Position numbers and translations under genes: made by a program
Assembly: GCF_900172275.1 (NCBI RefSeq)
Contig: NZ_FWFT01000001.1
Coordinates: 372,001-436,000 of the forward strand
From: Pseudooctadecabacter jejudonensis
GTDB lineage: Bacteria; Pseudomonadota; Alphaproteobacteria; Rhodobacterales; Rhodobacteraceae
Reading direction: 5' to 3'
DNA: 64,000 nucleotides
Part shown: positions 1 through 64,000 of the stretch, in pieces
How positions within the stretch are numbered: the stretch's first letter is position 1
How the letters are laid out: each line of letters starts with the position of its first letter
Notes under the pieces: model-generated
Database searches by the model: none
Seen by the model: only the letters and a program-made list of their open reading frames with translations
Told to the model about the DNA's origin: nothing

Positions 1-1
1 C

Positions 2-160
2 ACCACAGGGCCCTTGGCGGCTTTGGGCGCCGAAACACCCATTTCCTATGCGGGCATTCCCGATTTGGCCAAGATCGTTTTGGTCTTCACCATGGCGCTG
101 GGACGACTTGAGGCGCTGGCGATTATTGCCCTTTTGAACCCCGAATTTTGGCGCAGGTAG
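2..160 (+). CDS. trkH: TrkH-type potassium uptake protein, C-terminal end (partial)
   Basis: The window opens inside a reading frame that ends with TAG at 158-160; 52 residues are visible. They contain a hydrophobic segment, a MALGRLEALAI stretch and a terminal NPEFWRR. This matches the last pore-helix/transmembrane unit of Trk/Ktr potassium channel subunits, where a TM-GRLE motif followed by a short FW-containing tail is typical. The protein would be the membrane pore for K+ uptake, working with the NAD-binding TrkA. Its place directly before hfq and hflX agrees with the usual order in this bacterial family. Most of the gene lies outside the window, so its integrity cannot be judged. Confidence 0.8.
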   Translation, partial: TTGPLAALGAETPISYAGIPDLAKIVLVFTMALGRLEALAIIALLNPEFWRR

Positions 161-293
161 CACCGTTTTTACGCAGTCTGGACAAGCTGTTGTTTTTGGG
201 GTGGAATTGGGCAGCGTGTCACGACATAGTATCGCGTGATGGGAACGATTGGCCGGGATTGCGGTCACAAGAAGAATAAGGATGGGACAACCA

Positions 294-527
294 ATGGCCT
301 CAGACAAACAGAACTTGCAGGACGCGTTTCTGAACAACGTCCGCAAAGCCAAGGTTCCGGTAACGATTTTTCTGATCAATGGTGTGAAACTTCAGGGCGT
401 GATCACGTGGTTTGACAGCTTTTGTGTGCTGCTGCGCCGCGATGGTCAAAGCCAGCTGGTGTATAAATCCGCCATCAGCACCATCATGCCGGCCCAGCCC
501 ATCAGCCTGTACGACGGCGAAGAATAA
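294..527 (+). CDS. hfq: RNA chaperone Hfq
   Basis: Hfq is the hexameric Sm-like RNA chaperone that pairs small RNAs with mRNAs. The 77-residue product has the Sm1 region ([15 protein letters not shown]) and the Sm2 signature [11 protein letters not shown] (YKxAIST is the Hfq variant of YKHA). The frame is open further upstream (TTG at 249, ATG at 282). ATG at 294 is chosen because it gives the family's usual N-terminus [12 protein letters not shown], and AAGGA at 278-282 lies upstream. The C-terminus is short ([10 protein letters not shown]), as in other alphaproteobacteria. hflX begins three bases after the stop, so the two are probably co-transcribed. Hfq is relevant to the small-RNA candidate near 47.9 kb. 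Confidence 0.97.
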
Positions 528-530
528 ACC

Positions 531-1826
531 ATGGGTGACGAACGGCCCGTGACGCGGGCGTTTGTCCTGCATCCCGAAATCAAATCGGATCTGAACCGCC
601 GCGATGCGCAGGCGGGTCTCGAAGAAGGGGTGTCTTTGGCCCGCGCGTTGCCCGAATTGGATGTGGTGGGCGCGCAGATTGTTGGCCTGCGCGACGTGCA
701 TCCCGGCATGCTCTTCGGCTCCGGCAAAATTGCCGAGATCAAAGAGTGGCTGATTGAGGCCGACGCCGGTCTGGTTCTGATCGACGGCCCCGTGAGCCCC
801 GTACAACAGCGCAATCTGGAAAAGGAATGGAAGGTCAAACTTCTGGACCGCACCGGCCTGATTTTGGAGATCTTCAGCGACCGCGCACGCACCCGCGAAG
901 GGGTCCTTCAGGTTGAGATGGCAGCGCTGAGCTATCAGCGCACGCGGCTGGTGCGCGCCTGGACGCACCTCGAACGTCAACGCGGCGGTTTGGGGTTTGT
1001 GGGCGGTCCTGGTGAAACTCAGATCGAGGCCGACCGCCGTGCCATCGACGGGCAATTGAACCGGCTGCGCAAACAGCTAGAGAAGGTCGTCAAAACACGC
1101 GAGTTGCACCGCAAGGCACGCGCCAAAGTGCCGTTTCCGATTGTGGCGTTGGTGGGCTACACCAATGCGGGCAAATCAACGATGTTCAACCGCCTCACGG
1201 GGGCGGAAGTCTTCGCCAAAGACATGTTGTTCGCAACACTGGATCCGACCATGCGCAAGGTCGAATTGCCCACCGGCGATGATGTGATCCTCAGCGATAC
1301 GGTGGGGTTCATCTCCGAATTGCCGACCCAACTTGTCGCCGCCTTCCGCGCCACGCTGGAAGAAGTCCTGGAGGCGGACGTGATTTTGCACGTCCGCGAC
1401 ATCAGCCATCCCAATTCCGAAGATCAAAAGGCCGCCGTTCTCGACACCTTGCGCGCGCTGGATGTGCGGCCCGACGTGCCCATGCTCGAAGTGCTGAACA
1501 AAATTGACCTTCTTGGCCCAGAGGATGCGGCCCTCTACGACAACATCCACCTTCGTGACGAGGGCACTTTTGCCATGTCGGCGGTCACAGGGCAGGGGAT
1601 CGACACCCTGCTCAGCCATGTCAGCGATCTTTTGCGCGGCCAAACCCGTGTCCAGACCCTCACATTGACATGGGCGCAAGGGGCCGCGCACAGCTGGCTG
1701 CAACGTGAAGGCGTGATCGAAGACGAACGACAGACAGAGACGGGCTGGGGCCTTGATGTGCGATGGTCCCCGCGCCAGCAGGCGAAATTCGAAAAATCAT
1801 ATCCGGACGTCGTGTCCGGCGACTAG
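531..1826 (+). CDS. hflX: Ribosome-associated GTPase HflX
   Basis: HflX is a translational GTPase of the OBG-HflX family that splits stalled or heat-damaged 70S ribosomes. The 431-residue protein has the N-terminal HflX domain, the glycine-rich linker GGLGFVGGPGETQIEADRR at residues 152-170 that is diagnostic for HflX, a following basic coiled-coil segment, and the G domain with the P-loop GYTNAGKST at 209-217, a DTVGF G3 motif and an NKID G4 motif. It follows hfq by three bases, the classical hfq-hflX pairing. The C-terminal extension after the G domain (about 60 residues) is normal for the family. Nothing appears broken. Confidence 0.97.
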   Translation: MGDERPVTRAFVLHPEIKSDLNRRDAQAGLEEGVSLARALPELDVVGAQIVGLRDVHPGMLFGSGKIAEIKEWLIEADAGLVLIDGPVSPVQQRNLEKEWKVKLLDRTGLILEIFSDRARTREGVLQVEMAALSYQRTRLVRAWTHLERQRGGLGFVGGPGETQIEADRRAIDGQLNRLRKQLEKVVKTRELHRKARAKVPFPIVALVGYTNAGKSTMFNRLTGAEVFAKDMLFATLDPTMRKVELPTGDDVILSDTVGFISELPTQLVAAFRATLEEVLEADVILHVRDISHPNSEDQKAAVLDTLRALDVRPDVPMLEVLNKIDLLGPEDAALYDNIHLRDEGTFAMSAVTGQGIDTLLSHVSDLLRGQTRVQTLTLTWAQGAAHSWLQREGVIEDERQTETGWGLDVRWSPRQQAKFEKSYPDVVSGD

Positions 1827-1852
1827 GTCGCGCACGGCCTCTGCCCCTCTGT

Positions 1853-1908
1853 CTTTGTTTCACAAATATCCCGGGGGAGGCGCGCCTCGCGCCGGGGGCA
1901 GCGCCCCC
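1853..1908. terminator. GC-rich hairpins between convergent hflX and acylase genes
   Basis: The 195-base gap between convergent genes holds two perfect hairpins: GGCGCG-cct-CGCGCC at 1879-1893 and GGGGGC-agc-GCCCCC at 1894-1908, followed by AATATAATTT. On the minus strand the block continues as a C-rich/ATATTTG run at 1853-1878. I read this as a bidirectional terminator. Elements of this type (a C/G-rich core next to a TATTT stretch and an A-rich tail) are common between genes in Rhodobacteraceae as I know them; a related copy may lie at 40617-40649. Confidence 0.5.
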
Positions 1909-2021
1909 AATATAATTTCCACATTGACGCCTGACCGCGACCCGGCCCCATAGACGTTCCTAGTCTCAAGCGCCCGTCAGGGCGCGCGGGTCGGATGGGC
2001 AAAGCCCATTCGATCACAGGG

Positions 2022-4487
2022 TCAATTGGCAGGCAGCAACGTCATTTCCCCCACCGCCCCACCGCGGGCCAACGCGGGATCAAGGGACATGGGAATGTAT
2101 TCCCCACGCCGCCACAAATCGCCCAGATCATCGTAATAACGCGACAGGAAATGCCCGGACTGACCGGTGGATGTGATGAACACCGAACTGTCCGGATCGG
2201 CGAAATCATAGACCCCGCGGAAGGCTGCCGCATGGACATTCAAAAACGGGTCCGGTCCGGTGCCCAAGGTCCGCCCGCGCATCAAGGTGTTGTCCCCGCC
2301 AGAGGTCGATTGGCGGATATTCACAAACCATTTCAACACAGGTGCTTCGCCCAAAACAGGATGATCATGGGTGGCCTCATGGGCGTCGCCCCACCGTAAG
2401 GATTCAAGGGCCGTCCCGTGGGTCTCCGCCACCCAAACGAGGGCATCATCCAAGGCCAGCCGCGCAATATCGCTGCACGTCTCGGTTGGCGCGGATTGCA
2501 GGACATCGCACCAGACGGACGCCCCATCGGTATCGCGGTACACCCGTTCGATAAACAACGGCTCCACATGGGTAAATTCGCGCGCCAACGGCCCCAGTTC
2601 ATCGCGGATCAGACGATCCTGCAGCGCCCGCAGCCATGCTGCATAGATCAAGGGTTCGGGCAGATGTTCATTCATCTCCCCGTTCCATTCAGCCAGCAGG
2701 GACAGCGCACCTTGGCGCAGGCGTTCGGGTGTGCCTTCAGGTGCGGCTTCGCCGGTGAACCACAGGTCCGCACCGATGAGGGGCAAGATCGACCGCGCGG
2801 TGTAGCTGACGGTATCGAGCTGGGCTTCGATGAAACTCTCACGGGTGTGAACCTCACGCGCTTGCATCAACAACCGCCAACGGTTCACCCGTTGGCTGTC
2901 GCCCCATGAATGGCTGACATGGGCCGGAAAGGGCGCTTCGATCACCTTGTTGTTGGTGTTGCCAACGATCCCACCGATGGGGTCGATCCATTCGGGGTTC
3001 GTGTCATAGGGGCGGCGCCCATCCCACCGGTTTTGCGGCAGATAGCCGAAATGCGGCAGGCGGCCTTGGGTGACATGATCGGCGCTGCGGTTCGGCACAT
3101 GTCCCACCAGTTTCAGCGCCACCGAATTGCGATCGGCCAGTGTGACCATCTGGGCAGGCGCTACGTAATCCTCCAGCGCTGCGATGCCCGCCTCGACGTT
3201 CGTCGCCCGCATCAGCTTCATGGCTGCCTGCAACGTCGTGTCCTGACCTGAAAGGGCGGTCCATCCCAGGGCGGTCACATGCCCCGGCGGGCGGATCGTG
3301 GCCAGATCGTATTGATCGGGCGGCAGCACGGGCCCATTTGTTGTCCACTGCATCTGGATGGTCACGGGGGCCGCATCGGCCACGCGGATGATGCTTTCGC
3401 GGGTCTCAAAGGTGGCCCAACCCTCAGGGGTGCGGTATTGGCTCGCGTCGGTGGGGTTCACCTCTTCGATAAAGACATCCTGATCATCGAGGTAGGACGA
3501 CGTCAGACCCCACCCCAGATCAGCGGACCGACCGACCATGATGACAGGGATCCCCGGAATGGTTCCGCCAATGACGCCACCGTTTTCCAACTCCAACCGT
3601 GCAAGATACCAGATCGACGGGGCCGTCAGCCCAAGATGCGGATCATTGGCCAGAAGCGTCGATCCCGTAGCAGACCGCGAAATGGCCGCAGCCCAGGCAT
3701 TTGACGCCCCCGCCAAGGCCCGCGGCACGACGGGAGAGACCGGATCAAACGCCATCCGACGGTTTGGTGTATAAAGCGGCACATCCGGCACCAGATCGGC
3801 GTATTGGGGCAGGGCGGCCAGACCGGTGCCTGGAAAATCGGGCAGAATGTCCGCCAGACGATCATCATTGTTCAGAAGCAGAGAGGTGCGCGCGCGCAGC
3901 ACCTCTTCCTCAAGATGACCGCTCAGTTGCAGCGCCATGACCTTGACCACCGCCACGCTGTCGGCGGGCTGCCAAGGGGCGATGGCGTGATTGAACACCC
4001 ACATCTCGGGCGCGCCACGGCCCCGCGCGCCTTCGTTCACCTGATTGATCCACGCGTTTACTCCGGCCGAATAGGCCTCCAGGGCGGCCTGCGTGTCGTC
4101 ATCCAACGCCCCAACAGAGGTCCGGGACAAGGGATACAGATCAAGCCTGCGGATCAGGCTGTCGATGGGCAACGTGCGTGCGCCAAAAAGCTCTGACAGG
4201 CGGCCTTGGGCGGTACGGCGCAGCATCGTCATTTGCCACAGCCGGTCCTGGGCATGTGCCAGACCAAGGGCAAAAAAGACATCCTCGTCGGTTTGCCCAA
4301 AGATGTGAGGCACATTGGCGTTGTCACGCACGATTTCGACCGGCGCGGTCAGTCCCGCGACCTGCAAGGTCTCATCATAATCCGGCAACGATCTGGAGGC
4401 GAAATAATAGGCCAAACACATCACGGCGACGGTCAAAGCAATCAGGCCCGATGCAATCCGGACAAGCCAGCGAAACGCAAATGCCAT
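2022..4487 (-). CDS. Penicillin acylase family (Ntn-hydrolase) protein
   Basis: Members of this family hydrolyse amide bonds of penicillins, N-acyl-homoserine lactones or other acylated amines; they are made as one precursor that self-cleaves in front of a catalytic serine. The 821-residue product has an N-terminal signal anchor, then the alpha-subunit region with VEIVRDNANVPHIFG, and the cleavage site ALAGASNAW where the serine near residue 262 would become the beta-subunit N-terminal nucleophile. Downstream NDPHLGL and a late GGDNT segment fit the beta subunit. The ATG at 4487 is preferred over a longer frame because AAGGA precedes it. The substrate cannot be told from sequence; quorum quenching of acyl-homoserine lactones is one possibility. 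Confidence 0.88.
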   Translation of the reverse strand: MAFAFRWLVRIASGLIALTVAVMCLAYYFASRSLPDYDETLQVAGLTAPVEIVRDNANVPHIFGQTDEDVFFALGLAHAQDRLWQMTMLRRTAQGRLSELFGARTLPIDSLIRRLDLYPLSRTSVGALDDDTQAALEAYSAGVNAWINQVNEGARGRGAPEMWVFNHAIAPWQPADSVAVVKVMALQLSGHLEEEVLRARTSLLLNNDDRLADILPDFPGTGLAALPQYADLVPDVPLYTPNRRMAFDPVSPVVPRALAGASNAWAAAISRSATGSTLLANDPHLGLTAPSIWYLARLELENGGVIGGTIPGIPVIMVGRSADLGWGLTSSYLDDQDVFIEEVNPTDASQYRTPEGWATFETRESIIRVADAAPVTIQMQWTTNGPVLPPDQYDLATIRPPGHVTALGWTALSGQDTTLQAAMKLMRATNVEAGIAALEDYVAPAQMVTLADRNSVALKLVGHVPNRSADHVTQGRLPHFGYLPQNRWDGRRPYDTNPEWIDPIGGIVGNTNNKVIEAPFPAHVSHSWGDSQRVNRWRLLMQAREVHTRESFIEAQLDTVSYTARSILPLIGADLWFTGEAAPEGTPERLRQGALSLLAEWNGEMNEHLPEPLIYAAWLRALQDRLIRDELGPLAREFTHVEPLFIERVYRDTDGASVWCDVLQSAPTETCSDIARLALDDALVWVAETHGTALESLRWGDAHEATHDHPVLGEAPVLKWFVNIRQSTSGGDNTLMRGRTLGTGPDPFLNVHAAAFRGVYDFADPDSSVFITSTGQSGHFLSRYYDDLGDLWRRGEYIPMSLDPALARGGAVGEMTLLPAN

Positions 4488-4599
4488 GGGGCGATCCTTT
4501 GTTCTGTCGTCGAGCCCACAAAGCCCCCCATTGACGGCGGGCCGCGGTTGGTTACCTATCACGCAACACGATTAATGATGCAAGCATGAGGGGTCGCAC

Positions 4600-5469
4600 A
4601 TGGCAAAGGTCGCATTTCTGGGGTTGGGCGTGATGGGATACCCGATGGCGGGGCATTTGGCCAAGGCAGGCCATGAGGTGACGGTCTACAACCGCACCGC
4701 TGCCAAGGCGGAGGCTTGGGTGGCCGAACATGGCGGTGCCATGGGCACGACCCCGGCCAAGGCCGCTCAGGACGCCGATTTTGTTATGGCCTGCGTCGGC
4801 AATGACGATGATCTGCGGTCTGTTTGTCTGGGGGACGACGGCGCATTTGCCGCCATGAAGGCCGGTGCGGTTTTCGTGGATCACACCACCGTGTCGGCCA
4901 AAGTCACGACCGAGCTTTATGCCGAAGCGGCCAGCCGTGACGTGTCGTTTGTGGATGCGCCCATCTCAGGCGGTCAGGCAGGGGCCGAGAATGGGGTGCT
5001 GTCGGTGATGTGCGGTGGGGATCAGGCAGCCTATGACGCGGCCCTGCCGGTGATTGACGTCTATGCCCGCATTTGTCGCCGCATCGGGGACAGCGGTGCG
5101 GGCCAGATGACCAAGATGTGCAACCAGATCGCCATTGCGGGCCTTGTGCAGGGCCTGTCCGAGGCGTTGCATTTTGCCACCAAGGCCGGTCTGGACGGGC
5201 GCGCGGTGGTCGAGGTGATCAGCCAGGGCGCTGCGGGGTCATGGCAAATGCAAAACCGCTACGAGACGATGTTGGACGATCATTTCGATCACGGCTTTGC
5301 CGTGGATTGGATGCGCAAGGATCTTGGGATTTGCCTGGACACCGCCGATGAAACGGGGGCCTCGTTGCCGGTTACGGCTTTGGTCGATCAGTTTTACAAA
5401 GACGTGCAAAAGATGGGCGGCGGGCGCTGGGACACCTCAAGCCTGATCAAACGGCTCAGCGATGACTAA
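4600..5469 (+). CDS. NAD(P)-dependent beta-hydroxyacid dehydrogenase (3-hydroxyisobutyrate dehydrogenase family)
   Basis: This 289-residue protein has the Rossmann fingerprint GLGVMGYPMAGHL near the N-terminus, the family substrate motif FVDAPISGGQAGAENG around residues 117-132, and the catalytic-lysine region GQMTKMCNQ near residue 170. Family enzymes oxidise 3-hydroxyisobutyrate, tartronate semialdehyde or related short hydroxyacids using NAD(P). GAGG precedes the ATG. It is divergent from the acylase gene and overlaps the convergent small gene behind it by four bases. The exact substrate is not resolvable; GarR/GlxR, MmsB or succinic-semialdehyde reductase-like activities all remain possible. 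Confidence 0.9.
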   Translation: MAKVAFLGLGVMGYPMAGHLAKAGHEVTVYNRTAAKAEAWVAEHGGAMGTTPAKAAQDADFVMACVGNDDDLRSVCLGDDGAFAAMKAGAVFVDHTTVSAKVTTELYAEAASRDVSFVDAPISGGQAGAENGVLSVMCGGDQAAYDAALPVIDVYARICRRIGDSGAGQMTKMCNQIAIAGLVQGLSEALHFATKAGLDGRAVVEVISQGAAGSWQMQNRYETMLDDHFDHGFAVDWMRKDLGICLDTADETGASLPVTALVDQFYKDVQKMGGGRWDTSSLIKRLSDD

Positions 5470-5849
5470 TCCGATTTGACGCACTGACCTGTCCATTCCG
5501 TATTCTGGGGGCGCAGCGTTAATCGCGCTGTGCCGTCAGGACGCACGATCATCAACCGGCTGCCAAGCGCACCAGCGTCCTCGTGAAACCCCTCAACGCC
5601 GCCGGCCATCAAAATGGCTTGGGCCACAAACGTCGCGTCGTCCATGGTCACGGTCGTGACCTGTCGGCGCGGGGGATCATTAGGGTTTTGGGGATTTACG
5701 AATTGGTTGCGATCCACCTCAAATGCGACCTGCATGTCAGGGCAGATCAGATCGCAGCCCACTTGGGTCAGGCGGCACGTCCAGTCTGCCTGCCCCGTTG
5801 TGGCGGGCAGGGCTAGACAGACGGCTAAGGTTCGACCAAGCGGTCGCAT
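5466..5849 (-). CDS. Small secreted protein of unknown function
   Basis: The 127-residue product starts with a short signal peptide (MRPLGRTLAVCLALPATTGQA, cleavage likely before DW). The mature part has cysteines in WTCRLTQVGCDLICPD and one near the C-terminus, suggesting disulfides in the periplasm. I recognise no domain. It overlaps the end of the upstream gene on the same strand by 25 bases and its own end overlaps the convergent dehydrogenase gene by four bases, so it is tightly embedded and probably expressed with its neighbour at 5825-6265. Coding-type base use supports it as a real gene. Confidence 0.65.
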   Translation of the reverse strand: MRPLGRTLAVCLALPATTGQADWTCRLTQVGCDLICPDMQVAFEVDRNQFVNPQNPNDPPRRQVTTVTMDDATFVAQAILMAGGVEGFHEDAGALGSRLMIVRPDGTARLTLRPQNTEWTGQCVKSD

Positions 5850-6265
5850 TGGCCTGAGGCGTAGTGTTCAATAGGATCGTCTTCCGGTGTCGGCTGCGAC
5901 GTTGCGACGAAATCCAACGCGCGGTCACGGTAGATGGTCAATGTGCCCTTGATGTTGCCGGTGGTGGAGGCATAGATCAGCGCCTCATCCGTTCGGGTCA
6001 GGTCCGTCAACGTACTCATCCCCGGAACCTCAAGCCGTGGGCGGCCATCGACATAATTCATGTAGGCGATCACATAGATCGGCGTTGAGGTGCAGACCGC
6101 ACCCGCGCAGTAGCGATCAAAGGTGCAGACATGGTGGGGGTAATCAGGATTGCCCGCGATGGGTGGTGCATTCGTGCGGCCCGACAAGGCGATAAAGCCG
6201 ACAACAAGCGTGATCATCAGCACCACAAGGACGGGCAATAAGGTCGAAGACTTTTTCTTGCGCAT
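5825..6265 (-). CDS. Small membrane-anchored periplasmic protein of unknown function
   Basis: With ATG at 6265 the product is 146 residues: a lysine-rich start (MRKKKSS), one hydrophobic segment (LLPVLVVLMITLVVGFIAL), then a periplasmic part with four cysteines in CTFDRYCAGAVCTS and GQCDR near the end. The frame extends upstream to 6412, but that part runs over the end of the GlxA-type gene and has no membrane-protein character, so the shorter form is chosen. The following gene overlaps it by 25 bases. No known domain was recognised; a role in the envelope is only inferred from the anchor and cysteines. Confidence 0.65.
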   Translation of the reverse strand: MRKKKSSTLLPVLVVLMITLVVGFIALSGRTNAPPIAGNPDYPHHVCTFDRYCAGAVCTSTPIYVIAYMNYVDGRPRLEVPGMSTLTDLTRTDEALIYASTTGNIKGTLTIYRDRALDFVATSQPTPEDDPIEHYASGQCDRLVEP

Positions 6266-6293
6266 AAGGCCCCTGCGTTCCGTTGCTGCCCCG

Positions 6294-7295
6294 TCAGACC
6301 GACAGCCGCGCGGCATGGGCGCCACGCTCTCGGTAGGGGGTCGTGTCGTAGTGTGACCTGTAACACTTAGAAAAATGTGAAGGCGAGGCAAATCCGCAGG
6401 CCAAGGCCACATTAATCACGGACATATCCGTCTGCATCAACAGGTTGCGCGCCTTTTGCAGGCGCAATTCCATGTAATACCGCTTGGGGCTCCGGTTCAG
6501 ATAGCGACGAAACAGACGTTCCAGCTGCCGTGTGGACATGCCCACGTCTTTGGCCAGAATGCTGGGGCTGATCGGCTCTTCGATGTTTTGTTCCATCGCT
6601 TGGATCACGCGGCTCAGCTTGGGATGACGCACCCCGATGCGTGTCGGGATCGACAGACGTTGCGTGTCCTGATCGGTGCGGATCGCAGAATAGATTTGCT
6701 GATCGGCCACGGAATTGGCCAAAGCCTCCCCCTGATCGTCAGCAATGATCTGCAAGAACAGATCAATAGACGACGTGCCACCGGCGGTCGTCCAGCGGTT
6801 TCCATCTTTAACAAACACCGATTTCGTCAGCTCAACCTCAAGAAATTCCTCGGTAAAGCTGTCGTGGTTTTCCCAGTGGATCGTGGCGCGTTTGCCATCC
6901 AGCAGACCGGCCTTGGCCAAGGTATAGGCGGCCGTACACAGACCACCGATCACCAATCCGCGCCGCGCCTCACGGCGGACCCAGCTGACAACGCGTTTGG
7001 TCGTCGCGGCCTGCACGTCGCGCCCCCCGCAAATGATAACGCAGTCGTCTCGGTGCAAGTCTTCCAGATCACCATCAAGCGCAAAGGACGTGCCCGTCGA
7101 ACACGACACGCTTTCCCCACCTTCGCCAATCAACCGCCAAGAATACAGCTCCTGCCCACTCATCTGGTTGGCCAGCCGCAGACAATCCAGCGCAGCCGCA
7201 AAGGACAGCAACGTAAACTGATCAAGCAACACAAAAACGAACCGGCGCGTCTTGGCGTCGGGATCGGCGATATCAACTGAAAACTGTGTCTGCAT
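6294..7295 (-). CDS. GlxA family transcriptional regulator (DJ-1/PfpI-like domain plus AraC HTH)
   Basis: The 333-residue protein has an N-terminal DJ-1/PfpI-like sensor domain (FVLLDQFTLLSFAAALD, then IICGG and GGLCTAAYTLA) and a C-terminal AraC/XylS DNA-binding domain with two helix-turn-helices (ILAKDVGMSTRQLERLFRRY and VALACGFASPSHFSKCYR). Such regulators activate catabolic operons, for example for glycine betaine, carnitine or arginine in other proteobacteria. ATG at 7295 is preferred; a TTG at 7352 in the same frame would add 19 residues. The regulated target is not evident; neither adjacent small gene is an obvious catabolic enzyme. The dimethylglycine dehydrogenase-type gene at 61.3 kb could be a distant target, which is speculation. 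Confidence 0.9.
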   Translation of the reverse strand: MQTQFSVDIADPDAKTRRFVFVLLDQFTLLSFAAALDCLRLANQMSGQELYSWRLIGEGGESVSCSTGTSFALDGDLEDLHRDDCVIICGGRDVQAATTKRVVSWVRREARRGLVIGGLCTAAYTLAKAGLLDGKRATIHWENHDSFTEEFLEVELTKSVFVKDGNRWTTAGGTSSIDLFLQIIADDQGEALANSVADQQIYSAIRTDQDTQRLSIPTRIGVRHPKLSRVIQAMEQNIEEPISPSILAKDVGMSTRQLERLFRRYLNRSPKRYYMELRLQKARNLLMQTDMSVINVALACGFASPSHFSKCYRSHYDTTPYRERGAHAARLSV

Positions 7296-7395
7296 GGACT
7301 TCACTGGCGTTGGTTGCCGAACAGGCTGATCACTTTTGTGCCCCTTGATCAAGGCAAATAGATGTCAAAAGCGGCCCATCTGTCCGGATTTGCCG

Positions 7396-7424
7396 TTGGA
7401 CCTTATCCACAACCACGTTATAAG
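7396..7424 (+). promoter_or_regulatory. Sigma-70-type promoter for the DAHP synthase gene
   Basis: TTGGAC at 7396-7401 and TATAAG at 7419-7424 are separated by exactly 17 bases, close to the housekeeping consensus. Transcription would begin near 7431 and leave a leader of about 60 bases before the gene at 7493. Confidence 0.6.
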
Positions 7425-7492
7425 CGGCTCTGGTATCGCTAACCTCTCGTCTGAGGGGTGCGACCACAACCTTTTCAATCGGAGCAAGAACA

Positions 7493-8863
7493 ATGACGGA
7501 CTGGAACAAATCTGACTGGCGCAGCAAGCCCCGGGTGCAGATGCCGGACTATACCGACGCGGAGGCTTTGGCCGCTGTAGAAGGTAAGCTGTCTTCCTAT
7601 CCACCACTGGTTTTTGCAGGCGAAGCCCGCCGTTTGCGCGAAGAGCTGGCCGCCGTTAGCCGCGGTGAGGCGTTCTTGTTGCAGGGCGGCGATTGCGCCG
7701 AAAGCTTTGCCGCGTTCAATGCCGATGCGATCCGTGACACATTCAAGGTGATGTTGCAGATGGCCATGGTGCTGACCTACGGTGCCAAGGTGCCTGTGGT
7801 CAAAGTGGGCCGTATGGCGGGCCAGTTTGCCAAGCCGCGGTCTGCCCCAACAGAGACCGTGAACGGGGTGGAGTTGCCCAGCTACCGTGGTGACATCATC
7901 AATGATCTGGATTTCACGCCAGAGGCCCGGATCCCGAACCCCGAAAAGATGCTGCAGGCCTACACGCAGGCAGCCGGCACGCTGAACCTTCTGCGCGCGT
8001 TTTCCACGGGCGGCTATGCCGACGTGCATCAGGTCCACGGCTGGACGCTGGGCTTCACCGGCGCACCCGAGGCCGAGAAATACCGCGCCATGGCGGAACG
8101 TATTTCCGACACGCTGGATTTCATGCAGGCCGCCGGTCTGACAACAGAAACCAACCATGAGCTTCAGACGGTGGATTTCTACACCTCACACGAGGCGCTG
8201 TTGCTGGAATATGAAGAGGCGCTGACGCGCATCGATTCCACGTCCGGCAAATGGCTGGCAGGCTCTGGCCATATGGTCTGGATTGGCGACCGCACCCGTC
8301 AACCTGACGGTGCGCATGTGGAATTCTGTTCCGGCGTTCAAAACCCCATCGGTCTGAAGGCAGGCCCGACGATGACGTCCGGCCACCTCAAGGCGCTGAT
8401 GGCAAAGTTGAACCCCAACAACGAAGCAGGCCGTCTGACACTGATCGCGCGCTTTGGTGCGGGCTCAGTGGGCGAACACCTGCCACGCCTGATCAAAGCG
8501 GTTGAGGAAGAGGGCGCCAAAGTGACTTGGGTGTGTGATCCCATGCACGGCAACACGATCAAATCCTCAACGGGCTACAAGACACGGCCCTTCGATTCAG
8601 TGCTGCGCGAGGTGAAAGAGTTCTTCGCCGTCCACAACGCCGAAGGCACCATCCCAGGCGGTGTGCATTTTGAAATGACAGGCGCGGACGTGACCGAATG
8701 TACCGGTGGTGTACGGGCTGTGACCGATGAAGATCTGTCTGATCGGTATCACACGGCGTGTGATCCACGTTTGAACGCGTCGCAGTCTCTGGAACTGGCG
8801 TTCTTGGTGGCGGAAGAACTCTCCGCACGTCGCGAAACCATGCTGGCGCAGCAAAGCGCGTAA
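7493..8863 (+). CDS. aroG: 3-deoxy-7-phosphoheptulonate synthase, class II
   Basis: This enzyme joins phosphoenolpyruvate and erythrose 4-phosphate to DAHP, the first step of the shikimate pathway to aromatic amino acids. The 456-residue protein is of the plant-type class II family, shown by [12 protein letters not shown], the [14 protein letters not shown] stretch that binds substrate, [10 protein letters not shown] and the late GGVHFEMTG segment. A good promoter lies upstream. The class II enzyme is regulated differently from the E. coli class I isozymes and has a conserved cysteine and histidine/glutamate metal site. The gene is a single unit; the next gene is convergent. Symbol follows common usage for single-copy alphaproteobacterial enzymes (also called aroF or aroH). 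Confidence 0.95.
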
Positions 8864-8911
8864 GACAATCGGTCAGGCCAGAGTGATCCGGCCCGACCAG
8901 AACCAGCCCCT

Positions 8912-9589
8912 TTAGGGGTTTGACACGACAAGGCGAAGGGCAGGGGTGTCTTTCGCCTTTTGTGTGTCTCCATCCACAGCAGCAACGCGCAACGAGGGGC
9001 GGCGTCCACCGTTGACCGCGCGCAGATTTGACAAAGCCTCAACACGGGGCGGGGACAGGTCGGAAATCTCAAACCGGCGACCGCCCATGCCGCGCCGGCC
9101 CGACATCACCAAAATACCCAACATCCGCGTCACATCACCGTCCTCATCGCGCAAGGGAAGCAGCAAAAGCTTGCCCTGCAACGGCGGTTGCCCCACCGCA
9201 CGTGGCGATTTCAGCGGCAGTTCCACCACCGATGGGGTGTTGAACGCACGTTCGATGTACTCCGACAAGGTGGCGCGTGAATTGGGCGTCATCACCGTTG
9301 TCAGGGGCAGGCCTCGCGGTTCGAGCCCGATCAGTTTCCCGATGTTGCGCCCTGCAACACGGATGCGCGCCACCCCGGGGGCCACACGTTCGAGGATTAG
9401 ACTGTCCTCCAACTGTCGGCCCATGGCCACTGGGTCAAGATCGGCACGGGCAGGGACACCACGGCTGCGGGGCAGGCTGCGCCAATAGGTTTCCAGCTCC
9501 GTCAGAGCGGTGGGGTTGGTCAGCAGGACATCTTCGGCTGACGTGACGTCTTTGGTTCCCAGCTTGTAGGGATCAAATGTCATGCTCAT
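8912..9589 (-). CDS. PAS-domain protein (PAS_5-like), unknown role
   Basis: The 225-residue product contains YWRSLPRSRGVPARADLDP and a central region ending GILVMSGRR, the pattern of the short PAS_5-type proteins frequent in alphaproteobacteria. No output domain (kinase, GGDEF or HTH) is attached. The frame runs upstream to 9673, but ATG at 9589 has AAAGGA nine to ten bases ahead and is chosen. Several cyclic-nucleotide or polar-localisation roles have been proposed for relatives; none can be assigned here. It converges on the DAHP synthase gene with a 48-base gap that holds only a weak CCCC-ttta-GGGG hairpin across the stop codon. Confidence 0.78.
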   Translation of the reverse strand: MSMTFDPYKLGTKDVTSAEDVLLTNPTALTELETYWRSLPRSRGVPARADLDPVAMGRQLEDSLILERVAPGVARIRVAGRNIGKLIGLEPRGLPLTTVMTPNSRATLSEYIERAFNTPSVVELPLKSPRAVGQPPLQGKLLLLPLRDEDGDVTRMLGILVMSGRRGMGGRRFEISDLSPPRVEALSNLRAVNGGRRPSLRVAAVDGDTQKAKDTPALRLVVSNP

Positions 9590-9800
9590 GGCTCTTCGTC
9601 CTTTCTCATTAAAACGGTTGGTCTTAGGTCTGTCGACTTTCTGACACATTTGCGTCGTATTTTCTCTAAACAAAGTGTTAATGGGTTAACGGGGCTGACG
9701 TATTCGATCTTTCGGCGGGATCTTGCGTATGGTGGCAACCCTTGCCTCACCCCCGTGATTGCCTTTAGACCGCAGGCATACCCTATCGAAAGGCATGCCC

Positions 9801-10685
9801 GTGATCCGTTCCATGACAGCTTTCGCAACCGCGCAAGGGACAGCCGATGCCACCACTTGGGTGTGGGACATTCGGTCCGTCAACGGGCGGGGCCTTGATG
9901 TAAAGGTCCGCCTGCCAGACGGGTTCAGCACGCTTGAGGGCGAGGTCCGGCGCAAAATCAGTGCTGTCTGCGCGCGGGGCAATATTACGGTTGGATTACG
10001 TCTGAACCGCGCGGCCTCTGACGGGGTGCCCGAGATGGATCAGGACCGCCTCGATATCATTCTGGGTGCTTTGGACCAGATCCAGGACCGCGCCTTTGAA
10101 AAAGGCGTGACATTGGGCCAACCCACAGCAGCGGATGTGCTGGCGCAACGCGGCGTGCTGGTCACACGCCCAACCGATGACACGGACGCGTTGATTGAAC
10201 CGCTGACCACGGACTTTGATGCAGCCCTCTCAGCCTTCATCGACATGCGCACCGCAGAAGGCGCCACACTGCATGACCTGCTGACTGGCCAGCTAAATGA
10301 GATCGAGACGTTGACAGCGCAGGCCGCCGAGGCGGCCAAAACCCGCACCACTGCGCAGAAATCCCAGATTGATGCGGCGCTGGCGCGGATTGCAGACCAA
10401 ACGCTGGTTGAGCCCGACCGCATCGCACAAGAACTGGCGCTGATTGCAGTCAAATCCGACATCACCGAGGAAATCGACCGTTTGGGCGCCCATGTCGCCG
10501 CCGCCCGCGATCTGATTGCGACGGGGGGCGTGGTGGGGCGGAAACTCGATTTTCTCGCGCAGGAATTTAACCGAGAGGCAAACACTTTGTGTTCCAAGGC
10601 CCAGGATAAAACGCTCACCCAAATCGGGCTTGCCCTGAAGGCGGTGATCGATCAGATGCGTGAACAAGTCCAAAATACGGAGTAA
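9801..10685 (+). CDS. yicC: YicC family endoribonuclease
   Basis: YicC proteins are conserved endoribonucleases thought to act in RNA turnover, including degradation of small RNAs. The 294-residue product begins MIRSMTAFATAQG, the classic N-terminus, and ends in the conserved KLDFLAQEFNREANTLCSKA and AVIDQMREQVQN tail. The start is GTG at 9801: the AAAGG at 9788-9793 is at correct distance for it, whereas ATG at 9795 sits almost on top of that site. gmk follows after three bases, the common yicC-gmk pair. The two genes are probably one transcript with the carbonic anhydrase-like gene behind. Confidence 0.93.
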   Translation: MIRSMTAFATAQGTADATTWVWDIRSVNGRGLDVKVRLPDGFSTLEGEVRRKISAVCARGNITVGLRLNRAASDGVPEMDQDRLDIILGALDQIQDRAFEKGVTLGQPTAADVLAQRGVLVTRPTDDTDALIEPLTTDFDAALSAFIDMRTAEGATLHDLLTGQLNEIETLTAQAAEAAKTRTTAQKSQIDAALARIADQTLVEPDRIAQELALIAVKSDITEEIDRLGAHVAAARDLIATGGVVGRKLDFLAQEFNREANTLCSKAQDKTLTQIGLALKAVIDQMREQVQNTE

Positions 10686-10688
10686 GAG

Positions 10689-11336
10689 ATGGCGCGCCGC
10701 GGCCTTTTGATCATCCTGTCGTCCCCGTCGGGGGCGGGCAAATCCACCCACACCAAACGTCTGCGCGCGTGGGATCCGTCGATCCGCTTTTCCGTCTCCG
10801 CGACCACCCGCGCCCCGCGCGAAGGTGAAGTGGACGGGGTGGATTACCATTTCAAGGCCGAGGATGAGTTCAAACGTCTGGTGGCCGACGACAAGATGCT
10901 GGAACACGCCCATGTGTTCGGGAATTTCTACGGCTCCCCGATGGAGCCTGTGCAAACGGCGATCAACGAAGGGGTCGATGTGCTGTTTGATGTGGATTGG
11001 CAGGGCGCCGAACAGATCAAGGACAGCCCACTTGGCCAACATGTCCTCAGCGTGTTTTTCCTGCCGCCCTCAATTGCTGAGCTGCGCCGCCGCCTTGAGG
11101 GACGCGGACAGGACAGCGCCCAGGTGATCGACAAACGCATGGCGCAAAGCTGGGATGAGATCAGCCACTGGCGGTCCTATGATTACGTGCTGGTCAACGA
11201 TGATCTGGACGCAACCGAGGCGCAGCTGCGCACGATTGTAGAGGCCGAACGCCAACGCCGTGATCAGCAACCCGATCTGGCGCACCACGTGCGCGGCCTT
11301 CAGGATGAATTCGCAAAGGGCAGTGATGTTGTATAG
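10689..11336 (+). CDS. gmk: Guanylate kinase
   Basis: Gmk phosphorylates GMP to GDP with ATP, an essential step of nucleotide metabolism. The 215-residue protein has the P-loop [10 protein letters not shown] near residue 11, the GMP-binding [19 protein letters not shown] segment and the conserved [10 protein letters not shown] loop. Length and motifs match the family. It begins three bases after yicC, and the next gene starts inside its last codons, indicating translational coupling. Confidence 0.97.
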
Positions 11337-11850
11337 CTTGGGGGCCGCGCGGCCCGTGATTGACGACAGCGCATGGATCGCGCCGGGCTGTCATGTGATG
11401 GGCCACGTGACGGTCCGCGCAAAGGCGTCCGTGTGGTTTGGCACAACGATCCGCGGCGACAATGAGATGATCACCGTGGGCGCGGGCAGCAATGTGCAGG
11501 AAAACTGCGTGCTGCACACCGATATGGGGTTTGCGCTGACCATCGGTGAAAACTGCACCATCGGGCACAAGGCCATGCTGCATGGCTGCACCATTGGCAC
11601 CAACAGCCTGATTGGCATGGGGGCAACTGTGCTCAACGGGGCTGTGATTGGCGACAACTGTCTGATCGGGGCTGGGGCCTTGATCACCGAAGGCAAAGTC
11701 ATTCCTGACGGATCGCTGGTCATGGGGATTGGCAAAATCGTGCGGCAGCTGGACGCAGCCGCCATTCAGGGCCTGACGGCGTCGGCCCTTCACTATCAAG
11801 AAAACGCGGCGCGTTTCGCGGCCGAGTTAAAGGAAATCCAGAATGTCTGA
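11326..11850 (+). CDS. Gamma carbonic anhydrase-like hexapeptide-repeat protein
   Basis: The 174-residue protein is a left-handed beta-helix: repeated V/I-G-x-x-x-x units ([29 protein letters not shown]). Three histidines (in LHTDMG, GHKAM and LHGCT) are at the spacing that coordinates the metal in gamma-class carbonic anhydrases. Related trimers hydrate CO2 or have lost activity. The ATG at 11326 has AAAGGG upstream and overlaps the end of gmk by 11 bases; metC in turn begins eight bases before this gene ends. The run yicC-gmk-this gene-metC is therefore likely one transcription unit. PaaY/CaiE-like thioesterase function is an alternative. Confidence 0.88.
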
Positions 11851-13039
11851 CGCCCCGAAATCCACCGCGCCCAAGTCTTTGGCCCGCCGGCCTGCGTGGC
11901 CCACATCCGTGTCGCGCCCGGTGGTGACGCCTTTGCAGCCGTCTGTCGTCTACAGCTCCCCCGATCCGGACGGGCTGGACCAACAGTATGAAGACGGCTC
12001 TGGCTTTACCTATGCCCGCGAAGGGCACCCGAACGCCACCGTCTTGGCCCAAAAGATAGACAGCCTCGAAGGTGTTGATGGCGGGATCATCACAGGGTCC
12101 GGCATGTCGGCCGTGGGCGCCGTGTTCTTGGGTGTGCTGCAAGCGGGGGATCATATCATCGGGGCAGATCAGCTCTATGGTCGCACCTTGCGGCTGATGA
12201 CCGAAGACCTGCCAAAGTTCGGGGTGGACACCACGCTGGCCGATCCAACAGACGCAGACGCCATCGCCGCAGCCATCCAACCCAACACGAAAATGGTGGT
12301 GGTTGAGGTCGTGTCAAACCCGACCATTCGTGTGGCCGACATGGAGGGGATTGCGAAACTCTGCCACGATCGCGGGCTTCTTTTGATGGTCGACAACACC
12401 TTTACCACGCCGCGCAGCTATCTGCCGTTTGAAAACGGCGCCGATATTGTAATTCATTCCGTCACCAAATTGCTGGCCGGTCACTCGGACGCGACGCTGG
12501 GCTATGCCGTCGCCAAAGACCCCGCGTTGATGGACAAAATCAACGTGGCCAACGTCACATGGGGCCTGACGCCCAGCCCCTTTGACTGCTGGCTGGCCGA
12601 ACGTGGCCTGCAATCGTTTGATCTGCGCTATGACCGCGCCGAGGCCACAGCCACGGCCCTGTCCGAGGCGTTGTCAGGATTGGACGGTGTGACCAAGGTT
12701 CTGCATCCCAGCCGCCCCGATCACCCAGACCACAACCGTGTGGCACAGGTTTTGGGACATCGCCCCGGCAACATGATGTCGTTTGAGGTTGCAGGTGGGC
12801 GAGCCGCGGCCAATGCGCTGACCAATGCCGCACGTGATCTGCCCTTTGCGCCCACGTTGGGCGATGTGGGCACCACCCTCAGCCATCCGGCCTCGTCCTC
12901 GCACCGTGCGCTGACGGAAGAGGGGCGCGCGGCCTTGGGCATTTCCGAAGGCTTCTTCCGTGTCTCTGTCGGATTGGAAGACCCACAGCTTTTGATTGAT
13001 GAGCTGACGCACGCCATCGCGGAAAGCCAAAAGGCCTAA
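11843..13039 (+). CDS. metC: Cystathionine beta-lyase (trans-sulfuration PLP enzyme)
   Basis: The 398-residue protein belongs to the Cys/Met-metabolism PLP family. Visible marks are FTYAREGHPN, the GSGMSAVGAVFLGVL phosphate-binding stretch, VDNTFTTPRSYLPFENGADIVIHS and the Schiff-base lysine at about residue 209 in SVTKLLAGHSD. The expected reaction is cleavage of cystathionine to homocysteine, pyruvate and ammonia in methionine synthesis. Sequence alone cannot fully separate it from methionine gamma-lyase or cystathionine gamma-synthase. It overlaps the preceding gene by eight bases and ends four bases before phoR. Confidence 0.88.
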   Translation: MSDAPKSTAPKSLARRPAWPTSVSRPVVTPLQPSVVYSSPDPDGLDQQYEDGSGFTYAREGHPNATVLAQKIDSLEGVDGGIITGSGMSAVGAVFLGVLQAGDHIIGADQLYGRTLRLMTEDLPKFGVDTTLADPTDADAIAAAIQPNTKMVVVEVVSNPTIRVADMEGIAKLCHDRGLLLMVDNTFTTPRSYLPFENGADIVIHSVTKLLAGHSDATLGYAVAKDPALMDKINVANVTWGLTPSPFDCWLAERGLQSFDLRYDRAEATATALSEALSGLDGVTKVLHPSRPDHPDHNRVAQVLGHRPGNMMSFEVAGGRAAANALTNAARDLPFAPTLGDVGTTLSHPASSSHRALTEEGRAALGISEGFFRVSVGLEDPQLLIDELTHAIAESQKA

Positions 13040-13042
13040 GCG

Positions 13043-14095
13043 ATGTCTGATGTCCGGTCCTTGATTGCAAGCCTGCCCAATCCGGTGATTGTGGTGGGAG
13101 GCGATCACCGGATCAGGGCGATCAACAGCCCCGCACAACGGCTGGTCGGCACCGATTGCAACGGCTGGCATTATGTAACGGCCCTGCGACAGCCAGCCTT
13201 GCTTGATGCGGTGGAACAGGGCCTGTCGACGGGGGGCCAACAAACCACGCGGTATCTGGGCAATGACGGCGCGCGTCCGACCACTTGGGACGTCTCCGTG
13301 CGGCCCGTGATGCTGAATGAGGGCCAAGTGGTGGTGCTGTCGTTTCAAGACATCACCGCCCTGGAAGACGCAGGCGAGATGCGGCGCGGTTTTGTGGCCA
13401 ACGTGAGCCATGAGATGCGCACGCCGCTGACGTCCCTGTTGGGGTTCATCGAAACCCTGCGCGGCCCCGCCCGCAACGATCCCGAAGCCCAACAGCGTTT
13501 TCTGGGCATCATGGAGCAAGAGGCCGGGCGCATGCACAATCTGGTCGAAGACCTGTTGTCGCTCAGCCGTGTTGAGGATCAAGAACGCATGCGACCCACA
13601 GGCGCTGTGGCGCTGGACCGCTTGATTGGCGAAGTGGGCGAAGCCTTGGCCCCGGTCGCAGCCGCAGCCCAGGTCGACCTGATCTATGATCTGCCACAAA
13701 CAAAAGTGGAGGTCTTGGGCGATTGGGGCCAGCTGTGGCAAGTCGTCAGCAATCTGGTTGAAAATGCCATCAAATACGGAGGTGACGGGGCACAGGTGAC
13801 GGTGGCCCTCACGCAGCCCGCCCATGATCCGGTTTTGCGCGCCTCAGGCGTCAGGCTTATTGTGCGCGACGAGGGCGAAGGAATCGCAGCCCATCACATT
13901 GCCCGCCTGACGGACCGATTCTACCGTGTCGATACCCACCGCAGCCGCGAAATTGGGGGCACGGGGCTGGGATTGGCCATCGTCAAACACATCATCAACC
14001 GCCATCGGGGACGCTTGCGCATCGAAAGTCAGCTGGGGCAAGGCTCTGTTTTTACGGTGATTTTGCCAACCGGGGCGGCCGCACCTGCGGAATAA
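13043..14095 (+). CDS. phoR: Phosphate regulon sensor histidine kinase PhoR, lacking membrane segments
   Basis: PhoR phosphorylates PhoB when phosphate is scarce. The 350-residue protein has a PAS-like N-terminal domain (PNPVIVVGGDHRIRAINSPA), the dimerisation/phosphoacceptor box VSHEMRTPLTSLLGF with His123, an N box with NLVENAIKYG near 237-246, and G boxes DEGEGI and GGTGLGL near 276-311. I see no transmembrane helix, so unlike E. coli PhoR it appears cytosolic; it would need contact with the PstSCAB-PhoU complex. It lies directly upstream of pstS but separated by a Pho box, so it may be read from the metC side, giving basal expression, while pst-phoU-phoB is induced. Confidence 0.92.
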   Translation: MSDVRSLIASLPNPVIVVGGDHRIRAINSPAQRLVGTDCNGWHYVTALRQPALLDAVEQGLSTGGQQTTRYLGNDGARPTTWDVSVRPVMLNEGQVVVLSFQDITALEDAGEMRRGFVANVSHEMRTPLTSLLGFIETLRGPARNDPEAQQRFLGIMEQEAGRMHNLVEDLLSLSRVEDQERMRPTGAVALDRLIGEVGEALAPVAAAAQVDLIYDLPQTKVEVLGDWGQLWQVVSNLVENAIKYGGDGAQVTVALTQPAHDPVLRASGVRLIVRDEGEGIAAHHIARLTDRFYRVDTHRSREIGGTGLGLAIVKHIINRHRGRLRIESQLGQGSVFTVILPTGAAAPAE

Positions 14096-14113
14096 ATCGC
14101 CCCCCAACGCGGG

Positions 14114-14142
14114 CTGTCACATAACTTTTACAATAGTGTCAC
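14114..14142 (+). promoter_or_regulatory. Pho box (three tandem PhoB half-sites) before pstS
   Basis: Three seven-base units lie 11 bases apart: CTGTCAC at 14114-14120, CTTTTAC at 14125-14131 and GTGTCAC at 14136-14142, separated by AT-rich tetramers ATAA and AATA. This is the standard PhoB direct-repeat architecture, with two strong and one weaker unit. It sits 108 bases ahead of the pstS start, so PhoB, encoded at the end of the same operon, should activate its own operon. Confidence 0.88.
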
Positions 14143-14249
14143 AAAAGCGTTTTGCGCGAGGCTTAGCACCCACCTCAAGGACGCACGGTTCGCGGGCGTC
14201 CACACCCCGAAAGATCGGGGGGATGAACACGACGTACAGGAGCATTCAA

Positions 14250-15278
14250 ATGTCCTTCATCAAAACCGCCGCCTCGACATTGGCGATCACCGCAGTCACA
14301 GCAACAGCCGCCGCCGCACGCGACAATGTGCAGGTGGCCGGATCGTCTACCGTGCTGCCCTACGCCTCTATTGTGGCCGAAGCCTTTGGCGACAACACCG
14401 ACTTTCCAACACCTGTCGTTGAATCCGGTGGGTCCTCCGCCGGTCTGGCCCGTTTTTGTGAGGGCATCGGCGAAAACACCATCGACATCGCCAACGCCTC
14501 TCGCGGCATCCGCGCCGGTGAGATCGAAGAATGTGCCGCCAATGGCGTGACCGACATCATCGAAGTGCGCATCGGCTATGACGGCATCGTGTTTGCCAGC
14601 CAGATTGATGGCCCTGATTTTTCCGCCTTCACCCCCTCCGACATCTTCAACGCATTGGCCCCACAGGTCATGGTGGACGGTGAACTGGTCGACAATCCGC
14701 ACACACAGTGGTCTGATTTCAACGCGGATCTTCCGGCGGCCGACATCTTGGCCTTCATCCCGGGCACCAAGCACGGCACACGCGAAGTCTTCGAAGAAAA
14801 AGTGATCGCCGTGGGCTGCGAAGAAACCGGCGCACATGATGCCATGATCGCCGCCGGCATGTCCGAAGACGACGCAGAAGACGCCTGCCTCGCTGTGCGC
14901 ACCGATGGTCTGTCCGTGGACATCGACGGTGACTACACCGAAACGCTGGCCTCCATCGACGCGAACCCGAACGCCGTCGGCGTCTTCGGTCTGGCCTTCT
15001 ATGAGAACAACACCGACACGCTCAAAGTGGCGACAATGTCCGGTGTTGAGCCGACAACAGAAACCATCGCCGCTGGCGACTACCCTGTGTCCCGTCCGCT
15101 GTATTTTTACATCAAAGGCGCACACATCGGTGTCATCCCCGGCCTGAAGGAGTACGCACAGTTCTTCATGGCCGATGAACTGGCTGGCCCAGACGGCCCA
15201 TTGGCCCAATACGGTCTGGTGTCCGACCCGGAACTTGCCGCAACTCAAGCCATGATCGAAGCCGAAGAGGCGATGTAA
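14250..15278 (+). CDS. pstS: Periplasmic phosphate-binding protein PstS
   Basis: PstS delivers phosphate to the PstCAB transporter. With ATG at 14250 (AGGAG seven bases ahead) the product is 342 residues, with a signal peptide ending ATAAAA before RDNVQVAGSSTVLPY; GSSTV is the conserved phosphate-binding start of the family. Further marks are ESGGSSAGLARFCEG, the TKHGTREVFEE segment and a long acidic surface, typical of a marine periplasmic protein. It belongs to the longer cluster of PstS proteins with several cysteines. It is the first gene behind the Pho box and is followed by a hairpin that probably keeps its mRNA level above that of the downstream genes. Confidence 0.95.
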   Translation: MSFIKTAASTLAITAVTATAAAARDNVQVAGSSTVLPYASIVAEAFGDNTDFPTPVVESGGSSAGLARFCEGIGENTIDIANASRGIRAGEIEECAANGVTDIIEVRIGYDGIVFASQIDGPDFSAFTPSDIFNALAPQVMVDGELVDNPHTQWSDFNADLPAADILAFIPGTKHGTREVFEEKVIAVGCEETGAHDAMIAAGMSEDDAEDACLAVRTDGLSVDIDGDYTETLASIDANPNAVGVFGLAFYENNTDTLKVATMSGVEPTTETIAAGDYPVSRPLYFYIKGAHIGVIPGLKEYAQFFMADELAGPDGPLAQYGLVSDPELAATQAMIEAEEAM

Positions 15279-15290
15279 GACCAAACGGAG

Positions 15291-15310
15291 GGCGCGGCAC
15301 CGGCCGCGCC
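15291..15310 (+). terminator. Hairpin between pstS and pstC (attenuator or mRNA stabiliser)
   Basis: GGCGCGG at 15291-15297 pairs perfectly with CCGCGCC at 15304-15310 around a six-base loop; a pyrimidine run follows rather than a pure T tract. Placement just after the binding-protein gene of an ABC operon suggests differential expression of pstS. Confidence 0.55.
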
Positions 15311-15378
15311 TTCCCCCTTTGAAGACCTGACCTCCTGCCGTACACAGAGGGTCCAATACAAAGACGAGCGGAGCTGCC

Positions 15379-16857
15379 ATGCCGATCCTAACCCTCCTGA
15401 TTGCCCTCGCTGTGATTGCAGTGGTGGGCTTTGTGCTTGGCCGCAGGCGCGCGCTGGCCTCTGCGTCGGGGGACTCGCGTAAGCTGCATTCGCTGCCCAG
15501 CTACTATGGATACAACGCGGCGCTGACGGGGCTGGTGCCGGCACTGTTGGTGCTGGCGGTTTGGTCCGTGGCCCAGCCCATGGTGCTGGAAAACCGCGCG
15601 CAATCGCTCATCACGCAAGAGGTTGCGGACGATGGCGCGATGAACCTGATCATGGCCGATGTGCGCCGTCTGGCCGATGGGCTCAGCACCGCCGTGGCCC
15701 AAGGCGCGCTGGCGCCGGGTGAGGCCGCGACATTGACCACCGACAGCACGGATGTGCGCGCCATTCTGGCCGACGTGGGCGTCGCCCTTGGGTCTGACGT
15801 GGGCCCTGACACCTTGCAAGCCGCGCAGGCCTACCGCGCGGGCGCCCTGTCGGGGGCGTTGTGGAAATCTGCACTGGTGCTGCTGATCGCCATTGCAGGC
15901 ACGGCCTTCGCCCTGATGAAGACCAACGCCGCCTTCCGCGCCCGCAACACCGTGGAACGGGGTGTCATGGCCGTGCTGATCGCTGCGGCCTCCATCGCGA
16001 TCCTGACAACCATCGGGATCGTGTTGTCCCTCATCTTCAACACCGTCGAATTCTTCAAGATGTATCCGGCGGCCGACTTTTTCTTTGGCACCGTCTGGCA
16101 GCCCAGCTTTTCAGGGCGCGGCGGGGCGTCTGAATTGGGGCTTCTGCCGCTTTTGTGGGGCACGCTTTATATTTCGTTCGTGGCGCTTTTGGTGGCCGTG
16201 CCCATTGGCCTCTTCGCGGCCATTTATCTCAGCGAATATGCAGGCCCCCGTGTTCGCGCCTTTGCCAAACCCCTGTTGGAGGTCTTGGCGGGCATCCCTA
16301 CCATCGTCTACGGCCTCTTTGCGTTGCTCATCGTGGGTCCAATGCTCAAGGACGTGTTCGGGGCCGACGGGGCCTTGGGTGTCGCTTGGATGACCGGCGA
16401 CCGCGCGGTGATCACCGCAGGCCTTGTCATGGGCATCATGTTGATCCCGTTTGTGTCGTCGCTGTCGGACGACATCATCAACGCAGTCCCCCAAGCCATG
16501 CGCGATGGTTCACTGGGCCTTGGCGCCACCCCGTCGGAAACCATCCGCCAGGTCGTTCTGCCTGCCGCCTTGCCGGGCATCGTGGGGGCGATCCTCTTGG
16601 CCGCGTCCCGCGCGATTGGTGAGACCATGATCGTGGTGCTGGGGGCAGGGGCCGCGGGTCGCCTTGACCTCAACCCGTTTGAGGCGATGACCACCGTCAC
16701 CGCCAAGATCGTCAGTCAGCTGACCGGCGACAGCGACTTTTCTTCGCCGGAGGCTCTGGTGGCCTTCGCCCTTGGCATGTCGCTCTTTGTGATCACGCTG
16801 GGGCTGAACGTCTTCGCCCTCTATATCGTCCGCAAATACCGTGAGCAGTACGAATGA
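15379..16857 (+). CDS. pstC: Phosphate ABC transporter permease PstC (long form)
   Basis: One of two inner-membrane subunits of the high-affinity phosphate importer. The 492-residue protein is longer than the roughly 320 residues of E. coli PstC because of an N-terminal part with two helices around a periplasmic segment (LENRAQSLITQEVADDGAMN and onward). The C-terminal half carries the ABC-permease core with the EAA-loop signature AMRDGSLGLGATPSETIRQVVLPAALPG. The long form is usual in alphaproteobacteria. Its stop overlaps the ATG of pstA by four bases, a sign of translational coupling. Confidence 0.93.
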   Translation: MPILTLLIALAVIAVVGFVLGRRRALASASGDSRKLHSLPSYYGYNAALTGLVPALLVLAVWSVAQPMVLENRAQSLITQEVADDGAMNLIMADVRRLADGLSTAVAQGALAPGEAATLTTDSTDVRAILADVGVALGSDVGPDTLQAAQAYRAGALSGALWKSALVLLIAIAGTAFALMKTNAAFRARNTVERGVMAVLIAAASIAILTTIGIVLSLIFNTVEFFKMYPAADFFFGTVWQPSFSGRGGASELGLLPLLWGTLYISFVALLVAVPIGLFAAIYLSEYAGPRVRAFAKPLLEVLAGIPTIVYGLFALLIVGPMLKDVFGADGALGVAWMTGDRAVITAGLVMGIMLIPFVSSLSDDIINAVPQAMRDGSLGLGATPSETIRQVVLPAALPGIVGAILLAASRAIGETMIVVLGAGAAGRLDLNPFEAMTTVTAKIVSQLTGDSDFSSPEALVAFALGMSLFVITLGLNVFALYIVRKYREQYE

Positions 16858-18161
16858 CCGATACCCCCAAAACATCCCTGCTGACCGTCGATGCGCGCAC
16901 ACGCAAACGCAACGCGGCTGAGAAGCGGTTCAAGGCCTACGGCATTGTGGCCATCGCCATTGGCCTGCTGTTTCTGGTCGTGCTGCTGACGTCCATCCTG
17001 CGCTCCGGCCTGCCCGCGTTCACCACAACCGTGGTCGCATTGGAGGCCACAATCACCCAAGAGGACGTGGACGCCGCCGAAGGGCAATTGCTTAAAACCG
17101 CAGCCTATGAGGCGTTGCTGGTCGCCAAAGTGAACGAGTTTCTGGTGGAACGCGGATCGACCATCGAGGTGGACGAAGATTTCATCACGGACCGTCTGGT
17201 GCCCAAAACCGGGGCCACGATCCGTGAATTCTACAAGGAAAATCCCGACCAAATCGGTCAGACGGTGACGTTTGATCTGCCCGCGTCCACCCGCATCAGC
17301 CGCTATTTCGAGGGCGATCTGTTGCGCGAAGACGTGACCGACAGCCGCTTTCTTGAGGTGGCCGATCTGGACGTTGTCGATGTGATGATTGACGCAGGGC
17401 TGATCACCACGGCCTTTGACTGGAACTTCATCACCGGCACGGACACCGCCGTGGACAATCCCGGTGGTGCGGGTATCGGGGCCTCCGTGATCGGGTCGTT
17501 CTTCATGATGATTGTCGTGCTGCTTCTGGCGCTGCCCATTGGTGTCGCGGCCTCAATCTACCTTGAGGAATTCGCGCCCAAGAACCGGCTGACAGATCTG
17601 ATTGAGGTGAACATTTCAAACCTCGCTGCTGTGCCGTCCATTGTCTTCGGCATCCTTGGCCTGGCTGTCTTCATCCAGTTTGCCCATCTGCCCCAATCGG
17701 CGCCTTTGGTGGGGGGCCTTGTGCTGACCCTGATGACGCTGCCGACCATCATCATCTCCACCCGTGCCTCGCTGAAATCCGTGCCGCCCAGCATCCGCGA
17801 TGCGGCCCTTGGGGTGGGGGCGTCGAAAATGCAGGCGGTGTTCCACCATGTGCTCCCGCTGGCCATGCCCGGCATTCTGACCGGCACGATCATCGGCCTT
17901 GCGCAGGCCTTGGGGGAAACGGCCCCTCTGCTGTTGATCGGCATGGTGGGCTATGTGGCGCGGGAATATCCTGATGGGATCATCTCCGGCTTTGTGGACA
18001 GCAACTCCGCCATGCCTGCGCAGATCTACACCTGGGCCGCACGCGCCGACACGGGCTTTTACGAAAAAGCATGGGGCGGCATCATCGTGCTGCTGGTCTT
18101 CCTGCTGACGATGAACCTGATTGCAATCCTGCTGCGCCGCCGGTTTGAGCGCCGCTGGTAG
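16854..18161 (+). CDS. pstA: Phosphate ABC transporter permease PstA (long form)
   Basis: The second membrane subunit of the phosphate importer; 435 residues. After a first helix ([20 protein letters not shown]) there is a periplasmic region of about 170 residues, then the permease core with [27 protein letters not shown], the EAA-loop contact to the ATPase. E. coli PstA lacks the large insertion, but the extension is common in related bacteria. It starts with a four-base overlap with pstC and is followed by pstB after ten bases. Confidence 0.93.
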
Positions 18162-18171
18162 GAGACCCGAC

Positions 18172-18948
18172 ATGAAAGAGACGAATATGACAAACGCCAA
18201 AATCTCCGCCCGCGCTGTGCAGGTGTATTACGGCGACAACCACGCCATCAAAGACGTGAATGTCGACATCGAAGACAAAACCGTGACGGCCTTCATCGGC
18301 CCGTCGGGCTGTGGCAAATCCACGTTCCTGCGGACCATCAACCGCATGAACGACACCATTGATATCTGCCGCGTTGAGGGCGACATCCTGATCGACGGCG
18401 AAGACATCTACGACGCCAAGGTTGATCCCGTTCAGCTGCGCGCCAAGGTCGGCATGGTCTTCCAGAAACCCAACCCGTTTCCGAAATCCATCTATGACAA
18501 CGTGGCCTATGGCCCCAAAATCCACGGGCTGGCCCGCAACAAGGCCGAACTGGACCAGATCGTCGAAAGCTCCCTGCGCAAGGCCGCCCTTTGGAACGAA
18601 GCCAAGGACCGCCTGAATGCACCGGGCACGGGCCTGTCTGGCGGCCAACAGCAACGTCTGTGCATTGCGCGGGCCATCGCAACCTCACCTGAGGTCCTGC
18701 TGATGGATGAACCGTGTTCCGCGCTGGACCCGATTGCAACCGCGCAAGTGGAAGAACTCATCGATGAGTTGCGCCAGTCGTTCAGCGTCGTCATCGTCAC
18801 CCACTCCATGCAGCAGGCCGCCCGCGTCAGCCAAAAGACCGCCTTCTTCCACCTCGGCAATCTGGTGGAATTTGGCGAGACCGACAAGATTTTCACCAAC
18901 CCCGAAGACCCGCGCACGGAAAGCTATATTTCCGGCCGCATCGGGTAA
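18172..18948 (+). CDS. pstB: Phosphate ABC transporter ATP-binding protein PstB
   Basis: PstB hydrolyses ATP to power phosphate import. The 258-residue protein shows Walker [10 protein letters not shown], the PstB-typical [19 protein letters not shown], signature [15 protein letters not shown] and Walker [14 protein letters not shown]. The ATG at 18172 is chosen because AGGAG lies seven bases ahead; an in-frame ATG at 18187 is an alternative that would remove five residues. phoU follows after ten bases with its own strong AAGGAG. Confidence 0.97.
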
Positions 18949-18958
18949 GGAGACTGAT

Positions 18959-19666
18959 ATGACACAGCACATTTCCTCCGCTTTTGATCGTGACCTAGAG
19001 ACGTTGCAGGCGCTGGTCGTCAAGATGGGCGGCCTTGTCGAAAACGCGATCCTTGAAGGCGCCAAAAGCCTAGAGGCCCGCGACATCGACGGTGCCAATG
19101 CCGTGCGCAAAGGCGACAAGGTCATCGATGCCCTTGAGGAACAGATCAACGAAGAGGCCGCGCGTGTCATCGCCCTGCGCGCGCCCGTGTCCAAGGATTT
19201 GCGGACACTGCTGTCGGTTCTGAAACTGGCCTCCAACCTTGAACGCATGGGCGATTACGCCAAAAACATGGCCAAACGCACGCCCATTCTGGCCGAGATG
19301 CAGCCCATCAATGGCACCGACGCTGCCCTGCGCCGCATGTCAAAAGAGGTGCAGTCAATGCTGTCTGACGCATTGGACGCCTATGTGCGGCTTGATGCGG
19401 ATCTGGCCGAGGCCGTGCGCCAGCGCGACATGGATGTGGACCAGATGTATAACGCGCTGTTCCGCGAATTCCTGACCTTCATGATGGAAGACCCGCGCAA
19501 CATCACTGCCTGCATGCACATGCATTTTATCGCCAAAAACGTGGAACGCATGGGCGATCTGGTGACGAACATGGCCGAACAGGTGATCTATATGGTGACC
19601 GGTGAAATGCCCGATGAGGACCGCCCAAAGATGGACAGCACCGCCGCCGCACGCACAGGACAGTAA
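18959..19666 (+). CDS. phoU: Phosphate signalling protein PhoU
   Basis: PhoU couples the Pst transporter to PhoR and represses the Pho regulon when phosphate is plentiful. The 235-residue all-helical protein carries the two repeated PhoU motifs: DKVIDALEEQINEEAARVIALRAP followed by LERMGDYAKNMAKR, and DQMYNALFREFLTFMMEDP followed by NVERMGDLVTNMAEQ. The repeated ERMGD segments bind metal clusters. ATG at 18959 has AAGGAG six bases ahead. phoB starts two bases after the phoU stop, so the two should be made together. Confidence 0.96.
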   Translation: MTQHISSAFDRDLETLQALVVKMGGLVENAILEGAKSLEARDIDGANAVRKGDKVIDALEEQINEEAARVIALRAPVSKDLRTLLSVLKLASNLERMGDYAKNMAKRTPILAEMQPINGTDAALRRMSKEVQSMLSDALDAYVRLDADLAEAVRQRDMDVDQMYNALFREFLTFMMEDPRNITACMHMHFIAKNVERMGDLVTNMAEQVIYMVTGEMPDEDRPKMDSTAAARTGQ

Positions 19667-19667
19667 G

Positions 19668-20354
19668 ATGTCAGACCAACCCCACGTCTTGATTGTTGAA
19701 GATGAACCCGCCCAACGCGAAGTCCTCAGCTACAACCTTGAGGCCGAAGGGTTCCGCACCACCAAGGCAGAAGACGGCGAACAGGGCCTCTTGATGGTCG
19801 AAGAAGACGCGCCGGACGTGATTGTGCTGGATTGGATGTTGCCCAATGTGTCGGGGATTGAGGTCTGCCGCCAACTGAAAAACCGCCCCGATACGCGCAC
19901 CATCCCGATCATCATGCTGTCTGCACGTTCAGAGGAGGTCGACAAAGTCCGCGGCCTTGAAACGGGCGCCGATGATTACGTGGTCAAACCCTATGCCGTG
20001 GCCGAACTGATGGCCCGCGTGCGCACACAGCTGCGCCGCGTGCGGCCCAGCACGGTGGGGCAGGTGCTGTCCTACGACGATATTCAGCTGGATTCCGAAA
20101 CCCACCGCGTCACCCGCGCAGACACCGAATTGAAACTGGGCCCGACCGAATTCCGCCTGCTGACGACGTTCATGGAAAAACCTGGCCGGGTCTGGAGCCG
20201 TGAACAGCTTCTCGACCGTGTGTGGGGCCGTGATATTTACGTGGACACGCGCACGGTTGACGTCCACATCGGACGGCTGCGCAAAGTGCTGACCAGCACA
20301 GGTGGCGAAGACCCGGTACGGACGGTGCGCGGGGCGGGCTATGCCTTGGGGTAG
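19668..20354 (+). CDS. phoB: Phosphate regulon response regulator PhoB
   Basis: PhoB is the DNA-binding response regulator that activates phosphate-starvation genes at Pho boxes. The 228-residue protein has a receiver domain with acidic pocket VEDEPAQ, phospho-acceptor Asp55 in VLDWMLPN and Lys in VVKPYA, then an OmpR-type winged helix with the recognition-helix region YVDTRTVDVHIGRLRKVL. It closes the pst operon, two bases after phoU, and ends next to a twin hairpin element. Autoregulation through the Pho box at 14114-14142 follows from the gene order. Confidence 0.96.
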   Translation: MSDQPHVLIVEDEPAQREVLSYNLEAEGFRTTKAEDGEQGLLMVEEDAPDVIVLDWMLPNVSGIEVCRQLKNRPDTRTIPIIMLSARSEEVDKVRGLETGADDYVVKPYAVAELMARVRTQLRRVRPSTVGQVLSYDDIQLDSETHRVTRADTELKLGPTEFRLLTTFMEKPGRVWSREQLLDRVWGRDIYVDTRTVDVHIGRLRKVLTSTGGEDPVRTVRGAGYALG

Positions 20355-20400
20355 CAAAAATTCACAGAATTTTTGTGCTCAAAGTCTCGATGAGACTTTG
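20355..20400. terminator. Twin-hairpin element, copy 1 (after phoB)
   Basis: Starts on the base after the phoB stop. Hairpin 1 is CAAAAATTC-aca-GAATTTTTG at 20355-20375; a four-base gap TGCT follows; hairpin 2 is CAAAGTCTC-gat-GAGACTTTG at 20380-20400. Both stems are perfect nine-base pairs with three-base loops, each opening with CAAA and closing with TTTG. No T tract follows. It lies between convergent phoB and the putrescine permease gene, so a bidirectional 3-prime-end signal is the simplest reading. The same geometry recurs at 46138-46183. Confidence 0.7.
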
Positions 20401-20406
20401 TCCGGC

Positions 20407-21222
20407 TCACCCACCCATCGCCTTTCTTTCATCCTCACGCGCCTTCAGAGCGCTGCGTCGTGAGATCAGCGAGGCGGTGATCACGCCAAGCGTCACCAGA
20501 AGGATCATGATCGTCGACAGGGCGTTGATCTCAGGCGTGACGCCAAGGCGCACGGCTGAAAAGATCTTGATCGGCAAAGTCGTGGACGATGGGCCCGAGG
20601 TGAAAGATGCAATCACCAGATCATCAAGGGACAACGTGAATGCCAACAGCCAGCCCGATATCACCGCAGGCAGGATGATCGGCAACGTCACGGAACGGAA
20701 CGCATCAAACGGCGTGCAGCCCAGATCCAGCGCGGCCTCCTCCAACGATTGATCAAAGCTCACAAGGCGAGACGTCACGACCACACTGACGTAACACATG
20801 GCAAAGGTCGTATGGGCCAGAACAATCGTCACCACGCCGCGATCCAACCCGATGGCGATAAAGAACAACAACAGTGACAGACCAGTGATCACCTCAGGCA
20901 TGACCAGCGGCGCGTAGATCATCCCCGAAAACAACCCACGCCCGCGAAACCGCCCCGCGCGCACCATGATATAGGCCGCCATGGTGCCCAATACCGTGGC
21001 CAGCGTCGACGACCAGAAGGCCACCTTGATCGTGACCCAAGCGGCGTCCAGAAACGCCTCATTCTGCCACAACTCACCATACCACTTCGTGGAAAAGCCC
21101 GCCCAGACGGTCACCAGACGACTTTCGTTGAAGCTGTAGATGATCAAGATCAGCATCGGCAGATACAGAAACGCGAACCCAAAGGTCAGCGCCGTTGCGT
21201 TGAACCACGAAAACCGCCTCAT
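20407..21222 (-). CDS. potI: Putrescine-type ABC transporter permease (PotI/PotC-like)
   Basis: Inner-membrane permease of a polyamine importer; 271 residues with about six helices. FGFAFLYLPMLILIIYSFNESR at the N-terminus and the EAA-loop segment LEEAALDLGCTPFDAFRSVTLPIILP are characteristic of the PotC/PotI family. It is the last gene of a four-gene minus-strand operon (binding protein, ATPase, two permeases) and overlaps the preceding permease gene by four bases. Convergent with phoB. Confidence 0.87.
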   Translation of the reverse strand: MRRFSWFNATALTFGFAFLYLPMLILIIYSFNESRLVTVWAGFSTKWYGELWQNEAFLDAAWVTIKVAFWSSTLATVLGTMAAYIMVRAGRFRGRGLFSGMIYAPLVMPEVITGLSLLLFFIAIGLDRGVVTIVLAHTTFAMCYVSVVVTSRLVSFDQSLEEAALDLGCTPFDAFRSVTLPIILPAVISGWLLAFTLSLDDLVIASFTSGPSSTTLPIKIFSAVRLGVTPEINALSTIMILLVTLGVITASLISRRSALKAREDERKAMGG

Positions 21223-22319
21223 CTGTCCGCCTCCCTCTCGATCTGTTGGTTGCGTTGGAACAACACGATGGGAACGATCAGGATCAACAACAGCATCACC
21301 GCCACAGCGGAGGCGACAGGCCAGTCGCGGTTGTTAAAGAACTCTTCCCACAGCACTTTGCCGATCATCACCGTGTCCGACCCGCCCAATAGCGACGGGA
21401 TCACAAATTCGCCCAAGGTGGGGATGAACACCAGAAAACAGCCCGCGATCACACCCGGTTTGCTAAGGGGGGCGGTGATCAGCCAGAAGGCAGACAGGGC
21501 CGTACAACCCAGATCTTCGGCGGCCTCAACCAAGCTGTCATCCATCTTTTCCAATGCTGCATAGATCGGCAGCACCATGAACGGCAGGTACGTATAGACG
21601 ATGCCCACATAGACAGCGGCATTGGTGTTGAGGATCGTCAAAGGCTCAGAGATCACACCAAGGCCCAACAGAAACTGGTTCAGGTAGCCTTCGGTGCTCA
21701 GAATGCCGATCCAAGCGTAAACGCGGATCAGAAAGGACGTCCAGAACGGCAGGATGACCAACATCAGCAACGTGGGCCGCCAATGTTCCGGCGCGCGCGC
21801 CATACCGTAGGCAATGGGATACCCGATCAGCAGGGTGAAAAAGGTCGAAATAATCGCGATTTTCAGGGACGACAGGTAGGCTGCGAAATACAGGAAATCA
21901 GGGATGTCCACGAAGGCGCGCAGCTGCGGCAACAGCAGCGCCAGAACACCCACAATCACCGCCACATTCACCAAAGCCACCGCCAGCGCGGTCAATGCCG
22001 CCGCCGCCGTGTCAAAGAACCCGTTCGGCGTGTCCGGCACCAGCGCGCGGCGCACGCGGGGGTAGACGATGTTGAACATCACCACACACAGCGCGACAGC
22101 GGCAAAGGCCGCAACCACAGCACCGGCCCCGATGAACGCATAGTTCTCCAGATCGAGGCCGGACAGCATCGTCCAGAACCCGTCCTTCATCGTCGGCACA
22201 TAAGGCGGGATCGCCAGCGCGATATCGCTGAGAGAGATTTTCAGAACGATGCCAAAGGGCACCAAAAAGAAAATCAGCAGCCACGCATAGGGCAGGGCAA
22301 TCAGCAGGCGGCGTTTCAT
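21219..22319 (-). CDS. potH: Putrescine-type ABC transporter permease (PotH/PotB-like)
   Basis: The 366-residue permease begins MKRRLLIALPYAWLLIFFLVPF, typical of PotB/PotH, and has the EAA-loop VEAAEDLGCTALSAFWLITAPLS. An insertion with extra hydrophobic helices between residues of about 50 and 140 makes it longer than the E. coli proteins (near 300). ATG at 22319 is chosen; it overlaps the ATPase gene by four bases at one end and the other permease gene by four bases at the other, so all three are coupled. The longer frame to 22376 runs into the ATPase coding sequence and is not needed. Confidence 0.87.
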   Translation of the reverse strand: MKRRLLIALPYAWLLIFFLVPFGIVLKISLSDIALAIPPYVPTMKDGFWTMLSGLDLENYAFIGAGAVVAAFAAVALCVVMFNIVYPRVRRALVPDTPNGFFDTAAAALTALAVALVNVAVIVGVLALLLPQLRAFVDIPDFLYFAAYLSSLKIAIISTFFTLLIGYPIAYGMARAPEHWRPTLLMLVILPFWTSFLIRVYAWIGILSTEGYLNQFLLGLGVISEPLTILNTNAAVYVGIVYTYLPFMVLPIYAALEKMDDSLVEAAEDLGCTALSAFWLITAPLSKPGVIAGCFLVFIPTLGEFVIPSLLGGSDTVMIGKVLWEEFFNNRDWPVASAVAVMLLLILIVPIVLFQRNQQIEREADR

Positions 22320-23461
22320 TCCGTCAACACCACGCCTGCGGTGTCCGTCCAGCTGAGGTAGACGTGATCCTCCCACGTCAGGTTCCGGCGGGAGATGCGG
22401 CGCGTGTTCGTCGCCTGCGCCTTTACAATCAGGCCGGGCGCGACCTCAACATGATAGGTGGAGATGTTGCCGAGGTACGCAATGTCGAGGATCTTACCCT
22501 CCATCACATTCGCGGCGTCTGGTTTTTCGGACGAAATCGCCACCTTTTCAGGGCGGATCGCAAATTGGACAGTGCTGGCCGCAGGGGGTGGCGTGTCCGA
22601 GGTGGCCTTGATCGGCTCTTCGGTCGCGGACCACTTGATCGCGACGTCCGTACCAGTACTGCCAGCCTCAACCGCGCCTTCGATCAGGTTCACGTCACCA
22701 ATGAAGTCCGCGACGTAAGCACTTGTTGGGGCTTCATAAATCTGATCCGGCGTGGCAACTTGGGCAAGGTTGCCATCGACCATGACGGCAACGCGGGACG
22801 CCACGGTCATCGCCTCTTCCTGATCGTGGGTGACGATCACAAAGGTCGTGCCTGTGGATTCTTGAATATCCATCAATTCAAACTGCGTCTCATGGCGCAG
22901 TTTTTTGTCCAGCGCGCCCAAAGGTTCGTCTAACAACAACAACTTAGGCGCCTTTGCTAAACTACGGGCAAGGGCCACACGTTGGCGTTGCCCGCCCGAG
23001 ATCTGATGGGGTTTGCGTTTTGCAAACTTGCCCAGCTGCGTCAGCTTCAGCATCCGCTCCACACGATCGCCAATCTGGTCTTTGGGCATGTCGGACCGCT
23101 TGAGGCCAAAGGCGATGTTTTCCCAAACCGTCAAATGCGGAAACAGCGCGTAGGACTGAAACATCATATTCACGGGCCGCTCATTTGGGGGCACCGGCCC
23201 AATATCGACACCATCAAGCAGGATTGTGCCCTCGGTCGGGGTTTCGAACCCCGCCAGCATGCGCATCAACGTGGTTTTGCCACAGCCCGAGGGGCCCAAA
23301 AGCGCAAAGAACTCCCGCGCGTAAATATCAAGGGTCAGATCATCAATGGCGGTGAAGTCGCCAAACCGTTTGGTAACGTTTTTGAACTGGATCAGGGGTG
23401 TTTCGCTGGGGTCATCCCACGGGGCAAACACCGCGTCAGGTCTGGGCTGCGCCATACGCAT
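22316..23461 (-). CDS. potG: Putrescine-type ABC transporter ATP-binding protein (PotG/PotA-like)
   Basis: The 381-residue ATPase shows Walker A LGPSGCGKTT, the FQSYALFPHLTVWENIAFGLK segment, signature ISGGQRQRVALARSL, Walker B LLLLDEPLGALD and a C-terminal TOBE domain. A start at 23455 (two codons in) is equally possible. It follows the binding-protein gene by 54 bases and overlaps the first permease gene by four. Together these make a complete importer whose substrate is indicated by the PotF-like protein. Confidence 0.9.
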   Translation of the reverse strand: MRMAQPRPDAVFAPWDDPSETPLIQFKNVTKRFGDFTAIDDLTLDIYAREFFALLGPSGCGKTTLMRMLAGFETPTEGTILLDGVDIGPVPPNERPVNMMFQSYALFPHLTVWENIAFGLKRSDMPKDQIGDRVERMLKLTQLGKFAKRKPHQISGGQRQRVALARSLAKAPKLLLLDEPLGALDKKLRHETQFELMDIQESTGTTFVIVTHDQEEAMTVASRVAVMVDGNLAQVATPDQIYEAPTSAYVADFIGDVNLIEGAVEAGSTGTDVAIKWSATEEPIKATSDTPPPAASTVQFAIRPEKVAISSEKPDAANVMEGKILDIAYLGNISTYHVEVAPGLIVKAQATNTRRISRRNLTWEDHVYLSWTDTAGVVLTE

Positions 23462-23515
23462 TCTTTCTGAAAAGTGCCCCGCGCCAATCAGGGAAAGGCG
23501 CGGGGGATCAAAGCC

Positions 23516-24604
23516 TTACTGGCCGGACTTAATGCGTGTCCACAACCGTGTCACATCACGCTGAACACGGGCCGGATAGGGGCGCGTGATATAGAGGTTT
23601 TCCAACGTGGCCTCATCTGGATAGACGGCAGGATACTCAAGGATCTCAGGATCAATGAACTCCTGTGCGGCCTCGTTGCCGCTGGCGTACCAAACATAGT
23701 TGGTGGCTGCGGCCGCATTCTGGGCGTCCAGAATGAAGTTGATGAAGGTGTGCGCAGCTTCAGGGTTTGGGGCATCCGCAGGGATTGCCATCTGGTCAAA
23801 CCACATCTGGGCGCCTTGAACGGGGATCGAATAGTCGATCTCGTGGCCGTTCTCGGCCTCAGCCGCGCGCAGCTGTGCCAGGAACACATCACCGGACCAG
23901 CCGACGGCCACACAGATATCCCCATTGGCCAGCGCGTTGATGTATTCCGAGCTGTGGAATTTCTGGATGTAGGGGCGCACGGCCGCGAACACGCCTTCGG
24001 CTTTGGCGATCACCTCAGGGTCATGGCTGTCGGGATCCTCACCGATGTAATTCAGCGCAGCGGGAATCATCTCGGTCGGTGCATCAAGGAAATAGACACC
24101 GCACTCCGCCAGCTTTTCCATATTCGCCGGATCAAACACCAGATCCCAGTTGTCGAAGGGCGCATCTTCGCCAAGGATTTCGGTCACTTTACCGATGTTA
24201 TAGCCGATGCCTGTGGTCCCCCACATGTAGTTCACCGAATACTCACCGTTCGGGTCATACTGATCGGTGCGGCCCTGGATCACGTCCCACAGGTTGTCGT
24301 GGTTGGGCAGCTGCGCAAGGTCCAGCGGCTGGAACGCGCCCGCAGTGATCTGGCGCTGCAGGAAGGTGGCAGACGGGACAACCACGTCATAGCCCGACCC
24401 GCCGGCCAGCAGTTTGGTTTCCAGCACTTCGTTGCTGTCGAACACGTCGTAGATCAGATCGATACCGGTTTCTTCCTCGAACTGTGTCAGCAGGTCTTCG
24501 TCGATATAATCGGACCAGTTATAAACGCGGACTTCGTCGGCAGACGCCATACCGGCCAGAAGGGCGGCGGCGGCAATGCCGGATGCAAAATGTTTGGTGG
24601 TCAT
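23516..24604 (-). CDS. potF: Periplasmic putrescine-binding protein (PotF-like)
   Basis: The 362-residue protein has a signal peptide (MTTKHFASGIAAAALLAGMASA) and then VRVYNWSDYIDEDLL, YDVFDSNEVLETKLLAGGSGYDVVVPS and FHSSEYINALANGDICVAVGWSGDV. These are the hallmark segments of PotF, including tryptophan and aspartate residues known to hold the diamine. The frame extends to 24697 but only the ATG at 24604 gives a signal peptide. It is the first gene of the importer operon and is divergent from a polyamine aminotransferase gene, supporting putrescine as substrate. Spermidine remains possible. Confidence 0.9.
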   Translation of the reverse strand: MTTKHFASGIAAAALLAGMASADEVRVYNWSDYIDEDLLTQFEEETGIDLIYDVFDSNEVLETKLLAGGSGYDVVVPSATFLQRQITAGAFQPLDLAQLPNHDNLWDVIQGRTDQYDPNGEYSVNYMWGTTGIGYNIGKVTEILGEDAPFDNWDLVFDPANMEKLAECGVYFLDAPTEMIPAALNYIGEDPDSHDPEVIAKAEGVFAAVRPYIQKFHSSEYINALANGDICVAVGWSGDVFLAQLRAAEAENGHEIDYSIPVQGAQMWFDQMAIPADAPNPEAAHTFINFILDAQNAAAATNYVWYASGNEAAQEFIDPEILEYPAVYPDEATLENLYITRPYPARVQRDVTRLWTRIKSGQ

Positions 24605-24653
24605 AGTGTTTCCCTGTTTTCGAACGCGCGGTTTACCCCGCTTGATAACTTTG

Positions 24654-24682
24654 ACTATGAAACCCACGCCGGTGATTTGCAA
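24654..24682 (-). promoter_or_regulatory. Candidate promoter for the putrescine importer operon
   Basis: On the minus strand TTGCAA (24682-24677) and CATAGT (24659-24654) are spaced by 17 bases, about 50 bases before the potF start. The divergent side of the same 197-base gap carries a perfect TTGACA at 24725-24730 with a poorer TAAGCT 16 bases on, which could serve the aminotransferase gene. Confidence 0.4.
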
Positions 24683-24801
24683 TATCGCGGCGATCACACC
24701 TGCACGTTGCGGCTTTCGTTTTGTTTGACACTGCGGCCCGCCCCAATAAGCTGCCGCAAACTTAGGCGCTTTGCGTCTGACCTCTCGCCAAGGAGTCCCC
24801 G

Positions 24802-26199
24802 ATGAACGTGATTTCCAACCACATGCCCACGGCTGACCTGCAACGCCTGGATGCCGCCCACCACATGCACCCGTTCACCGCTGGGTCAGAACTGGCCGAA
24901 AAGGGCGCGCGGGTGATCACATCGGCCAAAGGCGTTATGCTGACGGACAGCGACGGGCACCAGATTCTGGACGCCATGTCAGGGCTGTGGTGTGTCAACA
25001 TCGGCTATGGCCGCGAAGAGCTGGCCGAGGCCGCCGCCCGCCAAATGCGAGAGCTGCCCTACTACAACACGTTTTTCCAGACCACCCACGTCCCCGCGAT
25101 TGCGCTGTCCGCCAAACTTGCCGAAATCGCCCCACGGGATCTCAATCACGTATTCTACGCAGGCTCAGGGTCCGAGGCGAACGACACCAACATCCGCCTC
25201 GTGCGCCATTATTGGGCGCAAAAAGGCCAGCCGGACCGCAACATCATCATCAGCCGCACCAACGCCTATCACGGCTCCACCTTGGGGGGCGGGTCTTTGG
25301 GCGGCATGTCGGGCATGCAAAATCAGGGCGTGCCAGTGATCCCCGGCATCCATCACATCGACCAGCCCGATTGGTGGTCCGAGGGCGGGGACATGTCGCC
25401 CCATGACTTCGGCCTTGCCTGCGCCCGCCAACTGGAAGACGCGATCAAACAGCACGGCCCCGACCGCGTCGCCGCCTTTATCGGCGAGCCTGTGCAGGGT
25501 GCGGGCGGTGTCATCGTGCCGCCCGACAGCTATTGGCCTGAAATTCAGCGCATCTGCGACGACTATGGCATTCTGCTGATCGCGGATGAGGTGATCTGCG
25601 GGTTCGGACGCACGGGCCATTGGTTCGGATCAGACTATATGGGCATCCGTCCGGACATTATGACCATCGCCAAGGGCCTGTCGTCAGGCTACGCGCCCAT
25701 TGGTGGGTCGCTGGTCTGCGATGAGGTCGCTCAGGTCGTGAATGATGCGGGTGATTTCAACCACGGCTACACCTATTCGGGCCATCCGGTGGCCTGTGCT
25801 GTGGCGTTGGAAAACCTGCGCATTTTGCAAGAAGAACGCATCGTTGAGAATGTGTGCAATAAGATCGCCCCGTATCTGGCTGATAAATGGACACAATTGA
25901 CCGATCATCCCTTGGTGGGGGAAGCCAAGATCGTGGGCATGATGGGGTCCATCGCGCTGACGCCAGACAAGGCCGCCCGCGCCAAATTCAAGGCGGACGC
26001 GGGCACCGTGGGGCTGCATTGTCGGGGTCGGTGTTTCGACAATGGCCTTGTGATGCGCCATGTGGGCGACCGGATGATCATCGCCCCGCCGTTGGTCATA
26101 ACGGAAAGCGAGATTGATACGCTGATCGATCGGGCCGTTCAATCGCTTGATGAGACCTACGATCTGATCCGCGCCGAAGGACTTTATCAGGCCGCCTGA
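24802..26199 (+). CDS. Class III aminotransferase, probable putrescine-pyruvate transaminase
   Basis: The 465-residue PLP enzyme has YNTFFQTTHVPAIALSAKLA, the cofactor segment GSGSEANDTNIRLVRHYW, the IADEVICGFGRTG stretch with the PLP-ring aspartate and the Schiff-base lysine near residue 291 in TIAKGLSSGY. This subgroup includes SpuC and other omega-transaminases that convert putrescine to 4-aminobutanal (then pyrroline), as well as beta-alanine and taurine transaminases. Divergence from a PotF-type importer and a one-base overlap with an FAD amine oxidase gene point to putrescine. Confidence 0.85.
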   Translation: MNVISNHMPTADLQRLDAAHHMHPFTAGSELAEKGARVITSAKGVMLTDSDGHQILDAMSGLWCVNIGYGREELAEAAARQMRELPYYNTFFQTTHVPAIALSAKLAEIAPRDLNHVFYAGSGSEANDTNIRLVRHYWAQKGQPDRNIIISRTNAYHGSTLGGGSLGGMSGMQNQGVPVIPGIHHIDQPDWWSEGGDMSPHDFGLACARQLEDAIKQHGPDRVAAFIGEPVQGAGGVIVPPDSYWPEIQRICDDYGILLIADEVICGFGRTGHWFGSDYMGIRPDIMTIAKGLSSGYAPIGGSLVCDEVAQVVNDAGDFNHGYTYSGHPVACAVALENLRILQEERIVENVCNKIAPYLADKWTQLTDHPLVGEAKIVGMMGSIALTPDKAARAKFKADAGTVGLHCRGRCFDNGLVMRHVGDRMIIAPPLVITESEIDTLIDRAVQSLDETYDLIRAEGLYQAA

Positions 26200-27488
26200 T
26201 GGATCTGTTGACCGCCAATGACCGCCAGGGCGCCTATCCTGCGTCCTATTATGCGGCCACGGCCACGCCGCTTGACCCGTTTCCCACGGCCAAGGGCGCG
26301 ATCGCGTGCGATGTCTGCGTTGTGGGCGGCGGCTATTCGGGCCTGTCCGCCGCGCTGCATCTGGCGCAGGCGGGCATGGACGTGGTGCTGCTGGACGCAC
26401 AGCGGGTGGGCTTTGGCGCATCGGGACGCAACGGGGGCCAGGTGGGCACGGGCCAACGGATCGGACAGGACGATCTGGAAAAGATCGCAGGGTTGGAACA
26501 CGCCCGCGCACTTTGGGGTTTATCTTTGGAAAGCGTGCACTTAGTGCGCGATCTTATCGCAAAACATGACATGGCATGCGGCTGGTCTGATGGCATCATC
26601 GAGGCGGATCACCGCGCCAAATTCGTCCCCCACAGCCATGCCTACGCCGACAAATTGCGCACAGAGTATGACTACGACCTCATCCGTCCGATTGACCGTG
26701 AGGAAATGCGCAGCCTTGTCGGATCACCGGCCTATCACGGGGGCACTTTGGACATGGGGGGCGGGCATCTGCACCCGCTGCGCTATGCGCTGGGGCTGGC
26801 GCGGGCGGCACAGGATGCGGGCGTGCGGATCTTCGAAAACTCCAAAGTGATCGAAGTTAAGAACAACGCGAACGTCACCACGCAAGCTTCTGAAATAAAT
26901 GCGCAATATGTGGTTATGGGCTGCAATGGCTATCTTGGTGCCCTCAACGATACGGTCGCCACCCGTGTCATGCCAATCAACAACTTTATCGCGGCCACAG
27001 CACCCTTGGATGACCCCCGCGCCATCATTCGCGGCAACCACGCCGTGGCCGACAGCAAATTCGTCATCAATTATTTCCGCCTGTCCGACGACGACCGCCT
27101 GCTGTTTGGCGGCGGCGAAAGCTATGGCTACCGTTTCCCGCGCGACATCGCGGCGACGGTGCGCAAACCGATGTCCGAAATTTTCCCCCAACTCAAAGAG
27201 GTGCAAATCGATTACGCGTGGGGCGGCACGTTGGGCATCACGATGAACCGGCTGCCGCATTTCGCCCGGCTTTCGGACCGCGTGCTGTCCATCTCTGGAT
27301 ATTCGGGGCACGGGGTCGCGATGGCGACCTTGGGCGGCAAACTGGCCGCGGAGGCGGTGCAGGGCCAGGCAGAGAGGTTCGATCTGTTCTCAACGCTGCC
27401 CTCGCCGCGCTTTCCCGGGGGGCCGCGCCTGCGCACGCCGCTTCTGGCGCTGGCCATGATCTGGTACAGCCTGCGCGACCGGCTTTAG
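26199..27488 (+). CDS. FAD-dependent amine oxidoreductase (PuuB/OrdL-like)
   Basis: The 429-residue protein has the dinucleotide-binding motif VCVVGGGYSGLSAALHLAQAG, then FGASGRNGGQVGTGQR, the PuuB/DAO-family flavin segment, and a C-terminal ISGYSGHGVAMATLGGKL that closes the FAD site. Relatives oxidise gamma-glutamylputrescine or other secondary amines. Its ATG shares one base with the stop of the aminotransferase gene, so they are coupled. No gamma-glutamylputrescine synthetase gene is present in this window; direct oxidation of a polyamine product, or a synthetase encoded elsewhere, are both open. Confidence 0.85.
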   Translation: MDLLTANDRQGAYPASYYAATATPLDPFPTAKGAIACDVCVVGGGYSGLSAALHLAQAGMDVVLLDAQRVGFGASGRNGGQVGTGQRIGQDDLEKIAGLEHARALWGLSLESVHLVRDLIAKHDMACGWSDGIIEADHRAKFVPHSHAYADKLRTEYDYDLIRPIDREEMRSLVGSPAYHGGTLDMGGGHLHPLRYALGLARAAQDAGVRIFENSKVIEVKNNANVTTQASEINAQYVVMGCNGYLGALNDTVATRVMPINNFIAATAPLDDPRAIIRGNHAVADSKFVINYFRLSDDDRLLFGGGESYGYRFPRDIAATVRKPMSEIFPQLKEVQIDYAWGGTLGITMNRLPHFARLSDRVLSISGYSGHGVAMATLGGKLAAEAVQGQAERFDLFSTLPSPRFPGGPRLRTPLLALAMIWYSLRDRL

Positions 27489-27815
27489 ACCAAGTCAGCA
27501 ATAGGGGCTGACGTCCCGTCATCTGATCAGGTGCCGACCGCCGCCGATGCGGACCAAAAGGCGCTGACTGACTTTGTGGTCGCTTGGCTCAAAGTGAAGC
27601 CGCTGGCCCCCCTCGACCTGAAGACATCCAAATCTGCAGAACAAAAGACCGCGCATCACGACATCGGCGCGCCGTTTTGCCTTTTATCGCGACGTTTCCC
27701 CCGTCATTCGTCAATTTGCCATGGAAACAGGCCCCAACCCTTGCTAGCAAGCCGCATCCTGACTCACGCCACCGAAGAGGGCGGTCAGGTGCGGACCTTT
27801 GGGAGAGGGACAAAC
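27489..27815 (+). other. Intergenic region ahead of the liv-type operon, with a 12-bp palindrome
   Basis: No convincing gene is seen in these 327 bases; the open frame that runs through part of it into the ATPase gene looks non-coding. CTTGCTAGCAAG at 27740-27751 is a perfect 12-base palindrome, about 65 bases before the first gene, and a TTGCCA at 27716-27721 lies 19-20 bases before the TTGCTA inside it. The palindrome may be an operator overlapping the promoter, but that is inference. Confidence 0.35.
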
Positions 27816-28592
27816 ATGGCTATGGACACGGTTCTCAGCGTCGCTGGGTTGACCAAAAGCTTCGGCGGCCTGCAGGCCGTCCGTGGTGTCGATTTTGAGG
27901 TCGAACGCGGCGCAATTGTGGGGCTGATTGGCCCCAACGGCGCGGGCAAAACCACCACGTTCAACATGATCGCCGGTGAACTGCCGCCCACCACGGGCAA
28001 GATCACACTGCTGGGTGAGGACATCACCGGCCAGCGCACCGACACACTGTATCACAAGGGGCTGATGCGGACGTTCCAGCTGTCCCATGAATACGCGCGC
28101 ATGACATCGCTGGAAAACCTGATGGTGGCCGCCCCCGATCAAACGGGCGAAAGCATCTGGTCCAGCTGGTTCGCCAATGGTCGCGTGAAACAACGCGAAG
28201 CCGAGGTGATTGAACTGGCCCGCGACACGCTGGACTTCCTCGGGCTGACCCATGTGGGCGAAGAGCTGGCGGGCAATTTGTCCGGCGGACAAAAGAAGCT
28301 GCTTGAGATCGGCCGCACCATGATGAACGACGCCAAGGTCGTTTTGCTGGATGAACCGGGCGCTGGGGTGAACCCCACGTTGATGCGCAAAGTGGGCGAT
28401 ATGATCCTGCAGCTGAACGAAGAACGCGGCTACACCTTTTGCATCATCGAACACGACATGGATATGATCGCACGTCTGGCGGACAAGGTCGTCGTGCTGG
28501 CCGAAGGACAGGTCTTGATGGAAGGCACGATGGACGAAGTGCGCAGCGACGAACGCGTCATCGACGCCTATTTCGGGGGGGAAGTGGTATGA
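27816..28592 (+). CDS. livG: Branched-chain amino acid-type ABC transporter ATP-binding protein (LivG-like)
   Basis: The 258-residue ATPase begins MAMDTVLSVAGLTKSFGGLQAV and has Walker A GPNGAGKTT, signature NLSGGQKKLLEIGR and Walker B VVLLDEPGAGVNP, the LivG form in which the D-loop is followed by GVNP. ATG at 27816 is preceded by GAGAGGG; an alternative ATG lies two codons downstream. It is the first of five genes, and the next ATPase gene overlaps it by four bases. The substrate of the system could be branched-chain amino acids, but amides, urea or aromatic acids use the same transporter type. Confidence 0.9.
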   Translation: MAMDTVLSVAGLTKSFGGLQAVRGVDFEVERGAIVGLIGPNGAGKTTTFNMIAGELPPTTGKITLLGEDITGQRTDTLYHKGLMRTFQLSHEYARMTSLENLMVAAPDQTGESIWSSWFANGRVKQREAEVIELARDTLDFLGLTHVGEELAGNLSGGQKKLLEIGRTMMNDAKVVLLDEPGAGVNPTLMRKVGDMILQLNEERGYTFCIIEHDMDMIARLADKVVVLAEGQVLMEGTMDEVRSDERVIDAYFGGEVV

Positions 28593-29305
28593 CGCAGCCC
28601 GTTCTTTCCCTCAACCACCTGAACGCAGGCTACGGCCAGACCGAAATCCTGCATGATCTGTCGTTGCACGTGATGCCCAATGAAATCGTGGCCATCATCG
28701 GCCCCAACGGCGCGGGCAAATCCACTGCGATGAAATCTGTGTTGGGCTTGCTGAACATCCGCGAAGGCTCGGTTGAGCTGAACGGTGAAAACATCACCGA
28801 CACGCCCGCGCAAAAGGTCATCGAACGGGGCATTTCCTATGTGCCCCAAACCAACAACGTCTTTGTGAACCTCAGCGTGCAGGAAAACCTTGAGATGGGC
28901 GCCTGGACGCGGCCAAACGGCATCGAAGACCGCTTACAAGAGATGTATGAGCTGTTCCCCGATCTGGCCGAAAAGCGCACTCAGGCGGCTGGATCGCTGT
29001 CCGGCGGGCAACGTCAGATGGTGGCCATGGCCAAGGCGCTGATGGTGGATGCGAAGATCCTCCTGCTGGATGAACCCACAGCGGGTCTGTCGCCCAAATA
29101 TCGCGGTGAGATTTTCAGCACCATCCAAAAAATCAAAGGCACCGGCGTGCCGATCCTGATCGTCGAACAAAACGCCAAACAGGCGCTTGGAGTGTCTGAT
29201 CGCGGCTACGTTCTGGTTGATGGCGCAAACCGGCACGAAGGGACGGGGCAGGGCCTTGCCAATGACCCCGAAATCGCACGCATGTTCTTGGGCGGGGGGC
29301 ACTGA
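28589..29305 (+). CDS. livF: Branched-chain amino acid-type ABC transporter ATP-binding protein (LivF-like)
   Basis: The 238-residue second ATPase has Walker A GPNGAGKST, YVPQTNNVFVNLSVQENLEMG (the LivF-type Q-loop context), signature SLSGGQRQMVAMAKAL and Walker B ILLLDEPTAGLSP. The ATG overlaps the LivG stop as ATGA, and the permease gene follows after one base. Length and motifs are normal for LivF. Confidence 0.92.
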   Translation: MTQPVLSLNHLNAGYGQTEILHDLSLHVMPNEIVAIIGPNGAGKSTAMKSVLGLLNIREGSVELNGENITDTPAQKVIERGISYVPQTNNVFVNLSVQENLEMGAWTRPNGIEDRLQEMYELFPDLAEKRTQAAGSLSGGQRQMVAMAKALMVDAKILLLDEPTAGLSPKYRGEIFSTIQKIKGTGVPILIVEQNAKQALGVSDRGYVLVDGANRHEGTGQGLANDPEIARMFLGGGH

Positions 29306-29306
29306 T

Positions 29307-30254
29307 ATGTGGGACGCATTTGGCTTTGAATTCGTTAACTTTTACCTGATCCCCGGCCTTGTTCTGGGCTGTATCTATGCACTTGGGGCCATCGGCATCA
29401 CGCTGACATTCGGCATCCTGCGGTTCGCCAATTTCGCCCACGGTGAGGTGATGATGTCGGGCGCCTATATCGCCTGGACCATCATGGCGCTGGTCGGTGC
29501 GGCGGGCATTGCCTTGCATCCGCTGGTGGCGCTGCCCTTTGCGGCGATATTCGTGATCGGGCTGTTTTTGCTGTGTGATCGGTGGTTCTACAAACCGTTC
29601 CGCAAGGCCGACACGATCAAGATCGTGATTGCATCCTTTGGTGTGATGCTCATCATCCGCTCCGCCGTGCAGGCGCTGTGGGGGCCGAACCAGATCACCT
29701 TCGTGCCCGGCATCGCGCGGCCCAATGCGTGGCTGCAATCGGTGACGGGGGATGCGGGCATGATGATCCTGATGCCCAACAAACACCTATGGATTTTCGC
29801 GGGCACCATCCTGTTGGTTGTGGCCCTGTCCTACCTTTTGAACCGCACCCGCACCGGCAAAGCCATGCGCGCTGTGTCCGACAGTCCTGATCTGGCCCAT
29901 GTGACCGGCATCAACGTGGAAACCGTGATCAAAGCCACATGGATCGTGGGCGGCATCTGCGCCACCGCCGCCGGTGTGTTTTTGGTGATGGACACCCAGA
30001 CGTTGGAGACAACAATGGGCTTCCGGATGTTGCTGCCCATGTTCGCCGCGGCCATTCTCGGCGGCATCGGCAAGCCGTACGGCGCGGTCTTCGGCGGGCT
30101 GGTGATTGGCCTTGCCGAAGAGCTGTCGGCCTATCCTTGGATCGGGGACACGCCGCTGCTGTCGCCTGGATACAAAACCGGCGTCGCCTTTGCGATTATG
30201 GTTGTCATGCTCATCGTGCGCCCACAGGGCCTGTTCAAGGGGAGGTCGTTCTAA
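29307..30254 (+). CDS. livH: Branched-chain amino acid-type ABC transporter permease (LivH-like)
   Basis: The 315-residue membrane protein has about eight helices. GLVLGCIYALGAIGITLTFGILRFANFAHG is the family's N-terminal signature, and AAILGGIGKPYGAVFGGLVIGLAEE is the conserved C-terminal cytoplasmic/helix region. It is encoded one base after livF and one base before livM, so it forms the membrane channel together with the next product. Confidence 0.92.
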   Translation: MWDAFGFEFVNFYLIPGLVLGCIYALGAIGITLTFGILRFANFAHGEVMMSGAYIAWTIMALVGAAGIALHPLVALPFAAIFVIGLFLLCDRWFYKPFRKADTIKIVIASFGVMLIIRSAVQALWGPNQITFVPGIARPNAWLQSVTGDAGMMILMPNKHLWIFAGTILLVVALSYLLNRTRTGKAMRAVSDSPDLAHVTGINVETVIKATWIVGGICATAAGVFLVMDTQTLETTMGFRMLLPMFAAAILGGIGKPYGAVFGGLVIGLAEELSAYPWIGDTPLLSPGYKTGVAFAIMVVMLIVRPQGLFKGRSF

Positions 30255-30255
30255 C

Positions 30256-31356
30256 ATGGAAGCCTATCTGGGATATTTCCTTTACCTTCTGTCCTTGCTG
30301 ACCGTTGGCGGCATCTACGCCATCTTCGCCTTGGGCCTGAACGTGCAATGGGGCTTTGCGGGGCTGTTCAACGCAGGCATCGTGGGCTTTGTGGCCGTCG
30401 GCGCCTATGTGTACGCCCTGCTGACGACGGCAGAATCGACCTTCCACATCGGGGGCTTTGGCCTGCCGCTGCCGGTGGGCATGGCGATTGCCATGGCGAT
30501 GGCTGCACTGATTGCCGGGCTGATCGGTCTGGTCTGTATCAGGCTCAGGTCAGACTATCTGGCGATTGCCACCATCGGCATCGCAGAGATCATCAAACTG
30601 ATCTTCAAGAACGAGACCGACATCACCAACGGCCCGCGCGGCATCAACAAAATCCCCCGCGCCTGGGAACACTTCAGCGAAGAACGGTTCTATTCCAGCG
30701 CGCCCATGTCGTGGATCGCCACCCCAGAACAATGGGTCGCCTTCTTTGACAGCCTGCCCAACTGGTACTGGCAGCCGCTCTTTGCAGGCACCATCCTGCT
30801 GGTTGTCTTCATCATCTACAAAATGCTGGAACGGGCACGCACGTCTCCTTGGGGCCGCATGATGACCGCCATTCGCGAAAACGAACCGGCCAGCCGCGCC
30901 GCCGGTAAAGACGTGACCAAACGCCGGATTGAGGCGTTCGTGATTGGCGCTGCGATCATGGGGCTGGGCGGCGCGCTCTTTGCCCAGCACCTGCGTCTGA
31001 TTGAACCGACCAACACCTTCGACCCCTCCAAAGTGACCTTCCTTGTCTGGGTCATGCTGATCGCGGGCGGGTCCGGCAACAACCGCGGCGCCATCCTTGG
31101 CGCATTTCTGATCTGGACAATCTGGTCCGCATCAGAGCTACTCATTGCAGGCATGATCGACGTGATTTCAGCGGTGTTCAGCACCCTTGATCCGTCCATC
31201 CTTGCAACACGGGCAGGGTTCTTGCGCATGATGCTGATCGGCATCCTGATGCAAGTGATCCTGCAACGCTATCCCGGTGGGATACTACCTGAGGTGAGGC
31301 CCGCATCACCGAAGGCCGAAAAGACAGTCGCGGGTGCAACGGGAGAAACCAAATGA
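30256..31356 (+). CDS. livM: Branched-chain amino acid-type ABC transporter permease (LivM-like)
   Basis: The 366-residue second permease has GLNVQWGFAGLFNAGIVGFVAVGAY and RLRSDYLAIATIGIAEIIKL, both signatures of LivM, plus IRENEPASRAAGKDVTKRR in the cytoplasmic loop that contacts the ATPase. It ends in a charged tail (ASPKAEKTVAGATGETK). Its stop overlaps the ATG of the binding-protein gene by four bases. Confidence 0.92.
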   Translation: MEAYLGYFLYLLSLLTVGGIYAIFALGLNVQWGFAGLFNAGIVGFVAVGAYVYALLTTAESTFHIGGFGLPLPVGMAIAMAMAALIAGLIGLVCIRLRSDYLAIATIGIAEIIKLIFKNETDITNGPRGINKIPRAWEHFSEERFYSSAPMSWIATPEQWVAFFDSLPNWYWQPLFAGTILLVVFIIYKMLERARTSPWGRMMTAIRENEPASRAAGKDVTKRRIEAFVIGAAIMGLGGALFAQHLRLIEPTNTFDPSKVTFLVWVMLIAGGSGNNRGAILGAFLIWTIWSASELLIAGMIDVISAVFSTLDPSILATRAGFLRMMLIGILMQVILQRYPGGILPEVRPASPKAEKTVAGATGETK

Positions 31357-32543
31357 AAAAGACACTTCTGGCCACTGCGGCCACCTTCATGGCGACATCC
31401 GCCATGGCTGATGTGAACATCGGCAACCCAATGGCCATGACCGGCCCCATTCCTGACCTGAACGCCCCCATCGCGGCGGCCGTTGATCTGGCCGCGCAGA
31501 ACGTCAACGACCAGGGCGGCATGTTCGCCGATGGTGAGACGTTGAACATCGTGCGCGCAGATTCTGCGTGTGATCCAACCGCCGCCGTGGACGCTGTGAC
31601 CAAGCTGATCAACGTGAACTCCGTCTCTGCGATCGTGGGTCCGGTCTGCTCCGGTGCGACCATCGCGCAGGCTGAATCCGTGTCGATCCCTGCGGGCGTC
31701 GTGACACTGTCCGTGTCCGCATCCTCGCCTGCGATCACCAACATGGAAGACGGCACGGACCTGGTCTTCCGTGCGGCTGCCTCTGACGCCTATCAGGGTG
31801 TGGCGCTGGCCGAACTGGCGCTGGCCAACGGCTTTGACGAAATCGCCGTCAGCTACGCCAACGACGACTACAACGCCGCCATCGCGGAAGTCTTCGTTCA
31901 GGCCTACACAGACCTCGGCGGCACCGTGACCGCGAACGAAGCACACGAGCCGAACAAAGCGTCCTACCGCTCTGAGGTTGCCACCATCGGTGCGACCTCC
32001 GACAACCTCGCTCTGTTCTCCTACTACGGCTCCGGCGGCATCACGCTGATGCGCAACGCTCTGGAAACCGGTGCTTTCACCAACTTCATCGGTGCCGACG
32101 GCATGCTGTCCGATGAGCTGATCGAACAGATCGGTGCGGAAAACCTGATGACGTCGACCTTCACGACCTCCGCGTCTGACGACAGCACACCCTCCTTTGC
32201 CGCTTGGAAAGCCATCGCCGATGAGGCTGGCGTGCCGGCCTCTGACCCGTTCGTGGCCAACGGCTATGACGCGACCTTCATGATGGCTCTGGCGATTGAG
32301 GCCGCTGGCTCCGACGACCGCGCTGTCATCGCCGAATCCTTGCGTGCCATCGCAACCGCACCGGGCGAAGTCATCCTTCCGGGTGAGTGGGCCAAAGCGA
32401 AAGAGATCCTCGCCGCAGGTGGTGAGATCAACTACGAAGGTGCCGCTGGCAATCAGGACTTTGACGAGAACGGCGATGTCGCCGGCAACTTCTCCAAGTC
32501 CACCATCGTGGACGGCGCATGGGCAGCTGAGCTGATCCAGTAA
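31353..32543 (+). CDS. livJ: Periplasmic substrate-binding protein of the liv-type transporter
   Basis: The 396-residue product has a signal peptide (MKKTLLATAATFMATSAMA) and the receptor-type binding fold of LivJ/LivK proteins: NIGNPMAMTGPIPDLNAPIAAA, then SAIVGPVCSGATIAQAESV and a hinge with VANGYDATFMMALAIEAA. It is last in the operon, unlike many liv operons where the binding protein is first, and its codon use is strongly biased, suggesting high expression. The ligand pocket cannot be assigned; branched-chain amino acids are only the default. A strong terminator follows. Confidence 0.87.
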   Translation: MKKTLLATAATFMATSAMADVNIGNPMAMTGPIPDLNAPIAAAVDLAAQNVNDQGGMFADGETLNIVRADSACDPTAAVDAVTKLINVNSVSAIVGPVCSGATIAQAESVSIPAGVVTLSVSASSPAITNMEDGTDLVFRAAASDAYQGVALAELALANGFDEIAVSYANDDYNAAIAEVFVQAYTDLGGTVTANEAHEPNKASYRSEVATIGATSDNLALFSYYGSGGITLMRNALETGAFTNFIGADGMLSDELIEQIGAENLMTSTFTTSASDDSTPSFAAWKAIADEAGVPASDPFVANGYDATFMMALAIEAAGSDDRAVIAESLRAIATAPGEVILPGEWAKAKEILAAGGEINYEGAAGNQDFDENGDVAGNFSKSTIVDGAWAAELIQ

Positions 32544-32566
32544 CCGCGTTTTCAGTCGAACCAAGA

Positions 32567-32596
32567 AACCGGCGTCCTTCGGGGCGCCGGTTTTTT
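32567..32596 (+). terminator. Rho-independent terminator with UUCG tetraloop after the liv operon
   Basis: ACCGGCGTCC at 32568-32577 pairs with GGGCGCCGGT at 32582-32591 (one T-G wobble) around the loop TTCG, followed by a run of six T ending at 32596. This is a textbook intrinsic terminator for the livG-livJ operon. Confidence 0.93.
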
Positions 32597-32692
32597 CGTG
32601 TCGCAAACAGTTTAGGGCAGGGGCCATTTCTACTTTGCCGAACATGCGATTGCCCGTACCCTCTGTCCAAAGCATGGGGGGGAGACACAAAA

Positions 32693-33727
32693 ATGCGCGC
32701 AGCCGTCGTCAGAGACTTCAATCAAGACCTGTCCCTTGAAACCGTCGATGATCCATCCTGCCCGGACAACGGCGTTGTTCTGAAGGTCGATGCCTGTGGC
32801 GTGTGCCGGTCCGATTATCACGGCTGGACAGGCGGCCACCCCAAGGTGGGCGATGGATCCATCATGGGCCACGAATACTGCGGCACCGTGGTTGAGGCTG
32901 GCAGCCGCGCCAAGTACCGCGTGGGCGACCGTCTGATTGCGCCGTTTATCTTGGGCTGTGGCGATTGTCCCGCCTGTGCCACCGGCGCGTCCAACACCTG
33001 TGAAGCCTCGATCGTGCCGGGCTTTGGCACCCCCGGTGCCTACGCGGAATATGTCGCCGTGCCGTTCGATCACAACCTTGTCCATCTCCCCGAAAGCCTG
33101 TCACCGGCGCTGGCCGCGGGCCTTGGGTGCCGGGTGACGACCGCGTGGCACGCATTGACGGATCGGGCAGGGGTTCAGGCAGGCGAATGGGTCGCCGTGC
33201 ACGGCACGGGCGGCATCGGTCTGTCCGCGCTTTTGCTGGCAAAAATGCTGGGCGCGCGCGTCGTCGTTGTCGATATCGTCGACGAAAAACTCACCCACGC
33301 GCTGTCGCTTGGCGCAGATGCGGCTGTCAACGCGGCCACCACCAACGCCGCCGAAGCGATCCGCGACATCACCGGTGGCGGCGCGCAAGTCTCGATTGAG
33401 GCGTTGGGCATCGCGCAAACGACCAACGCCTCTGTGGAATGTCTGGCGACTTTGGGCCGTCATGTGCACGTGGGCATGCCGTCCGGTGACGGCATGATGA
33501 CGATCAACATGCGCGCGATTTATGCCAAACAGCTGGCGTTCTACGGCACGCGTGGGATGCCGTCGTGGAAATATCCGAAACTTCTCGACATGATCGAACG
33601 CGGCGATGTTGATCTCGCGCCCATGCTGGATCGCACCATCGGGCTGTCACAGGCCAGCGCAGAACTGCGCGCCATGTCGGGTCCGACACCGCCGGGGACC
33701 GCCGTCATCACCGATTTCACCGCATAG
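32693..33727 (+). CDS. Zinc-dependent alcohol dehydrogenase family protein
   Basis: The 344-residue medium-chain dehydrogenase has the catalytic zinc site in DACGVCRSDYHGW and GHEYCGTVVEAG, the structural-zinc cysteines in LGCGDCPACATGASNTCE, and the cofactor motif GTGGIGLSALLLAKMLGARVVVVD (the D after the fourth strand suggests NAD rather than NADP). It would oxidise an alcohol or reduce an aldehyde. A GGGGGGAG site precedes the ATG. The gene stands alone after the liv terminator; the substrate is unknown. Confidence 0.9.
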   Translation: MRAAVVRDFNQDLSLETVDDPSCPDNGVVLKVDACGVCRSDYHGWTGGHPKVGDGSIMGHEYCGTVVEAGSRAKYRVGDRLIAPFILGCGDCPACATGASNTCEASIVPGFGTPGAYAEYVAVPFDHNLVHLPESLSPALAAGLGCRVTTAWHALTDRAGVQAGEWVAVHGTGGIGLSALLLAKMLGARVVVVDIVDEKLTHALSLGADAAVNAATTNAAEAIRDITGGGAQVSIEALGIAQTTNASVECLATLGRHVHVGMPSGDGMMTINMRAIYAKQLAFYGTRGMPSWKYPKLLDMIERGDVDLAPMLDRTIGLSQASAELRAMSGPTPPGTAVITDFTA

Positions 33728-33777
33728 GGGCGTCTGATGTGGATGGGGGCGCACACTGACCATTGATGGCTGCTCTC

Positions 33778-33905
33778 CTAATGCGATTTATAAAATTCTC
33801 ATAATCAGTATTATGTAAAATTAATAATAAGTTACATATTACAAATACCTAGCCTGAAACCTTTCAGTGATTTTCAAAAGTTTACCAAACGTAAAAATTC
33901 TTTTG
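33778..33905. promoter_or_regulatory. AT-rich island upstream of the LuxR-type gene
   Basis: About 130 bases are much richer in A and T than the rest of the window. They contain an inverted repeat ATAAT-cagt-ATTAT at 33801-33814 and a 14-base palindrome CTGAAACCTTTCAG at 33854-33867, plus several TATNAT-like hexamers. This could be an operator and promoter region for the regulator gene that starts at 33936, possibly a target of nucleoid-associated silencing. No lux-box of the usual ACCTGT type was found. Confidence 0.5.
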
Positions 33906-33935
33906 CGAAGTGCTGAAGAATGCTACCCATAGCGC

Positions 33936-34688
33936 ATGACTTCTTTGACCTCATATCTTGATGCGCTGACCAATGCTCCCACGACACAGGCGTTGTGGGC
34001 CCTGCACACTGAAACGATGGCAGACTATGGGTTTGACCGTCTGATCTACGGCTTCACCCGCTACCGCAGCGGCGCGTCCCTCGGCGATCCGCAGGATTGG
34101 GTTCTGCTGACCAATCACGGCGACGCCTACATGGAACGATTCCTAAGCCACGGTCACGTCTACCGCGCCCCGATGATCCGGTGGGCCCTGAACAACACGG
34201 GCCCCTGCAGCTGGCGCTGGATGGCCGACCCGGACAATCTGACCGATGACGAAAAAACAGCTGTCGCGTTCAATGTCAGCCAGAACGTCACCGCAGGATA
34301 CACGATCAGTTTCCTCAGCGTGTCCGAGCGCACCAAGGGCGCGATTGCGCTGACAGCCAAGTCGGGCATGACACAGGACGAGGTCGAGGCGATCTGGGAG
34401 GAACATGGTGCAGACATCACCGTGATGAACAACGTGATGCATCTGAAAATTCAGACCTTGCCCTATTCTCAACGCAACCTGACCAGCCGCCAACGTGAGG
34501 TGCTGCAGTGGGTCGGCGATGGAAAAACAACGCAAGACATTGCGATTTTGCTGAATCTGACGCCCGCGACGATTGAAAAACATCTGCGACTGGCCCGTGA
34601 GGCGCTGGACGTGGAAACCACGGCGCAGGCTGTCTTGAAGGCCGCGTTCTATAACCAGATGTTTGTGCTGGATTCGGCGGCGGCCTAG
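33936..34688 (+). CDS. LuxR-family solo transcriptional regulator
   Basis: The 250-residue protein has an autoinducer-binding-type N-terminal domain and a C-terminal LuxR helix-turn-helix (LTSRQREVLQWVGDGKTTQDIAILLNLTPATIEKHL, about residues 183-220). No luxI-type synthase is nearby. In the region matching TraR W57-Y61-D70-P71 the sequence reads Y, F, A, P (within YMERFLSHGHVYRAP), so three of four usual acyl-homoserine-lactone contacts are changed. This suggests a different ligand or none. The gene follows an AT-rich island and has no strong ribosome binding site. Many Rhodobacteraceae carry solos of this kind; function here is not known. Confidence 0.85.
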   Translation: MTSLTSYLDALTNAPTTQALWALHTETMADYGFDRLIYGFTRYRSGASLGDPQDWVLLTNHGDAYMERFLSHGHVYRAPMIRWALNNTGPCSWRWMADPDNLTDDEKTAVAFNVSQNVTAGYTISFLSVSERTKGAIALTAKSGMTQDEVEAIWEEHGADITVMNNVMHLKIQTLPYSQRNLTSRQREVLQWVGDGKTTQDIAILLNLTPATIEKHLRLAREALDVETTAQAVLKAAFYNQMFVLDSAAA

Positions 34689-34789
34689 CCTGCAGCGCAG
34701 TCAGTTCGCACCACAAATTCAAAGACCTACGCGACAGGTACGGAATTCCAGACTGTCGCTTACGTAAGGTAAATGACACCCTATCCTTG

Positions 34790-34999
34790 TTCCGTGAGTG
34801 GTGGCCTTAGGCCTGGGAACAGCGACCTTGACCCCTTGAGATTACGAGGCAAGCAGGGCCGTGCCGGGTAACCGGATTGCTGGTCTGTGTGGGCTAAGCC
34901 CTCTTCAGGCCGGCACCTACTTCTATCGTGCTCAATCCTATCCCTGAGATGCACGATACTGTGGCCTCGACCGTCTGGTCGGGGCCACCTCCTCCCTCA
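34790..34999 (+). ncRNA. Structured non-coding RNA, possibly 6S RNA
   Basis: The 376-base gap between the regulator and tsf has no plausible gene but much secondary structure. GGTGGCC at 34800-34806 can close with GGCCACC at 34983-34989. Inside are GTGCCGG/CCGGCAC (34861-34867 with 34910-34916), TATCGTG/CACGATA (34924-34930 with 34952-34958, extended by CTCA/TGAG) and GGCCTCGACC/GGTCGGGGCC (34963-34986, loop GTCT). The part TTGAGATTACGAGGCAAGC resembles the 5-prime part of enterobacterial 6S RNA (CTGAGATGTTCGCAAGC). It would end at the terminator 35008-35034. Identity is unproven; tmRNA, RNase P RNA and 4.5S RNA were excluded because their signature sequences are absent. Confidence 0.55.
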
Positions 35000-35007
35000 A
35001 ACACATA

Positions 35008-35034
35008 AAAAGCCGCCCAAAATGAGCGGCTTTT
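35008..35034. terminator. Bidirectional terminator between the RNA gene and tsf
   Basis: AAAAGCCGC at 35008-35016 pairs with GCGGCTTTT at 35026-35034 around a nine-base loop. A-rich and T-rich flanks on both sides make it an intrinsic terminator in either direction, for the convergent tsf transcript and for the candidate RNA. Confidence 0.88.
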
Positions 35035-35064
35035 CAATGTTTTATACGTCGAAGTTAACCCAGG

Positions 35065-35940
35065 TTAGCCCTGCGCTGCCTTGGCAACCTCAGCGGCGAA
35101 GTCTTCTTTTTCGACTTCGATGCCTTCGCCAACTTCAAGACGGGCGAACCCTGTGATTTCGGCGCCTGCGTCTGCCGCGGCCTGACCAACGGTCACGTCA
35201 GGATTGACGACGAACGACTGGTTCAGAAGCGTGGCTTCGGCCACGAACTTCTTCATGCGGCCAACGATCATTTTCTCGATCACAGCTTCTGGCTTGCCGG
35301 ACTCGCGGGCGATGTCCATCTGAACCTGCTTTTCTTTTTCGACCACATCCGCGTCCATGTCGGCCTCAGACAGTGCGGCAGGGTTTACAGCGGCGATGTG
35401 CATCGCAATCTGTTTGCCCAATGCTTCGTCGCCGCCATTCAGGGCGACAAGAACACCGATTTTGCCCATGCCAGTTGCAGCCGCGTTGTGCACGTATGTC
35501 ACAACGGTCTCACCTTCGAGGGCGGCCATGCGGCGCACGGACATGTTTTCGCCGATCACAGCGACAGCGTCTGTCACGGTCTGCTCAACGGTCTTGCCGT
35601 CCATGTCAGCCGCTTTCAGCGCCTCAACGTCGGCCACTGTCAGTGCGACGTCTGCAATGCCTGCGACCATCTTCTGGAAGTCCGCGTTCTTACCGACGAA
35701 GTCCGTTTCAGAGTTCACTTCAACGGCGATGCCTTTGCCGTTCTGGACGGCCACAGCCACCAGACCTTCAGCCGCGGTGCGGCCGGATTTTTTGGCGGCT
35801 TTCGCCAGGCCTTTGGTGCGCAGCCAATCCACGGCGGCTTCCATGTCGCCGTCGGTTTCGGTCAACGCTTTTTTCGCGTCCATCATGCCTGCGCCTGTGC
35901 TGTCGCGCAGTTCTTTCACCAATGCAGCAGTGATTGCCAT
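35065..35940 (-). CDS. tsf: Elongation factor Ts
   Basis: EF-Ts is the nucleotide exchange factor for EF-Tu. The 291-residue protein starts [26 protein letters not shown], with the conserved [13 protein letters not shown]-terminal domain and the ETDFVGKN core motif near residue 80. AAGGAG precedes the ATG. It follows rpsB by 77 bases on the same strand, the universal rpsB-tsf pair, and ends at a clear terminator. Confidence 0.98.
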
Positions 35941-35968
35941 CTTTGGTCTCCTTGAAAGTAGAGGTGGT

Positions 35969-35991
35969 CCGGACGCGAAGGCCGCGCCCGG
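35969..35991 (-). other. Hairpin in the rpsB-tsf spacer
   Basis: On the minus strand CCGGGCGCG and CGCGTCCGG pair (nine pairs, one G-T) around a five-base loop, between the rpsB stop and the tsf ribosome binding site. It may act as a partial terminator or processing site that adjusts the ratio of S2 to EF-Ts. Confidence 0.4.
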
Positions 35992-36017
35992 TCAGGAAAA
36001 GTCGGTCAGAGGCAGGC

Positions 36018-36878
36018 TTACGCCTTCGCCTCTTCTGCCGTTTTCATCTCGTCCAACAGGGCTGCGCCATCTTTGGCAGCCGCGTCGTCATGGGCGGTCT
36101 CTGCGCTGACGGCTCCGGTGTCGACACCGCCCGACAGTTCTTCTTCAACAGAGGCTTCCATCTCACCGATGTCGATGCCAGCCGCGCCCATCTGGGCCGA
36201 CATACCATCCAGTGCCGCACGGGCGGCCAAATCGGTGTAGAGAGCGATGGCGCGGGCTGCGTCATCGTTGCCGGGGATGATGTAATCCACGCCCGCGGGG
36301 GAGCAGTTGGTATCGACCACGGCCACAACCGGAATGCCCAGTTTCTTGGCTTCGGCGATGGCCAGATCTTCTTTGTTGACGTCGATGACGAACAGCAGGT
36401 CAGGCACGCCGCCCATTTCGCGGATACCGCCCAAGGACGCCTGCAGTTTGCCCTGCTCACGTTCCATGCCAAGACGTTCTTTCTTGGTCAGACCTTCAAA
36501 GCCACGTTCGGCTGCTTCGTCGATGGCCTTCAGACGGTTGATGGACTGGGACACAGTCTGCCAGTTGGTCAACGTACCGCCAAGCCAACGGTGGTTCATA
36601 TAGAACTGTGCGGATTTCTCAGCGGCGTCCTTGATGGGGCCCTGCGCCTGACGCTTTGTGCCGACGAACAAAACGCGGCCACCTTTGGCCACAGTCTCAC
36701 GGACAACATTCAGGGCAGCGTCCAGCATTGGGACCGTCTGCGTAAGGTCCATGATGTGGATGCCGTTGCGGGCGCCGTAGATGAATTCTTGCATCTTCGG
36801 GTTCCAGCGCTGTGTCTGGTGTCCGAAGTGAACGCCTGCCTCAAGCAGCTGGCGCATGGTAAACTCTGGAAGAGCCAT
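36018..36878 (-). CDS. rpsB: 30S ribosomal protein S2
   Basis: The 286-residue protein begins [29 protein letters not shown] and has the family motifs [21 protein letters not shown] and [10 protein letters not shown]. The C-terminal extension of about 45 acidic residues, rich in E, D and A, is longer than in E. coli S2 (241 residues) but usual in alphaproteobacteria. ATG at 36878 is supported by AAGGAAAC upstream; the frame continues to 36998 through the leader but is not coding in related genes. Confidence 0.98.
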
Positions 36879-37057
36879 GGTCGTTTCCTTTCCGGTTTCA
36901 GCCTCGACGGGGGTATCAGACGCCCTGCCCCAAAGATCCAATCGCTTTGGGTCTGCTTGTCCAACCGGTGGATGTCTTGGGATGTCTCCCCAATGCACCC
37001 GCCCCCGTCTGGGGATTTCGTGGTCGCGCGTATAGGGCGGTTACAGCTGCTGTGCAA
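36879..37057 (-). promoter_or_regulatory. rpsB promoter and structured leader
   Basis: On the minus strand TTGCAC (37057-37052) and TATACG (37034-37029) are spaced by 17 bases, a good housekeeping promoter. Transcription from near 37022 gives a leader of about 140 bases that contains the hairpin CCCAAAG/CTTTGGG (36951-36945 with 36935-36929, nine-base loop). S2 is known to repress its own mRNA through leader structures in several bacteria, so this leader is a candidate autoregulatory site. The remaining bases to 37212 hold only a C/G-rich hairpin near 37076-37098 that could end the GGDEF transcript. Confidence 0.6.
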
Positions 37058-37212
37058 GCCCCTTTTGATCTTGCGCATCCCCCCTTGCGGGGTGGATCGG
37101 TAACACCAGATGCAACGGACCGATACTCTGTCTCTTGGACGATCAAAACAAATGCTCTTCGCGCGCAGCCGGATCCTCCCAAACGCGGCACTCCAAATCA
37201 CCGACCGCTTTG

Positions 37213-38343
37213 TTATGCCGCCTTATGGATCAGATCGACCCGACGCAACCCGGACAGGAAGACAACGGCGTTGCGTCCTTTTGCTTTGGCCTGATAGAGG
37301 GCGCGGTCCGCCGCATCGAGCATTTTGTCGACCTCTGTTGGGGCCCGCATCCAAACGGCACCAACACTGATAGAGACAGGCAGGATATGGCCCGCGACAT
37401 CAAAGTTTGCCGCGCTGACAACCTCGCGGCACCTCTCCGCGATTTTTTCAGCCTCGGGCGCGTCGATATCGGGCAAGATCACCACAAATTCGTCCCCACC
37501 AAGCCGCACAAAGATGTCGTCCATCCGCAGATTGCGAGAAATCATGGACACGATATGTTTCAACAAATCATCCCCAACCGCATGACCATATGTATCGTTC
37601 GTCGTCTTGAAACGATCGACATCGAAATACAGCAAGGCCTGCCCTGCCCGTCGGCCCTCTCGTTGGGTCATCTGGTCATAGGCCAGATCCAAACCTCGCC
37701 GGTTCAACAAACCCGTCAAATGGTCCGTATTCGCATGGATCAACGAGGCCTGCGCTTCGGAAATATAGGTAAACTCACCCGTCAACAAAGAGTGGATCAA
37801 GACCGCACCCGCCAGACTGGACACCAACATGTACGGGAACAACGACGGGAACAGAACCTGTGTCACCGCGGGGGGTGTCAGAAGAAATGCGGCTGCCTGA
37901 CTGCTCAGCAATAGGCCCAGGATGATTGACTTGCGAATCTTCGCGATGTCCAGATCCTTGACAAACCGGCGCCAGATCCATCCGCTTACAAAAACGGCAC
38001 ACATGCCAAGAATGCCGGGGGCGACGCCCGCCCCCCCAATGTACATGCGGTAGGTGACGCCTGTCACCAAGGTCATCGCCCCGACCACCGGGCCAAGGAT
38101 GGCCGTCGCCGTGCCCACCAAAAGCGCGCGCATGTCAAAAATGCCAGCGTCGTTGGGCAGGTGGATCGGATCGCTCATGGACATGACCAAGGCAAAGGAA
38201 AAAAGCAGGCCCATAAACGTCGTGTTGTGCAAGGCATCGCCACCTTTGCGCTGCAACAATGAGACAGCAAAGATCAACGCCATCAGCAAAGCCATTGAAT
38301 CGACGAACGACATCAGCATTTCTTTAAAAATCAAGGACATCAT
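37213..38343 (-). CDS. Membrane diguanylate cyclase (5TM-type sensor plus GGDEF)
   Basis: The 376-residue protein has an N-terminal membrane part with about six helices whose spacing (MGLLFSFALVMSMSDPIHLPNDAGIFDMRALLVG and following) matches the 5TMR-LYT sensor domain, then a GGDEF domain starting DHLTGLLNRRGL and containing the intact catalytic loop RLGGDEFVVIL. It should make cyclic di-GMP from GTP. No RxxD inhibitory site is evident five residues before GGDEF (RMDDIFVRLGGDEF has DDIF). ATG at 38343 with AGAGG upstream is chosen. A CAACTGC/GCAGTTG hairpin (38359-38383) lies in its leader. Confidence 0.9.
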   Translation of the reverse strand: MMSLIFKEMLMSFVDSMALLMALIFAVSLLQRKGGDALHNTTFMGLLFSFALVMSMSDPIHLPNDAGIFDMRALLVGTATAILGPVVGAMTLVTGVTYRMYIGGAGVAPGILGMCAVFVSGWIWRRFVKDLDIAKIRKSIILGLLLSSQAAAFLLTPPAVTQVLFPSLFPYMLVSSLAGAVLIHSLLTGEFTYISEAQASLIHANTDHLTGLLNRRGLDLAYDQMTQREGRRAGQALLYFDVDRFKTTNDTYGHAVGDDLLKHIVSMISRNLRMDDIFVRLGGDEFVVILPDIDAPEAEKIAERCREVVSAANFDVAGHILPVSISVGAVWMRAPTEVDKMLDAADRALYQAKAKGRNAVVFLSGLRRVDLIHKAA

Positions 38344-38435
38344 CAGGGCACCTCTTATCAACTGCGTCCTGACTAAGCAGTTGCCCCTAACGTTTGGTTA
38401 CTTCCGCAGCCTAACTGACGCGCTGGTAAAGAAAG

Positions 38436-39776
38436 TCATAAGAACACGCGTTCCACGACCCAATAGGCCCCGATCAGTGCAATGGAGACACTGGCGGGCA
38501 TGGCAACCACGGCGCGGTAGCTGTCTTTGCCCCCGACAACACAGCATGCCGCGCTCAACCCGGCCAGGGCCGCAGCCATAAACACCAAGGGCACGTAAGC
38601 CTCAACCGCGCGGACCCCCAGCGCTGAAATGGGCACCAGAAGCAGCGGAAGCAAAATTACAGCAACCCCTATGTACATCAGGCCATAACGGCGGCTCGTC
38701 CCACCTGACTGCGTCAGCCGGAGTGCGGCGACGACAATGACAAAGGCCACGGCAATACACAGCAGCTGGCCCAATTCCACCCCGATGTTGAACCCCAACA
38801 GCGCAGGCAAAACAGCGCCATCCGGCAAACCATACGCCCCAAGCACGGAGGCAAACCCCAGCCCGTGCAAAAGCCCGAACCCAAAGATGATCGCAGGCCG
38901 CCATGGGTTCAGACCATCAGTAAAGATGTTTTCCACCGCGATATAGACGATAGAGGCCGCGATAATGGCCTCAACAATCCACATGTTGTCTTCGGGGATG
39001 TTGACGTAACCCAAGGTCGCCAGCGCCAGTGTGACCGTATGGGCGGCCGTAAAGGCCGTCACCTGCCAAACCAGCGGGCGCACACGGGTGCTGAGGAAAA
39101 ACAGGCCCAGGACAAACAGAATGTGATCAAGACCAAGGGGCACGATGTGTTCCACACCGACGGGAATGAACCGCGCGAACGCCTGCAGTGCGGTCATCTG
39201 CGCGCCCACGTTCAAATCAACCTCTTCGGACAAGCCACCGGTCAGATACCCGTCCCATCCCTCCTCAACGCCCATCTGCCGCAGGACCAGCACGCCAAAT
39301 TCCGCAGGCCAGTCGATCTGCATGGATTGCGCATCCTCGGGCAAGGCGGCCGAAAACATCAGGGTGGACTGGCGCACCAGATCGATGTTGCCGACCTCTG
39401 GGACGATTATATCGTCCAAGGTAAGGGCCGCGGGCGCACCATCCACCAAAACCGCCATCGTGTCTGTCATCGTCGGCCAAAAGGCGCGAACAGCGCCTGC
39501 AAAGGCCGCAGGCTCCATGGCGCGCAACACGTCATAGCGGTCCGCCCCGGGGGCGGTTTCGGTGTCTTGCAGACCCTCAAGGTCGATCCCGGCCACGATG
39601 CTCTCAAAATTACCCTCAAGGCTGAAGGTCAAACGTCCATCGACCACTTCCATATCGCCGATGGTCGGAAAAACCTCATGGGCGGCGGCGAGTGACGCGA
39701 ACGTGATCCAAACCACGGCAGCCATTGACACCAGCCTCGCCAATGTCAGTTTAAGCCTAACCTGATCGGAGTTCAT
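38436..39776 (-). CDS. HupE/UreJ family membrane protein
   Basis: The product of about 446 residues has an N-terminal signal segment ending SLAAA before HEVFPTIGD, a periplasmic domain of about 180 residues, and a membrane domain with about seven helices containing GLDHILFVLGLFFLS and FTAAHTVTLALATLG, then GLLHGLGFASVLG. These histidine motifs are the signature of HupE/UreJ proteins, linked to nickel or cobalt uptake in hydrogenase and urease clusters; the long fused form is common outside such clusters. Start choice is uncertain: ATG at 39776 abuts the divergent gene and has no clear ribosome site; ATG at 39725 has GAGG upstream but a weaker signal peptide. Confidence 0.85.
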   Translation of the reverse strand: MNSDQVRLKLTLARLVSMAAVVWITFASLAAAHEVFPTIGDMEVVDGRLTFSLEGNFESIVAGIDLEGLQDTETAPGADRYDVLRAMEPAAFAGAVRAFWPTMTDTMAVLVDGAPAALTLDDIIVPEVGNIDLVRQSTLMFSAALPEDAQSMQIDWPAEFGVLVLRQMGVEEGWDGYLTGGLSEEVDLNVGAQMTALQAFARFIPVGVEHIVPLGLDHILFVLGLFFLSTRVRPLVWQVTAFTAAHTVTLALATLGYVNIPEDNMWIVEAIIAASIVYIAVENIFTDGLNPWRPAIIFGFGLLHGLGFASVLGAYGLPDGAVLPALLGFNIGVELGQLLCIAVAFVIVVAALRLTQSGGTSRRYGLMYIGVAVILLPLLLVPISALGVRAVEAYVPLVFMAAALAGLSAACCVVGGKDSYRAVVAMPASVSIALIGAYWVVERVFL

Positions 39777-39777
39777 C

Positions 39778-40593
39778 ATGCGCATTTTTGCTGCCCTTAT
39801 CGCTTTCAACGCGGGTCTGGCCCTCGCCTCACCCGCCGTGTCCCATGAATTCTGGATCGAGCCAGAGGCCTACCAGATTTCGGCGGACGGTACGGTTCAG
39901 GGCATTCTTGTCAATGGCGAAGACTTCGAAGGCACGACGCTGGCCTATCTGCCTTTGCGGTTTGATCGCTTCACCATCGCGTCCGGCATGCGGCAAGCCA
40001 ATGTCGAAAACCGCATCGGTGCGACCCCTGCGTTGGATGTGGCCCCCTTTGCCGAAGGGCTGCATGTGGCCAGCTATCAATCCCGGATGTCCGTGATCGG
40101 ATATGCGGAATGGGAGAAATTCCTGAAATTCGCAAATCACAAGGATTTTGAGGACATCGAGGCACGCCACGATGCCCGCGGCCTGCCCCGCGAAGACTTC
40201 CGTGAGGGATACTGGCGGTTTGCCAAAACACTGGTGGGGGTCGGCACATCTGCGGGGCGTGATTTCCGCACGGGGTTGGCGGTAGAGTTTGTGGCCCTCG
40301 ACAATCCCTACACCGATGACCTGGCCGAGGGCCTGCGGGTGCAGCTTTATGTGCTGGATGATCTAAAAGCCGACGGTCAGGTGGAGCTGTTTGAGAAAGC
40401 CCCGGATGGCACCGTAGAGGTCACGTTGCACCGCACAGACGCCGACGGCATCGCCACCCTGCCCGTCAAAGCCGGCCACAGCTATCTGGTGGACCACGTC
40501 TATTTGCGCGAACCCCGTGCGGAATTGGCCGAAGAGGCTGACATTGCTTGGGAAACCCTATGGGCTGCGTTGACGTTTGGTGTGCCTGAATAG
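39778..40593 (+). CDS. DUF4198-type periplasmic protein
   Basis: The 271-residue protein has a signal peptide (MRIFAALIAFNAGLALASPAVS) directly followed by HEFWIEPEAY, the usual mature start of DUF4198/NikK-like proteins, where the N-terminal histidine takes part in metal binding in the cobalt/nickel system. A second domain near the C-terminus (DGTVEVTLHRTDADGIATLPVKAGHSYLVDHVYLRE) fits a carboxypeptidase-regulatory-like beta fold. GGAG lies six bases before the ATG. It starts one base from the start of the divergent HupE/UreJ gene, so the two likely work together in metal handling; the metal is not known. Confidence 0.85.
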   Translation: MRIFAALIAFNAGLALASPAVSHEFWIEPEAYQISADGTVQGILVNGEDFEGTTLAYLPLRFDRFTIASGMRQANVENRIGATPALDVAPFAEGLHVASYQSRMSVIGYAEWEKFLKFANHKDFEDIEARHDARGLPREDFREGYWRFAKTLVGVGTSAGRDFRTGLAVEFVALDNPYTDDLAEGLRVQLYVLDDLKADGQVELFEKAPDGTVEVTLHRTDADGIATLPVKAGHSYLVDHVYLREPRAELAEEADIAWETLWAALTFGVPE

Positions 40594-40616
40594 GCCTTGA
40601 GTGTGCCGCAACCCGA

Positions 40617-40649
40617 CCCTCCGGGGGGAGTTTTTCGGGTCAGATGAAG
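40617..40649 (+). repeat. Possible family-wide intergenic element (CTCCGGGGGGAG-TTTTT)
   Basis: Between the convergent DUF4198 and acyltransferase genes, CTCCGGGGGGAG at 40619-40630 is followed by TTTTTCGGGT and AGATGAAG. The pattern of a C/G core, a T run and an A-G-A tail is a frequent gene-end motif in Rhodobacteraceae as I know them. It probably acts in transcription termination. Confidence 0.4.
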
Positions 40650-40679
40650 GTGGGTCGCATGAGGCCCGCCCAGGGTCGT

Positions 40680-41357
40680 TCAGACGGCGTTTAGGCGGCG
40701 TTCCAGATCAGCGTTGAACGTGGCGAGATCTTGGGACGGGTCAAGGTCAGTGACGGGGGTCAAGGTGATCTGAACATGACGACGGCCTTTTTGGCGGCCG
40801 ATAAAGCTCCAGAATTTGTCATAGGTGGCGTTTTGAAACGGCCCGAGGCCGTCGATGTGCAGCAGCATGACAGGTTGGTCAGGATGGGCTGCGATGATAT
40901 CGCGGGCACCTGACAAAGCGGGGGCTATGATTTCCTCAGGCTGGCGGCGGATGTGGCCAGCGGGAAACAGCAGGACCGAATTGTCATTGCGCAGCACCTT
41001 GCCGATCACGTCCAGGGTGAACTGTTTGCGGGCTTTGCGGCGGGTCGGGTCCCATGTTTTGGGCGACGACATAGGGATCGCGCCAGAGACATACATCGGA
41101 AACCACTGGGCCTTGTTGTGGTATTCGTCCCAATGCACCGTGGGGCGCACCCGTGCGGTGGAATACAACATCGCCGCAATGAGCGGGCCATCGTGGCGGC
41201 TGACATGGGTGGCCAGGATCAATGTGCCGGGCTGCGCGCCCAACAGGTGTTTGCCAGAGACGCTGACATTATAGAACAGCGCATAATAGCTGCGCACCAG
41301 TATGAAAAAGAGGTGTCGCGTCCAGCGCCCTGCGGTTTTGTCTATAAAGCGTTTCAT
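40680..41357 (-). CDS. Lysophospholipid acyltransferase family protein (PlsC-like)
   Basis: The 225-residue protein contains the acyltransferase HX4D motif in ATHVSRHDGPLI and a later LLFPAGHIRRQPEE block in place of the usual FPEGTRS, so the second motif is atypical. A hydrophobic segment (HLFFILVRSYYALFY) near the N-terminus would place it at the inner membrane. Family members acylate glycerophospholipids or other lipid alcohols such as ornithine lipids. ATG at 41357 is chosen over the longer frame to 41417. The divergent neighbour is the pseudouridine kinase gene. Confidence 0.8.
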   Translation of the reverse strand: MKRFIDKTAGRWTRHLFFILVRSYYALFYNVSVSGKHLLGAQPGTLILATHVSRHDGPLIAAMLYSTARVRPTVHWDEYHNKAQWFPMYVSGAIPMSSPKTWDPTRRKARKQFTLDVIGKVLRNDNSVLLFPAGHIRRQPEEIIAPALSGARDIIAAHPDQPVMLLHIDGLGPFQNATYDKFWSFIGRQKGRRHVQITLTPVTDLDPSQDLATFNADLERRLNAV

Positions 41358-41544
41358 GATCCCTCGTTCCTTGCCTGCAGCATGATCGTCATTGCCGTTC
41401 AAATCAATTATGAACAATGTTCAATTATGGAGTAGCGACGTCCTTTGCAACCCTGGCCGCGCCGCAGGTCAGGGAATCCGGACCTCAGAGGTGTCCACGT
41501 AATCCCGGTTGACGCTGGCAGGCTTCCCCGCCATCACGGGATCC

Positions 41545-42435
41545 ATGACGAAACCGGATATTCTTTGCATCGGCTCTGTGCTGTGGGACATCATCGGGCG
41601 GTCCACATTGCATATGCGGGCCGGATCGGACGTGCCTGGCCATATCACGCGGCTGCCCGGCGGGGTGGCCATGAACATCGCCATGACGCTCGTGAACTTC
41701 GGCCTCACGCCCGCCTTGCTGTCGGCAGTGGGGCGCGATCCGGAGGGCGATGAACTGGTGGGCGAAGCAGATCGCATGGGGCTGATCACAGAGCATCTTT
41801 ACCGCTCTGAAGATTTGCCCACGGACGCTTATATGGCCATTGAGGGCGCCAACGGGCTGACGGCGGCGATTGCCGACGCCCATTCGCTGGAACGGGCCGG
41901 CACCAAGATTTTGCGTGCTTTGGAAGACGGCCCCTTGGGCTCGGCTATTGCGCCATGGGACGGGCTTGTGGCGCTGGACGGCAATCTGACCCGCGATCTG
42001 CTGTCGAATATCTCAGCATCGCCGCTCTTTGCCCGTTCAGATCTGCGCGTGGCCCCCGCATCGCCTGGGAAGGCGGACCGCTTACTGGCGCTTGTCGGGC
42101 ATCCGTCCGCGACGCTTTATGTCAATCTCGAAGAGGCGGGCCTGCTGTGCCAGACCGCCTTTGACACCGCACCCGATGGCGCGCGCGCCCTGATTGCCCG
42201 CGGTGTGCACCGTGTGCTGGTCACCGACGGCGGCAATCTGGCCGCCGAATGCGAGGGCGCGGTGTTGCGCACGGCACAACCGCCAGAGGTCTTAGTGACC
42301 CGCGTCACCGGCGCAGGTGACACCTTTATGGCCGCCCACATCGCGTCCGAAGTGCAAGGCATGGATGCCCAATCTGCGCTGACCCGTGCTCTCAACGCCG
42401 CTGCCACCTATGTTTCGGGAGGAACCCCCTCATGA
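41545..42435 (+). CDS. psuK: PfkB family kinase, probable pseudouridine kinase
   Basis: The 296-residue protein begins MTKPDILCIGSVLWDIIG and has the PfkB signatures PGGVAMNIAMTLVNFG and, near the C-terminus, RVTGAGDTFMAAHIAS with the catalytic aspartate. It would phosphorylate pseudouridine to the 5-prime phosphate. Function is assigned mainly because psuG follows with a four-base overlap, the standard psuK-psuG salvage pair. The ribosome site is weak (GGGATCC), and ATG at 41545 is the only start that gives the family N-terminus. Confidence 0.88.
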   Translation: MTKPDILCIGSVLWDIIGRSTLHMRAGSDVPGHITRLPGGVAMNIAMTLVNFGLTPALLSAVGRDPEGDELVGEADRMGLITEHLYRSEDLPTDAYMAIEGANGLTAAIADAHSLERAGTKILRALEDGPLGSAIAPWDGLVALDGNLTRDLLSNISASPLFARSDLRVAPASPGKADRLLALVGHPSATLYVNLEEAGLLCQTAFDTAPDGARALIARGVHRVLVTDGGNLAAECEGAVLRTAQPPEVLVTRVTGAGDTFMAAHIASEVQGMDAQSALTRALNAAATYVSGGTPS

Positions 42436-43331
42436 TCCCCCTCACCTATTCCCCCGAAGTGGAGGCCGCCCGCGCCGAAGGCCTGCCCCTTGTGGCGCTG
42501 GAATCCACTATCATCACCCATGGCATGCCCTATCCGCAAAACGTGGAAACCGCCCGTCTGGTGGAACAGGACATCCGCGACGCAGGCGCCGTTCCCGCGA
42601 CCATCGCCGTGATGAACGGCACATTGCACATCGGGCTGACCTCGGATCAGCTGGATGCACTGGGTCAGGCGACGGATGTCGCAAAACTCAGCCGCGCGGA
42701 TATGGCGGCCTGTCTCGCCACGGGCGGCACGGGGGCCACGACAGTGGCCGCGACGATGATTGCGGCACATCTTGCGGGCATTCATGTCTTCGCAACCGGC
42801 GGCATCGGTGGCGTGCACAAGGGCGCGGAGACATCCTTCGACATTTCCGCCGACCTGCACGAATTGGCCCAGACCCCCGTGACCGTCGTGGCGGCGGGCG
42901 CCAAGGCGATCCTTGATCTTGAGAAAACATACGAAGTGCTTGAGACATTGGGCGTGCCGGTCATCGCCTTTGGTCAGAACACCCTGCCCGCCTTCTGGTC
43001 TGCAACCTCGCCTCTTGCGGCCCCGCTGCGGATGGACAGTGCGGCGGATATGGCCCGCGCCCATCAGATGCGGGCTGCCATGGGCCTGCCCGGCGGGCAA
43101 CTGATCGCCAACCCGATCCCGGCTGACGCCGAAATCCCCGCAGACACTCTGGCCCCGATCATCGCACAAGCCCTCAATGAGGCGGACGCGCAAGGCATTC
43201 ACGCCAAATCCGTGACGCCCTTCTTGCTGGGCCGGATATTTGAGCTGACAGAGGGCGCATCGCTGACCGCAAATATTGCCTTAGTGCGCAACAATGCCCG
43301 GCTCGCTGCCCAAATTGCAGGCAATTTCTGA
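42432..43331 (+). CDS. psuG: Pseudouridine-5-prime-phosphate glycosidase
   Basis: PsuG splits pseudouridine 5-phosphate into uracil and ribose 5-phosphate, salvaging modified nucleosides from RNA. The 299-residue protein has ALESTIITHGMPYPQNVETA with the catalytic glutamate, the TGGTGATTVAATM and FATGGIGGVHKGAE segments with the lysine that attacks the sugar, and NPIPAD near the C-terminus. All are diagnostic. It overlaps psuK by four bases. Confidence 0.96.
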   Translation: MIPLTYSPEVEAARAEGLPLVALESTIITHGMPYPQNVETARLVEQDIRDAGAVPATIAVMNGTLHIGLTSDQLDALGQATDVAKLSRADMAACLATGGTGATTVAATMIAAHLAGIHVFATGGIGGVHKGAETSFDISADLHELAQTPVTVVAAGAKAILDLEKTYEVLETLGVPVIAFGQNTLPAFWSATSPLAAPLRMDSAADMARAHQMRAAMGLPGGQLIANPIPADAEIPADTLAPIIAQALNEADAQGIHAKSVTPFLLGRIFELTEGASLTANIALVRNNARLAAQIAGNF

Positions 43332-43422
43332 AACGGTGCCCCCGCAACAGGCGAACCTTCATTGTGAAGCACGCGGGAAGCCCCTACATAGCATCGACAC
43401 CATTACCTAAGGCCCTGCCCCC

Positions 43423-44184
43423 GTGACCAACACGCCTGACCCACAGCCCCGCCGCAGCTTGATCACCGGATTGCGGAACAATTTTATCGCGGGTCTGGTG
43501 GTGATTGCCCCCATCGGGCTGACACTTTGGCTGATCTGGACGGTGGTCGGCTGGGTCGACAGTTTTGTGTGGCCCTTTGTGCCCAACGCCTATCAACCCG
43601 AAGAATTGATCAACCGTCTGATGGGCAACGCCAGCCCGGCAGACGAAAACTGGATCACCGTGAACGTGCGCGGGATCGGGGTGATCATCTTCCTGATCTT
43701 CACAATGCTTGTCGGCTGGATGGCCAAGGGCCTGATCGGACGCAGTTTTCTGCGCTGGGGCGAAGGCCTTGTCAGTCGGATGCCCGTTGTGCGGTCCATC
43801 TACAATGGCGTCAAACAGATCGCCGAGACGATCTTTGCCCAGACAGAAACCAGTTTCGACAAGGCCTGTTTGATCGAATACCCGCGCAAAGGCATCTGGG
43901 CCATTGGCTTTATTTCAACCTCCACCAAGGGGGAATTGGTTGAAAAGGTCGATGTTGGCCCCATGACGTCGGTGTTTGTGCCCACCACACCAAACCCCAC
44001 ATCCGGCTTTTTGCTGTTCTTTCCCACGGCCGATATCATCGAACTGGATATGTCGGTTGAAGATGCGGCGAAACTGGTGATCTCTGCCGGGTTGGTCTAT
44101 CCAGGTGAAAAAGACACCGATATGCCCCCCGCGTTGGATGAGTTGGCCGAAAAGATCAAAGGCGGCAAGACCGGCGACATCTAA
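43423..44184 (+). CDS. DUF502 family membrane protein
   Basis: The 253-residue protein starts at GTG 43423 and has two transmembrane helices (FIAGLVVIAPIGLTLWLIWTVV and GVIIFLIFTMLVGWMAKGLIG), then a soluble domain with PVVRSIYNGVKQIAETI and FVPTTPNPTSGFLLFFP, which define DUF502. The function of the family is not settled; plants use relatives (COV proteins) in membrane traffic. It stands alone between psuG and the small-protein pair. Confidence 0.88.
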   Translation: MTNTPDPQPRRSLITGLRNNFIAGLVVIAPIGLTLWLIWTVVGWVDSFVWPFVPNAYQPEELINRLMGNASPADENWITVNVRGIGVIIFLIFTMLVGWMAKGLIGRSFLRWGEGLVSRMPVVRSIYNGVKQIAETIFAQTETSFDKACLIEYPRKGIWAIGFISTSTKGELVEKVDVGPMTSVFVPTTPNPTSGFLLFFPTADIIELDMSVEDAAKLVISAGLVYPGEKDTDMPPALDELAEKIKGGKTGDI

Positions 44185-44364
44185 CGTTATCTGGAACGGG
44201 GTCGGCAGATTTTCGTCATCCGCCCTGTTGCCGAATCCCAAAAGACTGCGCATCAAAGAGATGCAGCCACGTATGGGCACCTGTCGACGGAACAAATATA
44301 GCTGTTCACAGCGCCCTGCGTGACCCCGCATTCAAAACTACATGTTTTTTCATCGGAGAATATT

Positions 44365-44601
44365 ATGAAAACATTCACAAAAACACTCGCATTCGCAGCT
44401 GTTGCTGCCGTTGCTGCCACTTCGGCCTTTGCCGGTGGTTTGGTGGAACCCGTCATGGAAATGGAACCCGTCATCGTGATGGAAGAAACAGCCGGTTCAA
44501 GCTCCAGCGCGGGCATCCTGATCCCGCTGATCCTGATCGCATTGATCGCAGCTGCCATGTCCTCCTCCTCCTCAGGCAGCGACGTCGTCGGTCTCGAATA
44601 A
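44365..44601 (+). CDS. 78-residue single-helix envelope protein, copy A
   Basis: The product has a signal peptide (MKTFTKTLAFAAVAAVAATSAFA), a short acidic part (VEPVMEMEPVIVMEE), then a helix AGILIPLILIALIAAAM bordered on both sides by four or five serines, and a short tail. CGGAG lies six bases before the ATG. Copy B at 44814-45050 has the same length and nearly the same helix. After signal cleavage it would be a very small bitopic inner-membrane protein. I know of similar short proteins in Rhodobacteraceae but no assigned function. Confidence 0.85.
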   Translation: MKTFTKTLAFAAVAAVAATSAFAGGLVEPVMEMEPVIVMEETAGSSSSAGILIPLILIALIAAAMSSSSSGSDVVGLE

Positions 44602-44629
44602 ACGACGCGACACAGCTTCAACAAACCTG

Positions 44630-44653
44630 CGCCGCTCCGCATTCGGGGCGGCG
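44630..44653 (+). terminator. Terminator-like hairpin after copy A
   Basis: CGCCGCTCC at 44630-44638 pairs with GGGGCGGCG at 44645-44653 (one T-G) around a six-base loop, followed by TTCGTCGTTT. It separates the two paralogous small genes, which suggests each has its own transcript end. Confidence 0.65.
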
Positions 44654-44813
44654 TTCGTCGTTTACGGCCAATGGGTTTTCGGCCACACCCAAAGTGTTGC
44701 CGCTTCAACACAATACAGTGCCTCAGACAGCATCACGCGCGACGATCAACTTTGACGGGCACGGTGCGCGCGCCTACGGTGTGGCCAGTCGAAACCAAAA
44801 ACCTGAGGGACTA

Positions 44814-45050
44814 ATGACTACATTCACAAAAACACTCGCACTGGCTGCGACGTTGGGCGTCGCTGCATCCGCTACATTTGCTGGCGGTTTGGCTGAACCC
44901 GTCATGGAAATGGCACCGGTCGTTGTAATGGAAGAGACAGCCGGCTCAAGCTCCAGCGCGGGCATCCTGATCCCACTGATCCTGATCGCGCTGATTGCCG
45001 CTGCGATGTCTTCCTCCTCCGGCGGTGGTGCTGATTTAGAGCCCTTATAA
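44814..45050 (+). CDS. 78-residue single-helix envelope protein, copy B
   Basis: A paralogue of the gene at 44365-44601, also 78 residues: signal peptide MTTFTKTLALAATLGVAASATFA, acidic segment AEPVMEMAPVVVMEE and the identical helix AGILIPLILIALIAAAM between serine clusters. The tails differ (GGGADLEPL here, SGSDVVGLE in copy A). GAGGG lies four bases before the ATG. The two starts are 449 bases apart, a recent tandem duplication kept with purifying selection on the helix and serines. Unknown function. Confidence 0.85.
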   Translation: MTTFTKTLALAATLGVAASATFAGGLAEPVMEMAPVVVMEETAGSSSSAGILIPLILIALIAAAMSSSSGGGADLEPL

Positions 45051-45076
45051 GCCGCGAAACATTTGACCTGCAAACT

Positions 45077-45106
45077 ATGCCACCCTCGCTGCCATGGGGG
45101 TGGCAT
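45077..45106. terminator. Hairpin between copy B and the convergent patatin gene
   Basis: ATGCCACCC at 45077-45085 pairs perfectly with GGGTGGCAT at 45098-45106 around a 12-base loop, then TGTCATTTAG. Probably a shared terminator for two convergent transcripts. Confidence 0.65.
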
Positions 45107-45112
45107 TGTCAT

Positions 45113-46132
45113 TTAGGGCTGAAACATCTGCTCCAGATCGACAGTGTCGCGTTGACCGATGTCGTTGAAATGGTCTTCCAGGAAACGGTTGGCCGCCGTC
45201 CGCCCCGCTGATTTCAACCGCGCCAGAACCACCGGGTTCGGGATCGATTTTGTGGCAACACTCAAATCGTTCATCAAGGCGTCGTCCGCAATCATGTGCA
45301 CCAGCACATTCTTCATCGCCCCTTCGGGCAGTGTGCCCTGCACCAACAACCGTTTCACAAAATTGATCGCGCGAAGTTCTCGCAGCAACGATGTATTGAA
45401 CGAGATTTCGTTGATGCGATTGGCGATGGCTTGGGCGTCCGTGGGCACTGCATCACGTTCAAGCGGGTTGATGTTGATGACCACAATATCATCGGGCAGA
45501 TGGCCTTCAAACAACGGAAACAACGCGGGGTTGCCGGTGTATCCACCGTCCCAATAGGCCTCTCCACCGATCTCAATGGCCTGAAACAAAGTGGGCAAGC
45601 AGGCCGATGCCATCAGGGCCTCACCGGTGATGTCATCGCCTTGAAACACCTTGATCTTACCGGTGCGCACATTGGTCGCCCCCACGAAAAGGTCAGGCCC
45701 CTGCGCCGAACACACATCTGCAAATTCGAATTTTTCAACGATCGTTTTCAACGGGTTACGATAAAGAGGCCCCGACATGTAAGGCGACATCATCCGTGTC
45801 GTGATGTCGAAGGCCGCATAGGCGGGCGAATAGGACATCGCTTGCGCCAACAGCGGGGCCGCAGGTGCGACGGCGTCCATCCACTGCGCAATCCCGTCGT
45901 CTGTGACCGCCCCGATCTGCGCCCAAAACCAATCAAGGTTCTCGCGCGCCCCCTCGCGGCCACCGCAGGCCCACCCCGCCTTGAGGGCCGCACCGTTCAT
46001 CGCCCCCGCAGAGGTCCCCGACATGGCTGCAATTTCGATCCGTTCGTCTTCAAGCAAACGGTCCAACACGCCCCAGGTGAACGCGCCGTGCGCACCGCCC
46101 CCCTGAAGGGCCAGATTGATCCGTTTCACCAT
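45113..46132 (-). CDS. Patatin-like phospholipase family protein
   Basis: The 339-residue protein has the oxyanion-hole motif LALQGGGAHGAFTWG, the nucleophile elbow GTSAGAMN and the catalytic aspartate in YWDGGYTGN, a complete Ser-Asp dyad. Family members hydrolyse acyl esters of lipids or of polyhydroxyalkanoate. It lies downstream of a 3-hydroxybutyrate dehydrogenase gene on the same strand, which suggests a role in polyhydroxybutyrate turnover. Its AAGGA ribosome site lies inside a perfect nine-pair hairpin just before the ATG (see 46138-46158), so translation may be controlled. Confidence 0.9.
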   Translation of the reverse strand: MVKRINLALQGGGAHGAFTWGVLDRLLEDERIEIAAMSGTSAGAMNGAALKAGWACGGREGARENLDWFWAQIGAVTDDGIAQWMDAVAPAAPLLAQAMSYSPAYAAFDITTRMMSPYMSGPLYRNPLKTIVEKFEFADVCSAQGPDLFVGATNVRTGKIKVFQGDDITGEALMASACLPTLFQAIEIGGEAYWDGGYTGNPALFPLFEGHLPDDIVVININPLERDAVPTDAQAIANRINEISFNTSLLRELRAINFVKRLLVQGTLPEGAMKNVLVHMIADDALMNDLSVATKSIPNPVVLARLKSAGRTAANRFLEDHFNDIGQRDTVDLEQMFQP

Positions 46133-46137
46133 GCGCC

Positions 46138-46184
46138 CAAATCCTTACAAAGGATTTGACACCAAAATTTTTGTAAAATTTTGG
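46138..46184. repeat. Twin-hairpin element, copy 2 (between bdhA and patatin gene)
   Basis: CAAATCCTT-aca-AAGGATTTG at 46138-46158 and CAAAATTTT-tgt-AAAATTTTG at 46163-46183 (one further C-G pair flanks it) are separated by four bases. Stem, loop and gap lengths are the same as in the element at 20355-20400 although the sequences differ. Read on the minus strand it begins seven bases after the bdhA stop, and the hairpin nearest the patatin gene includes its Shine-Dalgarno sequence. Confidence 0.75.
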
Positions 46185-46190
46185 CTCCCC

Positions 46191-46976
46191 TCACAACGCA
46201 GTCCAACCGCCATCGACGCTAATCGTGGTGCCCGTAATTTGCGCCGCCGCATCAGACGCAAGAAACACGGCCGTCCCGCCCAATTGTTCCACTGTGGCAA
46301 ATTCCTTGGACGGCTGACGTTTCAACAAGACGTCGCGCACGACCGTTTCGCGGTCCATACCATATTCCTTCATCGTGTCGGGGATCTGTTCTTCGACCAG
46401 CGGTGTCAGAACATAGCCCGGGCAAATGGCGTTGCAGGTGATCGGATCCTCAGCCGTTTCCAGCGCAACCGTCTTGGACAGGCCGACAATCCCGTGTTTG
46501 GCCGCGATATAGGCCGATTTGTAAGGTGACGCCGTCAACCCATGGGCGCTGGCGATGTTGATCACGCGGCCCCAGCCCCGTTCGCGCATGCCCGTGACAG
46601 CCGCCGCTGTGGTGTGGAATGCGGAACTGAGGTTGATGGCAATGATGGCGTCCCATTTGGCCGTCGGAAACTCTTCAATCGGGGCCACGTGCTGAATGCC
46701 GGCATTGTTGATCAGGATATCGCACCCCCCCGCCGCCACGACCAACCGACGGCAATCGTCCGCCTTGGACATGTCAGCGGCCACGTATTTGGCCTCCACC
46801 CCGAAATTCTCGGCAATCTCGGCGGCCAGCGCGTGGTCTTCGTCACGATCGGTAAAGGAGTTGAGCACAACATTGGCCCCCGCCTTCGCCATCTCCCGCG
46901 CAATGCCAAGGCCGATCCCTGAATTTGATCCTGTGATGACAGCGGTTTTTCCCGTCAGGGGTCCAGTCAGGCTCAT
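46191..46976 (-). CDS. bdhA: 3-hydroxybutyrate dehydrogenase
   Basis: This short-chain dehydrogenase interconverts 3-hydroxybutyrate and acetoacetate with NAD. The 261-residue protein has the cofactor motif TGSNSGIGLG, NNAGIQHV, the catalytic SAHG...YKSAYIAAKHG tetrad region and the family-typical CNAICPGYVLTPLVEEQIPD and RQPSKEFATVEQLGGTAVFLASD near the C-terminus. ATG at 46976 has AAGGAG eight bases ahead; the frame to 47099 is upstream sequence. The pair with the patatin gene is common in this family and points to use of polyhydroxybutyrate reserves. Confidence 0.92.
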   Translation of the reverse strand: MSLTGPLTGKTAVITGSNSGIGLGIAREMAKAGANVVLNSFTDRDEDHALAAEIAENFGVEAKYVAADMSKADDCRRLVVAAGGCDILINNAGIQHVAPIEEFPTAKWDAIIAINLSSAFHTTAAAVTGMRERGWGRVINIASAHGLTASPYKSAYIAAKHGIVGLSKTVALETAEDPITCNAICPGYVLTPLVEEQIPDTMKEYGMDRETVVRDVLLKRQPSKEFATVEQLGGTAVFLASDAAAQITGTTISVDGGWTAL

Positions 46977-47162
46977 GGTGCATTCTCCTTTATGTTGCAC
47001 TGCAGCATAACGACGAAACACAGCGCCACAAGGATGGGTTCCGCACTCCCTGATCACAATCCCGGGCGCCGCCCTGCCATCTTCCCATTTGTGCCCCAAT
47101 CTGTGCGCAATCCGCCCCTACCTTGGCAGGACCCAAACCCAATTAAACGGCAGGCAAGCACC

Positions 47163-47693
47163 ATGGGGCACACCCCCCTGATCATGACCAACGCAACGCG
47201 CACACGTTTTCTGTATGGGGCCTTTGCCCTTGAAGACGGCGTGCCCGTGTTTGTGGGCAGCGTGGTCGAAGGATCAGGCTTTACCTATGATCGCGCCACC
47301 GGCTGGCCCGTCGCAGGCACAGTGGCCCGCGTTTCGCTTCAGATCCGGTCAGAGACCGAGGTGATCGACGTGCTGGCAGTGCGGTCCCATCCGGACACGG
47401 ACGTGGCTCTTCTCAACCACGTGTTCGAAGGCGCCGCGATCGATTGGTTCAATCCTGACGTCGCCTTTCAGCGCAATTTCAAGGCCCCGCCTGCGCGCCC
47501 TGCCCCCAAGACAGGGCTGTGTGGCAAGATTGAACTGGCCACTGGCGATATCCTGACCCACGAAGACGTGGATGACATCTTTGGGGGGCGCATCCGTAAG
47601 GTGCAACGCCTCGCCAAACGCATCCCGCCCGCTGACCTCGATTTTTGGGACATCGACCCCGATCTGGAGGTCACGCCGCGCGCCGCAGGCTGA
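47163..47693 (+). CDS. Uncharacterised cytosolic protein
   Basis: The 176-residue product begins MGHTPLIMTNATRTRFLYGAFAL and has no signal peptide, membrane segment or repeat that I can see. The sequence FLYGAF near the start recalls the YGSL loop of gamma-glutamylcyclotransferase-like proteins, but the rest does not convincingly follow that fold. AGGCAAG precedes the ATG weakly; an in-frame ATG at 47184 is an alternative. Coding bias matches the neighbours. It is divergent from bdhA. Function unknown. Confidence 0.7.
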   Translation: MGHTPLIMTNATRTRFLYGAFALEDGVPVFVGSVVEGSGFTYDRATGWPVAGTVARVSLQIRSETEVIDVLAVRSHPDTDVALLNHVFEGAAIDWFNPDVAFQRNFKAPPARPAPKTGLCGKIELATGDILTHEDVDDIFGGRIRKVQRLAKRIPPADLDFWDIDPDLEVTPRAAG

Positions 47694-47856
47694 CCCCAAG
47701 GGCTGACAACCCAGGCAACAGGCGGCGAACATTCCGCGGACCACCCCCCAATTTCGACACCGATTCTCAGCCTGTCCTGACGCAGGCCCGGCCATGGGCG
47801 CAGTGCGTCATCGCCCCCTATGCACAGGCGGGAATTAACCAATAAAATATAGGCAG

Positions 47857-47930
47857 AAAAAAACCCTGGCCGAAGCCAGGGTTAAGTCATTGAGGCAGGT
47901 TTCATACAGGCAAGAAACCTATCGAGCAGT
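47857..47930 (-). ncRNA. Candidate small RNA with intrinsic terminator
   Basis: A minus-strand transcript of about 74 bases is predicted in a gene-free 351-base gap. It would start near 47930, seven bases after a good -10 box, fold a first hairpin AGGTTTC/GAAACCT (47920-47914 with 47903-47897, ten-base loop) and end with AACCCTGGC-ttcg-GCCAGGGTT (47883-47862) followed by a run of seven T to 47857. Neither neighbouring gene is on this strand, so the terminator has no other gene to serve. The remainder of the gap (47694-47850 and 47966-48044) shows nothing else clear. A trans-acting, possibly Hfq-bound regulator is inferred. Confidence 0.65.
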
Positions 47931-47936
47931 GCCCTC

Positions 47937-47965
47937 GTTATAAGCAATCGCGCGCCTGCATCCAA
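47937..47965 (-). promoter_or_regulatory. Promoter for the candidate small RNA
   Basis: On the minus strand TTGGAT (47965-47960) and TATAAC (47942-47937) are spaced by exactly 17 bases. Each matches four or five of six consensus positions. Confidence 0.6.
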
Positions 47966-48044
47966 GCTAAAAGTTTGAAAAGGTTTGTTTCCCCATCTAG
48001 GCTAAAGCCAAGAGCAACCAAAAAGATCAGGGGACACACCAATC

Positions 48045-49877
48045 ATGTCATTCGGAATATGGGCCCACATGGGCCGGAAATTGCACACCGCGGGACTTGC
48101 GGCGTCGGTCAGTCTTATCGCGACATTGGCCGCAGCCGAACCCCAACATGGCATAGCTATGTATGGCGACCCCGCCTTGCCCCCAGATTTTGCGCATCTG
48201 CCCTATGCCAACCCTGACGCGCCCACAGGCGGCGCGATGGTGACAAACACCGTGGGCAGCTACGACAGCCTCAACCCGTTTATCACCAAAGGCACCAGTT
48301 TCTGGCAGCTGCGGTTCTTGATGGGCGAAAGCCTGATGGCGCGGTCTTTGGATGAACCGTTCTCGCTTTACGGCCTGTTGGCCGAATCGATTGAGACCGC
48401 AGACGACCGTTCTTGGGTCGAATTCACCCTGCGGCCCGAGGCCCGATTCTCTGACGGCAGCCCCGTCACCGTCGAAGACGTGATCTGGTCTTATGAAACT
48501 TTGGGCACCGTGGGCCACCCGCGCTACGCCGGGTTTTATGCCAAGGTCGACACGATTGAACAAACCGGCGACCGCTCCGTCCGCTTCACCTTCAATGTCG
48601 AAGACCGCGAATTGGCCCTGCTGGCCGGTCTGCGCCCCATCCTGCAAAAGGCCCAGTGGGAGGGCATCGATTTCGCCGAAAGCGGCATCGACAACATCCC
48701 CATCGTGTCCTCGCCCTACGTGATCACTGATTTTGAACCGAACCGGTTCATCGAATTCACCCGCAACGAAGACTATTGGGCCGAAGACGTCGTGCCCTTC
48801 GTCAACGGCCTCTATAACCTCGACACCCTTCGGATCGAATTTTTCGGCGACGAAGTCGCAGCCTTTGAGGCCTTCAAAGTCGGTGAGATCAATTCGAACC
48901 GCGAATTCAACGTGGTGCGCTGGGACAGCCAGTACAACTTCGACCTGATCGAAAGTGGGGAATTCGTCAAATCCGTGCTGCCGCATTCCCGCCCGTCGGG
49001 CATGACCGGGTTCGTGATGAACACGCGGACGGATCAGTTTGACGACATCCGCGTGCGCGATGCGATGATGCACGCGTTCAACTTCGAATTCATCAACGAC
49101 ACGATCACAGGCGGCGCACAGCCGCGGATCACGTCGTATTTCTCCAACTCGCCGCTGGCCATGCAGGACGGTCCGGCCACGGGCCGCGTGCTTGAATTCC
49201 TCGAACCCTTCGCAGACAGTATCCCGCAGGACGCAATCACAGGGTACGCCCTGCCCGTCTCCGACAGGTCCGAACGCAACCGCGCGGGCATCGCCGCGGC
49301 GCTGTCGCTGATGGAAGAGGCCGGATACACCATCCAAGACGGTGTGATGGCAGACGAAGACGGCACGCCCTTCACGTTTGAGATCCTGTTGCAAAGCAAC
49401 TCAACCGAGAATACGGCGATCATCGACATTTATACCGAAAGCCTCACCCGACTGGGCATCACCCCCACAATCACCCTTGTGGACGGGGCCCAGTACAAAG
49501 AACGTACCGATGTCTATGATTTCGACATGACCTACTACCGCCGGGGTCTGTCGCTGTCGCCCGGCAATGAACAGTACCTTTATTGGGGGTCCGACAGTGT
49601 GGACACCACCGGCGGGCGCAACCTGATGGGCGTGGAATCGGAAGCCATCGACGCCATGATCAACCGTCTTCTGACCTCCGAAAGCCAAGACGATTTCCTC
49701 GCCGCAACCCGCGCCATGGACCGTCTGCTGACGTCAGGCCGCTATGTGATCCCGATCTATCAGTGGAACATCAGCCGCATCGCCCATGATGCCGACCTGA
49801 AATTCCCCGACACCATGCCCATCTTCGGCGACTGGCCCGGCTGGCAGCCCGATGTGTGGTGGTTCGAGGAAGGCTGA
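48045..49877 (+). CDS. Extracellular solute-binding protein, oligopeptide type (YejA-like)
   Basis: The 610-residue protein has an N-terminal signal region ending ATLAAA before EPQHGIAMYGDPALPPDF, the start typical of YejA-like members of solute-binding family 5. Further family marks are FTLRPEARFSDGSPVTVEDVIWSYE and PYVITDFEPNRFIEFTRNEDYWAEDV. Relatives bind peptides such as microcin C or murein fragments for uptake by YejBEF. No permease or ATPase gene is adjacent in the window, so it works with a transporter encoded elsewhere or is an orphan. Start could also be ATG at 48069. Confidence 0.88.
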   Translation: MSFGIWAHMGRKLHTAGLAASVSLIATLAAAEPQHGIAMYGDPALPPDFAHLPYANPDAPTGGAMVTNTVGSYDSLNPFITKGTSFWQLRFLMGESLMARSLDEPFSLYGLLAESIETADDRSWVEFTLRPEARFSDGSPVTVEDVIWSYETLGTVGHPRYAGFYAKVDTIEQTGDRSVRFTFNVEDRELALLAGLRPILQKAQWEGIDFAESGIDNIPIVSSPYVITDFEPNRFIEFTRNEDYWAEDVVPFVNGLYNLDTLRIEFFGDEVAAFEAFKVGEINSNREFNVVRWDSQYNFDLIESGEFVKSVLPHSRPSGMTGFVMNTRTDQFDDIRVRDAMMHAFNFEFINDTITGGAQPRITSYFSNSPLAMQDGPATGRVLEFLEPFADSIPQDAITGYALPVSDRSERNRAGIAAALSLMEEAGYTIQDGVMADEDGTPFTFEILLQSNSTENTAIIDIYTESLTRLGITPTITLVDGAQYKERTDVYDFDMTYYRRGLSLSPGNEQYLYWGSDSVDTTGGRNLMGVESEAIDAMINRLLTSESQDDFLAATRAMDRLLTSGRYVIPIYQWNISRIAHDADLKFPDTMPIFGDWPGWQPDVWWFEEG

Positions 49878-49912
49878 TCGACCGGCAGACCGCCAATCCA
49901 GGTCAGACAAAA

Positions 49913-49937
49913 AGGGCCACGCACACCGCGTGGCCCT
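49913..49937. terminator. Terminator hairpin after the YejA-like gene
   Basis: AGGGCCACGC at 49913-49922 pairs perfectly with GCGTGGCCCT at 49928-49937 around a five-base loop. CTTTGTTT follows on the plus strand and TTTTT on the minus strand, so it can serve both directions; the minus-strand side is the better T tract. Confidence 0.85.
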
Positions 49938-49958
49938 CTTTGTTTACAAAAGACGTCT

Positions 49959-50204
49959 TTAGAAGGTGTAAGACGCGCACAGGCTGTTTTCATCAACCAC
50001 CTCCGATGACCGACCAGCGGAAAATGCAAACGTCTCGTTGGACGCCTGAACACCTGCATAAAAAACCGGTCCAGCCTTGATCCTCAGGAACAGCCATGAT
50101 GACGCGCGCGACCACTGGCTCAACACTCGGCTCAAAAATGGAACTTGGTGAACACGATCTGAACGTCCCTGCCCCGCACGGCAGATCGGAAACTTGAACC
50201 CCAT
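49959..50204 (-). pseudogene. Possible remnant of an outer-membrane protein C-terminus
   Basis: This 81-codon minus-strand frame ends FYAGVQASNETFAFSAGR and then SLCASYTF before TAA. Alternating residues and a terminal phenylalanine are the mark of the last beta-strand of outer-membrane barrels. The first 40 residues look random, and no signal peptide or barrel precedes them, so only a C-terminal piece of about 35 residues may remain. It is followed, on its own strand, by the terminator at 49913-49937. It could equally be a chance frame. The rest of the 49878-50228 gap shows nothing clear. Confidence 0.3.
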
Positions 50205-50228
50205 GCGGTCATCGCTTACGCCGGACGC

Positions 50229-50912
50229 ATGAACCAGCCCCTAACGACGCGACAGATCAATGCAAGACGACTGGTGGCGGAAACCATTGGCACCGCGCTG
50301 CTTTTGGTGGGCGTCGTCGGGTCGGGCATCATGGCGCAGTCGCTGACCGATGACATCGCGCTGGCGCTTTTGGCCAATGCGATTGCCACGGGGTGTACGC
50401 TCTATGTCATCATCACCATTTTGGGGCCGCTGTCCGGTGCACATTTCAATCCGGTCGTGACGTTGGCCTTTGCCCTGCGCGGGGATCATCCGTGGCCCCT
50501 GACCGCGGCCTACATCCCGCTGCAGGTCCTTGGTGGCATCGGCGGGGTTCTGTTGTGTCACCTGATGTTTGATCTGCCGGTCTGGCAGGCCTCGACCACC
50601 GCGCGCACGGGCGCGTCCCAATGGCTGTCCGAAGTCTTTGCGACCCTCGGTTTGCTCTTCGTCATCTTCGGGGGCCTGCGCAGCAAACCTGATGCGGTGC
50701 CCACGCTCGTGGCGCTCTATATCACAGGTGCCTACTGGTTCACCTCATCCACCAGTTTTGCCAACCCCGCCGTGACGATCGCACGTGGGTTTTCAGACAC
50801 CTTTGCGGGCATAGATCCGTCGCATATTGCCGGATTCATCGCATCTCAGCTGGTGGGGCTTGCCGTGGCATTGCCCCTAACACGTTGGCTTTTCACACCA
50901 AATGGCGATTAA
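50229..50912 (+). CDS. Aquaporin / MIP family channel (AqpS-like)
   Basis: The 227-residue protein has six helices and the two half-membrane loops: SGAHFNPVVTLAFAL (NPV instead of NPA in the first) and SFANPAVTIARGFSDTFAGI in the second. The second loop context is that of AqpS proteins, which carry arsenite or methylarsenate out of the cell and often sit in ars operons. No ars gene is adjacent here, so water or small neutral solutes are also possible. It starts at ATG 50229 with a weak ribosome site. Confidence 0.88.
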   Translation: MNQPLTTRQINARRLVAETIGTALLLVGVVGSGIMAQSLTDDIALALLANAIATGCTLYVIITILGPLSGAHFNPVVTLAFALRGDHPWPLTAAYIPLQVLGGIGGVLLCHLMFDLPVWQASTTARTGASQWLSEVFATLGLLFVIFGGLRSKPDAVPTLVALYITGAYWFTSSTSFANPAVTIARGFSDTFAGIDPSHIAGFIASQLVGLAVALPLTRWLFTPNGD

Positions 50913-50957
50913 CTAATAATCAAGACTGTGCTGCTTTCCTATTGTCGAACAAATGTC

Positions 50958-50982
50958 GGAACCCCATGGGCTGTTTGACGTT
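50958..50982 (+). promoter_or_regulatory. Candidate general-stress (EcfG-type) promoter
   Basis: GGAAC at 50958-50962 and CGTT at 50979-50982 are separated by exactly 16 bases. GGAAC-N16/17-CGTT is the consensus for EcfG, the general stress sigma factor of alphaproteobacteria. It precedes the CsbD-like gene at 51011 by 28 bases, the right distance for a short leader with the GGAGG ribosome site. Not all Rhodobacterales have EcfG; presence in this genome cannot be seen here. Confidence 0.55.
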
Positions 50983-51010
50983 TATCTTTCGAACTAATGG
51001 AGGTTATTCG

Positions 51011-51238
51011 ATGTCTTGGACCACAGCACTGACCCATTGGCCGCAACTTCTTGAACAGCTGGCTGCGGATTTTCCACAGCTTGAGGCAGCGGCCCTCAAA
51101 CGGTTCCGCGGCGACCGCGACAAAATGGAAATCTATCTGGCCGATGCCCATCATCTGACCCGTGCCGAGGCGCGTGAGACGCTGAATGATTGGTTGATGT
51201 ACCGCGCGCCCGTGGCTGCCAGCCAAATCGCCGCATAA
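51011..51238 (+). CDS. CsbD/YjbJ-like small stress protein
   Basis: The 75-residue product has the layout of CsbD proteins: W near the start (THWPQLLEQLAADFPQL), then GDRDKMEIYLADAHHLTRAEARETLNDWL, matching the G-x-R-D...T-x-x-E-A...D-W pattern of the E. coli YjbJ C-terminal half. The match is from memory of the family pattern and is diverged, so a family search is needed to be certain. A strong GGAGG lies seven bases ahead. The candidate general-stress promoter upstream fits, since CsbD proteins are classical general-stress products. Convergent with the XRE-cupin gene. Confidence 0.7.
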   Translation: MSWTTALTHWPQLLEQLAADFPQLEAAALKRFRGDRDKMEIYLADAHHLTRAEARETLNDWLMYRAPVAASQIAA

Positions 51239-51259
51239 TCGGCACTGGATCAGGGCCCA

Positions 51260-51883
51260 TTACGCCAGCGATGTGACCCACAAAATAGTCGCATCTTCTG
51301 CCGAGACAGAGATGACGTTGTGCCCCATTGAGGCATCATAATAGGCGCTGTCGCCGCGTTTCATCTCAATCGGTTCGTAGAATTCGGTGTACAGACGGAT
51401 CACGCCCGTCAACACATACAAAAACTCTTCGCCATCATGGCGCACCCAGCCGTCGAATTCCTCGGGCGATCGCGCCCGCACCTGCGCACGGTAGGGCAGC
51501 ATCTGCTTTTTCGTCAGGCTTTCCGCCAACAGTTCATGTTCATAGGTCGCTGTCGCGTGGCCGGTGCCCTCGCCGGACCGCGTGATGGCCATTCGCCCGT
51601 TCACCTGATCGCGCTGCGGCGGGGTGAACAACTGCGGCACAGAAATCTGCAAACCGACAGCAAGCTTTTTCAACGCATCATAGGTGGGCGACATCTGCCC
51701 GTTCTCGATCTTGCTCAGCGTTGATCGCGCAAGCCCTGCCTGCGTGGCCGCTTGCTCCAGCGTCCAGCCTTGCGCCTTGCGCAGATCACGCACCCGTGCC
51801 CCCAAATCCAACGGCTGCGCTTGCGCCGCATCACCGCTTTCGCGCGCGATCGAAATCAACTGTCGAGGGTCTGTGCTGGTCAT
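51260..51883 (-). CDS. XRE-family regulator with C-terminal cupin domain
   Basis: The 207-residue protein has an N-terminal helix-turn-helix (LGARVRDLRKAQGWTLEQAATQAGLARSTLSKIENGQMSPTYDALKKLA, about residues 28-76) and a cupin domain (HDGEEFLYVLTGVIRLYTEFYEPIEMKRGDSAYYDASMGHNVIS). Such proteins, like PuuR, sense small metabolites via the cupin part. ATG at 51883 is chosen; the frame upstream to 52732 is antisense to the CoA-ligase gene and not real. Divergent from the CoA-ligase operon, 81 bases away, it is probably its regulator. Confidence 0.9.
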   Translation of the reverse strand: MTSTDPRQLISIARESGDAAQAQPLDLGARVRDLRKAQGWTLEQAATQAGLARSTLSKIENGQMSPTYDALKKLAVGLQISVPQLFTPPQRDQVNGRMAITRSGEGTGHATATYEHELLAESLTKKQMLPYRAQVRARSPEEFDGWVRHDGEEFLYVLTGVIRLYTEFYEPIEMKRGDSAYYDASMGHNVISVSAEDATILWVTSLA

Positions 51884-51964
51884 GGACACCCTATAGGGCA
51901 GCGAGGGCCCCAGTTGCAATGGCGCGGCTTGCATTCCCACGCGGCCCTGATGTAGCCCGATCCT

Positions 51965-53458
51965 ATGTTCCTGTCCCCCGTCCCTGCCCCCTTCAATATG
52001 GCCGCCCATGTGCTGGCGCGCGCGGGCGCACAGCCCGACAAAGTGGCGCTCGCCATTCTGGGGCCTGCCCGGGCGGAACGCTGGTCCTATGCGCGGCTTG
52101 AGGCCGCTGTGCGCGGGGCGGCGACAGGGCTTTTGCAAACAGGGCTCTGCGCAGGGGACCGCGTGCTTTTGCGTCTGGGCAATACCCCTGATTTTCCAAT
52201 CGCCTTTCTGGCCTGTCTTGCGGTGGATCTGATCCCCGTGCCCACGTCCGCACAATTGACATCCCCCGAAACCACAGCCCTGGCCGCGACCCTCGCCCCC
52301 GCCGCAATCATCGGGGGCGCCGACATCGCCCTGCCCGATCATCCAGCCCCTGTGATCAACACCGACACCCTGCGCGGCTTTCATGCCCTCGCGCCCGCGC
52401 CCTACACGATGGGTGATCCCAATCGGGCGGGGTACATCATCTTCACCTCCGGCACCTCTGGGCGGCCCCGCGGCGTGGTGCATGCCCACCGTGCCATCTG
52501 GGCGCGCGGGTCCATGTTCGACGGCTGGTACGGGCTGACAGACACCGACCGCGTCTTGCACGCAGGCGCGTTCAATTGGACGTACACCTTGGGCACCGGC
52601 CTGATGGACCCATGGACGCAAGGTGCGACGGCGCTGATCCCTGCCGCAGACACCAAGCCCGCAATGCTGCCTTTGTTGATGAAACGCCACGACGCGACGA
52701 TCTTTGCCGCAGCCCCCGGGGTGTACCGGCACCTCCTTAAATCCCCCATGCCGCCGTTGCCCAAACTACGCCACGGCCTGTCGGCAGGGGAAAAACTGCC
52801 CCAAACCACACGCGACGCCTGGGAGGCCGCCACCGGCACCCCGATCTATGAGGCATACGGCATGTCCGAATGTTCCACCTTCCTCTCCGGCAGCCCCAGC
52901 ACCCCCGCCGAGGCGGGAACACTGGGTCAGCCGCAACCTGGCCGGCGGGTCGCCCTCGTTGAGGGCGGGTCGCTGGCCGACACGGGCGAGATCGCGGTGC
53001 ACCGCGATGACCCAGGCCTGATGTTGCACTACCTGGACGCCCCCGAAGAAACCGCCCAACGCTTTGCCGGCGATTGGTTTCTGACAGGCGATCGCGCCAC
53101 CCGCACGGCAGGGGGCCACATCCGCTATGACGGCCGCATTGACGATATGATGAACGCGGGCGGCTACCGCGTCTCCCCGATCGAAGTGGAGGCCGCCCTC
53201 GCCCAGCACCCCGCCATATCAGAGGTCGCGGCCGTTGAACTCCGCGTGAAATCGGATGCCTCGGTCATTGCGGCCTTTTACGTTAGCGACGATGTGATAG
53301 GTGAAGACGAACTGGCGGCCTTCTCCGCCCGATATCTGGCCCGCTACAAAGCCCCGCGCCTGTTTACCCGCGTGGACGCACTGCCCCGCGGGGCCAACAA
53401 CAAACTGCTGCGCCGTCAGCTTCGCCAAGATTGGAACGCCCGCCATGGTCAAACTTGA
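51965..53458 (+). CDS. AMP-binding acyl/aryl-CoA ligase
   Basis: The 497-residue enzyme has the adenylate-forming core FTSGTSGRPRGVVH, YEAYGMSECSTF, WFLTGDRATRTAGGHIRYDGRIDDMMNAGGYRVSPIEVE and a late NNKLLRRQLR with the catalytic lysine. It should activate a carboxylic acid to the CoA thioester. Overall shape is near benzoate- or fatty-acyl-CoA ligases, but the substrate is not clear. Its end overlaps the next gene by 14 bases. The divergent XRE-cupin gene is the likely regulator. Confidence 0.88.
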   Translation: MFLSPVPAPFNMAAHVLARAGAQPDKVALAILGPARAERWSYARLEAAVRGAATGLLQTGLCAGDRVLLRLGNTPDFPIAFLACLAVDLIPVPTSAQLTSPETTALAATLAPAAIIGGADIALPDHPAPVINTDTLRGFHALAPAPYTMGDPNRAGYIIFTSGTSGRPRGVVHAHRAIWARGSMFDGWYGLTDTDRVLHAGAFNWTYTLGTGLMDPWTQGATALIPAADTKPAMLPLLMKRHDATIFAAAPGVYRHLLKSPMPPLPKLRHGLSAGEKLPQTTRDAWEAATGTPIYEAYGMSECSTFLSGSPSTPAEAGTLGQPQPGRRVALVEGGSLADTGEIAVHRDDPGLMLHYLDAPEETAQRFAGDWFLTGDRATRTAGGHIRYDGRIDDMMNAGGYRVSPIEVEAALAQHPAISEVAAVELRVKSDASVIAAFYVSDDVIGEDELAAFSARYLARYKAPRLFTRVDALPRGANNKLLRRQLRQDWNARHGQT

Positions 53459-54101
53459 TATCCTGTCCGATCCGATTTGCCCGTGGTGCTACATTGGCAA
53501 AACAAATCTGGACCGCGCGTTGGAACAGATCGGGGATCACCCGTTCACCATCGAATGGCATCCCTTTCAGCTGAACCCCGATATGCCCGCCGGTGGCATG
53601 GGCCGTCGTGACTACCTCGAGGCCAAGTTCGGCGGCAAGGAGGGCGCCGTGCGCGCCTATGCGCCCGTGGTCGAAATGGCGGAAAAGGTCGGGCTATCGA
53701 TTGATTTCGAAGGCATGCAGCGCACCCCAAACACCCTTGATGCGCACCGTTTGATCCACTGGGCGGGCGTCGAAGGGCGCCAGTCCTTTGTGGTGCAACG
53801 TCTGTTTGAGGCCTATTTCCGCGATGCTCGCGACATCGGGGACCGCGAGGTGCTGCTGGATATCGCCGATGGCTGTGAAATGGATGCGGCTGTCATCGGC
53901 AAATTGCTGGCCTCTGACGCGGACAAGGACGACATCCAAAACCGCGATGCCCACAGCCGCAAAATGGGGATCCAATCGGTGCCTACGTTTGTCGTCGCCA
54001 ACCAGCATGCCGTCCCCGGTGCGCAGCCGACCGAGATGTGGGTCAAGGTGATTGGCGAAATCATGGACCAGCTTGAAGGTGACGAAAGCGGATCCGCGTG
54101 A
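53445..54101 (+). CDS. DsbA-family oxidoreductase (FrnE/2-hydroxychromene-isomerase-like)
   Basis: The 218-residue cytosolic protein has the thioredoxin-type active site DPICPWCYIGK near residue 12 (CPWC), a helical insertion, and the cis-proline region GIQSVPTFVVAN. No signal peptide is present, as is usual for the FrnE/YwbO branch, which acts as dithiol-disulfide isomerase or glutathione-dependent isomerase. It overlaps the CoA-ligase gene by 14 bases and the following transporter gene by four, so all three are coupled. Confidence 0.9.
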   Translation: MVKLDILSDPICPWCYIGKTNLDRALEQIGDHPFTIEWHPFQLNPDMPAGGMGRRDYLEAKFGGKEGAVRAYAPVVEMAEKVGLSIDFEGMQRTPNTLDAHRLIHWAGVEGRQSFVVQRLFEAYFRDARDIGDREVLLDIADGCEMDAAVIGKLLASDADKDDIQNRDAHSRKMGIQSVPTFVVANQHAVPGAQPTEMWVKVIGEIMDQLEGDESGSA

Positions 54102-55348
54102 CACGGTCCGCACTCGGGACGGTGCGCAAAACGGGCGCCCGCCCACGTCAACCGTTGCAGCCCTTGAGCCAAGCGGAATTTGTGGCTCTCGTGGCGATGC
54201 TTATGGCGTCGGTCGCCTTTTCGATTGATGCGATGTTGCCCGCACTTCCCGACATCGGGGCAGAATTGACGCCAGACAACCTCAATCGGGCGCAGCTGAT
54301 CATCACCAGTTTCGTATTGGGCATGGGGATTGGCACGTTTCTCACCGGCCCGTTGGCCGATCTGTTCGGGCGAAAGGCGGTCATTGTCACGGGGGCAGCC
54401 TTGTATGTCATGGCCGCCCTTTGGGCATTTGTGGCCCCCACATTGGAAACCATACTGGCCGCCCGCATCGCCATGGGGCTGGCCGCCGCGGCCCCGCGCG
54501 TGGCGGCTGTTGCTATGGTGCGCGATCTGTTCTCGGGGCGCGACATGGCGCGGATCATGTCCTTTGTGATGTTGATCTTTTCGCTGGTGCCGGCACTGGC
54601 ACCGTCTTTGGGCGCGCTGATCATCGCGGTGTCGGATTGGCGCGGGATTTTCCTGGCGTTTGCGGCGTTTTCAACACTCACATCCCTGTGGTTGATGCTG
54701 CGCCAGCCTGAAACCCTACCGGCCAAGGCCCGTCGCCCCATCAGCCTTATGTCCCTCTGGTCCGCCGCCAAAGAAACAGCGGCCCACCCGACCGTCCGTC
54801 TGGCGACCTTGGTCCAAACCCTCAGCATGGCGATGTTGTTTTCTGTCCTGTCCTCCACCCAGCAAGTGTTCGACGAAACCTACGGACAAGGCCACAGCTT
54901 TCATCTGTGGTTCGGCGGCATCGCTGTTCTGGCGTCCTCGGCCTCACTGGTGAATGCGCGGCTGGTGGGCCGATTGGGTATGCGGCCGATCATCAAGGCG
55001 ATGTTTTCGGCACAAATCGCCCTGTCCGCCGGTATGATCCTGACGGCGCTTGCAGGGCTTCCTCCGCAGGTCGAGCTGTTGATCTACGCCTTCTGGGTCA
55101 CCTCCGTTTTCTTTCAGGCGGGCCTGACGTTGGGCAACCTGAATGCATTGGCGATGGAACCCTTGGGCCACATCGCGGGCACCGCCGCGTCCCTGATCAC
55201 GGCAACAGCGACCGTAGGGGCTGTTCTGATCGCCGTCCCCATCGGACTGAGCTTTGACGGAACGCCCCTGCCTTTGGCCGCTGGCTCATTCGCTTGTGCC
55301 CTTTTGGCGTTCTGGCTCACGACCAAAATACGACGGGACAGCGACTAA
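54098..55348 (+). CDS. MFS multidrug efflux transporter (Bcr/CflA type)
   Basis: The 416-residue protein starts at GTG 54098 (GTGA overlap with the previous stop). It has 12 predicted helices, DAMLPALPDIGAEL in the first helix as in Bcr/CflA drug-resistance permeases, GPLADLFGRKAVIVTGAALYV as the loop 2-3 signature and the APALAPSLGALI motif C in helix 5 typical of exporters. It would export a small molecule by proton antiport. As last gene of the CoA-ligase operon it may remove the substrate or product of that pathway. Confidence 0.88.
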   Translation: MTRSALGTVRKTGARPRQPLQPLSQAEFVALVAMLMASVAFSIDAMLPALPDIGAELTPDNLNRAQLIITSFVLGMGIGTFLTGPLADLFGRKAVIVTGAALYVMAALWAFVAPTLETILAARIAMGLAAAAPRVAAVAMVRDLFSGRDMARIMSFVMLIFSLVPALAPSLGALIIAVSDWRGIFLAFAAFSTLTSLWLMLRQPETLPAKARRPISLMSLWSAAKETAAHPTVRLATLVQTLSMAMLFSVLSSTQQVFDETYGQGHSFHLWFGGIAVLASSASLVNARLVGRLGMRPIIKAMFSAQIALSAGMILTALAGLPPQVELLIYAFWVTSVFFQAGLTLGNLNALAMEPLGHIAGTAASLITATATVGAVLIAVPIGLSFDGTPLPLAAGSFACALLAFWLTTKIRRDSD

Positions 55349-55364
55349 ATTTCCGGAAATTTAG
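55345..55364. terminator. 20-base perfect palindrome across the MFS stop codon
   Basis: CTAAATTTCC at 55345-55354 is followed by its exact reverse complement to 55364, and includes the stop TAA at 55346-55348. It resembles the twin-hairpin elements in AT-rich stem and position at a gene end, but is single and has no loop bases. It lies between convergent genes (MFS and hemB). Confidence 0.5.
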
Positions 55365-55391
55365 ACGTCCGCCAGATTTCAGGACACAGGC

Positions 55392-56384
55392 TCACCCCTG
55401 CAACAGACGTGCAGCCGTCGGTGCGAAATACGTCAGCACGCCGTCGCAGCCTGCCCGTTTGAAACACATCAGCGATTCCAGCATCACCTTGTCCCCATCA
55501 AGCCAGCCATTTTGCGCAGCCGCCTGCATCATCGCGTATTCACCGGACACCTGATAGGCAAAGGTCGGCACGCCAAATTCGCGTTTCACGCGGCCCACAA
55601 TGTCCAGATAGGGCATGCCCGGCTTGACCATGACCATATCTGCCCCCTCCCCCAAATCACGTTCGACCAGTCGCATGGCCTCATCCGAATTGGCCGGATC
55701 CATCTGATAGGTGTTTTTGTCCCCCACCAAAGCAGAGGACGCCCCAACCGCATCCCGGAATGGGCCGTAAAAGGCGCTCGCATATTTGGCGGTATAGCTC
55801 AGGATCGTGACGTGGCTGTGGCCCGCGCTCTCAAGTGCGGCGCGCATCGCACCGATGCGTCCGTCCATCATGTCGGACGGGCCAAGAATGTCCGCGCCGC
55901 AGTCCGCCTGCACCAGCGCCATTTTCACCAGCGCCTCAACCGTGCGGTCATTCACAATCTCACCGTTTTCAACAAACCCGTCGTGCCCGTTGATGTTGTA
56001 TGGGTCGAGGGCGATATCCGTCATCACCGCAATTTCCGGGCAGGCCTCTTTGATGGCGCGGATGGCACGGTTGGCGATGTTGTCAGGCGACCAAGCCAGC
56101 GCGCAATCCTCTGTCCGCGCCTCCATCCCCGTGTAGGGAAAGATGCAAATCGCGGGGATGCCCAAGGCCCAAGCCTCACGCGCCGCTGCCCCCACACGGT
56201 CCACCGTGCGGCGCACCACACCGGGCATGGAGGCCACGGGTTCCTCTGCATCCGTCCCCTCCATCACGAAAATCGGCCAAATGAAATCCGCAGGCGACAG
56301 TGCGCTTTCGCGGACCATGGATCGCAGGGCGGGCGTGCGGCGCAAACGGCGCAGACGGGTGGCGGGATACGGGGGCAAAGTCAT
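55392..56384 (-). CDS. hemB: Delta-aminolevulinic acid dehydratase (porphobilinogen synthase)
   Basis: HemB condenses two 5-aminolevulinate molecules into porphobilinogen for heme, B12 and bacteriochlorophyll. The 330-residue protein starts RLRRTPALRSMVRES, has the FIWPIFVMEG segment, two active-site lysines in SYTAKYAS and MVKPGMPYLD and the allosteric arginine/aspartate region. The cysteine-rich zinc site of animal enzymes is replaced by DIALDPYNINGHDG (aspartates), so it is of the magnesium-dependent bacterial type. Length is normal. Confidence 0.97.
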   Translation of the reverse strand: MTLPPYPATRLRRLRRTPALRSMVRESALSPADFIWPIFVMEGTDAEEPVASMPGVVRRTVDRVGAAAREAWALGIPAICIFPYTGMEARTEDCALAWSPDNIANRAIRAIKEACPEIAVMTDIALDPYNINGHDGFVENGEIVNDRTVEALVKMALVQADCGADILGPSDMMDGRIGAMRAALESAGHSHVTILSYTAKYASAFYGPFRDAVGASSALVGDKNTYQMDPANSDEAMRLVERDLGEGADMVMVKPGMPYLDIVGRVKREFGVPTFAYQVSGEYAMMQAAAQNGWLDGDKVMLESLMCFKRAGCDGVLTYFAPTAARLLQG

Positions 56385-56504
56385 TAATCGGGCCTTTCAA
56401 GTCACACATTTTGGGTCGCACGAATTGCCGCCCATCACAAGGCTGGGCATCACAACGCCCACCCGCTAGGTTGCCGAAAAACAACCACCACGGGGCTGCC
56501 GCGC

Positions 56505-57029
56505 GTGAACTGGACGTCTACCCTTTTCGAAGTCATCGACATGCGAAGCTTTTCGAACCTGTGGTTCTGGATCGCTTTGGCCGTGATGTGGTCGTCGGTC
56601 AGCCACTGGGTGCTGGGCGTGCCCTATGACATGATCCAACGGGCCAAGAAACTGGGCGGTCAGGCTGAACTTGACCTGCAGGACATGGTGCGCATCAACG
56701 TCAACCGGCTGCTTTACATCGCAAACGTCTCCGGCCTTGTTCTGCTGACCGTGGTCTCGTTCATCCTCACCTCACTTGTGATTCTCGCGTTTCTGTATGA
56801 CGTGGAAATCGCACAAGCCGTGTTTTTGCTGGCCTTTCCCATGACCCTTGTAGGCGCGCTCAGCCTGAACACCGCCAAGATCATCGCCCGCGATGACCCT
56901 CAGGGGGAGGCTTTGCACAAACGGCTCAGCTCTCACCGCGTGGCGACGCAGTTCATCGGCATGATCTCGATTTTTGTCACGGCGATGTACGGAATGTATA
57001 AAAACCTCGCCGTGGGGGTCTGGCTTTGA
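56505..57029 (+). CDS. Four-helix membrane protein of unknown function
   Basis: The 174-residue product (GTG start at 56505) has about four hydrophobic segments: FWIALAVMWSSVSHWVLGV, YIANVSGLVLLTVVSFILTSLVILAFLYDV, AVFLLAFPMTLVGALSL and FIGMISIFVTAMYGMY. Relatives in Rhodobacteraceae are sometimes labelled a component of the SufBCD complex, which I cannot support from the sequence. It is divergent from hemB and runs in the same direction as mfd, 45 bases ahead of it. Confidence 0.75.
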   Translation: MNWTSTLFEVIDMRSFSNLWFWIALAVMWSSVSHWVLGVPYDMIQRAKKLGGQAELDLQDMVRINVNRLLYIANVSGLVLLTVVSFILTSLVILAFLYDVEIAQAVFLLAFPMTLVGALSLNTAKIIARDDPQGEALHKRLSSHRVATQFIGMISIFVTAMYGMYKNLAVGVWL

Positions 57030-57074
57030 TGTCAACTGGTTGACATGGGGCACGCGCGGGGTAACTCCCACCCC

Positions 57075-60000
57075 ATGGTCAACAGCAAACACATCACCGT
57101 TTCGGGCGCGCCCGAAGGCTTCGACGCCCGCCTGATTTTGGCCGAGGCTGCAGCAGGCCCCGTCGTGCACATCGCCCGCGATGACAAACGGCTGGAGGCC
57201 ACGCGCGCAGCCCTTGCGTTCTTTGCCCCCGACATGCCTGTCGTCGTCTTTCCCGGCTGGGATTGTTTGCCCTACGATCGCGTGTCACCCAACGCCGACA
57301 TTTCCGCTGCGCGCATGGCGGTGCTGGCCGCATTGACCCACGGGATGCCGGACCGTTTCGTGCTCTTGACCACGCTGAACGCGGCGACCCAGAAAATACC
57401 CGCCCGTGATGTCCTGCGCGAGGCCGCCTTCACCGCCCGTGTGGGCGGGCGCATCGACGAAAAAGCCTTGCGCGCGTTTCTGGTGCGCATGGGCTTTACC
57501 CAGGCACCCACCGTGACCGAGCCGGGCGATTATGCCGTGCGCGGCGGTATCATCGACATCTTCCCCCCCGGCCAATCTGGCCCCGTGCGGCTGGATCTGT
57601 TCGGCGATGATCTTGACGGCGCGCGCCGCTTTGATCCGGCCACGCAACGCACGACCGAAAAGCTCGATGTCGTTGAACTGGCACCTGTGTCCGAGGTGAT
57701 CCTGGATGAGGCCGCCATCACCCGTTTCCGTCAGACCTACCGTTTGGAATTTGGCGCCGCGGGCACCGATGACCCCCTGTATGAGGCCGTCTCCGCTGGC
57801 AAAAAACATGCGGGCGTCGAACATTGGCTGGGCTTTTTCCATGACCGGCTGGAAACCCTGTTTGATTACCTGCCCGCCGCGACAATCACCCTTGATGACC
57901 AGAACGCGGCCCAGCGTCAGGCCCGGTGGGACACGATCGCGGACCAATATGATGCCCGCCAAGAGGCGATGAAGGCCAAGGGCCGGATGGACAGCGTGTA
58001 TAAACCGGCCCCACCGGAGACGCTTTACCTTGATCCCAAGGCATGGAACGCGGCCACCGCGGCGCACCGCGTGTTGCAATTTGCCGCCCTGCCACAGGCC
58101 ACTGGCCCCGGTGTTACAGACGCAGGCGGCCGCATCGGGCGCGATTTCGCACCTGAACGTCAGCAGGAATCTATCAGCCTTTTCGGTGCCTTGGCCACGC
58201 ATCTTAAAGCGAAAATGCAAAACGGGCCCGTTGTCGTCGCCTCCTATTCCGAAGGTGCGCGTGAACGTCTGATGGGTCTTATCGAAGACGAAGGCGTGGG
58301 CGAAGCGATCCCCGTGACCGATTTCACCCGCGTCGGCAAAACCGGCCTGCATCTGGCCGTCTTGGCGCTGGAACACGGCTTCGAAGGCCCGCTGGCCAAA
58401 GGTGCTGACCAGACGTTGACGGTGGTGTCTGAACAAGACGTGCTGGGCGACCGACTGATCCGCCAAACCAAACGCAAAAAGCGGGCTGATAATTTTCTGA
58501 CGGAAACCCAATCCCTCAGCCCCGGCGATCTGGTGGTGCATGTGGATCACGGCGTGGGCCGCTATCTGGGGCTTGAGGTTGTGACAGCCGCAGGGGCTGC
58601 CCATGAATGTCTGCTGCTCGAATATGCCGAACAATCAAAGCTTTACCTGCCGGTAGAAAACATCGAACTTCTGTCGCGGTTCGGGCATGAGGTCGGCCTG
58701 CTGGACAAACTTGGCGGTGGCGCGTGGCAGGCGAAAAAGGCCAAGCTGAAAGAACGCATCCGCGAAATGGCCGAACGTCTTATTCGCGTGGCCGCCGAAC
58801 GCGCCTTGCGCACAGCCCCGGCCCTGACCCCGCCCGATGGCATGTGGGATCAGTTCCTCGCCCGCTTTCCCTACGCGGAAACGGACGATCAGCTGCAGGC
58901 GATTTCGGACGTCCTCGAAGACCTCGGCTCTGGCGCGCCGATGGATCGTCTTGTCTGCGGCGATGTGGGCTTCGGCAAGACCGAGGTCGCGATCCGCGCC
59001 GCCTTTGTGGCCGCCATGTCCGGCGTGCAGGTCGCCATTATCGCGCCCACGACCCTGCTGGCGCGCCAACACTACAAGAACTTCGCAGAACGCTTCCGTG
59101 GTTTTCCCATTAATGTCAGACCCTTATCGCGCTTTGTTGGCACGAAAGAGGCCGCCGACACCCGCGAAGGCATCGCCAAAGGCATCGTTGACATCGTCAT
59201 CGGCACCCATGCGCTCTTGGCCAAATCCATTCGCTTCAAAAACCTTGGCTTCATCGTCATCGACGAAGAACAGCATTTCGGCGTCCAACACAAAGAACGT
59301 CTGAAACAGATGCGCACGGACATCCACGTTCTGACATTAACAGCGACGCCTATCCCACGGACATTGCAGCTTTCTTTGTCCGGCGTGCGGGAGCTTTCCA
59401 TAATCGGCACGCCCCCCGTCGACCGCCTCGCGATCCGCACCTATGTCAGCGAATTTGACACGGTGACCATCCGCGAGGCGCTCCTGCGGGAACATTATCG
59501 CGGCGGGCAATCCTTCTTTGTCGTGCCGCGCGTGTCCGACCTGCCCGACATCGAAGAGTTCCTAAAAACCGAAGTCCCCGAAGTCACCTATGTGACCGCC
59601 AATGGCCAAATGGCCGCAGGCGAACTCGATGACCGGATGAACGCCTTTTACGACGGCAAATATGACGTGCTGCTGGCGACCACCATCGTTGAATCCGGCC
59701 TCGACATCCCCACGGCCAACACCATGATCGTGCACCGCGCCGATATGTTTGGCCTTGCGCAACTCTATCAAATTCGGGGTCGCGTCGGGCGCTCCAAAAC
59801 CCGCGCATATGCCTATCTGACATATAAGCCGCGTCAAAAACTCACCCCGCAGGCGGAAAAACGCCTGAAGGTTTTGGGGTCCATCGACACGCTGGGCGCG
59901 GGTTTCACGCTTGCGTCCCAAGACCTCGACATTCGCGGTGCGGGCAACCTGCTGGGCGAAGAACAATCGGGCCAAATGCGCGAAGTGGGCTATGAACTCT

Positions 60001-60563
60001 ATCAATCCATGCTCGAAGAACAGATCGCCAAGATCAAATCGGGTGAGGTTACCCTTGTCGATGATGGCCAATGGGCGCCACAGATCAACCTTGGCGTGCC
60101 CGTGTTGATCCCCGAAGATTACGTGCCCGATCTGGATGTGCGCCTTGGCCTCTACCGCCGTCTCAGCGATCTGACGACCAAGGTGGAACTTGAAGGGTTC
60201 GCCGCAGAACTCATTGATCGCTTTGGAAAATTGCCGCGTGAGGTGAACACCCTCATGCTCGTTGTGCGCATCAAAGCCATGTGCAAACGGGCCGGCATTA
60301 GCCAGCTGGATGGTGGGCCAAAGGGCGCGACGATCCGGTTTCACAACGACAAATTCGCCTCCCCCGAGGGTCTTGTGGAATTCATCGAAGACCAACGCGG
60401 GCTGGCCAAGGTCAAGGACAACAAAATCGTTGTGCGCCGCGATTGGGGCAGCGATCGCGACAAAATCCAAGGGGCCTTCGCCATCGCCAAGGACCTCGCC
60501 GCCAAGGTCAAGGCCGCCAAGAAAAAGACAGAGACAGCAACGCCCTCACCCGCCAAGCCGTGA
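57075..60563 (+). CDS. mfd: Transcription-repair coupling factor Mfd
   Basis: Mfd pushes RNA polymerase off damaged DNA and recruits UvrA. The protein of about 1162 residues has the UvrB-like N-terminal module (FPGWDCLPYDRVSPN, GDYAVRGGIIDIFPPG), the RNA-polymerase-interacting domain (GDLVVHVDHGVGRYLG), the helicase core (CGDVGFGKTEVAIRAAF Walker A, DEEQHFG Walker B, TATPIPRTLQ, ESGLDIP, QIRGRVGRS) and the C-terminal D7 domain. It ends in a lysine-rich tail. ATG at 57075 is preferred; one at 57045 would add ten residues. Confidence 0.97.
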   Translation: MVNSKHITVSGAPEGFDARLILAEAAAGPVVHIARDDKRLEATRAALAFFAPDMPVVVFPGWDCLPYDRVSPNADISAARMAVLAALTHGMPDRFVLLTTLNAATQKIPARDVLREAAFTARVGGRIDEKALRAFLVRMGFTQAPTVTEPGDYAVRGGIIDIFPPGQSGPVRLDLFGDDLDGARRFDPATQRTTEKLDVVELAPVSEVILDEAAITRFRQTYRLEFGAAGTDDPLYEAVSAGKKHAGVEHWLGFFHDRLETLFDYLPAATITLDDQNAAQRQARWDTIADQYDARQEAMKAKGRMDSVYKPAPPETLYLDPKAWNAATAAHRVLQFAALPQATGPGVTDAGGRIGRDFAPERQQESISLFGALATHLKAKMQNGPVVVASYSEGARERLMGLIEDEGVGEAIPVTDFTRVGKTGLHLAVLALEHGFEGPLAKGADQTLTVVSEQDVLGDRLIRQTKRKKRADNFLTETQSLSPGDLVVHVDHGVGRYLGLEVVTAAGAAHECLLLEYAEQSKLYLPVENIELLSRFGHEVGLLDKLGGGAWQAKKAKLKERIREMAERLIRVAAERALRTAPALTPPDGMWDQFLARFPYAETDDQLQAISDVLEDLGSGAPMDRLVCGDVGFGKTEVAIRAAFVAAMSGVQVAIIAPTTLLARQHYKNFAERFRGFPINVRPLSRFVGTKEAADTREGIAKGIVDIVIGTHALLAKSIRFKNLGFIVIDEEQHFGVQHKERLKQMRTDIHVLTLTATPIPRTLQLSLSGVRELSIIGTPPVDRLAIRTYVSEFDTVTIREALLREHYRGGQSFFVVPRVSDLPDIEEFLKTEVPEVTYVTANGQMAAGELDDRMNAFYDGKYDVLLATTIVESGLDIPTANTMIVHRADMFGLAQLYQIRGRVGRSKTRAYAYLTYKPRQKLTPQAEKRLKVLGSIDTLGAGFTLASQDLDIRGAGNLLGEEQSGQMREVGYELYQSMLEEQIAKIKSGEVTLVDDGQWAPQINLGVPVLIPEDYVPDLDVRLGLYRRLSDLTTKVELEGFAAELIDRFGKLPREVNTLMLVVRIKAMCKRAGISQLDGGPKGATIRFHNDKFASPEGLVEFIEDQRGLAKVKDNKIVVRRDWGSDRDKIQGAFAIAKDLAAKVKAAKKKTETATPSPAKP

Positions 60564-60601
60564 CCTCACGGACTCACTTGGGCGGTTGATGCATCTTCCT
60601 G

Positions 60602-60630
60602 CTGACAGATTGGGATTTGCCGCCTATAGT
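60602..60630 (+). promoter_or_regulatory. Sigma-70-type promoter for the SYLF lipoprotein gene
   Basis: CTGACA at 60602-60607 and TATAGT at 60625-60630 are spaced by 17 bases; each matches five of six consensus bases. A small hairpin CGGGG-acaaa-CCCCG at 60641-60655 lies in the leader. Confidence 0.6.
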
Positions 60631-60676
60631 TTGCCCATAACGGGGACAAACCCCGATCCATAGGCACGAGGCAGTT

Positions 60677-61234
60677 ATGACCCTTCTTTCAAGACGCAGC
60701 TTTGCGCTTTCTGCGCTGGCAACCACAACCCTCTCCGCATGCGGAAATGGCATCGGCGGAAATGGTGCCGCTGAAATTGACGCGCGCGTCGATAGCACCC
60801 TGTCATTCATGTATAACAATTTCCCCGGCACACGGGATCTGTCGACCAAAGCCAGCGGCATGTTGGTCATGCCCGTCGTGACAGAGGCCGGCTTGGGCCT
60901 TGGGGCGTCTTTCGGGCGCGGCGCGCTGAAAGTCGGCCCGACAACCGTGGACTATTATTCAGCCACAGCGGGCAGCGCCGGGTTGCAGATCGGTGCACAG
61001 CAATATTCCACCGTCCTGTTCTTCATGACACAGGATGCGTTGATGGATTTTCGCCGTGCAAACGGCTGGGCTGCTGGTGCTGACATCGAATATGCGCTGA
61101 ATGACACGGGTGAGACGTTGCGGGCTGAGACGACAACCTCCCTCGCGCCGGTGATTGCCGTTGTGTTCGCGCAGGCCGGGTTTCGCGCTGGGGCCACGAT
61201 CGAGGGCACCAAATACACGCGCATCATTCCGTAG
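60677..61234 (+). CDS. SYLF (YSC84-like) domain lipoprotein
   Basis: The 185-residue protein has a lipoprotein signal ending in the lipobox LSAC (Cys22), preceded by an RR pair (LSRRSFALSALATTTLSAC), so Tat export is possible. The body contains FPGTRDLSTKASGMLVMPVVTEAGLGLGASFGRGAL and the SYLF-domain blocks YYSATAGSAGLQIGAQQYSTVLFFMT. SYLF domains bind phosphoinositides in eukaryotes; in bacteria their function is not settled. A good promoter lies upstream. The gene stands alone. Confidence 0.88.
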   Translation: MTLLSRRSFALSALATTTLSACGNGIGGNGAAEIDARVDSTLSFMYNNFPGTRDLSTKASGMLVMPVVTEAGLGLGASFGRGALKVGPTTVDYYSATAGSAGLQIGAQQYSTVLFFMTQDALMDFRRANGWAAGADIEYALNDTGETLRAETTTSLAPVIAVVFAQAGFRAGATIEGTKYTRIIP

Positions 61235-61259
61235 AAACGCGATGATATGGCAACCGCTG

Positions 61260-61299
61260 CCATACGGTTGCCATACGCCAGCCATACGCAAACCATACG
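61260..61299. repeat. Four CCATACG heptamers at exact 11-bp spacing
   Basis: CCATACG occurs at 61260-61266, 61271-61277, 61282-61288 and 61293-61299. Each unit is perfect; the four-base spacers (GTTG, CCAG, CAAA) differ. The array ends six bases before the end of the convergent oxidoreductase gene and begins 25 bases after the SYLF gene stop. Confidence 0.9.
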
Positions 61300-61305
61300 C
61301 CTGAA

Positions 61306-63711
61306 TCAGCCCCTCAAACGGCGTCCCTCAGGATCAAACGGTGGTTTGTTCAACACCACACCCCGGTGCGGTTTCCCCAAAATCATGACCTCCACCGCCG
61401 TTCCTGCGGGCACGTCTTTCAGGTATCCCAGCGCCAGCGACATATCGACAGAATAACCGTATGCGCCGGACGTCACGCGGCCAACAGGCGTGCCGTCAGG
61501 CAGAAAAATAGGCTCACCGCCCGTCGCATCGGCGGTCTTTACATCCGTGATATGGATCAACGACAGAACTTCACGTGGCGCATTATCTTTGACCTTTAAG
61601 TAGCTGTCTTTATGAAGGAAATCCTTATCTGCCTTTACTAAGCGATCTAACCCAACCTCCTGTGGCCAATACTCGGGACTGTATTCGCGGCCCCATGAGC
61701 CATAGCCCTTTTCCACCCGCAAAGACATCAACGCGCGCGACCCAACAGGCCCTCCGCCCAAGGACGCAGCCGCGTCCATAAGGGCCTTGTAGACAGTAAT
61801 TTGATCGGCCTCTGGGCAATAGACCTCCCACCCCAGATCGCCGGTAAAGGACACGCGAAGGGCGGTGCAGGACACGCCCGCAATCTCAATTTCGCCCGAC
61901 CGCATGAATGGCCACTCCGCGGCCTGCAATGACGTATTCGTCAACGATTGCAAAAGCTTACGCGACCAAGGTCCAGCAATGTTGAACCCGCACAGCGCCT
62001 CTGTTCGGCTTTCAAACGTGGTGTCCTTCGGCAAGGGGACCATCGCCCAAAAACGTTGATGATACCGCTCCGCCATGCCGGACCCGATGACCCAAAATTC
62101 ATCCTCGGCGCGACGGGTGACTGTGAAATCCCCCGCGATGCCACCGTTCACCCCAATCAAGGGTGTGAGGCAGGATCTTCCAACGACATCTGGCATACGG
62201 TTGGCGAAGACCGCAGTCAGCCAATCCTTCGCCCCGGGGCCTTTACAGACGTATTTGGCAAAGTTGGAAATATCAATGATCCCAACAGCTTGCCGCAGCA
62301 TCTTCGCCTCACGACCGACGCTGTCAAACCAGGGCTGGCGGGTGAAACCGGCGCTATCGGGCACGTCTTTGTCAAAATACGCAGGATGTTCCCAGCCGTA
62401 GTTAAGCCCAAAGACGCCCCCCAAATCGCGCTGCATCGCGTAAATAGGACGCGTGCGCACAGGCCGCCCAGCGTCGCGTTCTTCCCCGGGGAAATGGATC
62501 TTGAAACGGTGTGCATATTGATCACCCACACGCGCCTTGGTGAAGGCCGCGTCGGCCCAAGCGCCAAAGCGCGCCACGTCCCACGCGAACATGTCATAGG
62601 TGGATTCGCCCTTCGTGATCCATTCGGCCGCCATCAGTCCCATGCCCCCCGACTGGCTGAACCCAGGAATGATACCGTTGCAGCAAAAGTAATTCCGCAA
62701 ATCGGGGTGCGGCCCAAACAGCACGTTGCTGTCCGGAGACCAGATCATCGGGCCATTGATCACACGCTTGATCCCCGCCTCACCCACGACAGGCACACGG
62801 TCGATGGCGCGCATCATGTTGTCCTCGATCCGTTCCAGATCGTCGGCAAACAGCTCATGCCCGAAGCCCTGCGGCGTGCCGCCTTCGGCCCAAAACCGCA
62901 CGTCTTTTTCGTAGGCTCCAACAAGCAGCCCCTGCCCTTCCTGGCGCAGATAATATTCCCCGTCGCGGTCCGCGACCGACGGCAAACGCCGGTCCATCGC
63001 GGTAATCTCAGCTATGGTTTCAGTGACAAAATACTGGTGTTCCGTCGGCAGCAATGGCAGCTCAATTCCAGCGAGTTTGGCAACCTCTCGCCCCCAAAGC
63101 CCCGCTGCATTGATGACCCATTCGGTGTGAATGTTGCCCTTTGGTGTTTCGACGATCCATGTCCCGTCGGGCTGCTGAAGTGTCGCGGTGACAGGGCAAA
63201 ACCGCATAATCTCCGCACCGCGCTGGCGCGCACCCACCGCGTAGGCGTTTGTGACGCCGCTGGGGTCCACGTTGCCGCCATCGGGTTCAAACATAATGCA
63301 CCGGATGCCGTCATAATTGACCAACGGGTGGAGGCGTTCAGCCTCGGCACGGTCAACCTCATGAAAATTCATCCCGTAAAACTTCGCCTTGGCGGCCTGC
63401 AAACGCAGCTGATGTTCGCGGTCTTCGGTCTGGGCCAGATACAGGCTGCCGGGCTGGAAAACGCCACACGACTGGCCTGTCTCGGCCTCCAACTCAGTAT
63501 AAAGGTTCATCGTATAGTGCTGAATTCGTGAGATATTCGTGCTGTCATGCAGCCCGTGAATATTGGCGGCAGCATGCCATGTGGACCCTGACGTCAACTC
63601 ATCGCGTTCCAGCAAGACAACATCTGTCCAGCCCAGCTTGGCCAGGTGATACAGGATGGAGCAACCGATAACGCCGCCCCCGATGACGACAGCTTGGGCA
63701 TGGGTACGCAT
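61306..63711 (-). CDS. FAD- and folate-linked dehydrogenase (dimethylglycine/sarcosine dehydrogenase-like, GcvT fusion)
   Basis: The 801-residue protein has an N-terminal DAO domain with VVIGGGVIGCSILYHLAKLGW and LTSGSTWHAAANIHGL (His for covalent FAD), a linker (FAO_M) domain with GGVFGLNYGWEHPAYF, then GcvT and GcvT-C domains (FTGDLGWEVYCP, RVEKGYGSWGREYSPEYWPQEVGLDRLVK). This layout matches dimethylglycine and sarcosine dehydrogenases that pass the methyl group to tetrahydrofolate. Such enzymes are numerous in Roseobacters, which degrade choline, betaine and related osmolytes; which methylamine is used here is not known. No partner gene is visible. Confidence 0.9.
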   Translation of the reverse strand: MRTHAQAVVIGGGVIGCSILYHLAKLGWTDVVLLERDELTSGSTWHAAANIHGLHDSTNISRIQHYTMNLYTELEAETGQSCGVFQPGSLYLAQTEDREHQLRLQAAKAKFYGMNFHEVDRAEAERLHPLVNYDGIRCIMFEPDGGNVDPSGVTNAYAVGARQRGAEIMRFCPVTATLQQPDGTWIVETPKGNIHTEWVINAAGLWGREVAKLAGIELPLLPTEHQYFVTETIAEITAMDRRLPSVADRDGEYYLRQEGQGLLVGAYEKDVRFWAEGGTPQGFGHELFADDLERIEDNMMRAIDRVPVVGEAGIKRVINGPMIWSPDSNVLFGPHPDLRNYFCCNGIIPGFSQSGGMGLMAAEWITKGESTYDMFAWDVARFGAWADAAFTKARVGDQYAHRFKIHFPGEERDAGRPVRTRPIYAMQRDLGGVFGLNYGWEHPAYFDKDVPDSAGFTRQPWFDSVGREAKMLRQAVGIIDISNFAKYVCKGPGAKDWLTAVFANRMPDVVGRSCLTPLIGVNGGIAGDFTVTRRAEDEFWVIGSGMAERYHQRFWAMVPLPKDTTFESRTEALCGFNIAGPWSRKLLQSLTNTSLQAAEWPFMRSGEIEIAGVSCTALRVSFTGDLGWEVYCPEADQITVYKALMDAAASLGGGPVGSRALMSLRVEKGYGSWGREYSPEYWPQEVGLDRLVKADKDFLHKDSYLKVKDNAPREVLSLIHITDVKTADATGGEPIFLPDGTPVGRVTSGAYGYSVDMSLALGYLKDVPAGTAVEVMILGKPHRGVVLNKPPFDPEGRRLRG

Positions 63712-63802
63712 GAAAACCTCTTGGTGTGATCTGCGTCCAGCCTGCCCGCAGCGCCCCCGTCAGAATGTCCCGTTCCCGACATCTTTCGTCGCGCTGTGAC
63801 CG

Positions 63803-64000
63803 CTATTCCCGTCCCCCGACTGGGTCTGTGTCTGGGTCTGTCGTCGGATGATCCGCATTTTCGCTGTCCAGACTGTCCAACACCCGGGACGAGGTGGATT
63901 TGCGCAACCTGTCCATGTCAGGCGCAAAGTTCAGCGCCTGCTGGGCGCGCTGGAATTCGATACAAGCAGCCTTGAATGCGGCATCCCGCATTTGCGGGTC
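63803..64000 (-). CDS. C-terminal part of a gene cut by the window edge, unknown
   Basis: A minus-strand frame is open from the window end to TAG at 63803-63805 (65 codons). The product has DAAFKAACIEFQRAQQALNFAP, a likely helix, and an acidic, proline-containing tail (SENADHPTTDPDTDPVGGRE). A start at 63991 is possible, or the frame may continue upstream beyond the window. No family is recognised. 63712-63802 shows nothing clear. Confidence 0.4.
   Translation of the reverse strand, partial: DPQMRDAAFKAACIEFQRAQQALNFAPDMDRLRKSTSSRVLDSLDSENADHPTTDPDTDPVGGRE

Follow-up and report, generated by a model that had tools for sequence, protein, structure and literature searches.

The window, a stretch of 64,000 nucleotides from Pseudooctadecabacter jejudonensis, contains two copies of a 46-bp twin-hairpin element, termed here A (20355-20400) and B (46138-46183), each adjoining the 3' end of a gene (Table 1). 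Element A begins at the first base past the stop codon of phoB (TAG, 20352-20354) and ends 6 nt from the stop codon of a convergent ABC transporter permease gene, the 52-bp gap between the two genes being filled by the element. Element B lies downstream of bdhA on the - strand, 7 nt past its stop codon, and the start of a gene for a patatin-like phospholipase is found 5 nt beyond it; the start of bdhA itself was assumed to be the ATG at 46976. A preliminary description made from the letters alone had recognised a common plan at the two places, and direct reading bears this out: both copies consist of a 9-3-9 hairpin, a spacer of 4 and a second 9-3-9 hairpin, and all four stems open with CAAA and close with TTTG. 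The last stem of element B reaches 10 bp (46162-46184). When folded as RNA, element A gave z values of -3.8 (+ strand) and -3.9 (- strand) and element B gave -3.1. At 44320-45050 there are two adjacent small ORFs of 93 and 118 aa which share a near-identical stretch, ETAGSSSSAGILIPLILIALIAAAMSSSS, and have the look of a tandem duplication.

Table 1. Positions in the window of the parts of elements A and B and of the flanking genes
Feature	Position	Strand	Basis
phoB, host gene of element A	19668..20354	+	TIGR02154 PhoB, 351 bits (cut-off 296)
Element A, hairpin 1, CAAAAATTC ACA GAATTTTTG	20355..20375	.	sequence and strict pattern
Element A, spacer TGCT, 4 nt	20376..20379	.	sequence
Element A, hairpin 2, CAAAGTCTC GAT GAGACTTTG	20380..20400	.	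sequence and strict pattern
ABC transporter permease gene, convergent with phoB	20407..21222	-	PF00528
Patatin-like phospholipase gene	45113..46132	-	PF01734
Element B, hairpin proximal to the patatin start, CAAATCCTT ACA AAGGATTTG on +	46138..46158	.	sequence and strict pattern
Element B, spacer ACAC, 4 nt	46159..46162	.	sequence
Element B, hairpin proximal to the bdhA stop, CAAAATTTT TGT AAAATTTTG	46163..46183	.	sequence
bdhA, 3-hydroxybutyrate dehydrogenase	46191..46976	-	TIGR01963, 367 bits (cut-off 307)

Further copies, for which the preliminary description had proposed a genome search, do exist. A strict pattern of the plan, with pairing not required, is matched at 6 places in the 3,409,092-base genome (6 forward and 6 reverse matches amount to 6 places because the pattern reads the same on both strands) and 12 out of 12 stems are perfectly paired. 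A reversed-pattern control produced 0 matches in the whole genome, and allowing the gap to range from 0 to 30 yielded no further strict-pattern places genome-wide. A 464-kb sample, made up of the window and 400 kb of the same genome, contained 36 perfect 9-bp hairpins (outer pair C-G, loop 2-4) with 7 close pairs among them, compared to 3.8 hairpins on average and 0 close pairs in 10 replicates of simulated first-order Markov sequence of the same size. A loose pattern, CAAAN{10,15}TTTGN{0,12}CAAA, was run on the genus and set aside as too permissive. Other palindromes are present in this genome (G000). A second AT-rich palindrome with a self-complementary centre, CTAAAATT-NNNN-AATTTTAG or a form one pair shorter, occurs at 55345-55364 of the window and at G000 C5:102229, 218433, 235617, 257580, 462120 and 475554, singly and mostly close to gene 3' ends, and a 23-bp palindrome, CAAACGGTCCGGTGGACCGTTTG, is found in four copies with an exact spacing of 152 bp at G000 C5:108434-108912.

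A covariance model was built on 6 copies from G000 and 4 from G294, a genome of another genus, and 79 elements were examined, of which 31 came from G000, 31 from G294, 14 from G298, 2 from G299 and 1 (of several) from G296; weaker matches in those genomes and in G145, G297, G304, G310 and G311 were excluded from this set. Elements are built from one to three copies of a unit, an AT-rich palindrome of 21 bp (9-bp stem, 3-nt loop) with a 4-nt spacer; 64 elements have two hairpins, 12 have three (all in G294) and 3 have one hairpin kept by the finder. The geometry that the preliminary description called fixed is indeed so in both window copies, but in the wider family the combination of 9-bp stem and 3-nt loop accounts for 146 of 167 hairpins and the spacer is 4 nt long in 69 of 88 cases, 3 nt in 12 and 2 nt in 7. 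In the same way the CAAA..TTTG ends hold for the four window stems, but elsewhere units with CAGA..TCTG or CAAT..ATTG ends stand beside them within one element, the unit types recognised being CAGAnTTTY, CAAAnYCTY and CAATTYCTG, plus their complements. The triples are ordered CAGA/CAGG, CAAA, CAAT, or the reverse, in 11 of 12 cases, and the twelfth has a mismatch within its CAGA unit. Loops and spacers vary freely, with 72 distinct spacers among the 88, and stem letters recur, CAGACTTTC being present in 12 of the 72 hairpins of G294. Three suggestions about these letters were rejected: a tendency for neighbouring stems not to be identical (0 identical pairs in any of the three genomes, with 0.5-2.2 expected, numbers too small for a claim), recent copying (the best pair of 57 strict twins shares 9 of 10 unpaired bases, which we estimate to be within chance for 3192 comparisons) and complementarity of the ends of the 3-nt loops (42 of 146, about one in four).

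The position of the elements relative to genes was established using our own codon-usage scorer, which misplaces starts and, at times, stops. By these calls the flanking genes are convergent at 33 of the 79 elements, codirectional at 40 and divergent at 6 (3 with an earlier version of the finder). In 73 cases one or both neighbouring genes have their 3' end towards the element, the nearest facing stop being at a median distance of 3 nt, and a called stop codon is no more than 10 nt away in 58 of the 79, including 8 in which it falls inside the element and is probably a one-side miscall. When 46-bp segments were placed at random in non-coding gaps (n=1500), 117 came within 10 nt of a facing stop and 494 were divergent. 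For G000 alone the figures were 11 convergent, 20 codirectional and 0 divergent elements, compared to 57, 120 and 66 sample gaps of at least 46 bp, and copies thus track the 3' ends of genes and not those of transcription units. Random scatter within coding sequence, one of the outcomes that had been named as counting against the element, was not seen.

Several copies lie between genes that are usually co-transcribed. Single copies are flanked by NuoJ/NuoK, HslV/HslU, SerC/SerA and FabD/FabG-type reductase genes (NuoK was assigned by PF00420; the FabD, FabG, SerC, SerA, NuoJ and HslU matches are fragments below full-length cut-offs) and the distance to the next start is 24, 17, 24 and 22 nt respectively. 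A twin is also present in the rpoB-rpoC gap of G000, G298, G128 and G087. Sixty rpoB-rpoC gaps were taken from the genus and from genomes picked for model matches; 59 were read and 49 were usable, with rpoC near and a suitable length. A script detected at least two hairpins in 19 of the 59, a figure that falls to 17 when two that owe their second hairpin to the rpoC leader are removed, and inspection by eye gave 19 twins among the 49, including two with imperfect stems, the stems varying across genera. The other gaps have one GC-rich hairpin or a short GGGC..GCCC. Of the usable gaps 28 fold at z < -2 (median -2.4), and the first predicted pair is at most 15 nt past the rpoB stop in 49 out of 49, which is a weak criterion in such GC-rich sequence. 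A hairpin of some kind directly past the rpoB stop is thus frequent among the gaps sampled, the twin being one form of it. A search with the RpoB C-terminus yielded at least 80 loci, of which the best 8 belong to close relatives, and by eye rpoB-rpoC twins were seen in Sulfitobacter sp. and one MAG and were absent in Roseobacter sp., Shimia and Celeribacter. At L270, L274, L283, L289, L290, L294, L302 and L311 inspection by eye revealed no start codon for rpoC in the expected form within ~150 nt of rpoB, and something other than rpoC may follow rpoB there.

The distribution of the element is patchy. Each genome was searched with the model on both strands at E up to 1, with 150 candidates scored. 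There were at least 70 strand-matches in G000 (about 35 places) and at least 76 in G294 and, among the matches listed for congeners, at least 33 in G298, at least 4 in G299 and 0-7 in eight others, with 0 in G295 and G309 among the candidates scored. Across 394 genomes of the family, including G000, at least 55 had a match at E 1e-4 or better (up to 15 candidates scored per genome) and 339 had none at that E under strict filters among the candidates scored; in 289 genomes of the class there was, besides G000 and G294, one weak match only (7e-5). The nuoJ-nuoK locus was recovered in 17 of 19 genomes of the genus, in 16 of which the nuoK ATG lies 2 nt past the nuoJ stop, and the twin with a 24-nt leader is found only in G000. 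The phoB locus was recovered in 20 of 41 genomes at the cut-off used and again the twin is confined to G000, with a single hairpin in G302, a long one in G002 and nothing similar by eye in other congeners. The element is therefore dispensable, as most of the family genomes searched lack a match and the twin is missing from the nuoJ-nuoK and phoB loci recovered in congeners. Flank similarity shows that 7 of the 14 elements of G298, both of those in G299, the G296 copy and 3 of the 31 in G294 occupy the same gene ends as elements of G000; at these common ends the unit types are mostly kept and pairs have changed on both sides, the G296 copy being mismatched.

An important consideration is whether the stem bases have changed in concert. 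In an alignment of 56 strict twins there were 1008 pair cells (some triples give two rows, and a middle hairpin may count twice), of which 99.6% were paired, 186 had changed on both sides and 1 was G-U. Shuffles gave a mean of 47.6 double changes and in 0 of 500 was the number as high as that observed, but two of five covariation measures did not exceed the shuffles: 11 double-change pairs against 9.8 (61/500) and 20 further pair types against 24.7 (500/500). The 1501 pairs of the 167 hairpins comprise 1489 Watson-Crick, 4 G-U, 5 A-C and 3 others. When codirectional elements were oriented by their host gene 1 of 719 pairs was G-U and 1 A-C, compared to 20 G-U in the 246 pairs of 11 tRNAs of the same genome, a rarity that has to be read with the fact that the covariance model was itself built from perfect stems; visual inspection of rpoB-rpoC hairpins from other genera (G099, G220) turned up at least two G-U pairs. 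The near absence of G-U pairs relative to tRNAs makes the complementarity unlike the product of selection for RNA stability alone, and DNA copying could yield some of the covariation even if RNA were not under selection. The earlier step from unlike stem letters to a selected structure consequently calls for caution, although pairing has been kept. The drawn hairpins were the minimum-energy structure in six of eight RNA folds, a competing fold being preferred in the nuoJ-nuoK copy (z -1.7) and in one triple. An operator read half-site by half-site by a protein dimer was rejected, stem position 5 showing all four Watson-Crick pairs and being complementary in 165 of 167 hairpins.

Both window sites are examples of a modular, REP-like palindrome dispersed in genomes of the Rhodobacteraceae, the family indicated by named RpoB relatives. 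In the wide sense the REP-like character is evident from short palindromes dispersed outside genes, at gene 3' ends and rarely in divergent gaps, and most of the elements also fall within 15 nt of a stop codon, as do some REPs (PMC12306157). There is a likeness to the GTAG and CGTC families of REPs and BIMEs as described in PMC3733652, in that these too are small dispersed palindromes (20-40 bp) occurring as singles, dimers and groups, unevenly across species, with dimers sometimes of units with unlike stems and with stems of 8-9 bp in CGTC families. However, the two units of most REP dimers stand 20-100 bp apart according to that source, compared to spacers of 4 nt and loops of 3 nt here, and the element also differs in the strong turnover of its stem letters through paired changes. 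Inspection by eye of the 30-nt flanks of the 79 elements revealed no GTAG/CGTC tag at the stem foot and no common flank, tag or tetranucleotide. The Y1/RAYT transposase (PF01797) had 0 matches in G000, G294 and G298, the three rich genomes, and 24 and 48 in the congeners G296 and G297, where the element has 7 and 1 strand-matches, and the idea of a RAYT-associated REP was accordingly rejected. Nor is it a known RNA family at the copies tested, as Rfam had no match at the elements either in the window at the gathering score or at 10 copy-bearing loci searched down to E 1; elsewhere Rfam PYLIS_3 (mttB) was matched at L003:969-1068 with 43.4 bits against a gathering score of 38 (E 6e-6). No description of this twin-hairpin element was found in the literature searched, which consisted mostly of papers outside subscription.

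Its position, together with pairing kept at core operons, argues for a role in the message just past the stop codon. The reading that we favour, at a probability of roughly 0.5, is that of a REP-like post-stop mRNA element, most likely a roadblock to 3' exonucleases or ribosomes, with stems that some process on DNA, for example template switching, keeps perfect; we infer the function from arrangement and pairing. In the mRNA the units would fold into adjoining hairpins and so form a roadblock after the stop codon. This would halt 3'-to-5' exonucleases such as PNPase and stabilise the upstream cistron and, with the hairpins inside the footprint of the terminating ribosome, termination would perhaps be slowed. 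The advantage of two units may be that one stays folded while the ribosome melts or covers the first. The near-pure Watson-Crick stems would be upheld on DNA, most likely by template switching between the arms during replication, and the lack of G-U pairs where one strand is transcribed suggests as much. There is precedent for parts of this scheme. Klug et al. in 1987 reportedly linked intercistronic hairpins of the puf operon to segmental mRNA stability in R. capsulatus, an organism which we take to belong to the same family as the carriers of the element. The puf case, as outlined in PMC8625941 for Rhodobacter, is similar in that hairpins separating co-transcribed genes reportedly affect how stable segments of the mRNA are, and differs in being a single locus. 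REPs that lie up to 15 nt from a stop codon stall E. coli ribosomes according to earlier work cited in PMC12306157. Template switching can create perfect stems in a single event (PMC8794818), and it offers a mutational route to multiple compensatory changes, but that study dealt with rRNA genes, its authors regard a role in the upkeep of short stems as less clear, and the process accounts for how perfect stems arise and not for why they do so at these gene ends. Against a roadblock it must be said that the rarity of G-U would not be expected from selection for RNA stability alone and that most of the family genomes searched have no match to the element.

A bolder version, which we regard as doubtful, is that this is a new class of element in which the twin or triple palindrome plan, and not the sequence, is kept after stop codons, with paired turnover at the DNA level that might be due to template switching or to a hairpin-copying enzyme unrelated to RAYT, and that the plan itself tunes the output of adjacent genes in core operons such as rpoB-rpoC.

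It may instead be the case, though we think it unlikely, that the element acts as a DNA palindrome that a protein (a spreading enzyme, or a nucleoid or repair protein) recognises as a folded single strand or as a cruciform, gene ends being merely the tolerated site of insertion. G-U pairs are no more frequent than A-C mismatches (4 against 5 in the 1501 pairs), the twins confined to G000 at nuoJ-nuoK and phoB look like gain as a unit, and the recurrence of stem letters such as those in G294 beside random-looking loops and spacers would follow. Of 18 four-nt loops counted in rpoB-rpoC twins 13 are self-complementary (TGCA, GTAC, GCGC, CTAG, TCGA), but in the main set of 167 hairpins this is true of 0 of 6 such loops. 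The three rich genomes moreover lack PF01797, the only transposase family searched, no common flank or tag was seen by eye, few elements lie in divergent gaps, and elements have been kept at the same gene ends across genomes while their stems changed.

Termination had been proposed as one possible role in the preliminary description, and a bidirectional intrinsic terminator of the hairpin-cluster type, ending transcription units with no U tract, is in our judgement distinctly unlikely. The remark that the element is no standard terminator for want of a T tract was correct, the consensus scan having found a terminator-like site at neither window copy. A claim based on computation and RNA-seq (PMC8355165) is that hairpins clustered at distances below 15 bases terminate transcription with poly-U dispensable, and the two adjacent hairpins described there, within 80 bases of the stop, resemble the element. 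The location of 33 of 79 copies between convergent genes, some of them filling the gap as between phoB and the permease gene, also speaks for a terminator. However, the clusters were studied at inter-operon regions, and the abstract of that paper names neither a shared sequence nor a fixed geometry. Copies of the element occur within the nuoJ-nuoK, hslV-hslU, serC-serA, fabD-fabG and rpoB-rpoC pairs and the next called start lies within 60 nt in 16 of 40 codirectional copies; a general role in termination is thus unsupported, and a full terminator is unlikely at nuoJ-nuoK, hslV-hslU, serC-serA and rpoB-rpoC in view of their operon-internal position. Some copies precede a separate GC hairpin and T run (L004, L005, L158; by eye). 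The classical intrinsic terminator was rejected on the same grounds of operon-internal copies and the scan of the window. Terminator-like sequences, for example GCCTCCGGCGGAGGTATTTTTGACCCAAAGAAG, recur downstream of elements or AT-rich palindromes at L003-L005, L018, L022, L023 and L029.

Functionless palindromes that replication template switching makes and maintains perfect in non-coding gaps would account for perfect pairing with little G-U, for unpaired bases that agree about as often as chance in the 57 strict twins and for patchy presence, but they are very improbable as they leave unexplained the recurrent 9-3-9-4 plan and stem letters, the tight post-stop position and the retention at the same gene ends across genomes.

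The 79 elements and the further matches constitute a large natural set in which one hairpin plan with varied letters is found at known gene ends, including rpoB-rpoC. This makes it testable whether hairpins after a stop codon set the product ratio of neighbouring genes in an operon, and whether perfect stems arise through G-U intermediates or by template switching on DNA, and it suggests that a REP-like element can exist without the usual transposase.

Element B has one further feature. Within the - strand 3' arm of its start-proximal hairpin is the motif AAGGA (46142-46146), 9 nt before the patatin ATG, which could be read as Shine-Dalgarno-like, and as the hairpin holds this motif the element could lower translation of the patatin gene.
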